A DNA stretch of 55,415 nucleotides. It comes from Fonticella tunisiensis. Its GTDB lineage: Bacteria; Bacillota; Clostridia; Clostridiales; Caloramatoraceae. The notes under the pieces are model-generated. The model searched no databases. It saw only the letters and a list, made by a program, of their open reading frames with translations, and was not told the origin of the DNA. The DNA is taken from contig NZ_SOAZ01000019.1 of NCBI RefSeq assembly GCF_004364155.1, positions 1 through 55,415 of the forward strand, given 5' to 3'. Both the position numbers and the translations under genes were made by a program. Positions within the stretch are counted from its first letter, which is position 1. Every line of letters begins with the position of its first letter. Positions 1 to 55,415 of this stretch are shown here, in pieces.

Positions 1-127
1 AAAATCGGAATTTACATATTTCAATTATTATTCATCTAAACCATTACATATCAAGGGGCTACGCCCTATTTATTTTTTTAGCTGCGAAACTTCTGGAAAT
101 ATTGTAGTTTAATTGAGTGTTACAAGG

Positions 128-165
128 GACGGTTAATGACTTATTGTTTTGGGGCATTAATCGTC
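128..165 (+). terminator. Hairpin of a four-member family (copy 1)
   Basis: Arms GACGGTTAATG (128-138) and CATTAATCGTC (155-165) pair over 11 bp with one G-U, around a 16-nt loop beginning ACTTATTGTTTT. The downstream side continues into six T residues, as in an intrinsic terminator reading rightwards. The gene it would serve lies before the window. Related hairpins are at 622-663, 4000-4037 and 5615-5654. Confidence 0.65.
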
Positions 166-410
166 ATTTTTTATTTGCTAGACGCGCCGAAGGGACGATA
201 GCAAATAGAATCAAGCAGATGGTTATCAGGTAGAACCATTTATGCAATAACCCTTAACAATGCCCGGGCTTGGAAAAAGGGACAGACGCTTGGGGTACTA
301 TTACAAAAATATTACTCTTAATGAAGGAATTTCTATAGATTAGTAGAAATTACTAAGTATGAAGTTAGGTAGATAGAAGCCTGTATAGGTTTTGAACACT
401 TCAAAGTAAA

Positions 411-560
411 GGTACTAAAATGCTAGAGTTCCTGGAGTCCTTTCTTTTAAGTAATAGCCGAAAAGTATTATTGAGCTTCTCCCAGGTAAATGAAATAGAG
501 CCGCAGGCATAGCACAGGTTAAGGGGATTTAAGGAATGCGGCATTTTATTTGGGATAGAG
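411..560 (+). pseudogene. GNAT acetyltransferase remnant, C-terminal part
   Basis: Reading from GGTACTAAAATGCTAGAG this encodes a GT-KMLEFLESFLLS-like helix (the acetyl-CoA-binding motif A region of GNAT N-acetyltransferases) and the following strand, but an in-frame TAG replaces the Trp codon of the Q-A-W-H-R-L-R-G-F stretch seen in the sister copy at 4302. The N-terminal half and the last residues are missing. Only a fragment of a family protein of about 150-170 residues survives, so no function is expected. Confidence 0.7.
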
Positions 561-621
561 GAAACAAATTCCGGCTTGATGAACACGGAAAAAGATAGTA
601 TGTCTAAAAAGCAAGTTATTG

Positions 622-663
622 GGGGCGGTTAATGACTTATTGTTTTAGGGCATTAACCGCCCC
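622..663 (-). terminator. Hairpin of the four-member family (copy 2), 3' of the flavoprotein gene
   Basis: The arms GGGGCGGTTAATG (622-634) and CATTAACCGCCCC (651-663) pair perfectly over 13 bp around the conserved 16-nt loop. It abuts the stop codon of the leftward gene at 664. There is no U-tract on that strand, so termination strength is uncertain; position and stability are the support. Confidence 0.6.
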
Positions 664-1833
664 TTAATTACTTATTGAAATTAACTTCCGCTTTTTTTCT
701 ATGAAGTTTTTAATAGTCATGAATTTTTTAGTGTCACCTAATATGATGGCCCCTACAATGCGTTTATTACGGATGAATAGTTTGTAGTACCTATTGTTTT
801 TATCGTCAACTTCAATTAACAATTCAGTATCCTGTCGCTCTTCAATATCGCCTATTGAATTCAGCGATAGGCCAAAGGCATCCATTATGGTGACTGGTGC
901 CGGAGGTTCAAAAATTAAACCTTGATTACATATGTTTGCTCCAGCAATTTTTCCTTGCTGCGTTGCTATGCTCCATAGGCCATAAACTCTTCCGTTAAAC
1001 TCAGCGATATCCCCGGCTGCAAAGATGTCATTTACATTGGTTTCCATTCTTTCATTTACCTTTATACCTCTACTTATAGAGAGCGATGTATTTTGAGCGA
1101 TTTGAATATTTGGCATAATTCCTGTAGAATAAATGACCATATCGCAGGATCTTTGTATTCCTTCTTGCGTGATAAAGCCTTCAACCTTATCATTACCCAA
1201 TATCTCATTAATTTGGGTATTCAGCATAACCTCCACACCATGGGATTCAATGGATTGTTTTAGTTTATTGGATGCAAAATCGTCGAGCTGACGTGCCATT
1301 AAACGTGGAGCAAATTCTGCAATAATTATTTTCTTACCACTTTTACAAAGTACATTTGCAATTTCAAGATTTTGAACACCGCCACCAATTAAGAGAACTG
1401 TTTTAATATTCTTTAAATAATCTATGACCATAAATGCTTCATTCAGTGACCTGAGGGTAAATACTCCCAATTTATCAATACCCTCAATCGGAGGGGTAAG
1501 GTTGCTTGCACCATTTGCAAGAAGCAACCTGGAATATGAAACAGAAGCTCCGCTTTGTAGAATTATTTCTTTTTTTTCAGGAGCCAGGCCAACGACTCTT
1601 TGTCCCAAACAAAGTGTAATGTTATTAGATTCATACCATTGCTTATTTTGAATTAAGATTTTTTCCTCATCCAAGCCACCTAAAAGACTCTTGGAAAGTT
1701 TAATGCGATAGTAAGGATGAAATTTTTCCTCACCGAATACAAGAATCTCACTTTGTTGATCTATATTACGTATTGCTTTAACTGCTGAAACAGCAGCAGC
1801 TCCGTTACCAACGACAACGATTTTTTTATTCAA
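664..1833 (-). CDS. NAD(P)/FAD-dependent oxidoreductase, rubredoxin reductase-like (NROR-type)
   Basis: This 389-residue flavoprotein probably moves electrons from NAD(P)H through FAD to a small carrier such as rubredoxin, as clostridial NROR does in oxygen and peroxide defence. An FAD Rossmann motif (VVVGNGAAAVSA) is at the N-terminus, the Y-Y-R-I-K-L-S-K segment typical of the family near residue 43, an NADH Rossmann motif (LLIGGGVQNLEIA) mid-protein, and the second FAD motif (IFAAGDIAEF) near residue 275. I chose a TTG start at 1833 because GAGGTGAT precedes it by six bases; the open frame runs 45 codons further upstream but lacks homology there. The neighbouring aldo/keto reductase and nitroreductase suggest a redox or detoxification theme. 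The electron acceptor is inferred, not shown. Confidence 0.85.
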   Translation of the reverse strand: MNKKIVVVGNGAAAVSAVKAIRNIDQQSEILVFGEEKFHPYYRIKLSKSLLGGLDEEKILIQNKQWYESNNITLCLGQRVVGLAPEKKEIILQSGASVSYSRLLLANGASNLTPPIEGIDKLGVFTLRSLNEAFMVIDYLKNIKTVLLIGGGVQNLEIANVLCKSGKKIIIAEFAPRLMARQLDDFASNKLKQSIESHGVEVMLNTQINEILGNDKVEGFITQEGIQRSCDMVIYSTGIMPNIQIAQNTSLSISRGIKVNERMETNVNDIFAAGDIAEFNGRVYGLWSIATQQGKIAGANICNQGLIFEPPAPVTIMDAFGLSLNSIGDIEERQDTELLIEVDDKNNRYYKLFIRNKRIVGAIILGDTKKFMTIKNFIEKKRKLISISN

Positions 1834-2186
1834 GGATATCACCTCACTATTTGTATGATTTGTGTTTGTATAATTGTGTATGTGCACCTGCAGATAATCT
1901 TTGATGTAATCCTCGAGTATAAATTGATTATATGTTAAATTCATGACAATATATGTGATTACAATCAATTTAGAGAAGCAAAGGGTAAAAAGATTTGATT
2001 AACAATACGCGAGGGGCAATTCACATTTGATTGATGTTATAGGTATATGCTTTATTCTATAATCTATATTATAGCTATAGACACGAACAAATATTATGAT
2101 ATAAAGTAATTATAAGGGATAGATATATTTTTATCGCAGAAGTGTTCTGAATATTTTTTATATATAGAGAGAAAGGGGTGTTTTTA

Positions 2187-3104
2187 ATGAAAAATATCGA
2201 TATTGGAAATGGTAAAATCAATGCTTCCGAGATTTCCCTTGGCTGTATGAGAATTGCAAACCTTGAAGTTAGCGAGGCAACCAAGCTTATTAATACTGCC
2301 ATGGAGGAAGGAATCAACTTTTTTGACCATGCTGATATATATGGGGGAGGAAAATCCGAGGAAGTTTTTGCAGAGGCTGTTGATATGAAGCCCAGTGTTA
2401 GGGAAAAATTTATTATTCAGACCAAATGTGGTATCCGAAAGGGATTTTATGATTTTTCAAAGGAGCATATTTTAAACTCTGTTGAGGGCAGCTTGAAGAG
2501 GCTGAGAACCGACTACATAGATATACTGCTTCTGCATCGTCCTGATACATTAATGGAGCCTGAGGAGGTTGCAGAAGCCTTTGATATATTGCACAGCAGC
2601 GGCAAGGTTAGGTACTTTGGAGTAAGCAACCATAATCCCATGCAGATTGAACTGCTTAACAAATATTTAAACCAGAAGATAATAATAAATCAGCTGCAGT
2701 TAAGCATAACCCACACCGGTATGATTGATTTCGGGCTTAATGTCAACATGAAAAAAGACGCCTCTATTGACAGGGATGGAAGCGTTTTGGAATACTGCCG
2801 TTTAAAGGACATAACAATTCAGGCGTGGTCGCCACTTCAGTATGGTTTCTTTGAAGGTGTATTCCTGAATAACGATAAATTCCCAGAGTTGAATAGGAAA
2901 ATAAACGAAATAGCAGAGGTTAAGGGTGTACAAAACATAGCCATCGCCATTGCCTGGATATTAAGGCACCCCGCCAAAATCCAAACAATAGTTGGTACAA
3001 CAAACAGCCAGCGCCTTAAGGATATCTGCAAGGCTTCCCAAGTTGAGTTAACAAGACAGGAATGGTATGAATTATATAGAGCAGCAGGAAATCAGTTGCC
3101 ATAG
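2187..3104 (+). CDS. Aldo/keto reductase (YdhF-like)
   Basis: A 305-residue NADPH-dependent reductase of the aldo/keto reductase superfamily, a TIM barrel that reduces aldehydes and ketones. The catalytic tetrad can be placed: Asp and Tyr in FFDHADIYGGG, Lys in IIQTKCGI and His in ILLLHRPD. The NADP-binding end (QTIVGTTNSQRL) is typical of the YdhF/YcsN branch. The ATG at 2187 is preferred over a GTG three codons earlier because the AAAGGGG ribosome site lies directly before it. It is divergent from the flavoprotein at 664-1833. Substrate is unknown; length is normal for the family. Confidence 0.9.
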   Translation: MKNIDIGNGKINASEISLGCMRIANLEVSEATKLINTAMEEGINFFDHADIYGGGKSEEVFAEAVDMKPSVREKFIIQTKCGIRKGFYDFSKEHILNSVEGSLKRLRTDYIDILLLHRPDTLMEPEEVAEAFDILHSSGKVRYFGVSNHNPMQIELLNKYLNQKIIINQLQLSITHTGMIDFGLNVNMKKDASIDRDGSVLEYCRLKDITIQAWSPLQYGFFEGVFLNNDKFPELNRKINEIAEVKGVQNIAIAIAWILRHPAKIQTIVGTTNSQRLKDICKASQVELTRQEWYELYRAAGNQLP

Positions 3105-3235
3105 GATACGCAGAGTGCTAAATGAGAAATGCACTTTGTGCCTTTATACTATACTCTAGAGGGAAGGGCAAAAAACTTTGAGATTATATTCGAGAGAAAA
3201 ATAGATGAAGAAGAATAGGGGTGAGGGGTAATAAA

Positions 3236-3982
3236 ATGAACGAGGTCTTAATGCAAATAAAAAATAGAAAATCTGTGAGGGTGTTTGAAGAGAGACAAGT
3301 TGAAGATGAGGTTAAAAATGAAATATTAAATGCTGCCCTTGAAGCTCCCACTGCGGGAGGAATGATGCTATATAGCATACTTGATATTACTGATGAAAGG
3401 TTAAAGGAAAGGCTTTCAGTGGTCTGCGATAATCAGCCATTTATTGCAAAGGCGCCTTTGGTGCTTGTATTTCTTGCAGATTATCAAAGATGGTATGATG
3501 CATATTGTTTTGAAGGCTGTAATCCGAGAAAACCCGGGGAAGGTGATATTCTTCTAGCCTGTGCCGATGCAATAATAGCTGCACAGAATACGGTTGTAGC
3601 AGCAGAATCCCTGGGGGTTGGTTCCTGTTATATTGGAGATATAATTGAAAACTGCGAAACAGTCAGGGATCTTTTGGATCTTCCTGATTATGTTTTACCT
3701 GCTGCTATGGTGGTTTATGGTTATCCTGCGGAGTCTCAAAGGATCAGAAAAAAACCTGTTCGCTTTGAAAAGGATTATATAGTCTTTAAAAACAAATATC
3801 GCAGGCTAACAAAGGAAGAGCACAGGGAGATGCATAGTATAAGAAATAAAAAATCAGGTCTTTTAGAGAGGGACGCCAGTGAAATTATTAAAGCTAATTG
3901 TGCACGCAAGTATATGTCCGATTTTTCACTGGAAATGAATAGATCTGCATCTGAATACCTTAAAAAGTTCAGGGAAAAATAA
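3236..3982 (+). CDS. Nitroreductase family protein (FMN)
   Basis: A 248-residue FMN-dependent NAD(P)H oxidoreductase of the nitroreductase fold. Visible family signs are the FMN-phosphate-binding R-K-S-V-R-V-F stretch at residues 12-18, the ALEAPTAGG segment near residue 38, and the AAESLGVGSCYIGDI block near residue 129. The extra 60 residues after the core resemble the NfsA/FRP branch. The start at 3236 follows GAGGGG by about eight bases; an upstream GTG at 3221 is part of that ribosome site. It follows the aldo/keto reductase by 131 bases, perhaps in one transcript, and ends 17 bases before a terminator-like hairpin. Its physiological substrate cannot be read from sequence. Confidence 0.88.
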   Translation: MNEVLMQIKNRKSVRVFEERQVEDEVKNEILNAALEAPTAGGMMLYSILDITDERLKERLSVVCDNQPFIAKAPLVLVFLADYQRWYDAYCFEGCNPRKPGEGDILLACADAIIAAQNTVVAAESLGVGSCYIGDIIENCETVRDLLDLPDYVLPAAMVVYGYPAESQRIRKKPVRFEKDYIVFKNKYRRLTKEEHREMHSIRNKKSGLLERDASEIIKANCARKYMSDFSLEMNRSASEYLKKFREK

Positions 3983-3999
3983 AATAAATATATACAAGG

Positions 4000-4037
4000 G
4001 ACGGTTAATGACTTATTGTTTTATGGCATTAGCCGTC
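4000..4037 (+). terminator. Hairpin of the four-member family (copy 3), after the nitroreductase
   Basis: GACGGTTAATG (4000-4010) pairs with CATTAGCCGTC (4027-4037), 11 bp with one wobble, and is followed by ATTTTTTATTT. It begins 17 bases after the nitroreductase stop codon. This is the most terminator-like member. Confidence 0.75.
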
Positions 4038-4301
4038 ATTTTTTATTTGCCGGACGAGGCCGAAGGGACGACAGCAAGTAGAATAAAGCAGACGGTTATC
4101 AGATAAAACCATTTATGCAGTAACCCTTGATAATGTCCCTGCTTGAAAAGGGGGACAGACGATCAAGGACCGTTATAAAAATATTACTCTTAATGAAGGG
4201 GGTTATATGAATTGGTAGAAATTACTAAGTATGAAATTAGATAGATAGAATTCTGGCAGAACTAATCTGCAGGTAAAACGGAGGGCGGAAGGATTGATAA
4301 T

Positions 4302-4553
4302 ATGTACGTAAATATCAGATTTGCAACAGAAAAGGATCTCGAAATACTAGAGGAATATAGAGGCAGGGGTATAGGTACTAAAATGCTAGAGTTTCTGGAG
4401 TCTTTTCTTTTAAGTAATGGCCGAAGAGTATTATTGAGCTCCTCCCAGGTAAACGAAATAGAGCCGCAGGCATGGCACAGGTTAAGGGGATTTAAGGAAT
4501 GCGGCATTTTATTTGGGATAAATGAAGGGGGAGTTGGATATTTGTACAAGTAA
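4302..4553 (+). pseudogene. GNAT acetyltransferase with internal deletion
   Basis: The 83-residue frame starts like a GNAT protein (I-R-F-A-T-E-K-D-L), then jumps directly to motif A (E-Y-R-G-R-G-I-G-T-K-M-L-E-F), and ends with the usual C-terminal strands (HRLRGFKECG). About half of a normal 150-170 residue acetyltransferase is missing between residues 16 and 18, so it probably cannot fold into the acetyl-CoA fold. It has no strong ribosome site. The sister remnant at 411-560 has lost a different stretch, so the two decayed independently. Confidence 0.7.
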
Positions 4554-4663
4554 TTTTGTATATAAATCCCAGGAGCAAACAAATTCCGGCTTGATGAACA
4601 CGGAAAAAGATAGTATGCCGCAAGGGGTATAAGAGATATTCTTTAAGTTTTTGAGGAGGTAAC

Positions 4664-5599
4664 ATGATGAATTTTAATGAAGGATTCAAGGAAATAAGGT
4701 TTAAGATGAAGGAAAAGGAAAGGCTTCAAAGTCTTAAGAGTAGGGCTGAGTATCAGCAGAAGGAGCTCATGGAGAGAAAAGGGGAGCTTCAGGAGATACT
4801 TAAAAAGGAAGAAAAGGACGTTGAAAAGCTTGAGGGCATGTCTTTAACGCGCTTCATTCATATGATTAAGGGTGATATGGATGATGCCCTTTTCAAGGAA
4901 CAGCAGGAGGCCATTGCTGCTAAAATGAAGTATGACGGGGTTTGCTCGGAGCTTGAGCTAGTAAACAGCGAAATAGAAAATGTACGCAGGCAGATATACG
5001 CCCTTGGAGACCTTGAGGGGCAGTACATGGCTCTTATAAGGGAAAAGGAGGAGTACATTAAAAACAATCCTGCTTTTTACACCGATGAGCTTGAAGCTAT
5101 AGTTGAAAAGCAAGCGGAAGTTAGAAGAACAATAAAGGAACTTCAAGAGGCTTTATACGCAGGAAGAGAGCTAATGGTCGCCCTTGAAGGTGTGAAGGAA
5201 AGTCTTAGCTCTGCGGAAGGCTGGGGAGTTTACGACATGATGGGAGGAGGGTTTATAGCTACTATGGCTAAGCACTCTAGGCTTGATGAAGCAAGTGAAA
5301 GGATAAACACAGCACAGTCGCTTTTAACCAGATTTCACAGGGAGCTTAAGGATCTAGGTGAATATCTTGACATAAGCATAGACATTGGCTCCTTCCTGGG
5401 TTTTGCAGATTACTTTTTTGATAACTTTTTTACCGATTGGACAGTACAAAATAAAATTCACGATGCTATGGCCAGGGTAGAAGACGCTGTTTACAGGGTA
5501 AACTCCCTGATAAGTAAAATAGAAGGTCAGCTGGATGAGGCGCAAGAGGAATTTGAGAAACTTGAAAAGCAGAGGCTGGAAGTTATTGAAAGAGCTTAA
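4664..5599 (+). CDS. Coiled-coil protein of unknown function
   Basis: A 311-residue soluble, charged protein. Residues 1-60, 75-165 and 270-311 are Glu/Lys/Leu-rich heptad-like helices, with a short non-coiled centre (G-W-G-V-Y-D-M-M-G-G-G-F-I-A-T near 188-202) and an aromatic patch (FLGFADYFFDNFFTDW near 243-258). There is no signal peptide and no transmembrane segment. GAGGAGG lies four bases before the ATG at 4664 and seven before a second ATG at 4667, which may be the true start. It stands alone, followed by a family hairpin. I do not recognise a named family; a structural or membrane-associated scaffold role would be a guess. Confidence 0.75.
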   Translation: MMNFNEGFKEIRFKMKEKERLQSLKSRAEYQQKELMERKGELQEILKKEEKDVEKLEGMSLTRFIHMIKGDMDDALFKEQQEAIAAKMKYDGVCSELELVNSEIENVRRQIYALGDLEGQYMALIREKEEYIKNNPAFYTDELEAIVEKQAEVRRTIKELQEALYAGRELMVALEGVKESLSSAEGWGVYDMMGGGFIATMAKHSRLDEASERINTAQSLLTRFHRELKDLGEYLDISIDIGSFLGFADYFFDNFFTDWTVQNKIHDAMARVEDAVYRVNSLISKIEGQLDEAQEEFEKLEKQRLEVIERA

Positions 5600-5614
5600 G
5601 CAAGCACTTATAAG

Positions 5615-5654
5615 GGACGGTTAATGACTTGTTATTTTAGGGCATTAGCCGTCC
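5615..5654 (+). terminator. Hairpin of the four-member family (copy 4)
   Basis: GGACGGTTAATG (5615-5626) pairs with CATTAGCCGTCC (5643-5654), 12 bp with one wobble. The 16-nt loop (ACTTGTTATTTTAGGG) differs slightly from the others. It lies 15 bases after the coiled-coil gene; no U-tract follows. Confidence 0.6.
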
Positions 5655-5720
5655 ATTAACTACCTAAACTAATTAAACCAAACAGCAAATACAACCTAAA
5701 AACCGGGAAGGAAAAAATCT

Positions 5721-6398
5721 ATGTTTAGCCTTATAAAGGAAAAGAATTACGATTTATATCAATTCATAATCGGAACCTTTCTCTTCACTATCGCTGCATC
5801 CCTGTTCGTGTTTATAAGGATCTGGTACAGAGGCAGCCTGAGATATGCCTTTCTAATATGGAACATATTCCTCGCCTGGGTCCCCTTTTACCTAAGCCTC
5901 ATCTTAACCCAGAGTAATTTAAGAAGCAGAGCCCTAAAGTTTATAACCGCCTTTCTTTGGATTATCTTTTACCCCAACGCCCCTTATATCATCACAGACT
6001 TTATCCACCTGTCAGCATACAACTTCTATAAATCAGGGGCCCATGCCTTTAATGCCAACTTTAACATCTGGTATGATTTCTTCCTGATCTCCATTTTCGT
6101 CGTAAATGGGCTAATACTGTCCTATGCTTCGCTGAACCTTATACATAACTATGTTAAAAAGCATATTGGTAGAGTTCGAGGGTGGATTTGTGTTGGCGCA
6201 GTATCGGCTTTAAGTGGATATGCAATTTACCTTGGGAGGTTCATAAGGGTGAACAGTTGGGAGATTGTGAGCAACCCGGGGTATTTGGTTGGGGTGCTTC
6301 TGGGGAATTTGGATGTTAGTGGAATTAGGTTTACGGCGCTGTTTGGGGGGATGGTGTTTGGGTTGTATGTGGGGTTTTACTTGGTTGGGAGGAGATGA
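5721..6398 (+). CDS. DUF1361 integral membrane protein
   Basis: A 225-residue membrane protein with about six or seven hydrophobic segments (near residues 14-32, 41-60, 72-90, 112-132, 148-168 and 195-222). It carries the DUF1361 hallmarks W-N-x-F-L-A-W-x-P near residue 43, Y-P-N-A-P-Y-I-I-T-D-F-I-H-L near residue 81 and G-R-F-I-R-x-N-S-W near residue 171. The family has no established function. GGAAGGA precedes the ATG. It is apparently monocistronic. The start of the gene is unusually rich in C and its last 200 bases in G, unlike the neighbours. Confidence 0.85.
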   Translation: MFSLIKEKNYDLYQFIIGTFLFTIAASLFVFIRIWYRGSLRYAFLIWNIFLAWVPFYLSLILTQSNLRSRALKFITAFLWIIFYPNAPYIITDFIHLSAYNFYKSGAHAFNANFNIWYDFFLISIFVVNGLILSYASLNLIHNYVKKHIGRVRGWICVGAVSALSGYAIYLGRFIRVNSWEIVSNPGYLVGVLLGNLDVSGIRFTALFGGMVFGLYVGFYLVGRR

Positions 6399-6528
6399 AT
6401 AGAATATAAACGGCCATAACCCTTATAAAACATATGCACTAAGGCCCAAGTGTACTATGTCTAAGACATTCACATGAAATACTATAGGATGCCTTATATT
6501 AGATTATAAAGAAATGGGGAGATAGAAA

Positions 6529-7278
6529 TTGTTTATAATTAAAAACACGCCAAATAATACGGGAGTTTCAGTTTATGGTGATCATATGGATTTTGAAAAT
6601 CTTTATGAGGCCTTGCATAATGTAGCAGGCGATGAGTATGAGTTTCCCTCCTATTCATCTGCCAGAATAAGGGTTTTAGGAGTATGCTATGACCTCCGCC
6701 ATGCCATGATGGGGGGCAGGGAAGTGGAGTTTGTAGATAATGGCATGGACGCCGAGAAAAAGAGGCGGATGGATATTGTTGCCCCTGACAAAAACCTGTA
6801 TTTGAAGATAAATGTGCTGTGGCCTGAGATGCTTTTTGTTACTATGGCACTCAACGATTTTATAAATCTTTACGCCAGAAAGAAGGCTAAGCTTAAATTT
6901 GAATTTGTACTTGACCGATGCAACATATGGGACCCATACATTGCGATAGTCCGTCTTTTTCAGTCAGAAATTGCAAAGTGTGTAAAGGAAACGGTTTCCG
7001 AAGCTTCCTTCGCTCGAATGATGAATATAATGAATAAAGACTATCCATGGATGGACGGCTATATTACCCAGTACTTAGACCTTTTAAATCTCAAATTTAT
7101 CAATATGAACAGTGAAAAGCGTCTTAAAAGCATACCTACCATGGCGAAGAGGCTTGCCGAGCAGGGAGATGAATATCAAAGAGTTAAAGAAGAGGTAATT
7201 GTCGCAGCAAAGGAATATGGCCGCTCAGTTGAGGATATAAGGCTAAGGGAGGAGTATCCTGAGGAGATTGTGTGGTAG
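6529..7278 (+). CDS. Conserved hypothetical protein (possibly DUF6904)
   Basis: A 249-residue soluble protein of unknown function. The opening I-K-N-T-P-N-N-T-G-V and Y-G-D-H-M-D-F-E-N-L-Y-E-A-L-H segments, and a V-L-G-V-C-Y-D-L-R-H-A block near residue 48, resemble a Firmicutes family that I tentatively recall as DUF6904. I start it at TTG 6529 because GGGGAG stands seven bases upstream and homology-like sequence begins at once. It has no signal peptide, membrane segment or catalytic motif I can name. It is flanked by gaps on both sides, so context does not help. Confidence 0.6.
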   Translation: MFIIKNTPNNTGVSVYGDHMDFENLYEALHNVAGDEYEFPSYSSARIRVLGVCYDLRHAMMGGREVEFVDNGMDAEKKRRMDIVAPDKNLYLKINVLWPEMLFVTMALNDFINLYARKKAKLKFEFVLDRCNIWDPYIAIVRLFQSEIAKCVKETVSEASFARMMNIMNKDYPWMDGYITQYLDLLNLKFINMNSEKRLKSIPTMAKRLAEQGDEYQRVKEEVIVAAKEYGRSVEDIRLREEYPEEIVW

Positions 7279-7556
7279 GGGGAAAAAGGGATACATATCT
7301 CTAAACCATTGATATAACTAACTTTTTCTTAATACAAAAAGGAAATTCACCCCAAATGTCGAATATATTAAGTGACACCAAAATAATCCAACAAAGAGGC
7401 GAATTCCACTTCCTTAAATAATAAAAAAATTGGGAAATATTATGTAACCAGTTTTTATTTGATGAATACATTATTACCAGGAAAGGATAGGACAAATTTC
7501 GATACGGTAAAGATTTATCCTATTCCTAAAAATAATATCTATAAGGTGGTATTTTT

Positions 7557-7760
7557 ATGTATTCAGATGAATATGAGTCATATTATCCTTATTACGAAGG
7601 ATATGGCGGATATGATGCATATAGCGGATATGATGGATATAGCGGAACTACAGGATACTACAATTATAGTAATTCTGGTAACCCTGATGGATGGTGGTTT
7701 AGGAGAAGGCGCTTCTTCCCATTCTTTCCATTCTTCTTCCCGTTCTTTTTCATTTGGTAA
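7557..7760 (+). CDS. Small Tyr/Gly-rich protein with Phe-Pro tail
   Basis: A 67-residue protein whose first 45 residues are almost entirely Tyr, Gly, Ser, Asp and Asn (repeating G-Y-x-x-Y-S-G), followed by W-W-F-R-R-R-R and a tail of alternating F-P-F-F blocks. AAGGTGGT is six bases before the ATG, so translation is likely. Composition resembles small spore-coat or surface proteins of Bacillus and Clostridium, where tyrosines can be cross-linked; that role is inference from composition alone. Longer frames overlapping on both strands lack ribosome sites and were rejected. Confidence 0.6.
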   Translation: MYSDEYESYYPYYEGYGGYDAYSGYDGYSGTTGYYNYSNSGNPDGWWFRRRRFFPFFPFFFPFFFIW

Positions 7761-7777
7761 AATGCTTTGGAATATGA

Positions 7778-7930
7778 AATAAGGTAAAGTGGCAGGCTCA
7801 TGAGTTAGCAGGCTGCTTTGCTCATGGAAAAAGAAAATTTGATGAAGCCTTAAAGGCACTGCCGGATTCAAAAAGTTTAGCTAAAGTAGCAGCTAAGGAA
7901 GGGCCTGACTTTAGTAATCAGCTTTGGTGA
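7778..7930 (+). pseudogene. IS66-family transposase remnant
   Basis: Starting after a stop codon and lacking an initiation site, this frame encodes G-C-F-A-H-G-K-R-K-F-D-E-A-L-K-A-L-P, which matches the conserved G-C-W-A-H-A-R-R-K-F block of IS66 transposases. Only about 50 codons remain of a ~500-residue protein, and it ends at a TGA at 7928. No terminal inverted repeats were found. It shows past insertion activity at this spot. Confidence 0.7.
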
Positions 7931-7981
7931 GATACATTACCTGACAACTGCAGAGTTTCTAGTCAAGAATAATGATATATT

Positions 7982-8014
7982 GATCCCCATCTATATAATA
8001 GGTGGGGATTATTT
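7982..8014 (+). terminator. Intrinsic terminator-like hairpin
   Basis: ATCCCCA (7983-7989) and TGGGGAT (8003-8009) form a short GC-rich stem around an AT loop, followed by TATTTTA. The 312-base gap 7931-8242 otherwise holds AT-rich sequence leading to the next gene; no other feature was seen. Confidence 0.55.
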
Positions 8015-8242
8015 TACGCTTATATAAATTTCATAATATTAAAATTAAGTATAAATATAATAACCATAACATATCTATCAGAAAATTCAAGAGCATGAAA
8101 TCCTTTAGTTCTAAAATAAAATAGCATCTGAAAGAATTACTTAACTTATAAAATAAATATGTATAAATATGCATTTTTACTATTTACATATAATGGTACT
8201 GGTGTATATAATAAACATATAAATTATAAGGAGGTAATAGTC

Positions 8243-9022
8243 ATGAAAAGGAAAAATTACATTATCGCTGTATTAACTCTTTTACTGGCTCTATTCCCTG
8301 TTGTTAATGCTGTGGCAAAAAGCAATCAACCCAAAATCAAAGAAAACAAACAAATCACTGACCTTAATGAACTTTATAATAGGGCAGTAAAAGGGGTAAG
8401 TGACAAACAAGAAAAGCATGCAGAAAAATGGATATTTAAAAATCATACTACGAATGAAATTGTAGAGGTTGACGCCCTATCCACAACACAAATACTTAAA
8501 TCAGTTATAACTAACGACTATGAGGAAATCACTTATGCAACAACAACATTCCTTGCACCGGAAGATACAGTAAATTTCACCGACGGACTTATCAGTAATG
8601 ATTCTACTATGTCAGAGGTTGTTGCATTATCGGAGCCCTATGGTGAAGCAAATAAGTGGGATTCAACTTATGGGGTTAAAGCATATTCGACTAAAGTTTA
8701 TACTGTTATTACATATGCTGGAAAAGAAGCAGTCAAAATGTCTAGAGTTTACGGAGGATGGTACGTAGCTGATACAACAATCAGATTAGAAATGAGACAT
8801 GTTTGGTATGGACAAAATGGAACATCTGCATATGATGGTAGTTATGTAAATGATCAAGTAAGAAATTATTATCCTGCATATGATACGTGGGATTATAGTG
8901 TCGATTCTGGTTGGACACCTATAAAACGCGATGCGTCAATGTCAGTTGGTGTAAACTCTGAAGTAAACTTAGTTCGTGGCAGCTCTGTGTGGTCATTATA
9001 TTTACAAAATTGGATTAGGTAA
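8243..9022 (+). CDS. Secreted protein of unknown function
   Basis: A 259-residue precursor. Residues 1-26 form a signal peptide: Lys/Arg-rich start, the hydrophobic stretch IIAVLTLLLALFPVV, and a probable A-V-A cleavage site. The mature part is rich in Thr, Tyr, Val and Trp, with alternating patterns typical of beta-structure (for example T-K-V-Y-T-V-I-T-Y and S-V-W-S-L-Y-L-Q-N-W near the end) and has no cysteine. GGAGG lies eight bases before the ATG; the open frame extends 28 codons upstream without support. I recognise no family; an extracellular or surface role follows only from the signal peptide. Confidence 0.75.
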   Translation: MKRKNYIIAVLTLLLALFPVVNAVAKSNQPKIKENKQITDLNELYNRAVKGVSDKQEKHAEKWIFKNHTTNEIVEVDALSTTQILKSVITNDYEEITYATTTFLAPEDTVNFTDGLISNDSTMSEVVALSEPYGEANKWDSTYGVKAYSTKVYTVITYAGKEAVKMSRVYGGWYVADTTIRLEMRHVWYGQNGTSAYDGSYVNDQVRNYYPAYDTWDYSVDSGWTPIKRDASMSVGVNSEVNLVRGSSVWSLYLQNWIR

Positions 9023-9487
9023 ACATAATATAATACGTTATATTTATATTGTGAAGATGGACATAAAAAGAAAAAAATGCAATTATAAAATTCCATGATC
9101 ATTTAATCAGGTGTGCTAATTAGGTTTAATAAACTTAGGAGCATTTTGATATTTAATTATAGTTTTAAACTATTTCTATTTATGGATAATTATACATTAA
9201 TTGATATTGTTTGGTAATAACTAATTAATTTAAGATATTACTTTTAAGCATTTGCATAGGTTGATTTGCGTGGAAATATAAAATAAATTGCATATTAATA
9301 TGATCACCAACAATAGTTTAAAATACAGCTATTATTATCTCCCCGATAAAACTAAAGAAAAGCCTGTATCTGATTTGGCTACATAGGCTTTTCTATATTA
9401 TTTAATAGGCAAAGATAAATAATTTATAAAAATTAAGAAGTCAAGTGCAACTTTTTAGATATTTTTTCCACTATATAACTAGAGGGG
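9023..9487. other. Intergenic stretch with no gene seen
   Basis: This AT-rich stretch between the secreted protein and the sigma-factor remnant has no plausible coding frame. Its only clear element is the hairpin at 9356-9394. Confidence 0.6.
9356..9394. terminator. Bidirectional terminator hairpin
   Basis: AGAAAAGCCT (9356-9365) and AGGCTTTTCT (9385-9394) pair perfectly over 10 bp. The arms themselves carry A and T runs, so it could terminate on either strand. It lies about 330 bases after the secreted-protein gene. Confidence 0.6.
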
Positions 9488-9823
9488 ATGGTTATGCTGG
9501 AGGGTGTGAAAGAACTTTATGAGACATATGAACGGTATATCTTCAGATATTTATATGGATTAACTCTAGACTACTATGTAGATGAAGAACTTACTCAAGA
9601 AACATTTTTTCAAGTGCTTAAGTCTTTTCATAGATTTCATGGTGACTGTCATGTATCTACCTGAATATATAAAATTGCAAGGAATGTTTATAGTCAGTAT
9701 TGCAGAAAAAGAATTGTTGTAACAATTCCTATAGATAAAAATACGCTTGATATCTCAGACGGAGAGGGGCCTGAGGAAGCTTTTGAAAGGAAAGAAACTA
9801 ATTTTGAATATAAAAATGGATAA
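9488..9823 (+). pseudogene. ECF-type RNA polymerase sigma factor, broken by an in-frame stop
   Basis: The frame encodes a typical sigma-70 region 2 (E-L-Y-E-T-Y-E-R-Y-I-F-R-Y-L, then D-E-E-L-T-Q-E-T-F-F-Q-V-L-K-S-F), then reads S-T-stop-I-Y-K-I-A-R-N. Sigma factors have Trp at the stop position, so a TGG codon has become TGA at 9662-9664. After it the frame continues (QYCRKR...) through the start of the region 2-4 linker and ends at 9821, lacking region 4. AGAGGGG stands before the ATG at 9494. It appears doubly inactivated. The membrane protein at 9899 may once have been its partner. Confidence 0.8.
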
Positions 9824-9898
9824 AATAGACAGAATTAAACATTATCTTTGAAATTAGGAAATATCGTATCATAATATTTAAATAAGGGGATTATTTAA

Positions 9899-10336
9899 AT
9901 GAAATCATGGGTTAAATACTTTATTAATATTTTATTAATACTTATAATAATGTTCTTTGGGGAACATGTTTTTGAAGGCATTACGAAAAATATTCAAACA
10001 ACATTTAAAATGAATCCTTTTTTAATAAATATGGTTATGATTATTTTTTATGGATGCATAGGTTTATTATTGGGTTTAGAACATCTAATTAACGAAATAA
10101 ATAAAGAAGGAACATGGATAATCAATTCACCTAAAATAGTATTTATGGTGTTGCCCTCATTATATTTTTCATTTGCTATGTTTTTATATTATAGCAGCAT
10201 TCAATTTGTGAGAAATATATTGGCATACCCTGTGGGTATATTATTGGAAAGTGGAACAAATTTTATGCATGTATTTCAATTAATATTTGGATATTCAATT
10301 ATTACGAGTTTCTATAAACGTAGTGAAAAAATGTGA
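9899..10336 (+). CDS. Small integral membrane protein of unknown function
   Basis: A 145-residue protein with four predicted hydrophobic spans (about residues 8-22, 40-60, 78-100 and 118-137), a short positively charged C-terminus and no signal cleavage site. AAGGGG lies about nine bases before the ATG. It follows the broken ECF sigma gene by 75 bases, and sigma genes are often paired with membrane anti-sigma proteins; however, it has no cytosolic anti-sigma domain or zinc motif, so this link is weak. No family recognised. Confidence 0.6.
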   Translation: MKSWVKYFINILLILIIMFFGEHVFEGITKNIQTTFKMNPFLINMVMIIFYGCIGLLLGLEHLINEINKEGTWIINSPKIVFMVLPSLYFSFAMFLYYSSIQFVRNILAYPVGILLESGTNFMHVFQLIFGYSIITSFYKRSEKM

Positions 10337-10401
10337 TAATAATTCCTTGAAGAGTTTATCAATAAAAACATGTAAACTCATATATTTTTAGTGGTGGTAT
10401 C

Positions 10402-10445
10402 AGCCATCGTAGAGAGGACTGTTTTTTCTTCTTTCCACGGTGGCT
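10402..10445. terminator. Terminator-like hairpin
   Basis: AGCCATCGT (10402-10410) pairs with ACGGTGGCT (10437-10445), nine bp with one wobble, around a 26-nt T-rich loop. It separates the small membrane protein from the restriction genes. Confidence 0.45.
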
Positions 10446-10557
10446 ATATCTATTTTAGTAAGCTTTTTTAAAACCCCTTTATTTAAACTAAAATATTCAT
10501 AAATGCAATTAATTGAAAATATGCTTTAAAAGAATATGAATTTTAAGGGGTGTAGTG

Positions 10558-12456
10558 ATGCCGATATCTTTGATAGATATGCTGCCAAAGATTGCGGAGG
10601 ATGGCAGGAAAGAGGCACAGCTGATACTTGAGAGATTATCAAAGGGAAAGAATTTATTGTTGCAAACCAATGAAGTTGTTATTAATCCAAAGGATAGAAA
10701 ATGTGAAAATATTAATAAAAATGAATGGTATAACAGACTAATTTATGGAGATAATCTACTTGCAATGCAGGCACTATTGGCTGGGGATGAGGAAAATGGG
10801 CTTGAACCCATGAGGGGAAAGATAGATTTAATTTACATAGACCCGCCCTTTGATTCCAAGGCTGATTATAGGACAAAGATTAAATTGTTTGGTGGCGATT
10901 TGGAGCAGTTACCGACTATAATTGAACAATTTGCTTATTCGGATACATGGAAGGATGGTACTGTAAGTTATTTAAGGATGATTTATCCAAGGTTGGTCCT
11001 TATTAAAGAATTGCTGAGTGATCAGGGGAGCTTATATGTTCACTGTGATTGGCATGTAGGGCATTATGTAAAAGTATTATTAGATGATATATTCGGTAAA
11101 GAAAATTTTAGAAATGAAATAAGCTGGTGTTATACAGGTCCTTCAAATGTAAAAACTGATTTTCCTCGGAAGCATGATAATATATTGAGATATGTAAAAG
11201 GGGACAATTTTATATTTAATAGCACGGATATAAGAATACCTTATAAGGAGCTCCACACTGACAAGGGTAAGAATGCAGCTATTTGGGGTAGTGTTGGTAA
11301 ACTTCAAGATGAAAAAATTAGACAAAATTATTTGGAAAGAGGAAAATTGCCCGAGGATTTTTGGACCGACATTGGAGCTGGTGGGCATATGCCACCAAGT
11401 GAAAGATTAAATTATGATACCCAAAAACCTGAAAAACTTATAGAAAGAATAATAAAAGCATCTTCTAACAAAAATTCCATAGTTGCCGACTTCTTTGCAG
11501 GCTCCGGTACCACGGCTGCAGTTGCAGAAAGGCTGGGCAGGCGGTGGATAGCCTGTGACATAGGAAAGCCTGCGTGTATGATTATGAGAAAAAGATTGAT
11601 CGATCAAAAGGCTAAAACTTTTTTATATCAAAGCATAGGTGATTACCAGAAGGAGATTTTTGAATCAACCAGGGTTTTTAGGAGAATAGGGGATTTATCT
11701 CAGGTTATTTTAAAGCTTTATGGTGCCAGGACATTTTCTCAGGAACAATGTCCTGGGAAGAACCTTGGTTGGATTGAGGGGACTAAGGAACTGGTAATGG
11801 TAGACTCACCTTCTAAGCTTACAGGACATAACTCCATCAAGCGTGCAGAAAAATATAAGGAAAGTTTTCTAGGCCAAAAATGGGACAAGGTAACTATACT
11901 AGGGTGGAATTTTGATTTTAACATAGGTAGAATTCTTATGAATTATGGCGCCAATGAAATAGAAGTTAAAATTATTCCTCCAGATTTACTTAACAAAATG
12001 AAAAATGAAAAGAGCTATCAGGATTTGATAAAGTCGGGAAAAATCAGATTTTCAAGTTTGCAATACCTATCAATAAAACCCATAATAAAGCAGCCAACCA
12101 CCACAAATGACGGTAAAATGATGGACAAACTTACTATAGAACTTGAAAATTATATTATTCTTTCACCTGATGCACTACCCCTTGAGGATAAGGATAAGGA
12201 AAATCTTCAGGGTATAATCGCAAAGGATCCCCTCTCAATTATTGAATATTGGAGTATTGATACCGACTACGATGGTGAGATATTTAAAAGCACATGGCAG
12301 GATTACAGGGAAAATAATGGAACTAAGGATGGTCAGTTAAAGGTTGTAAAAAAGGCTGAACTGTTGGTTGATAAAAAAGACGGTGAGAGGAAAATCTGTG
12401 TTAAAGCAGTAGATATCTTCGGATTTGAGAGCATTGTTTTAGAGGTGGTTAAATAA
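10558..12456 (+). CDS. mod: Type III restriction-modification methylase subunit (Mod)
   Basis: A 632-residue DNA adenine-N6 methyltransferase, the Mod subunit that reads the DNA target and methylates one strand using S-adenosylmethionine. The catalytic motif IV is [11 protein letters not shown] near residue 97 and the S-adenosylmethionine motif I is DFFAGSGTT near residue 308; this order (IV before I) defines the beta class used by type III Mod proteins. The region between them and the variable C-terminal 250 residues should hold target recognition. AAGGGG precedes the ATG. Its stop codon overlaps the start of the Res gene by one base, which implies translational coupling. Target sequence cannot be predicted. 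Confidence 0.92.
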
Positions 12457-15371
12457 TGCCAACTGGGCTTAATTTAGAAACAGGAAATATTCCCCTAAAG
12501 TATGCAAAACGCATAACAGAACTTGCAAATCATGAGTGGGAAAGTGGTGCTTTTCTTGAAAAGGTAACGCCAATAACACAGTGGCTTTTGAAACATTGGT
12601 TTACCTCACCCTTTACAGACAATAGGAGTATGAATTTTCATGAAGGACAAAAACAAGCAATATTAAATACCATATATATTCATGAGATATTGAAACCACA
12701 GTCAGCAATTGAAACGTGCAAAATTATTGGAGAGGGATTTAAAGAAGAAGAAAAAATATATAAGAAACTTGATGATAGATTTGCCTATCCCAAGTATGCA
12801 ATAAAGATGGCAACGGGTACTGGTAAAACCTGGGTTATGCATGCCCTCATAGTATGGCAGTATTTAAATGCAAAATTTGATACTCAAAACTCTGGGAGAT
12901 ATTCAAAGAACTTTTTATTAATTGCTCCAGGATTAATAGTCTATGACAGGCTTCTTGACGCGTATTTGGGAAAAATAAAGGCTAACTCAGAGCAGAATGA
13001 ACTCAGGGATTTTGATACATCAGACATAAAAATAAACGCAGAGCTTTTTATTCCTGATGAGTATAGGGAAGAGGTACTGGGGTTTATACAAAGCAGCATA
13101 GTAACCAAAAAGGATATTGGCAAAAAGGTAACCGGCGATGGCATGATAGCGATAACAAACTGGCATCTACTATCCTTGGAAAACGAGGAAAAAGATGAAG
13201 CTAAAGATGATATTTACTCAATAGTAAATGATGTGTTCCCAATCACGCCAGGTAAGACTGCAAACCATTCCCTTGAAACCCTGGATGATAGATATCTAAG
13301 AGGAAATGAAATAGAGTATTTAAGCAGTTTAAGTGATATTGTTGTTATAAACGATGAGGCACATCATGTCCACGATAATAAAAACAGGGGTGAGAAAGAA
13401 GAGGTTAAGTGGCAGCAAAGCATAAACGTTATCGCTGCTTCAAAGGGAAATAAATTCATTCAGATTGATTTTTCAGCTACTCCCTACAACGTAACAGGAA
13501 GCGGACAAAGAAGAACAAAGCACTATTTTCCACACATTATAGTAGACTATGGATTGGAAGAGGCCATAAAAACCGGAAAGGTAAAAACAATTGTAATAGA
13601 CAAGAGAAAAAGCATATCCGGGCAGAATCTTGAAGCCTTGGACTTTAAGGCAGTTAGAGAGGGAAAAAAGGTTGTCTCCTTATCGGAAGGGCAGAAGATA
13701 ATGATTAGAGCCGGGCTTCAAAAGTTAAAGATATTGGAAAAACAGTTTGTAAGTTTTTCTGCGGATAAAAACGGAATATCAAACAAGCATCCTAAAATGC
13801 TTATTATGTGTGAGGATACAAGTGTCTCTCCATTTGTAGTTGACTATCTAGTAAAGTATGAGGGATTAAATGAGGATGAAGTTGTAAGGATAGACTCCGA
13901 CTCAAAGGGCAATGTATCGGATAAGGTATGGTCAGAGGTAAAGGAAAAGCTGTTTAATATTGATAAGTATCCTAAACCAAAGGTTATTGTATCTGTTCTT
14001 ATGCTTAGGGAAGGTTTTGATGTGAATAACATTTGTGTAATAGTACCACTTCGTTCCACAGAAGCTCCAATTTTATTGGAGCAGACAGTGGGCCGAGGTT
14101 TAAGGCTTATGTGGAGAGAAAGGCAGTTTGATGACATCAAGGCTGAGAACAGAAAGAAGCTTTTAGAGGAAAAGAAGGAGCCGAATAGCTATCTTGATAT
14201 TCTAAGCATAATAGAGCATCCAAGATTTCAGGAGTTTTATAATGATTTGATAAACCAGGGCATATGTGGAGAAGGAGGAGAAATTCCAACTGATAGAGAG
14301 AAAATATTAGGGGATTTAATAAGAGTTCCGCTGAAGGAAAATTACAGGGATTATGATTTGTATATACCTTTCATTATAAAAGACAAGGAAGAGATTCTTG
14401 AAAATATTAAATTCAATATTGATAAAATGGAACCATTTACAGCTTTTTCACTGGAACAGATGAAAAAGTTTGTAAAGAACAAAGAGAACACCTTTTATTC
14501 TGAGGAATTGACAGTAAAAACGGTCTTTGGAAACTATAGGGTTCCTCCAGAAGTTTTTAGTGCACAAAGTTACAATGAGTACATTGCCAAGATTGTATCT
14601 GCAATTAACAGAAATGTATTAAAGACAGGTAAACATAGGAGCAGGGAATTTACCTACATGCAGATAAATACATCAGAGGTAGCAAGAGCCATAGATAAAT
14701 ATATCAGAATAAGATTATTTAATAGGGAGTTTAACCCACTTGAAGGGGATAATTGGAAGGTTTTACTCCTAACAAAGTATCTTATTGTTGAACACATTAT
14801 CAGAGAAGTAAACAAGCTGATTTATCATCAACAAAACAACATAAAGACTGAAGAAGCAGTTGTTTTAAAAAAATATCTGTCGGATATAGACGAAATGAAA
14901 ATGAGAAAAAATTATTCGATAGAAGTTTCTAAGAGCATATATAAAAGGCTGCCCTATCCAAGCAACAAGGGAGAGTTTGAAAAGGATTTCATTTTATTTT
15001 GTGACAGGCAGGCGGAGGTTGAGTCTTTTATAAAGATAAAGGAAAACATTACTGATTTCATTGACTTGACCTACATCAGAGACGATGGAATGATAGCCCA
15101 TTACTATCCGGATTTTATTGTTAAGTTTAAGGATGAAATATACTTGGTTGAAACAAAGGCTGAGGTGAATATGAATAATAGGAATGTTCAGAGTAAGAAG
15201 AGGGCTGCACTTGAGTGGGTTGAAAGGGTTAATGCTTTGAAGCCCGAGGATAGAATGAATTGCAGTTGGGATTATGTGCTGTTGAGCGATAAGGTGTTTT
15301 ATGAGGTAAAGGCCGATGGAGGAAGTCTGAAGGATATTTTGGAGTTGGCCAGAGAAGTGACAGGCTCATGA
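12456..15371 (+). CDS. res: Type III restriction enzyme subunit (Res)
   Basis: A 971-residue ATP-dependent helicase-nuclease that forms the Mod2Res complex and cleaves DNA when unmethylated sites are met. Superfamily 2 helicase motifs are visible: Walker A M-A-T-G-T-G-K-T-W near residue 118, motif II I-N-D-E-A-H-H near residue 299, motif III D-F-S-A-T-P-Y-N near residue 337, and motif VI-like E-Q-T-V-G-R-G-L-R-L near residue 546. The C-terminal nuclease reads Y-P-D-F-I-V-K and V-E-T-K near residues 888-903, the PD-(D/E)xK signature. Length matches the family. It is coupled to mod and followed by a strong terminator, so mod-res is a complete two-gene unit. Confidence 0.93.
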   Translation: MPTGLNLETGNIPLKYAKRITELANHEWESGAFLEKVTPITQWLLKHWFTSPFTDNRSMNFHEGQKQAILNTIYIHEILKPQSAIETCKIIGEGFKEEEKIYKKLDDRFAYPKYAIKMATGTGKTWVMHALIVWQYLNAKFDTQNSGRYSKNFLLIAPGLIVYDRLLDAYLGKIKANSEQNELRDFDTSDIKINAELFIPDEYREEVLGFIQSSIVTKKDIGKKVTGDGMIAITNWHLLSLENEEKDEAKDDIYSIVNDVFPITPGKTANHSLETLDDRYLRGNEIEYLSSLSDIVVINDEAHHVHDNKNRGEKEEVKWQQSINVIAASKGNKFIQIDFSATPYNVTGSGQRRTKHYFPHIIVDYGLEEAIKTGKVKTIVIDKRKSISGQNLEALDFKAVREGKKVVSLSEGQKIMIRAGLQKLKILEKQFVSFSADKNGISNKHPKMLIMCEDTSVSPFVVDYLVKYEGLNEDEVVRIDSDSKGNVSDKVWSEVKEKLFNIDKYPKPKVIVSVLMLREGFDVNNICVIVPLRSTEAPILLEQTVGRGLRLMWRERQFDDIKAENRKKLLEEKKEPNSYLDILSIIEHPRFQEFYNDLINQGICGEGGEIPTDREKILGDLIRVPLKENYRDYDLYIPFIIKDKEEILENIKFNIDKMEPFTAFSLEQMKKFVKNKENTFYSEELTVKTVFGNYRVPPEVFSAQSYNEYIAKIVSAINRNVLKTGKHRSREFTYMQINTSEVARAIDKYIRIRLFNREFNPLEGDNWKVLLLTKYLIVEHIIREVNKLIYHQQNNIKTEEAVVLKKYLSDIDEMKMRKNYSIEVSKSIYKRLPYPSNKGEFEKDFILFCDRQAEVESFIKIKENITDFIDLTYIRDDGMIAHYYPDFIVKFKDEIYLVETKAEVNMNNRNVQSKKRAALEWVERVNALKPEDRMNCSWDYVLLSDKVFYEVKADGGSLKDILELAREVTGS

Positions 15372-15386
15372 GTTAGGATGTATTTC

Positions 15387-15439
15387 CACCAACCTTTTTG
15401 CCAACAATCACAATAAGAACAAAAAGGTTGGTGTTTTTT
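15387..15439 (+). terminator. Strong intrinsic terminator of mod-res
   Basis: CACCAACCTTTTTG (15387-15400) and CAAAAAGGTTGGTG (15420-15433) pair perfectly over 14 bp and are followed by six T residues ending exactly at the ATG of the next remnant frame. It starts 16 bases after the res stop codon. Confidence 0.85.
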
Positions 15440-15939
15440 ATGGAAGAAAAGTTTAGCCTTGAAGCCACAACAATATGGAGCTTTCCTGATAGAGGCAACT
15501 GGTTAACCCATAAGGGAGATTATCCTGGAAACTTTAGTCCCTATGTGCCAAGAAATATAATTTTGAGATACTCCAGGGAAATGATATAGTTTTAGACCAA
15601 TTTGTGGGCAGCGGAACGACGATTATAGAAGCGGATTTATCCTTGCTATCTCCTGAGAATTTTTATTACGAAATGGAGAAGGTTGCAAAGGAGTGCTATA
15701 GGGTTTTAAAACCTAAAAAGTACTGTGCAATCCTTATTGGGGATACAAGAAAGAATGGTTTCATGATACCCTTAGGTTTTAATGTAATGAATATTTTTCT
15801 TAACACAGGCTTTAAATTAAAAGAGATTATTATTAAGCAGCAGCATAACTGTAGCTCAACAAGCTATTGGGAGGATATCTGTATTAAAAGGAATTTTTAT
15901 CTTATTGCTCACGAATATTTGTTCGTATTCAAAAAATGA
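15440..15939 (+). pseudogene. Orphan DNA methyltransferase, frameshifted and internally deleted
   Basis: Two adjoining frames together give a degraded methylase. The first (from 15440) reads T-T-I-W-S-F-P-D-R-G-N-W-x-T-H and Y-V-P-R-N-I-I-L-R-Y-S, which is the start of a common clostridial N4/N6 DNA methylase family, and stops at 15589. The next frame continues with D-I-V-L-D-Q-F-V-G-S-G-T-T, the S-adenosylmethionine motif I, so a frameshift lies near 15570. After that a long central part including the D-P-P-Y region is missing and only a C-terminal stretch (Y-R-V-L-K-P-K-K-Y-C-A-I-L-I-G-D-T-R-K) remains. It has no ribosome site: a terminator sits against its first codon. Confidence 0.75.
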
Positions 15940-16004
15940 AGTATAATGTTATTATATCTAATGTATGCAATGAAATATTAAAATGCTATGTGAGGAAGTT
16001 AGAT

Positions 16005-16772
16005 ATGGAGTACTATAAGAATGAGAATATGAAACTAATACTCGGTGATTGCATAGAGGAACTTAAAAAGCTGGAAGAGAAGTCAGTTAACATGATATTT
16101 GCTGATCCTCCCTATAAGCTTAGTAACGACGGGATTACATGCCAAAATGGACGAATGGTAAGTGTCAACAAAGGCGAATGGGACAGGTCAAGTGGTTTTA
16201 AAAATGACCATGAATTTAATAAGAAATGGTTAAAGGAATGTGACAGGGTTTTAAAGGACGATGGAACAATATGGATTTCTGGAACCTATCATATAATTCA
16301 CTCGATAGCCTTTGCCTTAATGGAAATGGATTATTATATAATTAATGAAATCGCCTGGTATAAGCCTAATGCCGCTCCAAATATGGGATGCAGGTGCTTT
16401 ACTGCAAGCCATGAAACTCTTATATGGGCTAAGAAGAGTAAGAAGGCGAAACATACCTTTAATTATAGCTTTATAAAAGAGTATAACGGTGGCAAGCAGA
16501 TGAGAAGTATGTGGGAAATATCAACAACCCCTAAAAGGGAAAAGGAATTGGGTAGACATCCCACTCAAAAGCCCAAGGAACTTTTATACAGATGCATAAT
16601 GTCCTGTACCCATGAAGGAGAACTAGTACTGGATCCATTCTGTGGTTCAGGAACTACTGGAGTGGTTGCAGTAGAAAACAAAAGAAGATTTATTGGAATA
16701 GATACTGAACAAGAGTTTTTAGAATTAACGAAAAGACGTATTTTACATCAGGATTTGGAGGTATATTCTTGA
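16005..16772 (+). CDS. dpnA: DpnII-type second methyltransferase (DpnA-like, GATC adenine)
   Basis: A 255-residue beta-class adenine methylase resembling M2.DpnII (DpnA), which methylates GATC and in the known system also acts on single-stranded DNA. Motif IV is F-A-D-P-P-Y-K-L-S near residue 34, followed by the family-typical G-I-T-C-Q-N-G; H-P-T-Q-K-P is near residue 186 and motif I D-P-F-C-G-S-G-T-T near residue 210. I start it at ATG 16005, after GAGGAAG; the open frame runs 23 codons upstream without a ribosome site. It overlaps the next methylase by four bases (TTGA), so the two are coupled. GATC specificity is inferred from the neighbouring nuclease and family likeness. Confidence 0.85.
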   Translation: MEYYKNENMKLILGDCIEELKKLEEKSVNMIFADPPYKLSNDGITCQNGRMVSVNKGEWDRSSGFKNDHEFNKKWLKECDRVLKDDGTIWISGTYHIIHSIAFALMEMDYYIINEIAWYKPNAAPNMGCRCFTASHETLIWAKKSKKAKHTFNYSFIKEYNGGKQMRSMWEISTTPKREKELGRHPTQKPKELLYRCIMSCTHEGELVLDPFCGSGTTGVVAVENKRRFIGIDTEQEFLELTKRRILHQDLEVYS

Positions 16773-17686
16773 AAAAAGTAGAAGCAAAGCCGTTTTTGAA
16801 GTGGGCAGGGGGAAAGACACAGTTATTGGATGAAATAAACAGGAGATTGCCAGAAAAGATAAACACAGATAAGATTACAAAGTATGTAGAACCCTTTGTA
16901 GGAGGGGGTGCAGTATTCTTTCACCTAATCGCCAGATATGATTTTGAAGAAGTGATTTTAAATGACATTAATAAAGAATGCATTTTGACATATAAAGTAA
17001 TTCAGAATAATGTTGAAGACTTAATTGCTGTTCTTTCCAGGATGGAAGATGAGTATTTTGGACTCGAAAGCATGGATGAAAAGGATAAAATGTATTATAG
17101 ACAAAGGGATAAATTCAACGAAGGAAAAATAAATATGGATTATGATAATTTTTCAGAGGACTGGATAGAGCATGCAGCTATTATGATATTTCTTAATAAA
17201 ACATGCTTTAATGGTCTTTACAGGGAGAACAGAAAAGGACTCTTTAATGTGCCCTTCGGAAAGAGGAGCAATCCAACCATTTGTGATGAACAAAACCTAA
17301 GAAAAGCGAGCCTTGCACTACAAGGTGTAAAATTACTTTGCCTTGATTTTGAGGAACTTACTCAGTTTATCGATGAAAAAACCTTTGTGTATATGGATCC
17401 ACCATATAGGCCACTGAATGCTACATCAAACTTTAATGACTACTCCAAGGAGCCATTTAATGATGAAAGTCAAATAAGACTAGCTAAGTGGTTTAGGAAG
17501 TTAAGTGAAGTAAATAATGCATTCTTAATGCTCAGCAATTCGGATCCAACAAACGTAAATCCAGATGATGATTTTTTTGATAAACTGTACGAAGGATTTA
17601 ATATAGAAAGGGTTAAAGCTTCAAGAGCAATTAATTCAAAGGGAAGTGGAAGAGGGCAAATTCGAGAACTCTTAATAACAAATTAA
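16769..17686 (+). CDS. dpnM: DpnM/Dam-type DNA adenine methylase (GATC)
   Basis: A 305-residue alpha-class methylase of the Dam/DpnM family, which protects GATC sites in duplex DNA. S-adenosylmethionine binding is marked by P-F-L-K-W-A-G-G-K-T-Q-L at residues 8-19 and V-E-P-F-V-G-G-G-A near residue 42; the catalytic motif is V-Y-M-D-P-P-Y-R near residue 208. It starts with TTG within the stop of the preceding gene, with GGAGG seven bases before it. The size is a little above Dam (278) and close to DpnM (284). It forms an operon with the methylase before it and the endonuclease 16 bases after it. Confidence 0.92.
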   Translation: MKKVEAKPFLKWAGGKTQLLDEINRRLPEKINTDKITKYVEPFVGGGAVFFHLIARYDFEEVILNDINKECILTYKVIQNNVEDLIAVLSRMEDEYFGLESMDEKDKMYYRQRDKFNEGKINMDYDNFSEDWIEHAAIMIFLNKTCFNGLYRENRKGLFNVPFGKRSNPTICDEQNLRKASLALQGVKLLCLDFEELTQFIDEKTFVYMDPPYRPLNATSNFNDYSKEPFNDESQIRLAKWFRKLSEVNNAFLMLSNSDPTNVNPDDDFFDKLYEGFNIERVKASRAINSKGSGRGQIRELLITN

Positions 17687-17702
17687 TTAAGGAGTAAAGA
17701 GG

Positions 17703-18626
17703 ATGGGGACTAAAAACGATGTTTTTGTCTATGATAAATCAAGTTCAACCTTTGAGTTTTTATTAGACAATTTGGTCGACTCTATAAAAGGATGGAACTA
17801 TTTTGTTAATTGGTCAAAGGTAAAGGAAAATGTAAAGGATATTGAAATTGAGCTCAATATTTTGAACTATCTTATAGGGAAGGAAAACATAAGGGAAGAG
17901 CTAAAATACCTATTAAGAAGAAATCCAGAAATAATAAGAGCAATTCCATTTCTTATTGCCAGCAGGGACAACAAGTTTGAAATACTTAACCTGGGTGCAA
18001 ATAATACTTTCAGTTTGGAGATATTTGATTTTAATAAGAAGTTTCTCAAAGAAAGTGACATTGAAAACATTATTAACTTTATTGAAAAGACAGGACTAAT
18101 GGAATTATTTAAAGATAAAACTATTAAGAATCTTGTAGACTATGTATTTGGGGTAGAAGTAGGTTTGGATAGCAATGGAAGAAAAAATCGTTCCGGTACT
18201 GCGATGGAGGATTTGATAGAAACTTTTTTAAAGAACATCTGTAGTAAATACGGTTATGAATATTTTACCCAAGCAACTCCAACAAAAATAAAAAGCGAAT
18301 GGGGTTATAATGTAACTGTTGATAAGTCTGAAAGAAGATTTGATTTTGCAGTTAACACTGGCAAAAAGCTCTTCCTAATTGAAACAAACTACTACGGCGG
18401 CGGTGGCTCAAAGCTAAAAGCTACAGCTGGAGAATATAAAACCCTCTTTGATGTTTTAAACGGTGACGGACATGAATTTATATGGATAACTGACGGAAAA
18501 GGCTGGCTCACTGCAAGCAGGCCGCTGCAGGAGACCTTTAATCATAATAAATATATATTGAATTTAAAAATGATTGAGCTGGGAATATTGGAGGAGATTT
18601 TGTTAGGAAAATTGGATATAAGATAA
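17703..18626 (+). CDS. dpnB: DpnII/MboI-type restriction endonuclease (GATC)
   Basis: A 307-residue type II nuclease of the DpnII family, which cuts unmethylated GATC. The family-typical block G-L-D-S-N-G-R-K-N-R-S-G-T-A-M-E is near residue 157. The catalytic region R-F-D-F-A-V-N and L-F-L-I-E-T-N-Y-Y near residues 212-229 fits a PD-(D/E)xK-like centre with Asn at the third position, as I recall for this family. It follows the methylase by 16 bases with a GGAG ribosome site. With its two methylases the system looks intact, so GATC sites in this genome should be adenine-methylated. Confidence 0.9.
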   Translation: MGTKNDVFVYDKSSSTFEFLLDNLVDSIKGWNYFVNWSKVKENVKDIEIELNILNYLIGKENIREELKYLLRRNPEIIRAIPFLIASRDNKFEILNLGANNTFSLEIFDFNKKFLKESDIENIINFIEKTGLMELFKDKTIKNLVDYVFGVEVGLDSNGRKNRSGTAMEDLIETFLKNICSKYGYEYFTQATPTKIKSEWGYNVTVDKSERRFDFAVNTGKKLFLIETNYYGGGGSKLKATAGEYKTLFDVLNGDGHEFIWITDGKGWLTASRPLQETFNHNKYILNLKMIELGILEEILLGKLDIR

Positions 18627-18639
18627 ATCTTTATATTAA

Positions 18640-18762
18640 GGGTTATATTGGAACATAAATTTTGACTACTCTAATTTTTTTCAAGGCAACCCCGATCTTA
18701 TTAAAACAGCCTGTGAGTGTGGGCTTGGGGGCAAAAATTCCCTTGGAATGGGTATGATGTAG
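18640..18762 (+). pseudogene. cas6: cas6 C-terminal remnant beside the CRISPR leader
   Basis: A 40-codon frame without a start, bounded upstream by TAA at 18637. It ends Q-G-N-P-D-L-I-K-T-A then C-E-C-G-L-G-G-K-N-S-L-G-M-G-M, which is the glycine-rich C-terminal signature of Cas6 crRNA endonucleases. It is more like the usual type I-B/III consensus (G-L-G-x-K-N-S-x-G-x-G) than the cas6 at 30622. It directly precedes the leader, as cas6 genes often do, and suggests that another CRISPR-cas locus once stood here and was deleted by the DpnII insertion or another event. Confidence 0.75.
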
Positions 18763-19032
18763 GTCTATGAGAAAAGATGAAGGTGTATGAATAGAAGTAG
18801 GAGATTTTCATTATATCCTGTTATTGAGGAAATCTTCAGGTTGCGTTCAACGCAGCATAGAGGTAGATGGTTAAATAGTCATTCTTGATAACTAACCATA
18901 TTATGTTATAATAGGATTAAATAGCAAGAAAAATTGTAAACCTCCCGTCCATTTTAAACGATTGGAGGTTTACGACGATTTTTAAGTTTCCACCCCTCCC
19001 GAGGCTTTGAAAATCTATGCCTCCCCGGAGGG
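18763..19032 (+). promoter_or_regulatory. CRISPR leader with two inverted repeats
   Basis: The 270 bases between the cas6 remnant and the first repeat have no coding frame and fit a leader. TATAAT-like sequence occurs near 18905. An inverted repeat GTAAACCTCC/GGAGGTTTAC (18936-18945 and 18964-18973) is followed by a second one, CCCCTCC/GGAGGGG with inner GAGG/CCTC (18993-19033), whose right arm touches the first base of repeat 1. Such symmetric elements at the leader-repeat border may serve the adaptation machinery or transcription; that is inference. Confidence 0.6.
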
Positions 19033-19396
19033 GTTTTAATCAAACCATGTTGGAATTGAAACAATGCAATTATGTTAGAAGTAGGTGGATATCAATACTG
19101 TTTTAATCAAACCATGTTGGAATTGAAACTTGCATAGAAGTTGATAGTTTTATATGACTTGATAACGTTTTAATCAAACCATGTTGGAATTGAAACTTTG
19201 GTTGCATATGTAGTTGTATCTGCTGTAGCAATGTTTTAATCAAACCATGTTGGAATTGAAACTAAATTTATTAAATCTTCATGTCTGTTCCCTGATACGG
19301 TTTTAATCAAACCATGTTGGAATTGAAACTATAAACTCACTAAAGGAAAGAACTGAAGCAAGTGCAGTTTTAATCAAACCATGTTGGAATTGAAAG
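19033..19396 (+). CRISPR. CRISPR array, 6 repeats and 5 spacers
   Basis: Six 30-nt repeats start at 19033, 19100, 19167, 19233, 19300 and 19367. Each begins GTTTTAATCAAACC, continues ATGTTG and ends GAATTGAAAC. The first five are identical; the sixth has G for the final C, as expected at the leader-distal end. Spacers are 37, 37, 36, 37 and 37 nt. The GAAAC end gives the usual 8-nt 5' handle of crRNAs cut by Cas6, so transcription is rightward from the leader. The repeat type is one shared by clostridial type I-B and III-A loci. The nearest effector genes are the csm genes at 24982-31300. No spacer matches elsewhere in the window were noticed. Confidence 0.97.
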
Positions 19397-19658
19397 AATA
19401 GATAAACAAGAAGCTAAGGGATATGCTTTAACAATTTATAATGATTTAATTTGGGGAATTAAAAAAGCACTTAGGATATATATAGATAATCAGTTTCCAG
19501 AAAAGTGTTTTATTGAAAATTATAGAATCCAACTTGATCCGGAATGGAGAAGCTAAATTGAAACCCTAAGAAGCTATATTCAAAATGATGAAATTATTAA
19601 ATATATTTATTTCTTATATGACCGACTTTATGATGTTTCTGATGGAATAAATAATTAA
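19397..19658 (+). pseudogene. Remnant coding sequence of unknown family
   Basis: A frame open from the last CRISPR repeat to 19658 with a single internal TAA at 19554 and no start codon. It encodes amphipathic helical sequence (for example A-L-T-I-Y-N-D-L-I-W-G-I-K-K-A-L and I-I-K-Y-I-Y-F-L-Y-D-R-L-Y). It looks like the C-terminal part of a larger protein truncated by the array and by a nonsense change. I do not recognise it. Confidence 0.4.
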
Positions 19659-19664
19659 AATAAT

Positions 19665-19937
19665 ATGTCAGTGAAAGAAGTAGAAAGTGCAAATGTGTCT
19701 AATGGCACAGAAAACTTAAATTATAACAGAGCATCTCAGGCAGAGCGTAATGCACAAAATAGGCGGCAGCAGGCCAAGGCTATGGTTGTAACCTCCTCAA
19801 GGCTCCAAGCTGTGAGGTATAAGAAGGAATTCGATAAATATATAAAAGCTATTGGCTATAAGGATTATCTGATGATGGCGGTGTATCAGGAATTGAGGAG
19901 TTTGGGTAGGAGATTGATAATTTTAAATTTGTTTTAG
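19665..19937 (+). pseudogene. hsdR: Type I restriction HsdR internal fragment
   Basis: The 90-residue frame contains Q-A-K-A-M-V-V-T-S-S-R-L-Q-A-V-R-Y-K-K-E-F-D-K-Y-I, which matches the helicase-linker segment of HsdR; the intact hsdR at 51832 has K-A-M-V-V-A-S-S-R-L-A-A-V-R-Y at the corresponding place. Nothing else of the ~1000-residue protein remains, and the last residues are unrelated. It shows that a different type I system was lost here. A ribosome site is absent. Confidence 0.75.
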
Positions 19938-19957
19938 GACTATTGGGTTGTTAAGGA

Positions 19958-19997
19958 GAAAAAAGCACTAATCCTGGGGGGATAGGTGCTTTTTTTG
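19958..19997 (+). terminator. Intrinsic terminator
   Basis: AAAAAAGCAC (about 19959-19968) pairs with GTGCTTTTTT (19986-19996) around an 18-nt loop containing GGGGGG. A T-run completes it. It separates the remnant region from the reductase gene. Confidence 0.65.
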
Positions 19998-20229
19998 GTT
20001 TTAAAACCTTCGCAGTCATCCACTTCTGCGGTTATAATTTTACTGGGATGAAGCAACCTCCTGCATATTGTTTTAAGCCAATTGTCCATTCGGGTTTTTA
20101 AGAATCTTATGTCTGATGGGGTTGGCTGCTAACTATAAACTATTTTATATTTGTGGTATAATATTATGGTTCTTATATAATAACCATAATTAGTGGCAAA
20201 TAATTCTAAATAGGAGGAACAAGTAATCA

Positions 20230-21090
20230 ATGAATAAACAACAAATTGCTGTATTACACGAAGAAGGATATATAAAACAAAAGGAAGACGGATATTTTTC
20301 AGTAAGAATTGTAACAAAGGCGGGAACGCTGACTGCACAGCAGATGATTTGTTTATCAGAGATAGCAGATAAGTATGGTAGAGGACAGATAGGGTTTACA
20401 ACCAGGCAAAGTGTAGAAATTCCTTGGATAAAGGAAGAATACATTTCTGAAGTTAAAGAAAAGATAAAATCGGCAGGACTTATAACAGGTGGTACAGGTA
20501 AGAAGGTAGAACCTATTGCTGCTTGCAAAGGAACAGTATGTTCATACGGCTTGATAGACACCCTGGACTTAAGCAATAGGCTTCATGAAAGATTTTTTGC
20601 GAGAGAGCTGCCTGGCAAGTTCAAAATTGGCATAGCAGGTTGCCCAAATAATTGTGTAACTGCCCCTATACACGATTTAGGCTTTATGGCACAAAAACTT
20701 CCCAGAGTTGAAGAAGATCTATGCAAAGGTTGCACTATGTGTAAGAGAAATTGCAAAGCCAATGCAATAGAAATGGTAGAAAAAAGGGCAAAGATAGATT
20801 ATGAAAAGTGTGTTCAATGCGGTCAATGTATTAAGGTATGTCCTTTTAAGGCTATGCAGACCGAAAAAGAAGGACTAGCTGTTTTTATTGGTGGAAAATT
20901 CGGACGAAGGTATAGAATAGGCGATAGGCTTGAAACACTCATTAGTATTGACGAAGCGGTAGAGATAACCGAAAGAGTAATCGCTTTTTATGATAAAAAT
21001 GGTCTTCCGGGGGAAAGACTGGCAGACGTTGTAGATAGATTGGGTATTGATAGAGTTAAAGCGGCTGTTACAGTAAAAAGCTATCTCTAA
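20230..21090 (+). CDS. Siroheme nitrite/sulfite reductase-like protein with 4Fe-4S ferredoxin domain
   Basis: A 286-residue iron-sulfur oxidoreductase. Residues 1-60 form the nitrite/sulfite reductase half-domain. The siroheme-[4Fe-4S] binding cysteines appear as A-C-K-G-T-V-C (C-x5-C, near residue 98) and G-C-P-N-N-C (C-x4-C counting the first Cys as residue 138). Two 4Fe-4S clusters follow: C-K-G-C-T-M-C-K-R-N-C near residue 163 and C-V-Q-C-G-Q-C-I-K-V-C-P near residue 196. This is the small clostridial group related to dissimilatory and F420-dependent sulfite reductases. It probably reduces sulfite or nitrite in the cytosol. GGAGG is 12 bases before the ATG. It stands alone between two terminators inside the defence island; the physiological substrate is not decided by sequence. 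Confidence 0.85.
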   Translation: MNKQQIAVLHEEGYIKQKEDGYFSVRIVTKAGTLTAQQMICLSEIADKYGRGQIGFTTRQSVEIPWIKEEYISEVKEKIKSAGLITGGTGKKVEPIAACKGTVCSYGLIDTLDLSNRLHERFFARELPGKFKIGIAGCPNNCVTAPIHDLGFMAQKLPRVEEDLCKGCTMCKRNCKANAIEMVEKRAKIDYEKCVQCGQCIKVCPFKAMQTEKEGLAVFIGGKFGRRYRIGDRLETLISIDEAVEITERVIAFYDKNGLPGERLADVVDRLGIDRVKAAVTVKSYL

Positions 21091-21149
21091 AAGCTGTTTG
21101 AAAATTAGGCTTCGGGATAGTTAACATAATTTAATAATTCGGAAATACT

Positions 21150-21183
21150 GCCTGGCAGCAAGGATATGCTGCTGGGCTTTTTT
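21150..21183 (+). terminator. Intrinsic terminator of the reductase gene
   Basis: GCCTGGCAGCA (21150-21160) and TGCTGCTGGGC (21167-21177) form an 11-bp stem with two wobbles and a six-base loop, followed by six T residues. It lies 60 bases after the stop codon. Confidence 0.85.
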
Positions 21184-21366
21184 GAATAGGGGACGGTTCT
21201 CAGCTGTTTTGGTCCAAACCATGCAATCTTAAAGTTCTCTTTGAAACCTGTAGGCTTAGTATACATAACGAAACTAAAATAGGTTGTGAAAGTAAATTTG
21301 ACATTATCAGTATGAGTAATTTCTTAAATCACTGTTGGAGATAAACTATTAGTTCTGGAGGATAAA

Positions 21367-21447
21367 ATGATTTTAAGCGTAAGTAGAAGAACAGACATAC
21401 CTGCTTTCTATAGTGAATGGTTCATTAATTGTTACACAGCACAATAA
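21367..21447 (+). pseudogene. DUF1848 protein, N-terminal remnant
   Basis: After a good ribosome site (GGAGGATAAA) the frame encodes M-I-L-S-V-S-R-R-T-D-I-P-A-F-Y-S-E-W-F-I-N, the invariant start of DUF1848 proteins (about 300 residues, radical-SAM-like cysteine proteins), then hits TAA at 21445. No later part of the family was recognised downstream. Confidence 0.7.
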
Positions 21448-21760
21448 AATATGCTGATAAAGTCACAATATAATAACCTCAAAATAATAAAAAATGATTC
21501 TAAAAACAGCAGATTAAATAAACTGCTTCTAGTAAAATTAGCCTAAAATGCAAATTCAGGATCTTTTTTGATGAGAAACTAACTAATGAAATTATAGATA
21601 GAATGGTTCAACACAGACATTTGCTGAAATTCAATGGCCCAAGTTATAGGCTTTAAAACTCTCTTATGAAATACAATTAATTACATTTATGGAAATTGAG
21701 ATGTTGTAATTATTTTTTCAACTTCATGTATTCAATTATTACAAAATACACACGCAAGCA
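21448..21760. other. Non-coding stretch before the CRISPR relic
   Basis: AT-rich sequence with stops in all frames. A short piece near 21569-21640 might be further DUF1848 debris, but I could not establish it. No promoter or hairpin stood out. Confidence 0.4.
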
Positions 21761-21856
21761 GTTTTAATCAAACCATGTTGGAATTGAAATTGTAGGGGCG
21801 AACACTGTTCGCCCCTACGGGGAAAGGTTTTTATCATACCATATTGGATTTAACCC
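21761..21856 (+). CRISPR. CRISPR relic: two degenerate repeats around a 36-nt REP-containing interval
   Basis: The first element (21761-21790) matches the main array repeat at 29 of 30 bases, with T for the last C. The second (21827-21856) matches at about 23 of 30 (starts GTTTTTATCATACCATATTGG). The 36 bases between them equal the spacer length of the main array. Within them 21792-21818 is a perfect copy of the REP palindrome found at 51366-51392 and 51707-51733: arms GTAGGGGCGAA and TTCGCCCCTAC around CACTG. Orientation equals the main array. It may be a deleted array end that kept one spacer taken from a genomic REP, or a REP inserted into a relic. Confidence 0.7.
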
Positions 21857-21920
21857 AATAAAAAACCACCTAATCCTAATTCAATTTAGGAAGGTGGTTT
21901 TTTATATAAAGCTTCATATT

Positions 21921-23078
21921 TTAATCAATTTCCACTAATTTAACATTGGTGTTAAATGAATTATTTTTTATGTAATTACAATCATTTTCATAATCATCAT
22001 GATTTAGCCAGATTTTATATATTGTTATTGTATCACTATATTGGTTATAATCCCAAAGAGCCCTAAATACGTTTTTACCATTTCCACCCTTATATAGATA
22101 TGGAAATTCAAATCCCCACTGGAAATTATGTTTAATCGAATTTTCCAAGCTTCTTGGTTTTTCATATGAACTATAGTAAAGCTTTATCTTTTTAACCATT
22201 TCAAGAATTTTTTCAAGAACAAATTTTGAATCAGAATTTCTTATAGTATTTAAGACATCCTCTGAGATTAATTTTTTAGTTTCCAGATAATCGGAGATTA
22301 AAAAGTCACCATATACATTTAAAGTAACAAGGGTGTCCTTTGCATCTTCTACAATTTCAAAAAAGAATGAATTATCCTCTATAAACTCCTTTTCATCATC
22401 AGAAAGCTCATTAAATGTTAGAACGTTTCTCTTTAGCTTTAAAAGTAGATCTTTACTTTCTACAATCCATTCCAAGTCTATTTTGATGGGCATAGGTGGT
22501 ATCTTCATTAAAACCTGTGCATCTTCATATAAATATCCTGTTTGATATCCGAAGAAAGAGCCCACAACATATGCAAGATATGTAAGAACTTTATATCCTC
22601 CAATAGGTGCGAAAAATGTGTATTCCTTATCCTGTTCAAGCAATGTGTTAGAAAGCTTTTGCATAAAATCCCCAAAGGATTTTTTTAGCTTAATTCTATC
22701 CTTTACATCAACGTTATCGATTTCAACTATTTTTACATCTGCATTGAAATACTTGGAAATTATATATTGATTTATAAGTGCCGCTAGTTTTCCATCATGA
22801 CTCTTTGTATAGAATATTGTTGTCGTGAATTCGTTAAAAAGCTCCTCCTCATTTTTAAGTGCATTTAAAATTGAAAATTCAGCACTTACTCTTTTAGGGC
22901 TAATTGAGCTTATGTCTAAAATTGATTTTAGATTTTGAAACTTGGATTCCAGATTTGAATATTCCACTTCCTTTAATTTTTCCATAATGGATTTTGATTT
23001 TTCTGACAGGCAGTTAGAACCATTAAATATTGAAGTTCCACCTGTTATGACGATATTTCTAAATTTGCCTCTAATCAT
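21921..23078 (-). CDS. CARF-RelE effector, Cami1-like (cyclic oligoadenylate-activated mRNA interferase)
   Basis: A 385-residue protein. Residues 1-205 fit the APE2256-type CARF sensor domain, with I-V-I-T-G-G-T-S near residue 9, Y-T-K-S-H-D-G-K-L-A-A-L near residue 89 and the ligand-loop-like F-F-A-P-I-G-G-Y-K near residue 155. A charged helical linker follows. The last ~90 residues look like a RelE toxin: a basic W-G-F-E-F-P-Y-L-Y-K-G-G-N segment, then V-F-R-A-L-W-D-Y, then I-T-I-Y-K-I-W-L-N-H-D-D-Y, as in RelE strands with the R/K and Tyr positions. Known Cami1 proteins cut mRNA at the ribosome when bound to cyclic oligoadenylate made by Cas10. It is transcribed divergently from the csm operon with GGAG before ATG. 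The RelE call is from pattern only. Confidence 0.75.
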   Translation of the reverse strand: MIRGKFRNIVITGGTSIFNGSNCLSEKSKSIMEKLKEVEYSNLESKFQNLKSILDISSISPKRVSAEFSILNALKNEEELFNEFTTTIFYTKSHDGKLAALINQYIISKYFNADVKIVEIDNVDVKDRIKLKKSFGDFMQKLSNTLLEQDKEYTFFAPIGGYKVLTYLAYVVGSFFGYQTGYLYEDAQVLMKIPPMPIKIDLEWIVESKDLLLKLKRNVLTFNELSDDEKEFIEDNSFFFEIVEDAKDTLVTLNVYGDFLISDYLETKKLISEDVLNTIRNSDSKFVLEKILEMVKKIKLYYSSYEKPRSLENSIKHNFQWGFEFPYLYKGGNGKNVFRALWDYNQYSDTITIYKIWLNHDDYENDCNYIKNNSFNTNVKLVEID

Positions 23079-23202
23079 GGTATCTATCTCCTTGATATGG
23101 TAAATTTCATATTTATATTATAACAAAAATGTAATGTAAAACTACACAAATAATGAAATAATTATCCAAAATTATTTTTTTATGGCAGGAAAATTAAATT
23201 TT

Positions 23203-23231
23203 TTGACGAAATATTTAAATTGATGTAATAA
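23203..23231 (+). promoter_or_regulatory. Predicted promoter of the type III-A operon
   Basis: TTGACG (23203-23208) and TAATAA (23226-23231) are spaced by 17 bases and stand 20 bases before the first ATG of the operon, consistent with a housekeeping-sigma promoter and a short leader. On the other strand a TATAAT-like hexamer near 23115 could serve the divergent CARF-RelE gene. Confidence 0.55.
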
Positions 23232-23250
23232 ATGAATTGTGTGGTGATTA

Positions 23251-23637
23251 ATGATGAAAATGCTATTACTTTTTTCACATATACTTACGCAGGATCAAAA
23301 AGTTGATGCAATTAAAAAACTAAATATAGATGAATTTATTTATTTGCCTGAAGAACTTCAAAATATATGGTCAAATATTAATCCATATGGTGAATTGGAA
23401 ATTGATAAACTAAATAAAATTAAAGAATTTATTAAGAAAAACATAGATAAGGGAGATTATATTCTAATTCAAGGGGATTTTGGAGCTGTTTATCATATGG
23501 TCAATTTTGCAAAGAAGGAGGGGTTTGTACCTGTGTATTCCACCACAAAAAGAGCTCATAAGGAAAGCACACTGGATGATAATACAGTGGAATCGATAAA
23601 ATTATTTAAACACGTTTGTTTTAGAAGGTATGTTTAA
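23251..23637 (+). CDS. csx20: Csx20-family small CRISPR-associated protein (candidate ring nuclease)
   Basis: A 128-residue soluble protein. The pattern L-L-L-F-S-H-x-L-T-x-x-Q at residues 5-16, L-P-E-E-L-Q-x-I-W near residue 31 and I-L-I-Q-G-D-F-G-A-V-Y near residue 71, ending F-K-H-V-C-F-R-R-Y, fits the Csx20 group as I remember it. Csx20 has been proposed, with Csx15 and Csx16, to be a ring nuclease that degrades cyclic oligoadenylate and so switches type III effectors off. It is the first gene of the operon and overlaps the upstream flank of the CARF-HEPN gene, which fits control of that signal. Function is inferred from family and place; the family assignment rests on memory of motifs. 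Confidence 0.7.
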   Translation: MMKMLLLFSHILTQDQKVDAIKKLNIDEFIYLPEELQNIWSNINPYGELEIDKLNKIKEFIKKNIDKGDYILIQGDFGAVYHMVNFAKKEGFVPVYSTTKRAHKESTLDDNTVESIKLFKHVCFRRYV

Positions 23638-23653
23638 GGAGGCTAATGGTAAT

Positions 23654-24955
23654 ATGGCAAAAAAGTTTTTAAGCTTTGTTGGGACAGGTAATTATAGCGA
23701 ATGTACTTACCGTTTTAAAAGTTTAACAAAAACCAGATTTATCCAAGAAGCACTCATTAAAGATCTGTGTTTAAATTGGACAGAGAATGATGAGATCACA
23801 ATTTTTTTAACAGAACAAGCAAGAAATAAAAATTGGTTAAACAGTGTAGATCAGAACGGAAATGAACTTATTGGTTTAAAACAAAGGCTGGATCGCTTTG
23901 ATAAGGATGATTATGGCTTTAAGATTGTTGAAAAGCATATTCCAGAGGGTAAAAACAAGCAGGAGATATGGCAGATATTTGACTCCATGATTGAGTCCTT
24001 AGATGATAATGATGAAGTTATATTCGATATAACCCATAGTTTTAGATCCATACCAATGCTTGCTATGGTGGTTTTAAATTATGCAAAGGTTGCAAAGGAT
24101 ATAAGGTTAAAGGGTATATACTATGGTGCCTATGAGGCTAGAGAAAAAAATGGAGAAGAGGAAATAGCACCAGTATTTGATCTTATAGAATTTAATATGC
24201 TACTTGATTGGTCCTATGCAATAAATTCCTTCTTGAAATTTGGAAACAGCTCTCAAATTTATGAAGTTTCAAGGCTGCAGTTAAGCGAAAAACTCAGCTT
24301 GCGGGATGAAGAGGCCATTAATATGAGGGATTTTGTTGATTCCTTAAACGACTTCACGAACACAATATTAACCTGCAGAGGTAAATATATAAGGGAATTT
24401 GATAGCATGAGGAAAAAATCTGTGGAAGTTGCCTACAGGGATATGAGGTCAAAACTTAACAAAATTAAGGATAACAATTCTTTAAAGGCTATAAATCCAT
24501 TGATTGAGAAAATATCCCTTAGAACCAAGGACTTTGATAAAGGAGGTAACTTAAATACTGGGCTTGCTTATGTAAAGTGGTGTATAGATAACAACCTGAT
24601 TCAGCAGGCATATACAGCGTTAGAAGAGACAGTTGTTACATATATGTGTGAAAAATATAATTTTGATTCCACAGATCCATTTTTCAGGGAAGAAGTGATT
24701 ACAAAGGCACTCAGAATAAAAGAGCAGAAGATACCAAGAAGTAAGTGGAAGATTGATGAAAGGGCAATAGAATTTGTTGAGAGCGTGTTGGCTAATATGG
24801 ACGATGAGATTTTTAAAATTAGTGCAACGTTAAAGATGGCTAGAAATGACTTGAATCATTTTGGGTTTACTAAAGATGTAAAGAAGTGCACAGATTTTTC
24901 AAATGAAATAAAAGATCTATACGAGAGTTTTTTAAAAATTGTCAATAAAAACTAA
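23654..24955 (+). CDS. csx1: CARF-HEPN ribonuclease, Csx1/Csx2 family (TM1812-type)
   Basis: A 433-residue cyclic oligoadenylate-activated RNase. The N-terminal CARF domain shows K-F-L-S-F-V-G-T-G-N-Y near residue 4, a T-R-F-I-Q-E-A-L segment near residue 28, and the D-I-T-H-S-F-R-S-I-P ligand loop near residue 121, typical of the TM1812/Csx2 group. The C-terminal HEPN domain has the catalytic R-N-D-L-N-H (Arg397 to His402, the R-x4-6-H motif). When Cas10 senses target RNA and makes cyclic oligoadenylate, such proteins cut RNA non-specifically. The ATG at 23654 has AAGGAGG 11 bases upstream; the frame opens eight codons earlier. It lies between csx20 and cas10. Confidence 0.88.
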   Translation: MAKKFLSFVGTGNYSECTYRFKSLTKTRFIQEALIKDLCLNWTENDEITIFLTEQARNKNWLNSVDQNGNELIGLKQRLDRFDKDDYGFKIVEKHIPEGKNKQEIWQIFDSMIESLDDNDEVIFDITHSFRSIPMLAMVVLNYAKVAKDIRLKGIYYGAYEAREKNGEEEIAPVFDLIEFNMLLDWSYAINSFLKFGNSSQIYEVSRLQLSEKLSLRDEEAINMRDFVDSLNDFTNTILTCRGKYIREFDSMRKKSVEVAYRDMRSKLNKIKDNNSLKAINPLIEKISLRTKDFDKGGNLNTGLAYVKWCIDNNLIQQAYTALEETVVTYMCEKYNFDSTDPFFREEVITKALRIKEQKIPRSKWKIDERAIEFVESVLANMDDEIFKISATLKMARNDLNHFGFTKDVKKCTDFSNEIKDLYESFLKIVNKN

Positions 24956-24981
24956 TATTTATCCCAGGATTGATTTTTAAA

Positions 24982-27267
24982 ATGTCAGGGGGGAGGAATT
25001 TGAAACAGGAATTTCAATTACATGAGGTATACCTATCATCACTTTTACATGATATAGGAGAATTTTACAAAAGAGCAGCCCTTGAAGATGACAAAAATAA
25101 GGTATATAACACATTTAAAGAAAAATTGCCTGCTCAAGATATCAATTCACCAGGGCATCGGGAATGGGGAGCATATTTTTGTAAAAATACAAGTTTAGAC
25201 AAAAAAGATGTAATAGCTCAACGGATTTTAGAACATCACAATCCAGTAAGTTTAGTTGGTAAAATTATAAAAATTGCAGATATATTATCTTCAGGAAAAG
25301 ACAGGGAACAAAAGGATAAGATAATAGACTACAGGAATATTGAATCTGTATTATCTTTGGTTGATATAGGTAAAAAAACAAATAAAAAGTATAAAGCCTT
25401 AGGCAAGGCGTCTGTGTACAAAGGCTTGCTAGACTCGGAACAACCCAACATTAAAAAGGAATATAAGATACTATGGGATGAGTTCTATGAAACTATCAAA
25501 AATGAAAAGGATGATGAAAGAATTTATTATATCCTAAAGGAATATACGCAGAACATAAGAAAGGATTTTGATAATACATCTGATATATCTTTATTTTCCC
25601 ATTTAAATACTACAGCAGCTATAGCAGTTTGTATATATAGGCAGTATGAGGAGGAAATAAAAAAGGGAGAATTTGAGAAAATTGAAGCACTTCTAGATAA
25701 ATTAGAAGGTGGGAAATCCCCTGAAGATGAGATATTTTGTTTACTTAAGGGAGATATATCAGGCATTCAAGGCTTTATTTACAACGTAGATATGGACGGT
25801 GCACTTAAGGCACTAAAGGGACGTTCATTTTATGTTGCTTATATATTGGAGATTATTGCCAGATACATTATAAAAAACGAAGGGCTTACATTAAGCAACT
25901 TGCTCTATTGTGGAGGAGGACACTCTTATATTTTATTACCAGCAAAGTCCATTGATAATTTGCCTAAATATCAGAGGTTTGTAGATGAAGTTTTATATAA
26001 AGCCCACAGTTTGGACGTAGCTGTTCTTCTTGCTGCAGAAAGGTTTGATGCTGGTATATTTACGAATAATAATTTTTCAGAGATATTTGATAAAGTTGGT
26101 AAGATGCTGGCACAGGGGAAAAATAGGAAAAATAAAAGTATTATGAGCCATGACATGTTTAAGCCTAGATGGCTGGCAGAAAGAATTTGTCCATATTGTA
26201 ACAGGAAAATGGATTCTGATAAATGTAGTTTTTGCTCGTCCTTTGAATCCTTAGGCGACAATCTAATTAAACATAGGTATATAAGTTTTGAAGATGTTAT
26301 AAATGAAAAAAGACAAATAAAAAATGTATTTGATATTTTCGAGAGCTTTGGATTTAGGATTAGATTTTCAGATGAGCCAAATTTGAAATCCTATTCTATA
26401 TCTAAAGAGGAGTTTGATTTTAAGAAATCTATGTATTACATAAAAACAGCAAACCATCTTCATAAGAACGGAAATGGGGTTGTATCCCTGGATGATATAT
26501 CAAAGATATCAGATGGAATTAAAAGATGGGGCATACTCAGGGGTGATGTAGATAATCTTGGAAAAATATTTCATTCTGGCTTAAAGGAAAATAAATCCAT
26601 AGCCAGGGTTTCTACGTTATCAAATGAACTCGATATGTTTTTCGGAAATTTTCTTGAAGGATTTATTAGGGATGAATTTAAAGAGTGCGATGTAATATAT
26701 TCTGGTGGTGATGATTTCTTTATAATCGGTCCCTGGAGCAAATTACCTTATCTTGCAGAAGAAATAAATAAAAGGCTATGCGAGTATGCAGGAGGTAATC
26801 CCAACATTACAGTTTCCATGGCCATTGAAATTGCACCGGATATTAAATTTCCAATATATAGAGTGGCTGAAGTTGCAGGTGAAAATTTAGATAGGGCAAA
26901 GGATTGTAAAAGGGGAAATTATGAAAAAAATGCAATTAGTCTTATGGGACAAGCAGTAGGTTGGGAGGAATATGATACGCATAAGCTTATAAAGGAAATC
27001 CTTGTTGGTCTTATAAATGATAAAGTTACAAGGAACATATTTAATGTTCTTTATTCTATATTTGAACAAAACCAAAGGGCCAAGGATAATAATGAAATAT
27101 TTAGAACTTGGAGGCTTGTATATTACATAGCCAAATTAAAGGAAAGATATTCAAAAAATAAATCTGAAATAGATAAGCTTATAAATTTAATATTAAAGAA
27201 TCATAATGAGTTATATTCAAAACTTGAGTCAGCGACAATATGGGCTGACCTTGAAACAAGATGTTAG
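24982..27267 (+). CDS. csm1: Cas10/Csm1, type III-A CRISPR large subunit
   Basis: A 761-residue signature protein of the Csm complex. An HD nuclease motif (L-L-H-D-I-G-E-F, His23-Asp24) is at the N-terminus, a first palm-like domain around residues 255-340, a zinc-binding C-P-Y-C ... C-S-F-C near residues 402-420, and a second palm with the intact cyclase motif S-G-G-D-D-F-F near residue 575. Thus both DNase and cyclic oligoadenylate synthesis should be active. The start is uncertain: the ATG at 24982 has only a weak ribosome site, while the obvious GGGAGG precedes a TTG at 25000 by three bases. The gene follows csx1 by 26 bases and leads the csm operon. Confidence 0.93.
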   Translation: MSGGRNLKQEFQLHEVYLSSLLHDIGEFYKRAALEDDKNKVYNTFKEKLPAQDINSPGHREWGAYFCKNTSLDKKDVIAQRILEHHNPVSLVGKIIKIADILSSGKDREQKDKIIDYRNIESVLSLVDIGKKTNKKYKALGKASVYKGLLDSEQPNIKKEYKILWDEFYETIKNEKDDERIYYILKEYTQNIRKDFDNTSDISLFSHLNTTAAIAVCIYRQYEEEIKKGEFEKIEALLDKLEGGKSPEDEIFCLLKGDISGIQGFIYNVDMDGALKALKGRSFYVAYILEIIARYIIKNEGLTLSNLLYCGGGHSYILLPAKSIDNLPKYQRFVDEVLYKAHSLDVAVLLAAERFDAGIFTNNNFSEIFDKVGKMLAQGKNRKNKSIMSHDMFKPRWLAERICPYCNRKMDSDKCSFCSSFESLGDNLIKHRYISFEDVINEKRQIKNVFDIFESFGFRIRFSDEPNLKSYSISKEEFDFKKSMYYIKTANHLHKNGNGVVSLDDISKISDGIKRWGILRGDVDNLGKIFHSGLKENKSIARVSTLSNELDMFFGNFLEGFIRDEFKECDVIYSGGDDFFIIGPWSKLPYLAEEINKRLCEYAGGNPNITVSMAIEIAPDIKFPIYRVAEVAGENLDRAKDCKRGNYEKNAISLMGQAVGWEEYDTHKLIKEILVGLINDKVTRNIFNVLYSIFEQNQRAKDNNEIFRTWRLVYYIAKLKERYSKNKSEIDKLINLILKNHNELYSKLESATIWADLETRC

Positions 27268-27279
27268 GAGGGGGATAAT

Positions 27280-27720
27280 ATGCCAGGATATAATAATGGA
27301 AATAACAATAAACAAAGAAACAATACAAATTATCAAACAGGATTTAATTTTACAGCACAGGATGCCAAAGATATTCTAAACATAAATGAAAGGGATGGAA
27401 AGGTTTTATTTGAAAAGGCTCAAGCTGTGGGCAGGCAGTTAAAGGATGATAAAGTTACAGTTTCTCAAATTAGAAAAATTTATTCAGAAATGAGAAAGAT
27501 AAATTATGATGATAAGGGAGATTATAAATATGAACTTAGACTTCTAAAGGCTCAAATAGCATATTCTTCAGGAAGATTTAAAGAGCTTAAGAACTTTAAA
27601 AATGTTTTTGATAATTTAATAGACGAAACAGTTAAGGGTGGGAAAGAAGAATTAAAAAGATTTAAAGATTTTGCTGAAGCAGTTATTGCTTATCATCGTG
27701 CTGAAAATGGAAGAGAATAA
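27280..27720 (+). CDS. csm2: Csm2, small subunit of the type III-A complex
   Basis: A 146-residue protein. After an Asn/Gln-rich start (residues 1-22) it is all-helical and basic, with V-S-Q-I-R-K-I-Y-S-E-M-R near residue 62 and the long helix K-Y-E-L-R-L-L-K-A-Q-I-A-Y that mark Csm2. In known complexes several Csm2 copies form the belly and contact the crRNA-target duplex. GGAGGGGG precedes the ATG and 12 bases separate it from cas10, as usual in csm operons. Confidence 0.92.
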   Translation: MPGYNNGNNNKQRNNTNYQTGFNFTAQDAKDILNINERDGKVLFEKAQAVGRQLKDDKVTVSQIRKIYSEMRKINYDDKGDYKYELRLLKAQIAYSSGRFKELKNFKNVFDNLIDETVKGGKEELKRFKDFAEAVIAYHRAENGRE

Positions 27721-27737
27721 TTAAGGGGGACAAAAAT

Positions 27738-28556
27738 ATGTTATTTAAAGAAATTTCTTTAAAAGGTAAATATTTAATCGAGGCGAAAATCGAACTTAAA
27801 ACAGGTCTTCATATTGGAACAGCAGGCAATAGCCTGGAAATAGGCGGGGTAGACAATTCTGTAATTAAAGATGCCTTTGGAAGACCATATATTCCTGGAA
27901 GCAGTTTAAAGGGAAAGCTTAGAAGTTTGACAGAATTTCATCATGATAAATTAAGTTTAGGAAATGTAATATACTCAGTATATAATGAAGTAAAATCTGA
28001 AAATAACATTAGGATGCATATGTGCCGAGATGAAAACTGTCCTGTGTGCGGTTTATTTGGAAGGAATCACGGAGAACATAAAGTAATAATAGATAACGAC
28101 GGTAAAATTAAGCCAGAAGATTTTAGTGATGGGATACAACCTACTAGGCTAATTGTTAGGGATGCTATCCTTGATGAAGACAGTATTTCAGATGAAATGA
28201 GAGATAATATGGATTTAGATTATACAGAGGTTAAGTTTGAAAATAATTTAGACAGAATAACCTCAGCGGCAAATCCAAGACAAACTGAGAGGGTTCCTGC
28301 TGGAGCTAGATTTAAGTGCTCATTTGTAGTGAATGTCTATAACGATGATGGAAATAAATATTTAAATGAACTCATTACAGCCCTTAGGCTTTTAGAGGAT
28401 GATTATCTTGGTGGACAAGGCAGCAGAGGATATGGACAGGTTAAGTTTAAAGATATCAAAATTTGCTATAGGGATGCAGACTATTACAAGGGAAATAACC
28501 AGGATGAAAGAAAGTACGAATATAAAGAATTGGGTGAAATAAAGAAATTAGGTTAG
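27738..28556 (+). CDS. csm3: Csm3, RAMP backbone and target-RNA endonuclease
   Basis: A 272-residue RAMP protein forming the Csm backbone and cutting target RNA every six nucleotides. The catalytic Asp is visible as Asp39 in L-E-I-G-G-V-D-N-S-V-I-K-D, followed by the G-R-P-Y-I-P-G-S-S-L-K-G-K-L-R RAMP motif. A zinc-binding cluster C-R-D-E-N-C-P-V-C is near residue 96, and the C-terminal glycine-rich loop is L-G-G-Q-G-S-R-G-Y-G-Q-V. It starts after GGGGG, 17 bases past csm2, and is followed one base later by csm4. All expected residues are present. Confidence 0.95.
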   Translation: MLFKEISLKGKYLIEAKIELKTGLHIGTAGNSLEIGGVDNSVIKDAFGRPYIPGSSLKGKLRSLTEFHHDKLSLGNVIYSVYNEVKSENNIRMHMCRDENCPVCGLFGRNHGEHKVIIDNDGKIKPEDFSDGIQPTRLIVRDAILDEDSISDEMRDNMDLDYTEVKFENNLDRITSAANPRQTERVPAGARFKCSFVVNVYNDDGNKYLNELITALRLLEDDYLGGQGSRGYGQVKFKDIKICYRDADYYKGNNQDERKYEYKELGEIKKLG

Positions 28557-28557
28557 G

Positions 28558-29511
28558 ATGATGAATATGAACAGGTATAGAGTAAAACTGTCCTTTAAAA
28601 CACCTATACATATAGGATATAGGGAAGGGGCAGTTGATTTAACCGATACTATAATTCATTCGGACACCATTTTTTCAGGGATTATCAACTGCTATGCATT
28701 ATTATATGGAAACAAAAAGACTAAGGAATTGGCTGATTTATTTCTCAAAGAAGAGGAAGAGACACCTTTTATGGTATCTTCTGCCTTCTATTATGTAGAT
28801 GATGAATATCTAATAGCAAGACCCTTTAACTTTTCGTTAGAAAGATACACAGAGGATATTAAAGAGGATATTAAAAAGGATAAAAAAGTAAAATACATAT
28901 CTGAAAGAGTATTGTTTAGTAAGTTAGAAAAATTATATATAAAGGGAGAATTTGCCTTCTCAAAGGATATACAAAAGGAAATATATAAGGTTGAGGAGAG
29001 GCCAAGGGTTGTTGTTGATAGGTTTACAAATGCAACACATATTTACTACAGCAGCTGTTCTAGATTTAATGAAGGCTGCGGATTGTGGTTTTATTTAGAT
29101 GTTGAAGACGGAATAAAGCATGAAATCAAATCTGCCATAAAGCTTCTTGCTGATGAAGGCATTGGTGGGGAAAGAAGTTATGGATATGGACAGTTTGATT
29201 TTTCTATGGAGAAAATAGAAAGCAGGGTAGAAAATGCAAAGCAGTATATGCTGTTGTCCCTTTGTATTCCAAATGAAAGGGATGACCTGGAAAAGCTTAA
29301 AGCATATGGGCTTATTGAAAGGACAGGATATATCAGCTCTCCCTATTTAAAATCAAAAAGATATATGCTCCACACAATGATTAAGGAAGGGAGCATACTA
29401 GGAGATAAATTTATAGGGAATGTTGTTGATAATACCCCTTCTGACTTTGATATTCACAGGGTAATAAAATATGGCAAAGCCTTTTTAATTCCTCTAGGGT
29501 TGGAGGTATGA
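28558..29511 (+). CDS. csm4: Csm4, RAMP subunit at the crRNA 5' end
   Basis: A 317-residue RAMP protein that in Csm complexes joins Cas10 to the backbone and binds the crRNA 5' handle. The N-terminal strand V-K-L-S-F-K-T-P-I-H-I-G, the D-T-I-I-H-S-D-T-I-F-S-G segment near residue 28 and the G-I-G-G-E-R-S-Y-G-Y-G-Q-F glycine-rich loop near residue 203 are characteristic. Three in-frame ATG codons lie at 28558, 28561 and 28567; the homology-like part starts at the last. It is tightly packed after csm3, implying translational coupling. Confidence 0.93.
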   Translation: MMNMNRYRVKLSFKTPIHIGYREGAVDLTDTIIHSDTIFSGIINCYALLYGNKKTKELADLFLKEEEETPFMVSSAFYYVDDEYLIARPFNFSLERYTEDIKEDIKKDKKVKYISERVLFSKLEKLYIKGEFAFSKDIQKEIYKVEERPRVVVDRFTNATHIYYSSCSRFNEGCGLWFYLDVEDGIKHEIKSAIKLLADEGIGGERSYGYGQFDFSMEKIESRVENAKQYMLLSLCIPNERDDLEKLKAYGLIERTGYISSPYLKSKRYMLHTMIKEGSILGDKFIGNVVDNTPSDFDIHRVIKYGKAFLIPLGLEV

Positions 29512-29512
29512 A

Positions 29513-30622
29513 ATGAAAAATAAGGTATATAGATATGAATTGGAAGTTTTATCACCTACCATTGTAAGCTCTGGATATGAGATTAAGAATTTTGAAATTA
29601 TAAAACATAAAGATAAAGTACATATACTAGACTTGATGAAAATATTTAGATCCAATAGAAGGTTTATTTCCTTATCAAGCCAAATAAAATATGATGATAA
29701 TAACTTTAATTTAGAAAGCTTCTTAAAGCAAAATGGTTTAAATAATTATCAGGACTATAAAAAGTATGAACTTGACTTAAATGGTACATATTTCAGAGGA
29801 GGAGCAGTAAAGGAAGTAATAAAAACAGCAGGAAGGCCATATATTCCAGGAACTTCAATTAAGGGTGCAATGAGGTCATCATTAATTAGGGCAATGAATG
29901 TAGAAGGTGATTACAAAAGAGCCCTGAGCAATATTTTAAACAGGAAGGTTAAAAATCCTGAAAAAACAGCCGATGATGGAGCAGAAAGTTATTTGTTTGG
30001 TGGTTCCTACAAATCACCCTTCAGATTTTTAAGGATATCCGATACAAGTACATGTGAGTATAATAGTTTAGAGCTATGTGAAATAAAGATAATGAATATC
30101 TGTAATGGAAGTGTAAAATGGTATAGCAGAAATCAAAATACTGATAGAATAAATTTAGCTACTTCAATCTACAGCGAAGCAATTAAAAGTGGGACAAAAC
30201 TAGAGGGGAAGATATCCCAGGGATTTTTTGATTATTTTATAGATAAAGACGAGATTAGAAATATAAAAGTTGTAGAAGATATAGTAAGTAAGATAAGAAA
30301 AGATATTGATAACTACATCGAAAGAGAAATACAATTCTTTGAGAGATATCATATAAGTGAAATTGTAAATTTCTATAGGAACTTAAAAAATATAAAACTT
30401 GGAGATAACGAATTTTTAATTCAAATAGGTTTTTCAACAGGATATTTGCCCAAGTCTGTTGTAAGGAATATTGATAGCAGTTTTATAGCTAATCTAAAAA
30501 GAGTAAATAGCAGTGCCAGAATATATGATGATTTGTTCCCAAAGACCAGAAGGTTAACCATTAAGCATGATAGAATAGGTACACCACTTGGATGGATTAA
30601 AATAAGCTTGAGGGATGTTTAA
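29513..30622 (+). CDS. csm5: Csm5, RAMP subunit at the crRNA 3' side
   Basis: A 369-residue RAMP protein that caps the Csm backbone and takes part in crRNA 3' maturation. Family signs are E-L-E-V-L-S-P-T-I-V-S-S-G near residue 9, G-R-P-Y-I-P-G-T-S-I-K-G-A-M-R near residue 109, and the C-terminal Q-I-G-F-S-T-G-Y glycine-containing stretch followed by P-L-G-W-I-K. It begins one base after the csm4 stop and its own stop overlaps the cas6 start by one base. Confidence 0.92.
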   Translation: MKNKVYRYELEVLSPTIVSSGYEIKNFEIIKHKDKVHILDLMKIFRSNRRFISLSSQIKYDDNNFNLESFLKQNGLNNYQDYKKYELDLNGTYFRGGAVKEVIKTAGRPYIPGTSIKGAMRSSLIRAMNVEGDYKRALSNILNRKVKNPEKTADDGAESYLFGGSYKSPFRFLRISDTSTCEYNSLELCEIKIMNICNGSVKWYSRNQNTDRINLATSIYSEAIKSGTKLEGKISQGFFDYFIDKDEIRNIKVVEDIVSKIRKDIDNYIEREIQFFERYHISEIVNFYRNLKNIKLGDNEFLIQIGFSTGYLPKSVVRNIDSSFIANLKRVNSSARIYDDLFPKTRRLTIKHDRIGTPLGWIKISLRDV

Positions 30623-31300
30623 TGGAAGGTATAAGAATAAGTGTGCAATTTAAGTTAAGACAGCCTTTTTTCTTTAGTGAAAATTATAAGGAACATATAA
30701 ACAGGTTCTTAATCGAATCGGGAGTAAAACATTTTGCCTTTTCAGATCTTTTATGTATAAAGCAAAAGAAATTAAATGATGGATTTTATGGATTAAATAA
30801 GGGTAGATTTGATATTGCAACTTTTATTAATGGTGATGTGATAAATTTAGTGAGAAAGTTTTCAAATGAAGATATGGATTTGGGGAATGGTACACTTCCA
30901 TTAAGCAAAATAAATTTAAGTGGTATTGGCTATTTTTCAGAAGGGTATATGCTCTCTCCTGTATTAGTTCTCGATGATAGAGGGGAGAGTGTAAACTATT
31001 TTAAAAACCCGGTTATGTTCAGTGAATCTATTAGAAAAAAAATTAATAACAAAATATTTAGATATCTTTAGAAATGTTCCACAGGATGATTCATTTATTT
31101 TTATTTTTAGCTCCACACCAGAAATAATAAACTGTAAATTCGGAGTTTGCTTTAAGGGCAAATTCCAGCTGTATGGTTCAAAAGAATTAATAAGGCTATC
31201 CAATATACTGGGACTTGGAGATAAAAACGAATATGGCTTTGGGATGACTTCGAGGGATTTATATTTCTTTAAAAAGAAAATTTCCTCCCAAGTAATTTAA
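30622..31300 (+). pseudogene. cas6: cas6, crRNA-processing endonuclease, split by a one-base frameshift in an A8 tract
   Basis: The first frame (30622-31071) gives the N-terminal ferredoxin-like half; the second (31022-31300) gives the C-terminal half ending in I-L-G-L-G-D-K-N-E-Y-G-F-G-M, the Cas6 glycine-rich motif. The frames meet at eight A residues (31035-31042). With seven A residues there would be one continuous 225-residue protein, a normal Cas6 length. As read, translation stops at 31069 and the product lacks the RNA-binding loop. It may be a real mutation, a sequencing error in a homopolymer, or a gene rescued by polymerase or ribosome slippage on the A tract. It is the last gene of the operon. 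Confidence 0.8.
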
Positions 31301-31395
31301 GGAGAAAGTTTTCTTTTTACACATTATATGTAAGCGTCAAACATTTTCCATATAGAAATGTTGTTTTATTCATGAGAAAATACTCTTTAGAAAAG

Positions 31396-31437
31396 GAGGC
31401 ATGTCTTAAAAGGAGTTTTTTTCCATAAGACAGCCTC
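31396..31437. terminator. Bidirectional terminator between cas6 and eda
   Basis: GAGGC-TGTCTTA (31396-31408) pairs with TAAGACA-GCCTC (31426-31437), about 12 bp with one bulge, around a loop with seven T residues. It lies between two convergent genes and could serve both. Confidence 0.65.
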
Positions 31438-31444
31438 TTGTTCA

Positions 31445-32071
31445 TTATGATCTAGCTTCTTTTATCTTTTGAACAAATTGTTTAGCTGTTGCAGTTATTT
31501 CATCGCTTGTCCCTTTTGTAAGATTGCCGCCAACACCAACAGCTACGCAGCCGTTTTTAATCCATTGAGCAACATTATTAAGATCAACTCCACCAGTTGG
31601 CATTAATAATACCTGCGGCAGGGGTGCCTTTACTGCTGATACAAAAGATGGGCCAAAGGCACTTCCAGGAAAGAGTTTAATTATGTCTGTTCCTGCTTCC
31701 ATAGCTCTTATCATTTCAGTAATAGTCATACATCCGGCCATATAAGGTATTTGATACCTGTTACATAACTTTGCAGTTTCAATATCAAAACCTGGACTAA
31801 CTACATATTTTGCTCCAGACAAAATTGCAAGCCTTGCGGTTTCACTATCTAATACTGTTCCAGCTCCAACCAATAGTTTGTCACCAAATTCTTGTGATAA
31901 TGATTCAATTACTCTATTAGCACCAGGAACAGTAAACGTAATTTCAATAGCATCTATGCCACCATCCATGCAAGCTAGTGCAATGCGCCTGGCATCTTCA
32001 CTATTTTTGGCTCTAACAACAGCAACAATACCGGTTGACTCAATTCTGCTTAAAATTTCATATTTTTTCAT
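31445..32071 (-). CDS. eda: KDPG/KHG aldolase (2-dehydro-3-deoxyphosphogluconate aldolase)
   Basis: A 208-residue class I aldolase that splits 2-keto-3-deoxy-6-phosphogluconate into pyruvate and glyceraldehyde 3-phosphate (or 4-hydroxy-2-oxoglutarate into pyruvate and glyoxylate). The catalytic Glu lies in A-I-E-I-T-F-T near residue 42 and the Schiff-base Lys in I-K-L-F-P-G-S near residue 132; the phosphate-binding P-T-G-G-V is near residue 158. GGAGG precedes the ATG. It is divergent from the RpiR regulator and next to 6-phosphogluconate metabolism genes, so it likely belongs to the sugar-acid cluster. Confidence 0.95.
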   Translation of the reverse strand: MKKYEILSRIESTGIVAVVRAKNSEDARRIALACMDGGIDAIEITFTVPGANRVIESLSQEFGDKLLVGAGTVLDSETARLAILSGAKYVVSPGFDIETAKLCNRYQIPYMAGCMTITEMIRAMEAGTDIIKLFPGSAFGPSFVSAVKAPLPQVLLMPTGGVDLNNVAQWIKNGCVAVGVGGNLTKGTSDEITATAKQFVQKIKEARS

Positions 32072-32397
32072 ATTATCCCTCCTAACAAAAATTTATAACT
32101 AATATTATTGTGAAACTCCGTTTATATAGATATGTATAAAAATAAATTTATTAATGCTTAAAAATGGTTTAAATAAGAATGTAGAAGTGTGGAGAAAAAA
32201 GATTGAATTTATAAAAATAAATTGTTTGATAAGAAAGTAACTTTTAAATATATTATATATAAAAAATTATGATAATGTAAATAAATTTTGAAAAATTTTT
32301 TCATAAATTTCACGGTAAATATTTTCAATTTATCGATTTATGATATAATTTAGAATATTAACTGCAATATTATTAATTTAGAAATGCGAGGGAAAAT
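32072..32397. promoter_or_regulatory. Divergent eda/rpiR control region with promoter
   Basis: This AT-rich gap must hold both divergent promoters. For the rightward gene TTTTCA (32322-32327) and TATAAT (32344-32349) are spaced by 16 bases. A GAAAAATTTTTTC inverted repeat (about 32290-32302) and a TTTCAC next to it stand just upstream, and GTGGAGAAAAAA occurs near 32189; a similar GTGGAGAAAAATTTCAC word lies in the promoter of the next operon at 33365. These are candidate RpiR operators. Confidence 0.45.
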
Positions 32398-33246
32398 ATG
32401 GAACAAATAAGTTGTTTACAAAAATTAAGAGAAATTTATTCTAGTTTAAAAAATGCAGAAAAGAGAGTAGCCGAATTTATACTTCAAAATCCTAACGATG
32501 TTGTTCATTATTCCATTACAGAGCTTGCAGAAACTTGCAAAAGTGGAGAGGCTACTATTTTTAGATTGTGCAAAAGACTTGGATATAAAGGTTATCAAGA
32601 ATTAAAAATTAAAATAGCAAGTGAAGTTGTTTCGCCCATAGAGGATATACATGAAGAGATTAAAGAAGACGACGACTTGTTTATCGTTATTCAAAAGATT
32701 TTTAATTCAACCATTTCTTCATTAAATTTAACTATGAAAATGAATGATACTGCAAGTATTGATAAAGCAATAAATATTTTAAGTAAATCTGAACGCATTG
32801 CCTTTTTTGGTATGGGAGGCTCATCCGCATTGGCCTTTGATGCGTATCATAAATTTCTAAGAACTGGGAAAAGATGTGAATATCATGGGGATTCTCATAT
32901 ACAGTCAATACTTGCTGCAGTTTTAGGAGAAAATGACTGTATTATAGCCATCTCAAATACAGGGAGCACTAAGGAATTGATAGAAAATTTGAATATAGCG
33001 AGAGAAAATAAAGTTAAGATTATTGCTGTTACATCCGACATAAAGTCACCAATAGCAAAGGTATCGGATATTGTTTTGGTTTCCTGTGGTAAAGGAAATA
33101 ATCTTAAAAGTGAGGCGATGGAATCTAGAATTAGCACCTTAACTTTAATTGATTGTTTGTTTGTTGGACTTTGTTTAAGGAATAAAGAGCATTATTTTAA
33201 AACCTTAGCTAAAACAAGAAGTGCAATTGCAAAGAAGAGATTTTAA
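32398..33246 (+). CDS. RpiR/MurR-family transcriptional regulator
   Basis: A 282-residue regulator with an N-terminal HTH_6 domain (residues 1-77; L-R-E-I-Y-S-S-L-K-N-A-E-K-R-V-A and the recognition region G-E-A-T-I-F-R-L-C-K-R-L-G-Y) and a C-terminal SIS sugar-phosphate-binding domain (residues 110-250; F-F-G-M-G-G-S-S near residue 137 and I-A-I-S-N-T-G-S-T-K-E near residue 181). Members sense phosphosugars. Placed between divergent eda and the 2-hydroxyacid dehydrogenase/PTS operon, it probably controls both, with a phosphorylated sugar acid as signal; the ligand is inferred from context. Confidence 0.92.
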   Translation: MEQISCLQKLREIYSSLKNAEKRVAEFILQNPNDVVHYSITELAETCKSGEATIFRLCKRLGYKGYQELKIKIASEVVSPIEDIHEEIKEDDDLFIVIQKIFNSTISSLNLTMKMNDTASIDKAINILSKSERIAFFGMGGSSALAFDAYHKFLRTGKRCEYHGDSHIQSILAAVLGENDCIIAISNTGSTKELIENLNIARENKVKIIAVTSDIKSPIAKVSDIVLVSCGKGNNLKSEAMESRISTLTLIDCLFVGLCLRNKEHYFKTLAKTRSAIAKKRF

Positions 33247-33567
33247 ATTAAAAAATCTGTCAATAAGTAGGTTTTTAATTATGCGAAAATTTTAACTTGA
33301 TAAAATTACAAAATTATTAGTAAAAAACAACTTGACTAATAAATAAAACATAGTATTATTAAATTGTGGAGAAAAATTTCACTAAAAACAAAATTCAGAA
33401 TTTCTTTCAATAAAAATGAAAAAAATTTACAAAAATTTAGAATCAGAAAGAATTTAAAATTGTGTAGTCAGAATGTTTGATAGAAAGTAACATAAATTTG
33501 ATTATTTAGAAATGATAGAACTTAGTGTTAATTAATTAGATTTTAAAACAAGAAAGAGGGATACGGA
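33247..33567 (+). promoter_or_regulatory. Promoter and candidate operator of the sugar-acid PTS operon
   Basis: TTGACT (33332-33337) and TATTAT (33354-33359) are spaced by 16 bases. Right after the -10 box, GGAGAAAAATTTCAC (about 33367-33381) forms an imperfect palindrome where transcription would start, a good place for an RpiR repressor. Further down, AATTTCTTTC and GAAAGAATT are arranged as an inverted pair (about 33398-33460). A leader of about 200 bases without genes follows. Confidence 0.55.
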
Positions 33568-34563
33568 ATGGGTTACAGGATTGCAATAGTTAATTCTAGT
33601 AGTTTTGGAAAGCATTTTCCAGAGCATATGGAAAGACTTAAGGCATTAGGTGAAGTAGAGAGGTTTACTGTTCCACAGGACATGGGTGGAAAGGAATTAG
33701 CTGATAAATTAATGGGATATTCTGTAATAATAGCGAGTGTTACAGCACAATATAATAGAGAGTTTTTTCAGTACAAAGATAAAACACTTTTGATTGCTCG
33801 CCATGGAATAGGATATAACAATATTGATATAACAGCTGCAACAGAAAAAGGAACAATAGTTACAAAGGTACCTGCTATTGTTGAAAGAGAGGCAGTTGCA
33901 GAAAACGCAGTTGCTCTTCTTATGGACGTAATAAGAAAAGTTACACCAGCATCTTTGGCTGCAAAGAATGGAAGATGGTCAGAAAGGGCATCCTTTATGG
34001 GATATGAAATAAAAGATAAGGTTGTAGGTGTTATAGGGCTTGGCAATATTGGAAGTAGGGTTGGCGAGATATTAAAAAATGGATTTAATGCAAAACTTGT
34101 AGCATATGATCCAAATCTTTCAGCTGAAGAAATAAGAAATAGGGGAGCTGAACCATTATCTCTTGAAGATCTTCTTAAGACAGCTGATATAATTTCTCTA
34201 AATGCCTACGTAGATAAGAAAAGCTATCATCTAATTTCTAAGGAAGAATTTGCCCTAATGAAGGATGGTGTAATCATTGTTAATACTGCAAGGGGAGAAC
34301 TAATGGATCAGGATGCGTTATTGAATGCCCTTGATTCAGGTAAGATATGGGCACTCGGAACAGATGTGGTTGAAGGAGAACCAATTGATGTAACACATCC
34401 ACTTTTATCATATGAAAATGTTATAGTTACACCCCATACATCTGCTTATACATATGAATGTTTAAAGGGAATGGGTGATAAGGTAGTTGACGATGTTGAG
34501 AAGGTTTTAAGAGGAGAGATTCCAGAAGCTGTAATAAATACAGATGTATTATCAAAGAAATAA
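33568..34563 (+). CDS. D-isomer-specific 2-hydroxyacid dehydrogenase (possible 2-ketogluconate-6-phosphate reductase)
   Basis: A 331-residue NAD(P)-dependent dehydrogenase. The nucleotide-binding motif is G-V-I-G-L-G-N-I-G-S-R-V near residue 154, and the catalytic Arg, Glu and His appear as N-T-A-R-G-E near residue 238, D-V-V-E-G-E-P near residue 265, and T-P-H-T-S near residue 290. The family interconverts 2-keto and D-2-hydroxy acids. Being the first gene of an operon with 6-phosphogluconate dehydrogenase and a mannose-type PTS, it may reduce 6-phospho-2-ketogluconate to 6-phosphogluconate. That specific substrate is inference from gene order. Confidence 0.88.
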   Translation: MGYRIAIVNSSSFGKHFPEHMERLKALGEVERFTVPQDMGGKELADKLMGYSVIIASVTAQYNREFFQYKDKTLLIARHGIGYNNIDITAATEKGTIVTKVPAIVEREAVAENAVALLMDVIRKVTPASLAAKNGRWSERASFMGYEIKDKVVGVIGLGNIGSRVGEILKNGFNAKLVAYDPNLSAEEIRNRGAEPLSLEDLLKTADIISLNAYVDKKSYHLISKEEFALMKDGVIIVNTARGELMDQDALLNALDSGKIWALGTDVVEGEPIDVTHPLLSYENVIVTPHTSAYTYECLKGMGDKVVDDVEKVLRGEIPEAVINTDVLSKK

Positions 34564-34620
34564 TACTAGATAATCAACAAAATGTTGTAAATGGGGCTTT
34601 AGAGGTAGGAGGTAAAATAT

Positions 34621-36021
34621 ATGAATGACATAGGATTGTTAGGCCTGGGGGTAATGGGTCAAAGTTTGGCTTTAAATATTGCAAATAAAGGTTATAATGT
34701 ATCTGTTTTCAATATTACCTCTGACTTAACAAGAACTTTCATGGAAACCAGGGCAAAGGATAGAAATATCTTTCCTTTTTATGATATTAAATCATTTGTA
34801 GAATCATTAAGTAAACCTAGAAAAATTTTCTTGATGATTGTAGCTGGACAACCTGTTGATGAAATGATACAAAAACTTATACCGTATCTTGATAAGGGTG
34901 ACCTTATAATTGATGGTGGAAATTCTTATTATAAGGATACAACAAGGAGATTAAAAGAGCTGAAGGAAAAGGGCATACTCTACTTAGGGGTTGGAGTTTC
35001 GGGAGGAGAATCCGGTGCACTTAATGGTCCATCATTAATGCCTGGAGGAACAATTGAAGCGTATGATTTGGTAAAAGATATTTTATTAAAAATTTCTGCT
35101 CAAACCGAATCAGGACCATGCTGTGCCTATGTAGGAAATGATTCTGCAGGACATTTCGTAAAAATGCTGCATAATGGAATAGAATACGGAATGATGCAGG
35201 CAATCTCAGAAGTATATGATATTTTAAGAAAAGTATTAAAATTGTCAACGAATGAAATAGCTGAAATTTTTGAGGAATGGAATAGAGGAGAATTAAATTC
35301 TTTTCTTATAGAAATATCGCATAAACTTATGCGGCATATAGATAAATCAACCGGAAAGCCAACACTTGAATTAATATTGGACAAGGCGGGACAGAAAGGT
35401 ACAGGGAAATGGACCGCTGAGGCAGCTTTAGAGCTTGGTATTCCAACACCTTCGTTAAATGCTGCTGTTGAGGGAAGGATTATTACATTCTTCAAGGAGG
35501 ACAGAACTAAATTATCTAGAAAAATACAAAAAAAATATCCAGACCTTACATTAGACAAGGAAAAGATTATAGAGGAACTTAAAAACGCTCTTCTTTTCTC
35601 AAACTTTATACTTTTCTCTCAGGGGCTTTGGTTAATGTCAGAGGCTTCAAAGGTTTATGGATATAATATAAGAATTTCAGATGTACTAAAGATATGGAAG
35701 GGCGGATGTATAATTAGGGCTAAAATGCTGGATTTTTATAGGGAAATAGTTGATGAAAAGGATGATAACTCTAATCTTCTAAATAATGAAAAGTCTATAA
35801 AATTCCTTATGGAAAAAATAGAATCTGTAAAATATATAACAAATGTTGCAAGAGAATACTATATACCAATGCTTATACATAATACCGCATTAGATTATTT
35901 CTTAAGTATGACTGAAGAAAACCTTCCAGCTAATCTTATTCAAGCACAAAGAGATTTTTTTGGAGCTCACACATATAGCAGAATTGATATGGAAGGAACT
36001 TTTCATACGATTTGGGAGTAA
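34621..36021 (+). CDS. gnd: 6-phosphogluconate dehydrogenase, decarboxylating
   Basis: A 466-residue enzyme of normal length that oxidises 6-phosphogluconate to ribulose 5-phosphate, CO2 and NAD(P)H. The cofactor motif G-L-L-G-L-G-V-M-G-Q-S starts at residue 4, the substrate signature I-D-G-G-N-S-Y-Y-K-D-T near residue 99, G-V-S-G-G-E-S-G-A near residue 123 and the catalytic Lys in H-F-V-K-M-L-H-N-G-I-E-Y near residue 178. GGAGG precedes the ATG. It is 57 bases after the dehydrogenase gene. Its placement with a PTS suggests catabolism of an imported sugar acid rather than housekeeping pentose-phosphate duty. Confidence 0.95.
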   Translation: MNDIGLLGLGVMGQSLALNIANKGYNVSVFNITSDLTRTFMETRAKDRNIFPFYDIKSFVESLSKPRKIFLMIVAGQPVDEMIQKLIPYLDKGDLIIDGGNSYYKDTTRRLKELKEKGILYLGVGVSGGESGALNGPSLMPGGTIEAYDLVKDILLKISAQTESGPCCAYVGNDSAGHFVKMLHNGIEYGMMQAISEVYDILRKVLKLSTNEIAEIFEEWNRGELNSFLIEISHKLMRHIDKSTGKPTLELILDKAGQKGTGKWTAEAALELGIPTPSLNAAVEGRIITFFKEDRTKLSRKIQKKYPDLTLDKEKIIEELKNALLFSNFILFSQGLWLMSEASKVYGYNIRISDVLKIWKGGCIIRAKMLDFYREIVDEKDDNSNLLNNEKSIKFLMEKIESVKYITNVAREYYIPMLIHNTALDYFLSMTEENLPANLIQAQRDFFGAHTYSRIDMEGTFHTIWE

Positions 36022-36190
36022 AAAAAGTGCATATATAATTTTATAAAGACTTTATAAATGTGTTTAAAATTTTTGCAGTTTTCTGCATTTACTATATTAT
36101 AACAAATGAGGGAGGGATTAAGGAATACAATTTAATTTAGAATTTATTTTTATAATTATTAATTAAGTGAAATAAGGGGGAATTATTAAA

Positions 36191-36964
36191 ATGCAACATG
36201 CTAGTCTTAGTGTAGCACAATCTTTGTTGATAGCATTGTGGGTAGCAGCTGTTCAATCTCGTGCATTAGGATACTCAACATTAATGCTTAGATTTAGCCC
36301 AATGATGACAGGTTTTATAGTTGGATTAGTAATGGGAGATGTAGCCCAGGCAATGAAAATAACTGCTGCTATTCAGTTGGTTTATATGGGTATGATAGCA
36401 CCTGGTGGAGCAATGCCAAGTGAACCAGCAGTTGCAACTTCAATAGCTGTGCCAGTAGCATTATTATCAGGTTTAAAACCAACTGAAGCAATTGCAATAG
36501 CAGTTCCGGTTGGTATGTTAGGTAGTTACCTTTACCAGTTAAGATTTTATTTCAACACATTTATCATACGTTTAACTGATAAATTTGCCAGTGAAACGAA
36601 TGATAAGGGATTATTCCTTGGAATAATTGTTCTTCCTACAATCGTAAGCTTTGTTTTATATGTACCATTAATATTTGTTGCACTTTATTATGGTGCTCCT
36701 GTAATAGCAAACTTTACAGCTTCACTTGCTGGTGGAAAGATATTCCACATACTAAGTGTAATAGGTGGAGGACTTGCGGCGCTAGGTATTGCCTTGATAC
36801 TTAAGGTAATAGGAAAACCAAGTTTTCTTGTATTCTTCCTGCTAGCTTACTTTATGGCTGTATCTCTAGCATCACTTAAGATTAATACTGTTACATACGC
36901 AATAATCGGTGGAATAGTAGCTTATTTGTATGTAATGTTTACCAGTGCAAATGCAGAAGCATAG
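36191..36964 (+). CDS. Mannose/sorbose-family PTS permease subunit IIC
   Basis: A 257-residue membrane subunit with about seven or eight hydrophobic segments. The family marks A-L-G-Y-S-T-L near residue 25 and the G-D-V-A-Q-A-M-K-I-T-A-A-I-Q-L-V-Y-M-G block near residues 50-68 are clear. With IID it forms the sugar channel. AAGGGGG precedes the ATG by ten bases. It begins 169 bases after gnd, and subunits D, A and B follow. The sugar is not decided by sequence; the surrounding enzymes point to a gluconate- or 2-ketogluconate-like acid. Confidence 0.93.
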   Translation: MQHASLSVAQSLLIALWVAAVQSRALGYSTLMLRFSPMMTGFIVGLVMGDVAQAMKITAAIQLVYMGMIAPGGAMPSEPAVATSIAVPVALLSGLKPTEAIAIAVPVGMLGSYLYQLRFYFNTFIIRLTDKFASETNDKGLFLGIIVLPTIVSFVLYVPLIFVALYYGAPVIANFTASLAGGKIFHILSVIGGGLAALGIALILKVIGKPSFLVFFLLAYFMAVSLASLKINTVTYAIIGGIVAYLYVMFTSANAEA

Positions 36965-36985
36965 AATGAGGGGAGTTGAATAGAG

Positions 36986-37846
36986 ATGAGTGCAGAAAAG
37001 GATAAAAATTTAGCACCTGAAAAAATTACCACGAAGGATTTAGCTAGAAGCTGGTTCAGATGGTGGTATGCAAATGAAATTCCTCACAGCTTTGACAGAT
37101 ATATAGCACCTTCTCTTCTTTGGGGGTTAATGCCAATATTGAGGAAATTATATAAGAAACAAGAAGATTTAAAGGAAGCTTATGAAAGACATATGCAGTT
37201 TTTTAATACACAGGCTATTTGGGGAGGCGGCACTATTTTAGGAATAACTGCTTCACTTGAAGAGGCAAGGGCAAATGCTCTTTATGAAGGGAGAGAGGAT
37301 GAAGCAGTCAGTGCTGAAGTTATTAACAGTACAAAACTAGGTTTAATGGGGCCCCTTGCAGGAATAGGGGATGCCATAGATTCAGGTACAGTGCAGTACA
37401 TACTGTTAGCCATAGCACTTCCGTGGGCGCAGGCTGGCAGTGGTCTTGGAGCATTAATTCCATGGATTGCCTTTGTAACACTCACCTATATTTATGGTTT
37501 CTATTTTGTTAAGCTCGGACACAGATTAGGACGTGCGGCAGCAGTTGAAATAGTTGGTGGCGCTAACATAAAGAAATTGCTAAATGGATTATCAGTATTA
37601 GGTATATTTATGATGGGTATCCTCGCTGCTTCCTATGTGAAGGTATCAACATCATTTAAATGGACAATTTCAGGAAAGGAATTTGTTCTTCAAAATATAT
37701 TGGATCAAGTATTACCAGGTTTACTGCCACTTGTTACTGTAATGGGTGTTTACTTATACTTTACAAAGAAGGGATTAAAGATTACTCAGGCACTATTAGG
37801 ATTATCAGTTATATTAGGAATCCTTGCAGGAATAGGATTACTGTAA
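36986..37846 (+). CDS. Mannose/sorbose-family PTS permease subunit IID
   Basis: A 286-residue subunit with a hydrophilic first half and several C-terminal membrane spans. Family motifs include F-N-T-Q-A-I-W-G-G-G-T-I-L-G near residue 69 and G-L-M-G-P-L-A-G-I-G-D-A-I-D-S-G-T near residue 115. It partners with IIC in transport. It starts 21 bases after the IIC gene, and a stable hairpin follows its stop codon before the IIA gene. Confidence 0.94.
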   Translation: MSAEKDKNLAPEKITTKDLARSWFRWWYANEIPHSFDRYIAPSLLWGLMPILRKLYKKQEDLKEAYERHMQFFNTQAIWGGGTILGITASLEEARANALYEGREDEAVSAEVINSTKLGLMGPLAGIGDAIDSGTVQYILLAIALPWAQAGSGLGALIPWIAFVTLTYIYGFYFVKLGHRLGRAAAVEIVGGANIKKLLNGLSVLGIFMMGILAASYVKVSTSFKWTISGKEFVLQNILDQVLPGLLPLVTVMGVYLYFTKKGLKITQALLGLSVILGILAGIGLL

Positions 37847-37864
37847 TTTAAAATTAGTATTCAT

Positions 37865-37932
37865 GTTGTGGGCAGCTGGTTGACAGATGCATTATTATAA
37901 TGAAAATTTTATATATCCATGCTGCCCATAAC
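37865..37932 (+). other. Intra-operon hairpin between PTS IID and IIA
   Basis: GTTGTGGGCAGC (37865-37876) pairs with GCTGCCCATAAC (37921-37932), 12 bp with one wobble, enclosing a 44-nt AT-rich loop. No T-run follows directly. It could be a processing or partial-termination site that sets different levels of membrane (IIC, IID) and soluble (IIA, IIB) subunits. Confidence 0.65.
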
Positions 37933-38017
37933 AAAAATGTAAATTCGAAAAGTAACTTATAATATAAGATATTGTAAGTTTTATGGATATATATGGATCA
38001 AGTAATGAGGTGATTAT

Positions 38018-38413
38018 ATGAAGAAAAAATTCCTATTAATTATTACCCATGGAAATTTTGGAAAGGAATTACTAAAAAGTGTTGAAATGATCATGGGTGA
38101 ACAGGAGGATGCCGCTGCTCTTGGACTTAACCTAGGTGATGATGTTGATGTTTTAAGGGCTGATGTTGAAAGGATTATTGCAGAAAATGAAAAAGCCGAT
38201 AAAGATACTATTGTTCTTGTTGACTTATTGGGAGGAAGCCCATCTAATGTAGGGCTGTATGCTCTAAAAAATCATGATATTAAGGTTATTACAGGGGTTA
38301 ATATGCTTATGCTAATAGAGTTCTTTTCATCTAGGGAGTTTGAAGAGTTAGAAGATTTAGTTGAAAAAATGATAAATTCAGGCGTTGAAGGTATAAAAAA
38401 ATTTCAAAAATAA
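38018..38413 (+). CDS. Mannose-family PTS subunit IIA
   Basis: A 131-residue cytosolic phosphocarrier. It accepts phosphate from HPr on His11 in L-L-I-I-T-H-G-N-F-G and passes it to IIB. The D-L-L-G-G-S-P-S-N-V segment near residue 68 is the conserved loop of this family. GAGGTGAT precedes the ATG. It lies 171 bases after IID, separated by a hairpin, and 39 bases before IIB. Confidence 0.93.
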   Translation: MKKKFLLIITHGNFGKELLKSVEMIMGEQEDAAALGLNLGDDVDVLRADVERIIAENEKADKDTIVLVDLLGGSPSNVGLYALKNHDIKVITGVNMLMLIEFFSSREFEELEDLVEKMINSGVEGIKKFQK

Positions 38414-38452
38414 TACTTATTAATAAATAAATTAGAAAGGGAAGTGATAAAT

Positions 38453-38941
38453 ATGGGAGAAATAAATTTAGCAAGAGTAGATGACAGACTAATTCATGGA
38501 CAGGTTATGACAAAATGGTCAAGAGGACTAAATACAAATGCTATTTTTGTTGTTGATAATCCAACTGCCAAGGATCCATTCATGAAGGAAGTTTACATTA
38601 TGTCAACAGCAAGTTCTGGAATGACAATAAAGGTTTTCAGCACAGATGAGGTAGTGGAATATTGGAATAAGACAAAATTTGAAAACTACAGGGCAATTCT
38701 TTTATTCAAAAATATTGATACTGTCAATGAAGTTGTTGAAAAGGGATTGCCTATAACTAGATTAAATATTGGTGGAATTGCTAAAACAAAGGAAGCTAAA
38801 TTTGTTATACCAAGTGTTGGTCTTAAGCCTTCAGATGCAGAAATCCTTAAATCACTAGCTTCAAAAGGAATAGAAGTATTTTTCCAAACAGTTCCAGATA
38901 CAAAAGCTGTTACTTTGCAGGATGCATTAAAGAATTTTTAA
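38453..38941 (+). CDS. Mannose/fructose/sorbose-family PTS subunit IIB
   Basis: A 162-residue cytosolic phosphocarrier with the active His15 in A-R-V-D-D-R-L-I-H-G-Q-V. Further family segments are the V-V-D-N-P-T-A-K-D-P region near residue 33 and L-N-I-G-G-I-A near residue 102. I start at ATG 38453, nine bases after AAAGGGAAG; a GTG three codons earlier lies in the ribosome site. Together with the three preceding genes it makes a full mannose-type transporter. Confidence 0.93.
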   Translation: MGEINLARVDDRLIHGQVMTKWSRGLNTNAIFVVDNPTAKDPFMKEVYIMSTASSGMTIKVFSTDEVVEYWNKTKFENYRAILLFKNIDTVNEVVEKGLPITRLNIGGIAKTKEAKFVIPSVGLKPSDAEILKSLASKGIEVFFQTVPDTKAVTLQDALKNF

Positions 38942-38970
38942 TAAGATATAAAAAATCTCTATAATAAAAA

Positions 38971-39030
38971 AACCCCATTTCCAAAGCAGACCAATAATTT
39001 TAACAATAAAAGGACATTTGGAAAGGGGTT
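38971..39030 (+). other. Intra-operon hairpin after PTS IIB
   Basis: AACCCCATTTCCAAA (38971-38985) pairs with TTTGGAAAGGGGTT (39017-39030), 14 pairs with one mismatch position, around a 31-nt loop. It is 30 bases after the IIB stop. A run of seven A residues precedes it, so on the other strand it would look like an intrinsic terminator. Confidence 0.6.
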
Positions 39031-39086
39031 CAAATTTTATGATTATAAATAAAAATAATCTATTGTTTAATAAAGGAGGATAAAAA

Positions 39087-40046
39087 ATGACTAAGAGAAT
39101 ATTAATAACTCCGAGATCATTTGGAAAAACAAGTAATGCTCCATTTGAAATTTTGGAGAGATATGGATATGAAATAATTAAAAATTCTTCTGGCAAACAG
39201 TATACAGAGGAGGAATTATTAAATATTGTTGAAGATATAGACGGAATGATTGTAGGATTAGACACTATTTCAGCTAAAGTATTACAAAGGGCAAAAAATC
39301 TAAAAGTTATAACTAAATATGGTGTTGGTTTAGATAATATAGATCTTGAAACAGCAAAAAAACTTGGAATTAAAGTTACATATACACCAGGTGCCAATAA
39401 TGAATCGGTAGCAGATCATGCCTTTGCTTTGATGTTAAGTTTAAGCAGAAATATTATAAAGCTGGATAAAATAGTTAGAGATAGGGGATGGGAAAAAATA
39501 ATTGGATGTGAAATATACGGTAAAACAATAGGAATTGTTGGAACAGGAGCAATTGGAAGGGGAGTAGCAAAGAGAGCAAAGGGGTTTGATATGGAAGTAT
39601 TGGCCTATGATATATATCCTGACCATGATTTTGCTGTAAAAAATGGAATAAAATATGTAGATAAAAGGACTTTATTAGAAAAATCTGATTTTATAACACT
39701 TCACGTACCTTTAACAGATGAAATGTATCATTTTATAGATGAGGAAGATTTAAATCTAATGAAGAACACTGCCTATATAATTAACACAGCTAGAGGTGGA
39801 ATTGTTAATGAGGAAGCATTATACAGGGCTTTAAAAGATGGCAGAATTGCAGGGGCAGCACTAGATGTATTCGAGATTGAACCCCCTGTTTCTAATAAGC
39901 TATTGGAGCTAGATAATGTAATTTTATCTCCACATTGTGGGGCTTCTACAATTGACGCTACTAACAGAATGGGAATGATGGCAGTAGAAGGACTTATAAG
40001 CGTATTGGAAGGGATTGAACCTAAATATCTTGTACAGGGGTTTTAG
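39087..40046 (+). CDS. Phosphoglycerate dehydrogenase-like 2-hydroxyacid dehydrogenase
   Basis: A 319-residue member of the D-2-hydroxyacid dehydrogenase family without the C-terminal ACT domain of biosynthetic SerA. The NAD motif G-I-V-G-T-G-A-I-G-R-G-V is near residue 149, with catalytic N-T-A-R-G-G near residue 232, D-V-F-E-I-E-P near residue 260 and S-P-H-C-G-A near residue 281. It has a good ribosome site (AAAGGAGG). It is a second reductase in the same sugar-acid cluster, only distantly similar to the one at 33568, so it may act on a different keto or hydroxy acid. The substrate is unknown. Confidence 0.88.
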   Translation: MTKRILITPRSFGKTSNAPFEILERYGYEIIKNSSGKQYTEEELLNIVEDIDGMIVGLDTISAKVLQRAKNLKVITKYGVGLDNIDLETAKKLGIKVTYTPGANNESVADHAFALMLSLSRNIIKLDKIVRDRGWEKIIGCEIYGKTIGIVGTGAIGRGVAKRAKGFDMEVLAYDIYPDHDFAVKNGIKYVDKRTLLEKSDFITLHVPLTDEMYHFIDEEDLNLMKNTAYIINTARGGIVNEEALYRALKDGRIAGAALDVFEIEPPVSNKLLELDNVILSPHCGASTIDATNRMGMMAVEGLISVLEGIEPKYLVQGF

Positions 40047-40080
40047 TTTCATTTTTTATTAAAACGCAGGGGGAATGATA

Positions 40081-40923
40081 GTGAATTTTCAAAATGATAC
40101 AAGTAAATATAAAAAAAGATTTGGATTAAACATAGAGGAAGCAAAAAATATAAAACTAATTGCTTTAGATCTAGATGGAACATTATTAGATGATGATTTA
40201 AAAATCTCTAAAAGAACAATTGATTGTATAAAAAGTCTGGTACATAGAGGTATCAACATTGCGTTAGTGACGGGAAGAACTCTAGGATCTGCCTATTTGG
40301 TTAGAGACATTTTAGGTGTTGAGGTACCAATAGTTGCATATAATGGCGGAAGAATAGTTGTTCCACCAAAGGGAGAGATTTATACTGCCAAAATACCCCT
40401 TACTGAGGCTATAAAAATAATAAAATATGCTGAAAATAAGGAGCTTTATGTTAAGGCATATATAGATGATTTGATGTATGTTGAAAAAGATGAAGAAGCC
40501 TCAAGGATTTTCTGCCAAAAACGCGGGATAGAATATAAGGTTGTTGGAAAGCTGAGTGAAAACCTTACAGAAGATGTTAATATGATTATAATTTATTATA
40601 AAGACCCAATATACGGTAAGATTGATGACGAACTTAAGAATATAAATGTAAATATAACTGCTTCAGCCACAATAGCATTGGACTTTGTACCAAAGGAAGT
40701 ATCAAAAAGCAATGGACTAAAATTAGTTGCAAATTACCTTAACATTAGAAGAGAAGAGATTTTAGCCATAGGAAACAGCCAAAATGATATTGATATGCTT
40801 AGTTTTGCTGGAATAGGAATAGCAATGAAAAATGCAGATTCTATGCTTCAGGAAAGATGGAACCACTTTACCGAGTATACAAACAATGAAGAAGGGGTAT
40901 ATCATATTTTAAAACAGATTTAG
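40081..40923 (+). CDS. Cof-type HAD-IIB phosphatase
   Basis: A 280-residue hydrolase of the HAD superfamily, Cof subfamily. Motif I is I-A-L-D-L-D-G-T-L-L-D-D near residue 28 (nucleophile Asp), motif II lies in V-T-G-R-T near residue 63, and motif IV G-N-S-Q-N-D-I-D-M-L near residue 230, with the IIB cap between. Such enzymes dephosphorylate sugar phosphates. I prefer GTG 40081, seven bases after AGGGGG, over ATG 40075. It is 34 bases after the dehydrogenase and closes the cluster, perhaps relieving phosphosugar build-up. Confidence 0.9.
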   Translation: MNFQNDTSKYKKRFGLNIEEAKNIKLIALDLDGTLLDDDLKISKRTIDCIKSLVHRGINIALVTGRTLGSAYLVRDILGVEVPIVAYNGGRIVVPPKGEIYTAKIPLTEAIKIIKYAENKELYVKAYIDDLMYVEKDEEASRIFCQKRGIEYKVVGKLSENLTEDVNMIIIYYKDPIYGKIDDELKNINVNITASATIALDFVPKEVSKSNGLKLVANYLNIRREEILAIGNSQNDIDMLSFAGIGIAMKNADSMLQERWNHFTEYTNNEEGVYHILKQI

Positions 40924-40981
40924 CTTTGAGAACGCCCACAGATTTGTGTAAATTTATTTAGATAAGATTAATTCAAACTGG

Positions 40982-41022
40982 AAATTACTATAGGAGACAA
41001 CTCCTGTAGTAATTTTTATTTT
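40982..41022 (+). terminator. Strong intrinsic terminator of the sugar-acid operon
   Basis: AAATTACTATAGGAG (40982-40996) and CTCCTGTAGTAATTT (41001-41015) pair over 15 bp with one wobble around ACAA, followed by TTATTTTTT. It lies 58 bases after the HAD gene. Confidence 0.9.
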
Positions 41023-41085
41023 TTGTGGGGTATTACTAAATAATGTGATAGTGTAACTGCGGTTCAATGTGAATGTCAATAGAAA

Positions 41086-41223
41086 TTTGAGCCACTTCCT
41101 AAGGTTTTATTCTCAGGCTAATCCATGTTGCCTTGCAACCAAAGATACATTACCTGTTTCTACTGCTGCTTTAACTATTGACTCTTTAAATTCAGGTGTA
41201 TATTTCTTTCTTGTTATCGACAT
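41086..41223 (-). pseudogene. IS3-family transposase OrfA remnant
   Basis: Reading leftwards from ATG at 41223 the frame encodes M-S-I-T-R-K-K-Y-T-P-E-F-K-E-S-I-V-K-A-A and V-S-L-V-A-R-Q-H-G, the helix-turn-helix start of IS3-type OrfA proteins. TGA at 41113 and a further in-frame stop two codons on interrupt it. Only about 45 codons remain and no OrfB was found. Confidence 0.75.
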
Positions 41224-41394
41224 AATGCATTCCACCTAGCCAATAATATCTTATCATATTAAGACACACTGCCCAAGTACTTTAGGGGGCTAAATAGCAG
41301 GGCTATTTTGTTGTATATATGTTTGAGATTTTTGAGAATTGTCCCGAGGTATGAGGTACGGGGTGCCTGTTATAGGATGAGTGTTTTCATAATA

Positions 41395-41422
41395 TTGTAA
41401 TTTTCGACAGATATGGTATAAT
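41395..41422 (+). promoter_or_regulatory. Predicted promoter of the alpha-glucoside cluster regulator
   Basis: TTGTAA (41395-41400) and TATAAT (41417-41422) have 16-base spacing, about 120 bases before the rpiR-type gene. TCAAACGTTTCTGA near 41449 weakly resembles a catabolite-response element. Confidence 0.5.
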
Positions 41423-41544
41423 CACATTTGATAATATAGGTAATTTTCAAACGTTTCTGATAAAAGAGTTATAGATTTAGTTTGAGATATAGTTTATAGT
41501 TTTAAAAAGTGAGGGGCAATTATTTAAAAAGTGAGGGGGGAATT

Positions 41545-42285
41545 ATGGAAAATTTAGCTAAATTATTTAATAAATTAACAAATAGCGAACAGAAGGTATT
41601 CACATATATCTATCAAAATCAACAAAAAGTTATGAAGATGAGGATAAGTGATTTAGCTAAGGAAACTTATACGTCTAAAACTGTGATTATTAACATGGCT
41701 CAAAAGTTAGGATTTGAGGGCTTTGCGGATTTAAAGTATTATCTTAAATCTGTAAATAATGATGAAGATGACAAAAAAGTTTTAGAGGATTTGCAGTATA
41801 ACTTAAAACAAAATATTGAGAAAACATTTGTTGTAGTAGAAACGGATTTATATAAAACAATTACCAGGCAGATATTAGATGCTAAAACTGTGTACGTTTT
41901 TGCCAGGGGTACAAGTAAAGCGGCCGGACATTACTTGAATCATCTGCTCCTTACCATTGGGATCAAGTGTATATTTGTCGACGACTATAATTTGCTTACC
42001 CTTGTTGGTAATACATTGACAAGAGATGAATTGGTAATTTTGATTTCCTTGTCAGGGAATACGGAAAAAATACTTGAGGTGGCTAATATGGCAAAGGTCA
42101 AGGGGGTTAAAAGCATAGCAATAACCTCCTTTGGGAACAATGAATTATCCAGGATATGCGATTATACCCTGCATTGTGTAGCAAATGATACCGAGACTAA
42201 GCACAACGACAGCATATCCAGAATAGGAATGTTCATAGTTATTGAAATGATTGTTAATTGTATAAAGGAACTCGATAGAAAATAG
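41545..42285 (+). CDS. RpiR-family transcriptional regulator (alpha-glucoside cluster)
   Basis: A 246-residue regulator. The HTH_6 domain covers residues 1-75 (L-T-N-S-E-Q-K-V-F-T-Y-I and S-K-T-V-I-I-N-M-A-Q-K-L-G-F), and the SIS domain about 105-240 (V-Y-V-F-A-R-G-T-S-K-A-A near residue 117; L-I-S-L-S-G-N-T-E-K near residue 166). The ATG at 41545 follows GAGGGGGG. It precedes an alpha-glucoside PTS and a 6-phospho-alpha-glucosidase, so it probably senses a phosphodisaccharide or glucose 6-phosphate and controls them. It is only distantly related to the regulator at 32398. Confidence 0.9.
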   Translation: MENLAKLFNKLTNSEQKVFTYIYQNQQKVMKMRISDLAKETYTSKTVIINMAQKLGFEGFADLKYYLKSVNNDEDDKKVLEDLQYNLKQNIEKTFVVVETDLYKTITRQILDAKTVYVFARGTSKAAGHYLNHLLLTIGIKCIFVDDYNLLTLVGNTLTRDELVILISLSGNTEKILEVANMAKVKGVKSIAITSFGNNELSRICDYTLHCVANDTETKHNDSISRIGMFIVIEMIVNCIKELDRK

Positions 42286-42307
42286 CTCGTTTAAAGACGG
42301 GCTATTT
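42280..42307 (+). terminator. Terminator overlapping the regulator's stop codon
   Basis: AAATAGCTCGT (42280-42290) pairs with ACGGGCTATTT (42297-42307) with one wobble, then ATTTTTATCC. The stop codon of the regulator lies inside the left arm. The following 190 bases hold no recognised gene. Confidence 0.7.
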
Positions 42308-42495
42308 ATTTTTATCCAGACTTTAACATGACCCAGTTCATTTCCCATGACCTGAGACATTATCTAGGAAAAGAGTATCATCAGGAATCATTGTCAAGCC
42401 TTCCGGCGGAATGTAAAATCTTTATTAAGAAGGGCGCTCTTCTAGTAAATGCTTCATAGGATATATTTTAAAATTTGTAAATGGAGGAAGGCGAG

Positions 42496-44052
42496 ATGTC
42501 CAAGAATTTTAGTCAGAAGATACAGCAGTTTGGTAGAACTTTGTTATTGCCAATTGCAGTTATGGCACCTGTAGGAATGATACTAGGCTTAACAGGTGCA
42601 CTTGTTCAGTCCTATATGATAGCCAGATTCCCTTTCTTAGGTAATCCGGTACTAAATACAATACTAGTTAATTTGAGAACAATAGCTGGTGCGGTTTTTG
42701 ATAATATTCCCCTAATGTTTGCTATGGGAGTAGCATATGGAATGAGCAAAAAGGATAAGGGCATAGCAGTATTTGCATCTACAATAGGATATATCATTCT
42801 GATAATATCCATGAATGTATGGCTGACAGTTACCGGAAAGATGGCAGCACCGGAGGTAATGAGCCAGTTTGGACAGATAAAGGTGCTGGGCATTCAGACT
42901 ATGAATGTAAACGCCCTGGGCGGAATAATTACAGGACTTGTTGCGGCATGGGCAACAGATAGATTCTACAAGCTTGAGCTTCCAATAGCCTTTGCTTTTT
43001 TCTCAGGCAAGAAGTCAGTTCCTATTATAACTATGGGAATAATGATGGCAATTGGTTTAACAATACCCTTCATATGGGAAATGTTCGTAGGCATATTAAC
43101 TAAATTATCTGTAGTTTATCTAAGTCCTGTAGGACCTTTCTTCACAGCAGCCGGAGAAAGATTATTTATTCCCTTCGGTCTTCACCACGTATGGAATGCT
43201 CTGTTTAGATTTACAGAGGCCGGAGGTTCCTATGTAATAAACGGAAAGACCTTCGTAGGAGTAGTTCCTACTCTTAATGAGATACTATTCAATTTAGGAC
43301 CAAACAGTGAATATTGGAGCATGCTTCCGAAGCTGACAAGGTTTATGGCTCAGCAGCAAATGCTAGTTACATTGTTTTTATTCCCTGCAATAGGGCTTGC
43401 TATGTACCATACAGCATACAAGGAAAATAAAAAGCTGGCTAAATCTCTGATTGTTACTTGTATATTAACAGCATTTTTAGGTAATGTTACAGAACCACTT
43501 GAGTTTTCCTTTGTATTTATTGCGCCAATCCTATATGTAATTTACGCATTTATTGTAGGAATTGGAGCAGTGGCATTATCATTGGCTAATGTCGGAATAG
43601 GATATATAAGGGGAACTATATTCGACTTTGCCATATTCGGTTTGCTTTATGAAAGAACAAACTGGGTAGCTTTCGTGATAATAGGTTTGATTTTTGCAGT
43701 TGTTACCTACTTTATATTCAGGTGGGCAATATTAAAGTTTGATTTAAAGACTCCAGGTAGGGAAGATTCACCATCTGCAGATAACAATCTTATCAAGGAA
43801 AAGAGATACGATGAAATAGCTAGAATTGTAATACGGGCCTTAGGAGGAAAAGCCAATATAAAACATGTTGATAACTGTATAACACGTTTGAGAATTGATT
43901 TAGGTGATGTAAACTTGGTTGACCGTAAGTTGCTTGAAAGTTCAGGTTGTACAGGAATATTCTTCCCTGCGCCAAAGCATATTCATATTGTTTACGGGCC
44001 TTTAGTAGAGTTTGTAAGAAATGAGGTAGATGAGCAGTTAGCTAGGATGTAA
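42496..44052 (+). CDS. PTS alpha-glucoside (maltose-type) transporter subunit IICB
   Basis: A 518-residue permease with a membrane IIC domain (residues 1-420, about ten hydrophobic segments) fused to a IIB domain whose phosphorylated Cys461 lies in H-V-D-N-C-I-T-R-L-R. The start I-Q-Q-F-G-R-T-L-L-L-P-I-A-V-M-A-P-V-G and the I-P-F-G-L-H-H-V-W-N loop belong to the glucose/glucoside family; the length and sequence style match alpha-glucoside (AglA/MalB-like) members. No IIA domain is attached, so IIA must come from elsewhere. GGAGGA precedes the ATG at 42496. It likely delivers maltose 6'-phosphate or related products to the GH4 enzyme coded 24 bases downstream. Confidence 0.9.
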   Translation: MSKNFSQKIQQFGRTLLLPIAVMAPVGMILGLTGALVQSYMIARFPFLGNPVLNTILVNLRTIAGAVFDNIPLMFAMGVAYGMSKKDKGIAVFASTIGYIILIISMNVWLTVTGKMAAPEVMSQFGQIKVLGIQTMNVNALGGIITGLVAAWATDRFYKLELPIAFAFFSGKKSVPIITMGIMMAIGLTIPFIWEMFVGILTKLSVVYLSPVGPFFTAAGERLFIPFGLHHVWNALFRFTEAGGSYVINGKTFVGVVPTLNEILFNLGPNSEYWSMLPKLTRFMAQQQMLVTLFLFPAIGLAMYHTAYKENKKLAKSLIVTCILTAFLGNVTEPLEFSFVFIAPILYVIYAFIVGIGAVALSLANVGIGYIRGTIFDFAIFGLLYERTNWVAFVIIGLIFAVVTYFIFRWAILKFDLKTPGREDSPSADNNLIKEKRYDEIARIVIRALGGKANIKHVDNCITRLRIDLGDVNLVDRKLLESSGCTGIFFPAPKHIHIVYGPLVEFVRNEVDEQLARM

Positions 44053-44076
44053 AATATAAATAATGGAGGAATAGAC

Positions 44077-45408
44077 ATGAGAAGCAGCAATATAATCACA
44101 ATAACTGGAGCAGGCAGTGCCAGAACTCCTGCATTAGTTGGAAGTTTAGTAAAATATAAGGACAGGTTCCCGTTAAAGAAGATAATTTTCTATGATATAG
44201 ATAACGAAAGAACTTCAAAAATGGAGGATTATATAAGACTTGTTTTAAAGACTTACTGTAGTGAAACGGAAGTAGTTTTTACTACAGATCCGGATATAGC
44301 ATATGAAAATACAGATTTTGTATTTTGCCAGATGCGTGCTGGAAAAAACGAAATGAGAAGCCTGGATGAAAAAATTCCACTAAAATATGGATTAGTTGGA
44401 CAGGAAACCTGCGGACCGGGAGGCTTTGCCTACGGCATGAGATCCCTTGGTGCAATGATAGAGATGGTTAACCAAGTGCGCAAGCATTCAAAGGATACTT
44501 GGATTTTAAACTATACAAACCCAGCTGCAATAGTGGCCCTAGGCCTTGACAAGGTTTTCCCTGATGATAAGAGAATATTGAATTTATGCGACCAGCCATA
44601 TTCACTTATGAGATCCTTTGCTAAGATTCTTGGAGTTGAACAAAAGAATTTAAGAGCTACCTATTTTGGATTAAATCATTTTGGATGGTTTACAGGACTT
44701 AAGGACATCAATGGAAAGGACTATTTTGAGCAGCTAAGAACCTACCTAAGGGATCATGACTTCAGGCCCTATAATGCAGAGCAGCGTTCCAAGTCCTGGT
44801 TGGATACTTATTTAAGAGTAAACAAGTACATGAAATTCTTTGATGAGTATATACCAACAACCTATCTTCAATACTATTTCTTCCCTGATGAAATAGTAGC
44901 TGAAAGCAATCCAAACTACACAAGAGCAGATGAAGCAAGGGATTCAAGAGAAAAGGAAGTTTGGGAAATCTGTTCCAAGGCTGTTAATGCTAAATCCATA
45001 GATGATGTGGAAATCATAACAAACAGTGTCTTTGGTGACCTGATGGTAGAACTGGCAGAATCTATTGCATACGATTTGCATAGTGAATTCATTCTGATGA
45101 GCAGAAACAATGATATAATAACCAATTTCAGCAGGGATGCCATAGTGGAAGTAGCGGGTACCGTTGGAAAAGATGGAGCACATCCTTATGTCTACGGAGA
45201 AATTAAGCCTTTCTATAAAGGTTTAATGGAGGCTCAGCATGCCTACGAACTTCTAACAGTTGAAGCGTTCTTGGAAAAGGACTATGTAAAGGCACTTCAG
45301 GCCCTGACCTTGAACAGAACTGTTATAAATCCTGAAAAAGCTAAAGCTGTACTTGATGATTTGATGGAGCATAATAAAGACTACTGGTATTTGGAGAAAA
45401 AGAATTAA
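44077..45408 (+). CDS. 6-phospho-alpha-glucosidase, glycoside hydrolase family 4
   Basis: A 443-residue NAD- and metal-dependent GH4 enzyme that hydrolyses phosphorylated alpha-glucosides such as maltose 6'-phosphate. The NAD motif I-T-G-A-G-S-A-R-T-P is at residues 7-16, the metal-binding Cys is in N-L-C-D-Q-P (Cys171), typical of 6-phospho-alpha-glucosidases (MalH/AglB/GlvA), and the N-Y-T-N-P-A segment and G-L-N-H-F-G-W near residue 200 complete the site. GGAGGAA precedes the ATG. It forms an operon with the PTS gene before it. Confidence 0.93.
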   Translation: MRSSNIITITGAGSARTPALVGSLVKYKDRFPLKKIIFYDIDNERTSKMEDYIRLVLKTYCSETEVVFTTDPDIAYENTDFVFCQMRAGKNEMRSLDEKIPLKYGLVGQETCGPGGFAYGMRSLGAMIEMVNQVRKHSKDTWILNYTNPAAIVALGLDKVFPDDKRILNLCDQPYSLMRSFAKILGVEQKNLRATYFGLNHFGWFTGLKDINGKDYFEQLRTYLRDHDFRPYNAEQRSKSWLDTYLRVNKYMKFFDEYIPTTYLQYYFFPDEIVAESNPNYTRADEARDSREKEVWEICSKAVNAKSIDDVEIITNSVFGDLMVELAESIAYDLHSEFILMSRNNDIITNFSRDAIVEVAGTVGKDGAHPYVYGEIKPFYKGLMEAQHAYELLTVEAFLEKDYVKALQALTLNRTVINPEKAKAVLDDLMEHNKDYWYLEKKN

Positions 45409-45474
45409 GACTTTTTCTATCACGTCATGAATAGAAGTGTAGGGGACATCCCCCTTTCGAGGATGATAAAGGGG

Positions 45475-45510
45475 CTGTCTCACAATAATTCCTTGTGAGG
45501 CAGTCCTTTA
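45475..45510 (+). terminator. Terminator of the alpha-glucoside operon
   Basis: CTGTCTCACAA (45475-45485) pairs with TTGTGAGGCAG (45493-45503), 11 bp with one wobble, followed by TCCTTTAATTATT. It is 66 bases after the GH4 gene. Confidence 0.75.
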
Positions 45511-45583
45511 ATTATTGTCCTGTTTAGAATTAACTATCCCTTGTTATATTATCTGGTTATAAAAAATAAAGGGGTAGAGACTA

Positions 45584-45784
45584 TGCCATGTTTATTTAAA
45601 TCCACAAAGTGTATTGGGCCTTGCAACTGGAGGTACTCCAGTTCCTATGTACAAGGAACTTATATCAATGCACAGAGAGAAAAAGCTTGATTTCAAAGAG
45701 GTAAAAACCTTCAATTTAGATAAATATATCGGTTTAAATAAAGATAATCCCAATAGCTATTATTACTTATATGCTTTATGTTAA
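45584..45784 (+). pseudogene. nagB: Glucosamine-6-phosphate deaminase remnant
   Basis: The frame encodes V-L-G-L-A-T-G-G-T-P-V-P-M-Y-K-E-L-I and F-K-E-V-K-T-F-N-L-D-K-Y-I-G-L, both hallmark blocks of NagB, then ends at TAA 45782. Roughly 60 of ~240 residues remain; the first ~30 and the catalytic C-terminal two thirds are absent, and no ribosome site or start codon serves it. Confidence 0.85.
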
Positions 45785-45812
45785 TATACAGAATGACTTG
45801 GAGGAATAGAAT

Positions 45813-46967
45813 ATGTCTATTTATGAAGATTCCCTGAAATTTCATAATGAAATTAGAGGGAAGATTGAGATAAAGTCTAGGACAAAAGTACAAAATGAAT
45901 TAGATTTGAGTTTAGCCTATACTCCAGGAGTTGCAGAACCTTGCAGAGAGATTTGTAAAAATAAGGAAAATGCCTATATCTATACAAGAAAATGGAATAG
46001 TGTAGCTATAGTATCCGATGGTAGTGCTGTTCTAGGGTTAGGCAATATAGGTCCTGAGGCATCACTTCCTGTTATGGAAGGGAAGGCAGTTTTGTTTAAG
46101 GAATTTGGAGGCGTAGATGCCTTTCCACTGGTTTTAAATACAAATGATGTGGATGAAATTGTTGATACTATTGTTAGGGTGTCTCCAGGTTTTGGGGGGA
46201 TCAATCTTGAGGATATATCGGCTCCAAGATGTTTTGAAATAGAGAGAAAGCTTAAGGAAAGGCTTGATATACCAGTATTTCATGATGATCAGCATGGCAC
46301 AGCAATAGTTACTTTAGCGGCTTTAATTAATGCGTTAAAGATAGTTAAAAAAAGACAGGATGAAATAAGGGTTGTCGTAAACGGTCCGGGTGCAGCGGGA
46401 ACTGCCATAACCAAACTACTTCTAAGTTTTGGGGTAAAGGATATAGTTGTATGTAATAAAAAGGGCATTATTAATAAAGAAAGCAATTTTGAAAACGAAG
46501 CCCAGCAGGAACTGGCACATATTACAAATCCAAGGGGTATTAGTGGAACCTTGGCGGATGCTATGGTGGGTGCTGATGTATTTATAGGAGTTTCAGCACC
46601 AAACGTTGTTACAAAAGAGATGGTGAAAACCATGAACCGTGATTCAATAATATTTGCAATGGCAAATCCAACGCCTGAAATATTTCCTGAGGAGGCTAAG
46701 GCAGGTGGGGCAAGGATTGTAGGAACTGGACGTTCTGACCTTCCAAATCAGATAAATAATGTTTTAGCCTTTCCGGGAATATTCAGGGGAGCACTGGATG
46801 CAAGGGCAAAGGAAATTAATGAAGCAATGAAATTAGCAGCTGCCTTTGCAATAGCAAATTCAGTACCAGAAAAGGATTTGAAAGAAGATTATATAATACC
46901 AAGGCCTTTTGATTATAAGGTTCAAAGGGCAGTGGCAGAGGCTGTATCAAGGGCTGCAAAAGAATAA
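45813..46967 (+). CDS. NAD(P)-dependent malic enzyme (oxaloacetate-decarboxylating)
   Basis: A 384-residue short-type malic enzyme converting malate to pyruvate and CO2. The N-terminal Y-T-P-G-V-A-E-P-C block near residue 34, the catalytic Lys in M-E-G-K-A-V-L near residue 92, the metal ligands in D-D-Q-H-G-T-A near residue 157, and the NAD motif V-N-G-P-G-A-A-G-T-A near residue 190 are all present. It lacks the phosphotransacetylase domain of longer forms. GGAGGAA precedes the ATG. It is monocistronic between a nagB remnant and a terminator. Confidence 0.95.
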   Translation: MSIYEDSLKFHNEIRGKIEIKSRTKVQNELDLSLAYTPGVAEPCREICKNKENAYIYTRKWNSVAIVSDGSAVLGLGNIGPEASLPVMEGKAVLFKEFGGVDAFPLVLNTNDVDEIVDTIVRVSPGFGGINLEDISAPRCFEIERKLKERLDIPVFHDDQHGTAIVTLAALINALKIVKKRQDEIRVVVNGPGAAGTAITKLLLSFGVKDIVVCNKKGIINKESNFENEAQQELAHITNPRGISGTLADAMVGADVFIGVSAPNVVTKEMVKTMNRDSIIFAMANPTPEIFPEEAKAGGARIVGTGRSDLPNQINNVLAFPGIFRGALDARAKEINEAMKLAAAFAIANSVPEKDLKEDYIIPRPFDYKVQRAVAEAVSRAAKE

Positions 46968-47004
46968 AAATTAAATTTGTAAACAAAGCTTCTGAACAGG
47001 TTAT

Positions 47005-47100
47005 TACGGCTGCTTACTCAGAATTGAATAAGCAGCCGTATTTAATGATAAGAAAAAACTGGTAAATGGATCTTTGGAATAGGTTCAGCTGCCAGTTTTT
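47005..47100. terminator. Two consecutive terminator hairpins
   Basis: TACGGCTGCTTA (47005-47016) pairs perfectly with TAAGCAGCCGTA (47029-47040). A second pair AAAAACTGG (47054-47062) and CCAGTTTTT (47092-47100) follows. They isolate the malic enzyme gene from the type I restriction operon. Confidence 0.8.
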
Positions 47101-47198
47101 GCCTATTTTATCTTATATAAAATCAATAGTTGGCTATTAATTTTTTGTGATAAAATGTAAATATATCAAACTAAAGCTATTTCAAGGAGTGAACATAA

Positions 47199-48707
47199 AT
47201 GGAGAACAAACTAACCTTATCCCAGCTTGAAAGCTTTCTCTGGGGAGCGGCTGATATATTAAGGGGCAACATGGATGCTTCTGAGTATAAGAACTACATA
47301 TTCGGAATGCTCTTTTTAAAGAGGGCAAGCGATGTTTTTGATGAGGAAATAGAAAATATTATAAAGAGGGAAATGGAACTTGGAGCCTCGGAGGAGGAAG
47401 CAAGGGAGATCGCTGAGGACAGGGATGAGCATGATATATATGTGCCTGAAAGGGCCAGGTGGAAGAATATAAAGGATTTGAAGCACGATATAGGACCGGA
47501 AATTAACAAGGCCTTTGAGGAGCTTGAACATGAAAATCCAATACTCGAAGGAGTTTTGACAGCGGTTGATTTTAATGATAAGGACAGGCTGCCTGACAAT
47601 AAGCTAAGGTCCCTTATACTGCATTTTGATACATACAGGCTTAGAAATTCTGACTTTGAAAAGACAGATATATTGGGTGCCGCCTATGAGTACCTTATAA
47701 AGCAGTTTGCCGATAGTTCGGGAAAGAAGGCAGGGGAGTTCTATACACCTGCCGAGGTTGTCAGGCTAATTGTAAACCTTGTTAAGCCGGAGGAAGGAAT
47801 GCAGGTTTATGACCCTACTGTTGGCTCTGGTGGTATGCTTGTTCAAACAATAAGGTACATAGAGGAGCATGGTGGAAACCCAAACAACGTTTCATTATAT
47901 GGACAGGAAATAAACTTAAGCACCTGGGCTATTTGCAAGATGAACATGATACTCCATGGTGTCACAGGGGCTAAGATTTATAAGGGTGATACCATAAGGG
48001 CTCCCCAAAATATAGAAAATGGAAGGCTTATGCAGTTTGACAGGGTTATTGCAAATCCTCCATTCAGCTTGAAGAACTGGGGAAGGGAAGACGTTGAGAA
48101 TGATGGATTTAACAGGTTTACATATGGACTTCCTCCTGCAAGCTATGGGGATTTAGCATTTGTTCAGCACATGATTGCCTCATTAAAACTTACTGGAAAG
48201 ATGGCAACGGTAGTTCCCCATGGAGTTCTCTTTAGAGCCGGAGCAGAGGGAAAGATAAGGGAAGGCATGATAAAGGATGATATTATAGAGGCTGTTATAG
48301 GCCTGCCTTCAAAGCTTTTCTATAACACAGGCATCCCTGCAGCAATACTTGTGATTAATAAGAACAAGGAGACAAAGAGAAGGGGAAAGGTACTATTTAT
48401 AGACGCGAGCAGGGAATACCAGGAAGGAAAGAACCAGAACGTTTTAAGGAATGAGGATATAGAGAAAATAGTTAAAGCCTTTGATGGTTTTGAGGATATG
48501 GAGAAGTATGCAAAGGTTGTTACAAATGAAGAAATTAATAAGAACGAGTATAATCTGAACATTTCAAGGTATGTTGATGTAAGCGAGGAGGAAGAGTTGA
48601 TTGATATAGAGGAAGTTATTCAAAAGCTCGACGAACTTGAAGAGGAAAGAAAAGCAATAGATAAGAAGCTAAATGGATTTTTAGTTGAGCTTGGATTTAG
48701 GGATTAG
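47199..48707 (+). CDS. hsdM: Type I restriction-modification methylase subunit HsdM
   Basis: A 502-residue N6-adenine methylase of the HsdM family. The N-terminal helical domain ([14 protein letters not shown] and [13 protein letters not shown]) is followed by [10 protein letters not shown] near residue 178, motif [10 protein letters not shown] near residue 204 and motif IV A-N-P-P-F-S near residue 285. A coiled-coil end contacts HsdS. It works as M2S to methylate and with HsdR to restrict. The hsdS gene follows after 15 bases. Confidence 0.96.
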
Positions 48708-48722
48708 ACAGGTGGTGATAGC

Positions 48723-49964
48723 GTGAAGAAGGTTAGAGAAGGATATAAGATGACGGAGATTGGGGAGATACCTGAGGAGTGGTCAATTGTAAAACTTGGT
48801 AGTGTAATAAAAAGTTGTTCAAATGGTTTAAGTGATAAGCAAAATCGAGAAGGTAAAGGTGTTAGAGTCACGAGAATTGAGACAATATCAAACGGGATAA
48901 TTGATATTAATAAAGTTGGATATGTTGAAACTGAAAGGGATCTAACTGATTATAAATTACATACAGGGGATATATTGTTTAGTAATATAAATAGTGTTGA
49001 GCATATTGGAAAGGTAGCATATGTTGATAAAGACTATAACTTATATCATGGAATGAATTTACTAAGGATTAGATCGGATAAAGATAAAATATATGACAAA
49101 TATTTGTATTTCTTATTATGCTCATATAATGCCAGGAAATATTTTAGAGATAATTGTAAGAAAGCTGTAAATCAAGCAAGTTTAAATCAGGAGGATTTAA
49201 AAAGATTTGTTTTTGCTCTTCCTTCATTTACGGAGCAAAAAAAGATTGCTCAAATCCTTTCCACCGTCGATGAATTAATAGAAAAAACTGATGAAATAAT
49301 AGAAAAAACAAAGGAACTTAAAAAGGGATTAATGCAAAAACTTCTTACAAAGGGTATAGGGCACAGCAAATTTAAGATGACTGAAATAGGGGAGATACCT
49401 GAGGATTGGGAAGTTAGAAGATTAGATGAATTAGCAGATGTAATTATGGGGCAATCACCTGATTCAAGTACCTATAACGATGTAGGGGAAGGAATCCCAT
49501 TTTTCCAAGGAAAAGCTGACTTTGGAACAACATATCCAACAGTGAGAAAATGGTGCATTCAACCTACTAAAATTTCAGAACCTCTTGATATATTGTTGTC
49601 AGTTAGGGCACCTGTTGGAGATGTAAATATAAATAATGTAAAGGCTTGTATCGGCAGAGGGTTAGCAGCGATTAGAGCAAAAAGAGAGAATGATTTTAAG
49701 TTCATTTATTATGCTCTTCAACAGTATAAAGACATATTCGATAAAGTATCTCAAGGAAGTACGTTTAGTGCAATTAATAGTGGAGAGCTAAAAGCTTTAA
49801 AGTTAGCCAGTCCTAACAAAAACGAACAACGCCAAATTGCCTCAATCCTCTCTGCTGTAGACGAAAAAATCGAAGCCGAAGAAAAACGCAAAGAGCAGCT
49901 ATTACAGCTTAAAAAAGGCCTTATGCAGCAGCTTTTAACAGGAAGGGTTAGGGTAAAGGTGTAA
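48723..49964 (+). CDS. hsdS: Type I restriction-modification specificity subunit HsdS
   Basis: A 413-residue DNA-recognition subunit with two target recognition domains (about residues 15-180 and 225-390), each followed by a conserved coiled spacer helix (T-V-D-E-L-I-E-K-T near 182 and A-V-D-E-K-I-E-A-E near 384). The two halves share the lead-in M-T-E-I-G-E-I-P-E-x-W and the L-K-K-G-L-M-Q-x-L-L-T ending, the usual internal repeat that lets halves swap. The start is GTG at 48723 after GGTGGTGAT. The operon is interrupted here: hsdR lies 1.9 kb on, beyond REP arrays and a transposase. Confidence 0.95.
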   Translation: MKKVREGYKMTEIGEIPEEWSIVKLGSVIKSCSNGLSDKQNREGKGVRVTRIETISNGIIDINKVGYVETERDLTDYKLHTGDILFSNINSVEHIGKVAYVDKDYNLYHGMNLLRIRSDKDKIYDKYLYFLLCSYNARKYFRDNCKKAVNQASLNQEDLKRFVFALPSFTEQKKIAQILSTVDELIEKTDEIIEKTKELKKGLMQKLLTKGIGHSKFKMTEIGEIPEDWEVRRLDELADVIMGQSPDSSTYNDVGEGIPFFQGKADFGTTYPTVRKWCIQPTKISEPLDILLSVRAPVGDVNINNVKACIGRGLAAIRAKRENDFKFIYYALQQYKDIFDKVSQGSTFSAINSGELKALKLASPNKNEQRQIASILSAVDEKIEAEEKRKEQLLQLKKGLMQQLLTGRVRVKV

Positions 49965-49977
49965 TGATTCTTTATAC

Positions 49978-50204
49978 GGGCGAACACTGTTCGCCCCTAT
50001 ATAACAATGTAATTTATATGGCTGGAATGAATTGTTGATTAACATGGGCGAACGATGTTCGCCCCTACAAAATAATGTAATTTTATAGATGGCACGAATT
50101 GTTGAATGAACATGGGCGAAGGATGTTCGCCCCTACAAAACAATGTAATTTTTATAGATGGGATGCATTGTTGAATGAACATGGGTGAAAGATGTTCGCC
50201 CCTA
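49978..50204 (+). repeat. Tandem array of four REP palindromes (~68-bp period)
   Basis: Palindromes of the type GGGCGAAC-x-x-TGTTCGCCCCTA start at 49978, 50046, 50114 and 50183, giving periods of 68, 68 and 69. The spacer sequences are also repeated (ACAA-A-AATGTAATTT, then ATTGTTGA and AACAT). The array fills the gap between hsdS and the transposase gene. Loop bases vary (CACTG, CGATG, GGATG, AGATG) while the TTCGCCCC arm is constant. Confidence 0.9.
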
Positions 50205-50273
50205 CTGTACCAATGATGGGGTGAATTATAGAATAAAAATTTTAATTACGGTAAACAATCTGGTGGTGATGTG

Positions 50274-50768
50274 ATGGATTATCCGAAAAGAAAATCAATT
50301 CGTTTAAAGGGTTATGATTATAGTCAAAATGGATATTATTTTATTACAATATGTGTTCAAAACATGAAAAATATTTTATGTAGGGGCGAACACTGTTCGC
50401 CAGAAAATAACCACCAATTTGAGTTATCAGATATAGGAATATTAGTGGATACTGCAATTAGAAATATACCTAAATATTATGCGAATGTTGAAATTGAAAA
50501 GTACGTTATTATGCCAAACCATCTGCATATGATTCTTGTATTGCAGAGTAATGAAAGCGGGCGAACGATGTTCGACCCTACAGCACCGACAATAGGGCGA
50601 ATCATTAAACAAATGAAGGGATACATAGCAAAGCAAATAGGCTATTCAATATGGCAGAAATCCTATTACGACCATATTATACGTAATGAGTCAGAATATC
50701 AAAAGATTTGGCAATATATTGACACCAACCCATTAAAATGGGAGTCGGATAAATATTATAATAGGTAA
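50274..50768 (+). CDS. REP-associated tyrosine transposase (RAYT, Y1 HUH family)
   Basis: A 164-residue single-strand DNA transposase-like protein. It opens with R-K-S-I-R-L-K-G-Y-D-Y and N-G-Y-Y-F-I-T-I-C-V-Q, has the HUH metal motif M-P-N-H-L-H at residues 80-85, the I-G-R-I-I-K-Q-M-K-G-Y helix near residue 107, and a catalytic-Tyr candidate in W-Q-K-S-Y-Y-D-H (Tyr131/132), all RAYT hallmarks. Two REP palindromes lie within the coding sequence and are translated in frame as C-R-G-E-H-C-S-P (residues 36-43) and S-G-R-T-M-F-D-P-T (95-103), at places where relatives have other residues. ATG 50274 follows GGTGGTG. RAYTs are thought to move or maintain REPs; activity of this variant is uncertain. 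Confidence 0.9.
   Translation: MDYPKRKSIRLKGYDYSQNGYYFITICVQNMKNILCRGEHCSPENNHQFELSDIGILVDTAIRNIPKYYANVEIEKYVIMPNHLHMILVLQSNESGRTMFDPTAPTIGRIIKQMKGYIAKQIGYSIWQKSYYDHIIRNESEYQKIWQYIDTNPLKWESDKYYNR
50380..50401 (+). repeat. REP palindrome inside the RAYT gene, first
   Basis: GTAGGGGCGAA then CACTGTTCGCC; identical to the array consensus over 22 bases but lacking the last five bases of the right arm. It stays in frame. Confidence 0.85.
50557..50581 (+). repeat. REP palindrome inside the RAYT gene, second
   Basis: GCGGGCGAACGATG then TTCGACCCTAC; a slightly diverged REP with the CGATG loop of the 50046 copy. It is in frame and directly precedes the codons for T-I-G-R-I-I-K-Q-M-K. Confidence 0.8.
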
Positions 50769-50854
50769 TCCTATCATAATGGGCCCTAAATAGGAAAACA
50801 GTCTATGCGGTGACGTATGTCACCCGAAGTGTATGTACAAACGATGTTTAATGT

Positions 50855-51815
50855 GTAGGGGCGAACACTGTTCGCCCCAACGGTGGGATGGGTTATTAAG
50901 CAAATGAAAGAACACGTAAACATGAAAACAATCCATGTAGTGGCGAATATTATTTGCCGCAACAGGCCTAACGATTGGGGATAATTAAACAAACAGGAGG
51001 ATACGCCGATATGAAAAGAATCTATGTAGAGGCGAACATTGTTCGCCCCTACGGTGGGATGGGTTATTAAGCAAATGAAAGAACACGTAAACATGAAAAC
51101 AATCTATGCAGGGGTGAACACTGTTCGCCGCAACAGGCCAAACGATGAGGATAATTAAACAAACAGGAGGATACGCCGATATGAAAAGAATCTATGTAGA
51201 GGCGAAGACTGCTCGCCCCTACGGTGGGATGGATTAATAAACAAATGAAAAGACATGTAAACATGAAAACAATCCATGTAGTGGCGAATATTATTTGCCG
51301 CAACAGGCCCAACGATGGGGATAATTAAACAAACAGGAGGATACGCCGATATGAAAAGAATCTATGTAGGGGCGAACACTGTTCGCCCCTACGGTGGGAT
51401 GGGTTATTAAGCAAATGAAAGAACACGTAAACATGAAAACAATCTATGCAGGGGTGAACACTGTTCGCCGCAACAGGCCAAACGATGAGGATAATTAAAC
51501 AAACAGGAGGATACGCCGATATGAAAAGAATCTATGTAGAGGCGAAGACTGCTCGCCCCTACGGTGGGATGGATTAATAAACAAATGAAAAGACATGTAA
51601 ACATGAAAACAATCCATATAGTGGCGAATATTATTTGCCGCAACAGGCCTAACGATTGGGGATAATTAAACAAACAGGAGGATACGCCGATATGAAAACA
51701 ATCTATGTAGGGGCGAACACTGTTCGCCCCTACGGTGGGATGGATTAATAAGCAAATGAAAAGACATGTGAACATGAAAAGAATCTATGTAGGGGCGAAC
51801 ATTGTTCGCCGCAAC
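50855..51815 (+). repeat. Tandem REP array, 170-bp units with 340-bp higher-order period
   Basis: Twelve REP-like palindromes lie about 82-88 bases apart, starting near 50855, 50938, 51026, 51108, 51196, 51278, 51366, 51448, 51536, 51618, 51707 and 51788. A landmark ATGAAAAGAATCTATGTAG recurs at 51011, 51181, 51351 and 51521 (period 170). By eye, 51011-51350 and 51351-51690 differ at only about five positions, so the latest event was a 340-bp duplication. Palindromes alternate between GTAGGGGCGAA/TTCGCCCCTAC and a form ending CGCCGCAAC. Inter-REP pieces resemble RAYT gene text (see findings). No gene is coded here; leftward frames across it are by-products of the repeat. Confidence 0.92.
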
Positions 51816-51831
51816 AATGGGGGTGGAACTG

Positions 51832-54798
51832 TTGAGCATCTGGACAGAGGAAAGCGAAGTAGAGCTTCCTGCCATTAAGAGGTTAAAGTGGCTTGGGTAC
51901 ACTTATGTTGAGCCTGAGGTTCTCATGGAGGAAAGGGAATCCTTAAAGGAAGTTATACTCGTTAAAAGGCTTAGGGAAGCGATAAAAAGAATAAATCCGT
52001 GGATAGATGATGTTAACTTGGATAAGGCAGTCAGAAGGTTAACCCATGTTAGTGCAGTTGGGCTTATGGAAGGTAATAGGGACGTCTATGAAATGCTTAC
52101 CTCCCATATATCCCTTGAGCAGGACTTGGGAACGGGTAAAAAGGGACAGACTGTAAAGTTTATTGATTATGAAAATATAGATAACAATGAATTTATAGTA
52201 ACCCGCCAATATAAGGTGCAGGGAGTTAAAGAAACTATTATTCCCGACATAGTTGTGTTTATAAATGGCCTTCCAATCGGAGTTATAGAGTGCAAGGCCG
52301 AAAGCAGGCCAAATGCCATGGAGGAGGGGATAAAACAGCTTTTAAAATATACGAATATGAGAAAGCCCGAGGAAAATGAAGGCGCTGAAAAGCTCTTTTA
52401 TACCAATCAGGTTCTTGTTTCAACCTTTGGTGGAGGAGCAAAGTTTGGAACGGTGGGTGCAGGGTATGACCACTATCTTGAGTGGAAGGACCCATATCCA
52501 CTGAGCATAAAGGACTTGGGAAAGCATAAGATACAGGATATACTTCTTGCAGGAATATTTAAAAAGGAGAACATTCTTGACCTTATTCAAAACTTTATAG
52601 TCTATGAATCTGTAAATGGAAAGCTCATTAAAAAGCTTGCAAGATATCAGCAGTTTAGGGCAGTAAACAGGACACTCGAAAGACTTATTAATGCTAAAAA
52701 CTCAAAGGAGAGAAGCGGTGTTATCTGGCATACACAGGGTTCAGGCAAGTCCCTTACAATGGTGTATCTCTGTGGAAAGATAAGAAGGATTCCTGAGGTT
52801 AAGGCATCAACAATACTCATCATAACCGACAGGGTTGACCTTGATGAGCAGATAACAAATACATTTAGAAAGACCTCAGGGGATGAGGTTATTCATATAG
52901 GAAGCAGAAGGCAGCTAAGGGAGCTATTAACTAAGGATAAAAGCGTTGTTATTATGTCAACTATACATAAATTCCTCGGAGTTGATGAAGATGTTGAGTA
53001 TCCTGTGCTTTCTGAGAGTGAAAACATAATAGTAATGGTTGATGAGGCCCATAGAACCCAATACAGCGACCTTGCAAGAAATATGAGAACTGCCCTTCCT
53101 AATGCAGCATACCTTGGCTTTACAGGAACTCCAATATCCAAGATAGACAAAAACACAAGAAGAACCTTTGGAGATTATATAGACAAGTATCCGTTTAATG
53201 CAGCAATTAAGGATGGTGCGACTGTTCCTATTTTATACGAGGGAAGAAAACCAGAACTTATGGTTGAGGGTGCAAACCTTGAGGAGCTTTTTGACAGGGT
53301 GTTCTACAATAAAACACCTGAGGAAAAGGCGGAGATTAAGAAAAGATATGTTAATGCAACATATATTGCCGAATCTCCCTCAAGAATTAAAGCAATATGC
53401 CTTGATTTAATTAAGCACTTTGAAGAGAGGGTAAAGCCAAACGGATACAAGGCAATGGTAGTTGCAAGCTCACGCCTTGCTGCGGTAAGATACCTTGAAA
53501 CCTTAAGGGAGCTTAACGGACCTGAGGCAGAGATAATCATATCAGGTCAGCAAAACGATGAGGCCGATATTGCTAAATACGTTTATGATAAGGACAAGCA
53601 AAAGGATATAATAAACAGGTTTAAGAATGATAAAGATAACTTATCAATACTTGTTGTAAACAACATGCTCCTAACTGGATTTGATGCTCCAGTTGTTCAG
53701 GTTATGTACCTTGACAGGTCCCTTAAGGAGCACAACCTCCTTCAGGCAATTGCAAGGGTTAATAGAAAGTATAAGGACAAGCAGGCTGGAATTATCGTAG
53801 ATTACTTTGGAGTTTCAAAGCATCTTCACCAGGCCCTTGAAATATTTTCAGATGAGGATATAGAGGGAGCATTAAAGCCTGTTTCGGATATACTTCCGTA
53901 CCTTGACAATGCAGGAAGGGAAGCTGTGAAATATTTTAGAAATGTTGATAGAAATGACCTTGAGGAATGTATATATGTCCTGAAGGATAAGAATATAAGG
54001 GATGAGTTCAATGCAGCCTTTAAGGAGTTTGCAAGGTACTATGATATATTAATGCCGGACCCACTTGTAAATAAATATAAGGCTGACTTTAAATTCCTAA
54101 GCCTTGTATATGCTGCGGCCAAAAACAGATACAGGGACGATTTTATGAACCTTGAGGGCTGTGGAGAAAAGGTAAGAAAGCTTATAGAGGAGCATATAAG
54201 AAGCTCAGGTATAAGCACAGTAATAAAGCCCATTAGTATAATTGACAAGGGCTTTGATGCACATGTAAAGGGACTTACAAGCAAGAAGGCACAGGCCTCG
54301 GAAATAGAGCATGCTATAAGGCACTACATTTCAGTAAACATAGATAAGGACCCGGTTTATTATAAAACCCTCCTTGAAAGGCTTGAGGAGATAATAAGGA
54401 AGTATGACGAAAGCTGGGAACAGCTTGCAATGGAGCTTGAAAAGCTTAGGGATGATATTAAAACAGGCCACAGGGATGAGGCGGAGGATAAGGGGCTTAG
54501 CGAAGTTGAGTATGCCTTCTACGGGCTTCTTAAAAAGTTTGAGAGGGATGAGGTTTTTGAGGACATGGTGGCAGAGAAGGGGGAAGAGTATGGAGATGTT
54601 ACAGTATATAGGGCAAAGGAAGTTGTAAAAAAGGTGAAAAAATGTGCTGTAGTTGACTGGACGAAGCGAGATGATGCCCAGAAGGATATGAAGAAGGAAC
54701 TTAAGGGGCTTTTAAGATCCTTTGGCTACAGTTTAAGAGAAGCAAATGAAATAACAGCTGAAATAGTAGAACTTGCAAAAGTACACTTTGGAAGGTAG
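51832..54798 (+). CDS. hsdR: Type I restriction enzyme subunit HsdR
   Basis: A 988-residue motor and nuclease subunit. The N-terminal nuclease shows P-D-I-V-V-F-I-N-G-L-P-I and V-I-E-C-K-A near residues 142-160 (PD-ExK). Helicase motifs are T-Q-G-S-G-K-S-L near residue 303, V-D-E-A-H-R-T-Q near residue 403, L-G-F-T-G-T-P near residue 425 and the A-R-V-N-R motif VI near residue 643. I choose TTG 51832 (S-I-W-T-E-E-S-E-V-E-L-P-A-I follows), five bases after GGGGGTGG; ATG 51817 and TTG 51802 lie in or beside the last REP. All motifs are intact. It is separated from hsdM-hsdS by 1.9 kb of REP sequence and RAYT. Confidence 0.93.
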   Translation: MSIWTEESEVELPAIKRLKWLGYTYVEPEVLMEERESLKEVILVKRLREAIKRINPWIDDVNLDKAVRRLTHVSAVGLMEGNRDVYEMLTSHISLEQDLGTGKKGQTVKFIDYENIDNNEFIVTRQYKVQGVKETIIPDIVVFINGLPIGVIECKAESRPNAMEEGIKQLLKYTNMRKPEENEGAEKLFYTNQVLVSTFGGGAKFGTVGAGYDHYLEWKDPYPLSIKDLGKHKIQDILLAGIFKKENILDLIQNFIVYESVNGKLIKKLARYQQFRAVNRTLERLINAKNSKERSGVIWHTQGSGKSLTMVYLCGKIRRIPEVKASTILIITDRVDLDEQITNTFRKTSGDEVIHIGSRRQLRELLTKDKSVVIMSTIHKFLGVDEDVEYPVLSESENIIVMVDEAHRTQYSDLARNMRTALPNAAYLGFTGTPISKIDKNTRRTFGDYIDKYPFNAAIKDGATVPILYEGRKPELMVEGANLEELFDRVFYNKTPEEKAEIKKRYVNATYIAESPSRIKAICLDLIKHFEERVKPNGYKAMVVASSRLAAVRYLETLRELNGPEAEIIISGQQNDEADIAKYVYDKDKQKDIINRFKNDKDNLSILVVNNMLLTGFDAPVVQVMYLDRSLKEHNLLQAIARVNRKYKDKQAGIIVDYFGVSKHLHQALEIFSDEDIEGALKPVSDILPYLDNAGREAVKYFRNVDRNDLEECIYVLKDKNIRDEFNAAFKEFARYYDILMPDPLVNKYKADFKFLSLVYAAAKNRYRDDFMNLEGCGEKVRKLIEEHIRSSGISTVIKPISIIDKGFDAHVKGLTSKKAQASEIEHAIRHYISVNIDKDPVYYKTLLERLEEIIRKYDESWEQLAMELEKLRDDIKTGHRDEAEDKGLSEVEYAFYGLLKKFERDEVFEDMVAEKGEEYGDVTVYRAKEVVKKVKKCAVVDWTKRDDAQKDMKKELKGLLRSFGYSLREANEITAEIVELAKVHFGR

Positions 54799-54803
54799 AT
54801 GAC

Positions 54804-55415
54804 TATGCCGCAGATTGTATATGGTAGTGAATGTTTTGAATATAAAGCAATAAAAAAGAAGAAAAAGAACATAGGAATACTCGTAACACCGGAGGGAGAA
54901 GTTATCGTAACTTCTCCCCTTCATGTAGAAGATAGCCTTGTCCACGAAGTTGTCATGAAGAAGGCAGGATGGATTTTAGGAAAACTCAAGCTTGTTAGGG
55001 AGATTAGTAAAGAGATAAGGGAGAAGGAGTTTGTAAGCGGTGAATCAATAGAGTATTTGGGGAGAAGATACAGGCTTAAGGTTATTGAGGGTGGTATCAA
55101 GGGAGTAAACGTAAGGCTCTTTAGGGGAAAGTTTGAAGTCACAGTAGATTCAAAGCTCGAGAAGGATAAGAGACAGGAATTGATAAAGGCAGAGTTAATT
55201 AAGTGGCTTAAGGAACAGGCCAAGGTTAAACTTAAGGAAAGAACTGAAGTTTACAGCAAAAAGCTAAATCTTGTTCCTAACAGGGTAGTAGTAAAGGAAC
55301 AAAAAAGCATTTGGGGAAGTTGCTCCAGCAGGGGAAATATAAATTTTAACTGGAGGCTTATAATGGCCCCCTTGTCTGTAATTGATTATGTTGTTATACA
55401 TGAGCTTTGTCATCT
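54804..55415 (+). CDS. YgjP-like metallopeptidase domain protein (DUF45), cut by window end
   Basis: The first 204 residues of a zinc-metallopeptidase-like protein. The V-K-E-Q-K-S-I-W-G-S-C-S-S-R-G-N-I-N-F-N-W-R block and the zinc motif V-I-H-E-L-C-H at the very end of the window are those of the YgjP/DUF45 family (about 230-240 residues in full). The ATG lies five bases after the hsdR stop, with GGAAGG inside hsdR as ribosome site, so it is co-translated with hsdR. Such genes are often seen attached to type I restriction operons; their role there is not established. Confidence 0.92.

Follow-up and report, generated by a model that had tools for sequence, protein, structure and literature searches.

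The tandem array of 12 REPs at 50854-51816 (+ strand) of the window, the whole 55,415-nucleotide stretch of DNA analysed here, is probably a satellite made of debris of a RAYT gene, in the manner of the one beside it. We give a probability of roughly seven in ten to this reading, in which the two REPs located inside the gene, REP1 and REP2, would have collapsed onto each other, the resulting junction would have been duplicated and the product would have been amplified into a higher-order repeat. The likeness of both parts of the repeat unit to the gene, the hybrid REP tags and the higher-order structure are all observed at the locus. The window holds a type I restriction-modification locus, in which Pfam identified hsdM (47199-48707), hsdS (48723-49964) and hsdR (51802-54798) on the + strand; between hsdS and hsdR lie a REP array with a 68-bp period, the RAYT gene and the 12-REP array.

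The RAYT gene (50271-50768, + strand) encodes a predicted TnpAREP-like HUH/Y1 transposase of 165 residues. Its product passed the Pfam Y1_Tnp model (E-value of 5.4e-6, 27 bits for a cut-off of 23) and matched the NCBIfam model NF047646 (REP-associated tyrosine transposase; REP_Tyr_transpos) with an E-value of 8.9e-20 and 71.1 bits, below the cut-off of 80. Judged from its sequence, it is a divergent relative and not an equivalog under the latter model. The sole relative in the PDB was 4ER8, a TnpArep (E-value of 1.9e-4). The HxH motif and the tyrosine (H83, H85 and Y148 in the alignment numbering) are invariant in the 22 aligned sequences, window included, and the tyrosine is aligned with chain position 115 of 4ER8 (counted along the alignment), which we take to be the catalytic residue. 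REP arrays with GTAG REPs lie on either side of the gene and are candidate substrates of the enzyme. The gene itself is the sole RAYT match in its genome at an E-value of 0.001, and RAYT matches are sporadic in the order (2 of 225 genomes at 1e-12), with 63 of 391 in the sample of the class (at 1e-15). The search of plasmids returned no DNA match and only five distant RAYT matches, and that of viral contigs no match at all. The closest relative, at 72%, is L130 in genome G330, whose 10-kb surroundings (identical to locus L159) contain neither an array nor a RAYT fragment. Two REPs of the same family occur in L130 in the gene located 5' of RAYT, one inside it (839-856), apparently in frame within that upstream gene, and one at its end (1429-1446).

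Both in-gene REPs are in frame. REP1 (50380-50401, + strand) carries a GTAG tag at its 5' side, and REP2 (50559-50581, + strand), an imperfect palindrome inverted with respect to REP1, carries a CTAC tag at its 3' side. A GTAG tag beside a GC-rich imperfect palindrome was found at several places of the genome; with up to 3 mismatches, GTAG REPs were matched 34 times on the + strand and 36 times on the - strand, with the reversed control yielding 2 and 1, most palindromes being scored on both strands and the GTAG tag being judged by eye.

Along the main array, A and B spacers alternate between the 12 placed REP cores, a copy number that comes from a 64-contig assembly and may be wrong. The half-units measure 82 bp (A) and 88 bp (B), forming a dimer of 170 bp and a higher-order repeat of 340 bp; TRF reported 50854-51816 at periods 170 and 340, and 51011-51810 at period 82. 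Dimers spaced by 340 bp are identical at 168 and 167 positions out of 170, the remaining pairs of complete dimers at 149-159 out of 170 or 171, which points to an old divergence of A and B followed by a recent higher-order amplification. The sequences 5' of the first REP (50859) and 3' of the last one (51793) lie outside the repeat unit. REPs located 5' of A spacers mostly display both tags and those located 5' of B spacers the left tag alone, their orientation being ambiguous. In one hybrid REP bearing both tags (GTAG...CTAC; 51366-51392, + strand), the left side is REP1-like and the right side REP2-like, as in the hybrid REP of L163 described below. One frame of half-unit A reads GRTLFAPTVGWVIKQMKEHVNMKTIYVGANTV, and RAYT after REP2 reads GRTMFDPTAPTIGRIIKQMKGYIAKQIGY. 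The motif AACATGAAAA, which the initial annotation had assigned to every half-unit, is present in A only; B reads GATATGAAAA. In B half-units, for example at 51335-51353, AGGAGG stands 10 nt 5' of an ATG, and short repeated frames (MKRIYVGANTV...) could be translated.

The similarity of the spacers to the gene was evaluated at several levels. When the REP-stripped spacers were aligned locally against the REP-masked gene and compared with dinucleotide shuffles, as proposed in the initial annotation, their score was reached by 13 of 2000 shuffles for A and 36 of 2000 for B; the spacers stand above most shuffles, though only modestly, and scores of the same strength also came from some unrelated window segments. 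A profile built from 65 RAYT relatives ranked two frames of the array right behind the gene, with E-values of 0.04 and 0.1. Because the unanchored alignment and the protein profile were both weak, REP-anchored tests were used instead and, the claimed similarity being positional, the ends of the spacers were compared with the sequence at the edges of the in-gene REPs, taking as null the window segments outside the locus.

For the segment following REP2 (post-REP2, 50582-50627, + strand), from which the 5' part of the spacers derives, the anchored score was reached by 0 to 6 of 53,398 segments for the five B spacers and by 140 to 586 of 53,398 for the six A spacers. Jointly over A and B, it was reached by none of 53,394 segments, the best random score being 40.5 versus 49.5 observed. 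With the placed REPs and the TRF periods, this joint result confirms the earlier description of the stretch as a tandem REP array with RAYT-like spacers. The segment preceding REP1 (pre-REP1, 50361-50379, + strand), from which their 3' part probably derives, fitted the 3' ends of the six A spacers at 35 to 186 of 53,430 and A and B jointly at 51 of 53,430, with no significant match to the 3' ends of the five B spacers taken separately (4,417 of 53,430). When the flanks were lengthened to 34 nt and the null was a small local one, which included the array itself, the pre-REP1 match gave p=0.0035 for three copies; with the same flanks, it did not reach p<0.003 in a widened screen of 168 loci. In the anchored alignments, the A spacer at 51053-51107 (+ strand) runs from a post-REP2 piece into a pre-REP1 piece, and the B spacer at 51306-51365 (+ strand) has the 5' part nearest to the present RAYT gene. 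Taken alone, B was indeed best matched to the window gene (0 of 53,398), A being closer to the post-REP2 segments of other RAYT genes (50 of 53,398 for L130 and 27 of 53,398 for L045, with no match to L040 at 31,402 of 53,398). As the post-REP2 segment belongs to a conserved coding region of the RAYT family (consensus APTISxIIxQxK), the direction is from a RAYT gene to the array, not the other way round. Little weight attaches to the bases with which A begins behind the REP, since the continuation ...CTACGG is also found at other REPs (L128, window 21791). From these sequence comparisons, the repeat unit appears homologous to transposase coding sequence in its post-REP2 part and, less certainly, in its pre-REP1 part.

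Two other origins were weighed against these scores. The array could be an ordinary REP cluster, its likeness to RAYT being due to chance or to REP insertion into unrelated sequence. Clusters of REPs whose flanking DNA is repeated in tandem are indeed on record in the accessible parts of two reports (PMC3733652, PMC3116915), and the neighbouring 68-bp array shows no RAYT similarity in the anchored test except behind its last REP. The joint post-REP2 score attained by no random segment, the agreement of position and orientation with the REP edge and the parallels at L163, L196 and L221 render this explanation highly improbable. Alternatively, the unit could be a collinear duplication of REP2 together with the ~55 nt of coding sequence that follow it in RAYT, with no pre-REP1 part. 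In their best local alignments to the window gene, A and B each do continue collinearly, and A can be aligned gaplessly over its full length with the sequence behind REP2 in L130. Against it, the last 18 nt of A match the collinear continuation at about the chance level (3,210 of 53,438 for the window, 10,787 for L130 and 1,992 for L040), pre-REP1 fits A at the values given above, and the array REPs carry a left GTAG like REP1 and unlike REP2, a tag also carried by stand-alone REPs. We hold the collinear duplication to be unlikely.

The deletion that a collapse requires is observed in another genome, G391. Locus L163 consists of RAYT residues 2-36, one GTAG...CTAC REP, GTAGGGGACGATGAAGGCATCGTCCCCTAC, and residues 104-164; compared with the intact L139, a gap of 155 nt extends from the REP1 tag as far as REP2. 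The reading frame differs between the two parts and a stop is present in the second, indicating a pseudogene. The distance between the N- and C-terminal parts is 26 nt in L163 versus a median of 193 nt over 112 pairs, in which L163 is counted three times under different locus identifiers (L181 and L182 repeat L163; likewise L242 repeats L144). L112 and L114 also exhibit short distances, and no REP was seen at their junctions. The initial annotation had viewed the array unit as RAYT joined over a single REP, with everything from REP1 to REP2 missing, and had called for a search of relatives for a one-unit form: L163 is such a form, with the same deletion standing alone. The internally deleted element is thus known from this other genome and not from the window locus, a 2- or 3-copy version of the window unit was found in no genome, and no further hybrid-REP deletion was detected among the loci of the G330 family (22 genomes) and the G391 family (6 genomes).

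Returning to the satellite reading, the source would be a RAYT copy at this locus, either the ancestor of the present gene or a lost tandem sister. Its two inverted REPs would have recombined or slipped on each other with the loss of ~175 bp (the distance between the starts of REP1 and REP2 in the present gene), so that a single hybrid REP with both tags remained between the pre-REP1 and post-REP2 codons. The collapse model fits the hybrid REPs, with GTAG coming from REP1 and CTAC from REP2. The segment from pre-REP1 to post-REP2 would then have undergone a head-to-tail duplication, which placed pre-REP1 codons directly behind post-REP2 codons, a junction compatible by eye with a 3-nt microhomology, AAC. 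The unit of 82-88 bp would have split into A and B by divergence, after which unequal recombination or slipped replication at the REP hairpins would have amplified the A+B dimer, and later the 340-bp double dimer. In this scheme we infer the order of the steps, slippage as their motor and the birth of the tandem.

The in-gene REP pair is widespread in the RAYT family. Among 91 full-length RAYT genes, retained from 108 loci examined, 43 contain GC-rich palindromes in both variable loops, versus 0, 1, 4, 0 and 1 in codon-shuffled controls. In at least 36 of the 91 (for example L041, L045, L080 and L153), both palindromes are in frame with outward tags, GTAG on the first and CTAC on the second; the count is a minimum, as two genes with pairs recognised by eye escaped it: the window gene, whose REP2 is imperfect, and L040, whose loop the script truncated. 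For these 36 genes, the mean likeness of REP1 to REP2 is 0.86 within a gene versus 0.35 between genes, and a gene's own REP2 ranks within the top tenth for 31 of them. In the predicted structure of the window RAYT, REP2 encodes residues 96-103, where the 10-residue blocks have mean pLDDT values of 61 and 76 and residues 97-100 fall below 50. REP1 encodes residues 36-43, a predicted strand with blocks at 85 and 73, and the core blocks reach 93-97. By these values, low at REP2 and middling at REP1, REP2 falls in a linker of poorly defined structure and REP1 in an edge element predicted with less certainty. RAYT genes with in-frame tandem repeats within the REP loops were also noticed (L078, L049, L069 and L147), with units resembling them outside the gene as well for L078 and L147. 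The matched in-gene pairs are possibly broader in scope and more interesting than the array itself.

Such pairs also lend themselves to an enzymatic origin, in which the transposase would have treated the REP pair of its own gene like a REPIN, cutting and joining it, and the product would have been re-copied in tandem. The inverted, outward-tagged pairs of the 36 genes agree with it, and TnpAREP enzymes are described, in the available part of PMC8266576, as cutting single-stranded REP DNA at CT or CA, GTAG playing a part in the choice of the site. The complete hybrid REP of L163 is nevertheless accounted for by plain recombination or slippage, and from the sequences at hand this RAYT-driven route seems decidedly unlikely. 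As a tentative suggestion, which we would doubt more readily than accept, many RAYT genes may hold a built-in REPIN around their HUH-coding part, on which self-action would keep the REPs matched, shed fragments and yield satellites. If the built-in REPIN existed, REPINs in general might have arisen from RAYT genes that lost what lay between their two REPs.

RAYT coding pieces were found at REPs of several other loci. In L049, a copy of REP2 and the post-REP2 segment lies 3' of the gene (84% over 57 nt, with the REP counted in). In L059, from the same family as the window genome, copies of the RAYT tail at 5653 (97%) and 4741 (81%) directly follow REPs, a third at 8947 (86%) has no REP, and pre-REP2 pieces are present too. 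L055 contains a second copy of the RAYT tail and REP pair (by eye), and L160 a C-terminal half behind a REP. In L069, a remnant of the 3' half (92%) starts at the REP2 loop and adjoins a 66-bp REP array, the gene itself having a 51-bp repeat within its REP2 loop. Further pieces consist of 98 nt from the right arm of REP1 onward (L196, 93%) and of pre-REP1 with REP1 over 53 nt (L221, 96%). Taken together, these pieces make the in-gene REPs look like recurrent junctions. In L097 (2570-2700 and 4013-4336), the RAYT reading passes through REP2-loop repeats into a sequence that recurs, together with the same REP, in a stretch 1.4 kb away, an apparent REP-mediated fusion.

Several screens covered these loci. 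An unanchored screen of flanks flagged L043 (a second identical RAYT), L044, L059 and the window. The anchored screen (L040-L117 and the window) comprised 408 tests, of which 9 reached p<0.0035 for 1.4 expected: three in L059, three in the window and one each in L044, L049 and L055. It skipped genes on the minus strand or below 60 bits, masked second RAYT copies and did not recognise the window REP2 as a palindrome, the post-REP2 side being covered there by the separate anchored tests. Of the 168 loci of the widened screen, 153 had a near-full RAYT and 54 had copies of an in-gene palindrome outside the gene; 10 of 834 tests reached p<0.003 for 2.5 expected (two each in L059 and L221, one each in L044, L055, L131, L135, L139 and L189). 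No match of the widened screen fell inside a tandem array and, as the window's own array was missed too, arrays elsewhere are not excluded by it. Copies of an in-gene REP were located within tandem arrays at six of the 153 near-full-RAYT loci, five of them distinct (L069/L230, L070, L141, L184 and the window). Finally, BLAST of each RAYT gene against its own surroundings flagged 22 of the 153 loci; at the window it flagged the upstream array and missed the main one. Sorting these by eye, which left out L048, L088, L132, L135, L140, L148 and L195, retained coding pieces outside the gene in L049, L055, L059, L069 (the same as L230), L196 and L221. The matches of L053, L070 and L139 look by eye like REP copies that slipped past the mask, and those of L078, L097, L147 and L203 were seen on viewing to be loop or spacer repeats. 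Loci in these counts are not equivalent to independent genomes: L059 equals a contig of G016 in length, L230 is the contig of L069, and L041 and L042 come from one isolate.

The flanks of REPs at eight other loci of the same genome and at two loci of genome G010 were subjected to 88 tests in both orientations, of which 2 had p<0.01 and none p<0.001. As the REPs tested elsewhere in the genome have no RAYT flanks, the process looks local, and the earlier proposal overreaches in speaking of REP expansion by a new route. Among the 225 genomes of the order (two candidates scored per genome), the array spacers were found in their own genome only; identical spacers beside an unrelated RAYT or in a genome devoid of RAYT, which would have spoken against the origin proposed in the initial annotation, were not encountered there. 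Genome G010 shares the REP cores and about 13 nt.

The upstream array (49978-50205, + strand; TRF), 5' of RAYT, also ends on a piece of the gene: a post-REP2-like remnant at 50206-50243 (+ strand; 73% over 64 nt, REP counted in) follows its last REP, with 23 of 53,398 window segments scoring as well in the REP-anchored alignment. Among its 4 REPs, two have the GAT centre of the in-gene REP2, exact or near, and the first has an ACT centre as in the in-gene REP1. On the other side, the last REP of the main array abuts the start of hsdR; the listed start, TTG at 51802, sits inside that REP, and by eye ATG at 51817 or TTG at 51832 are alternatives. The 12 hairpins immediately 5' of hsdR could influence its expression. 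Rfam gave zero matches in 49900-52000, and promoter- or terminator-like sites were not above shuffles, with none within the array. We expect no essential function for the array, and infer that it is for the most part a by-product, either neutral or selfish. Elsewhere in the window, a GTAG...CTAC REP at 21791-21818 (L123) directly adjoins a copy of a ~30-nt repeat, GTTTTAATCAAACCATGTTGGAATTGAAA, which also builds an array with a 67-bp period at 19033-19263 and has a CRISPR-like look. In genome G000, a REP array with a 59-bp period occurs at two contig ends (C9:28-340 and C36:18997-19250; L119 and L120), probably a single array broken by the assembly.

The window locus and L163 indicate that in-gene REPs can turn a transposase gene into an amplifiable non-coding REP unit, and suggest a route by which a bacterial mobile-element gene decays into satellite DNA. 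In RAYT genes with matched internal REP pairs, deletions bounded by REPs and the capture of fragments are predicted to be especially frequent.

RAYT-linked REP clusters, tandem REP arrays and intragenic REPs are already in print (PMC3116915, PMC8049555, PMC3733652, PMC8266576, PMC2817692, PMC6006769); supplements aside, the accessible text of this literature does not report RAYT-derived spacers or matched REP pairs within RAYT genes. In Pseudomonas fluorescens SBW25, REPIN clusters lie beside three RAYT genes and tandem arrays of 12 REPs are found elsewhere (PMC3116915); transposase coding sequence as a repeated flank, present in the window array, is not reported for these clusters in the accessible part of that paper. 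The window REPs share the GTAG tag with the GTAG REP families and REPtrons (PMC3733652), in which pairs with outside tags (HH dimers) predominate according to the parts available (PMC3733652, PMC2817692). Intragenic REPs and REPs overlapping the ends of RAYT genes are described as well (PMC3733652). An inverted pair inside RAYT and RAYT-derived spacers, both found at the window, are unmentioned in the accessible text on these families, supplements aside (PMC3733652, PMC2817692). Rickettsia palindromic elements resemble the in-gene REPs in being palindromic repeats inside coding genes; unlike the window REPs, they are not tied to the gene of a mobilising enzyme or to a gene collapse in the available text of PMC3733652. 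In eukaryotes, as far as the accessible portions of the sources go, transposable elements give rise to tandem satellite DNA (PMC12628747, PMC9659126). The source in transposon sequence is alike in both cases, that of the window array being a bacterial HUH gene with in-gene REPs at the junctions.
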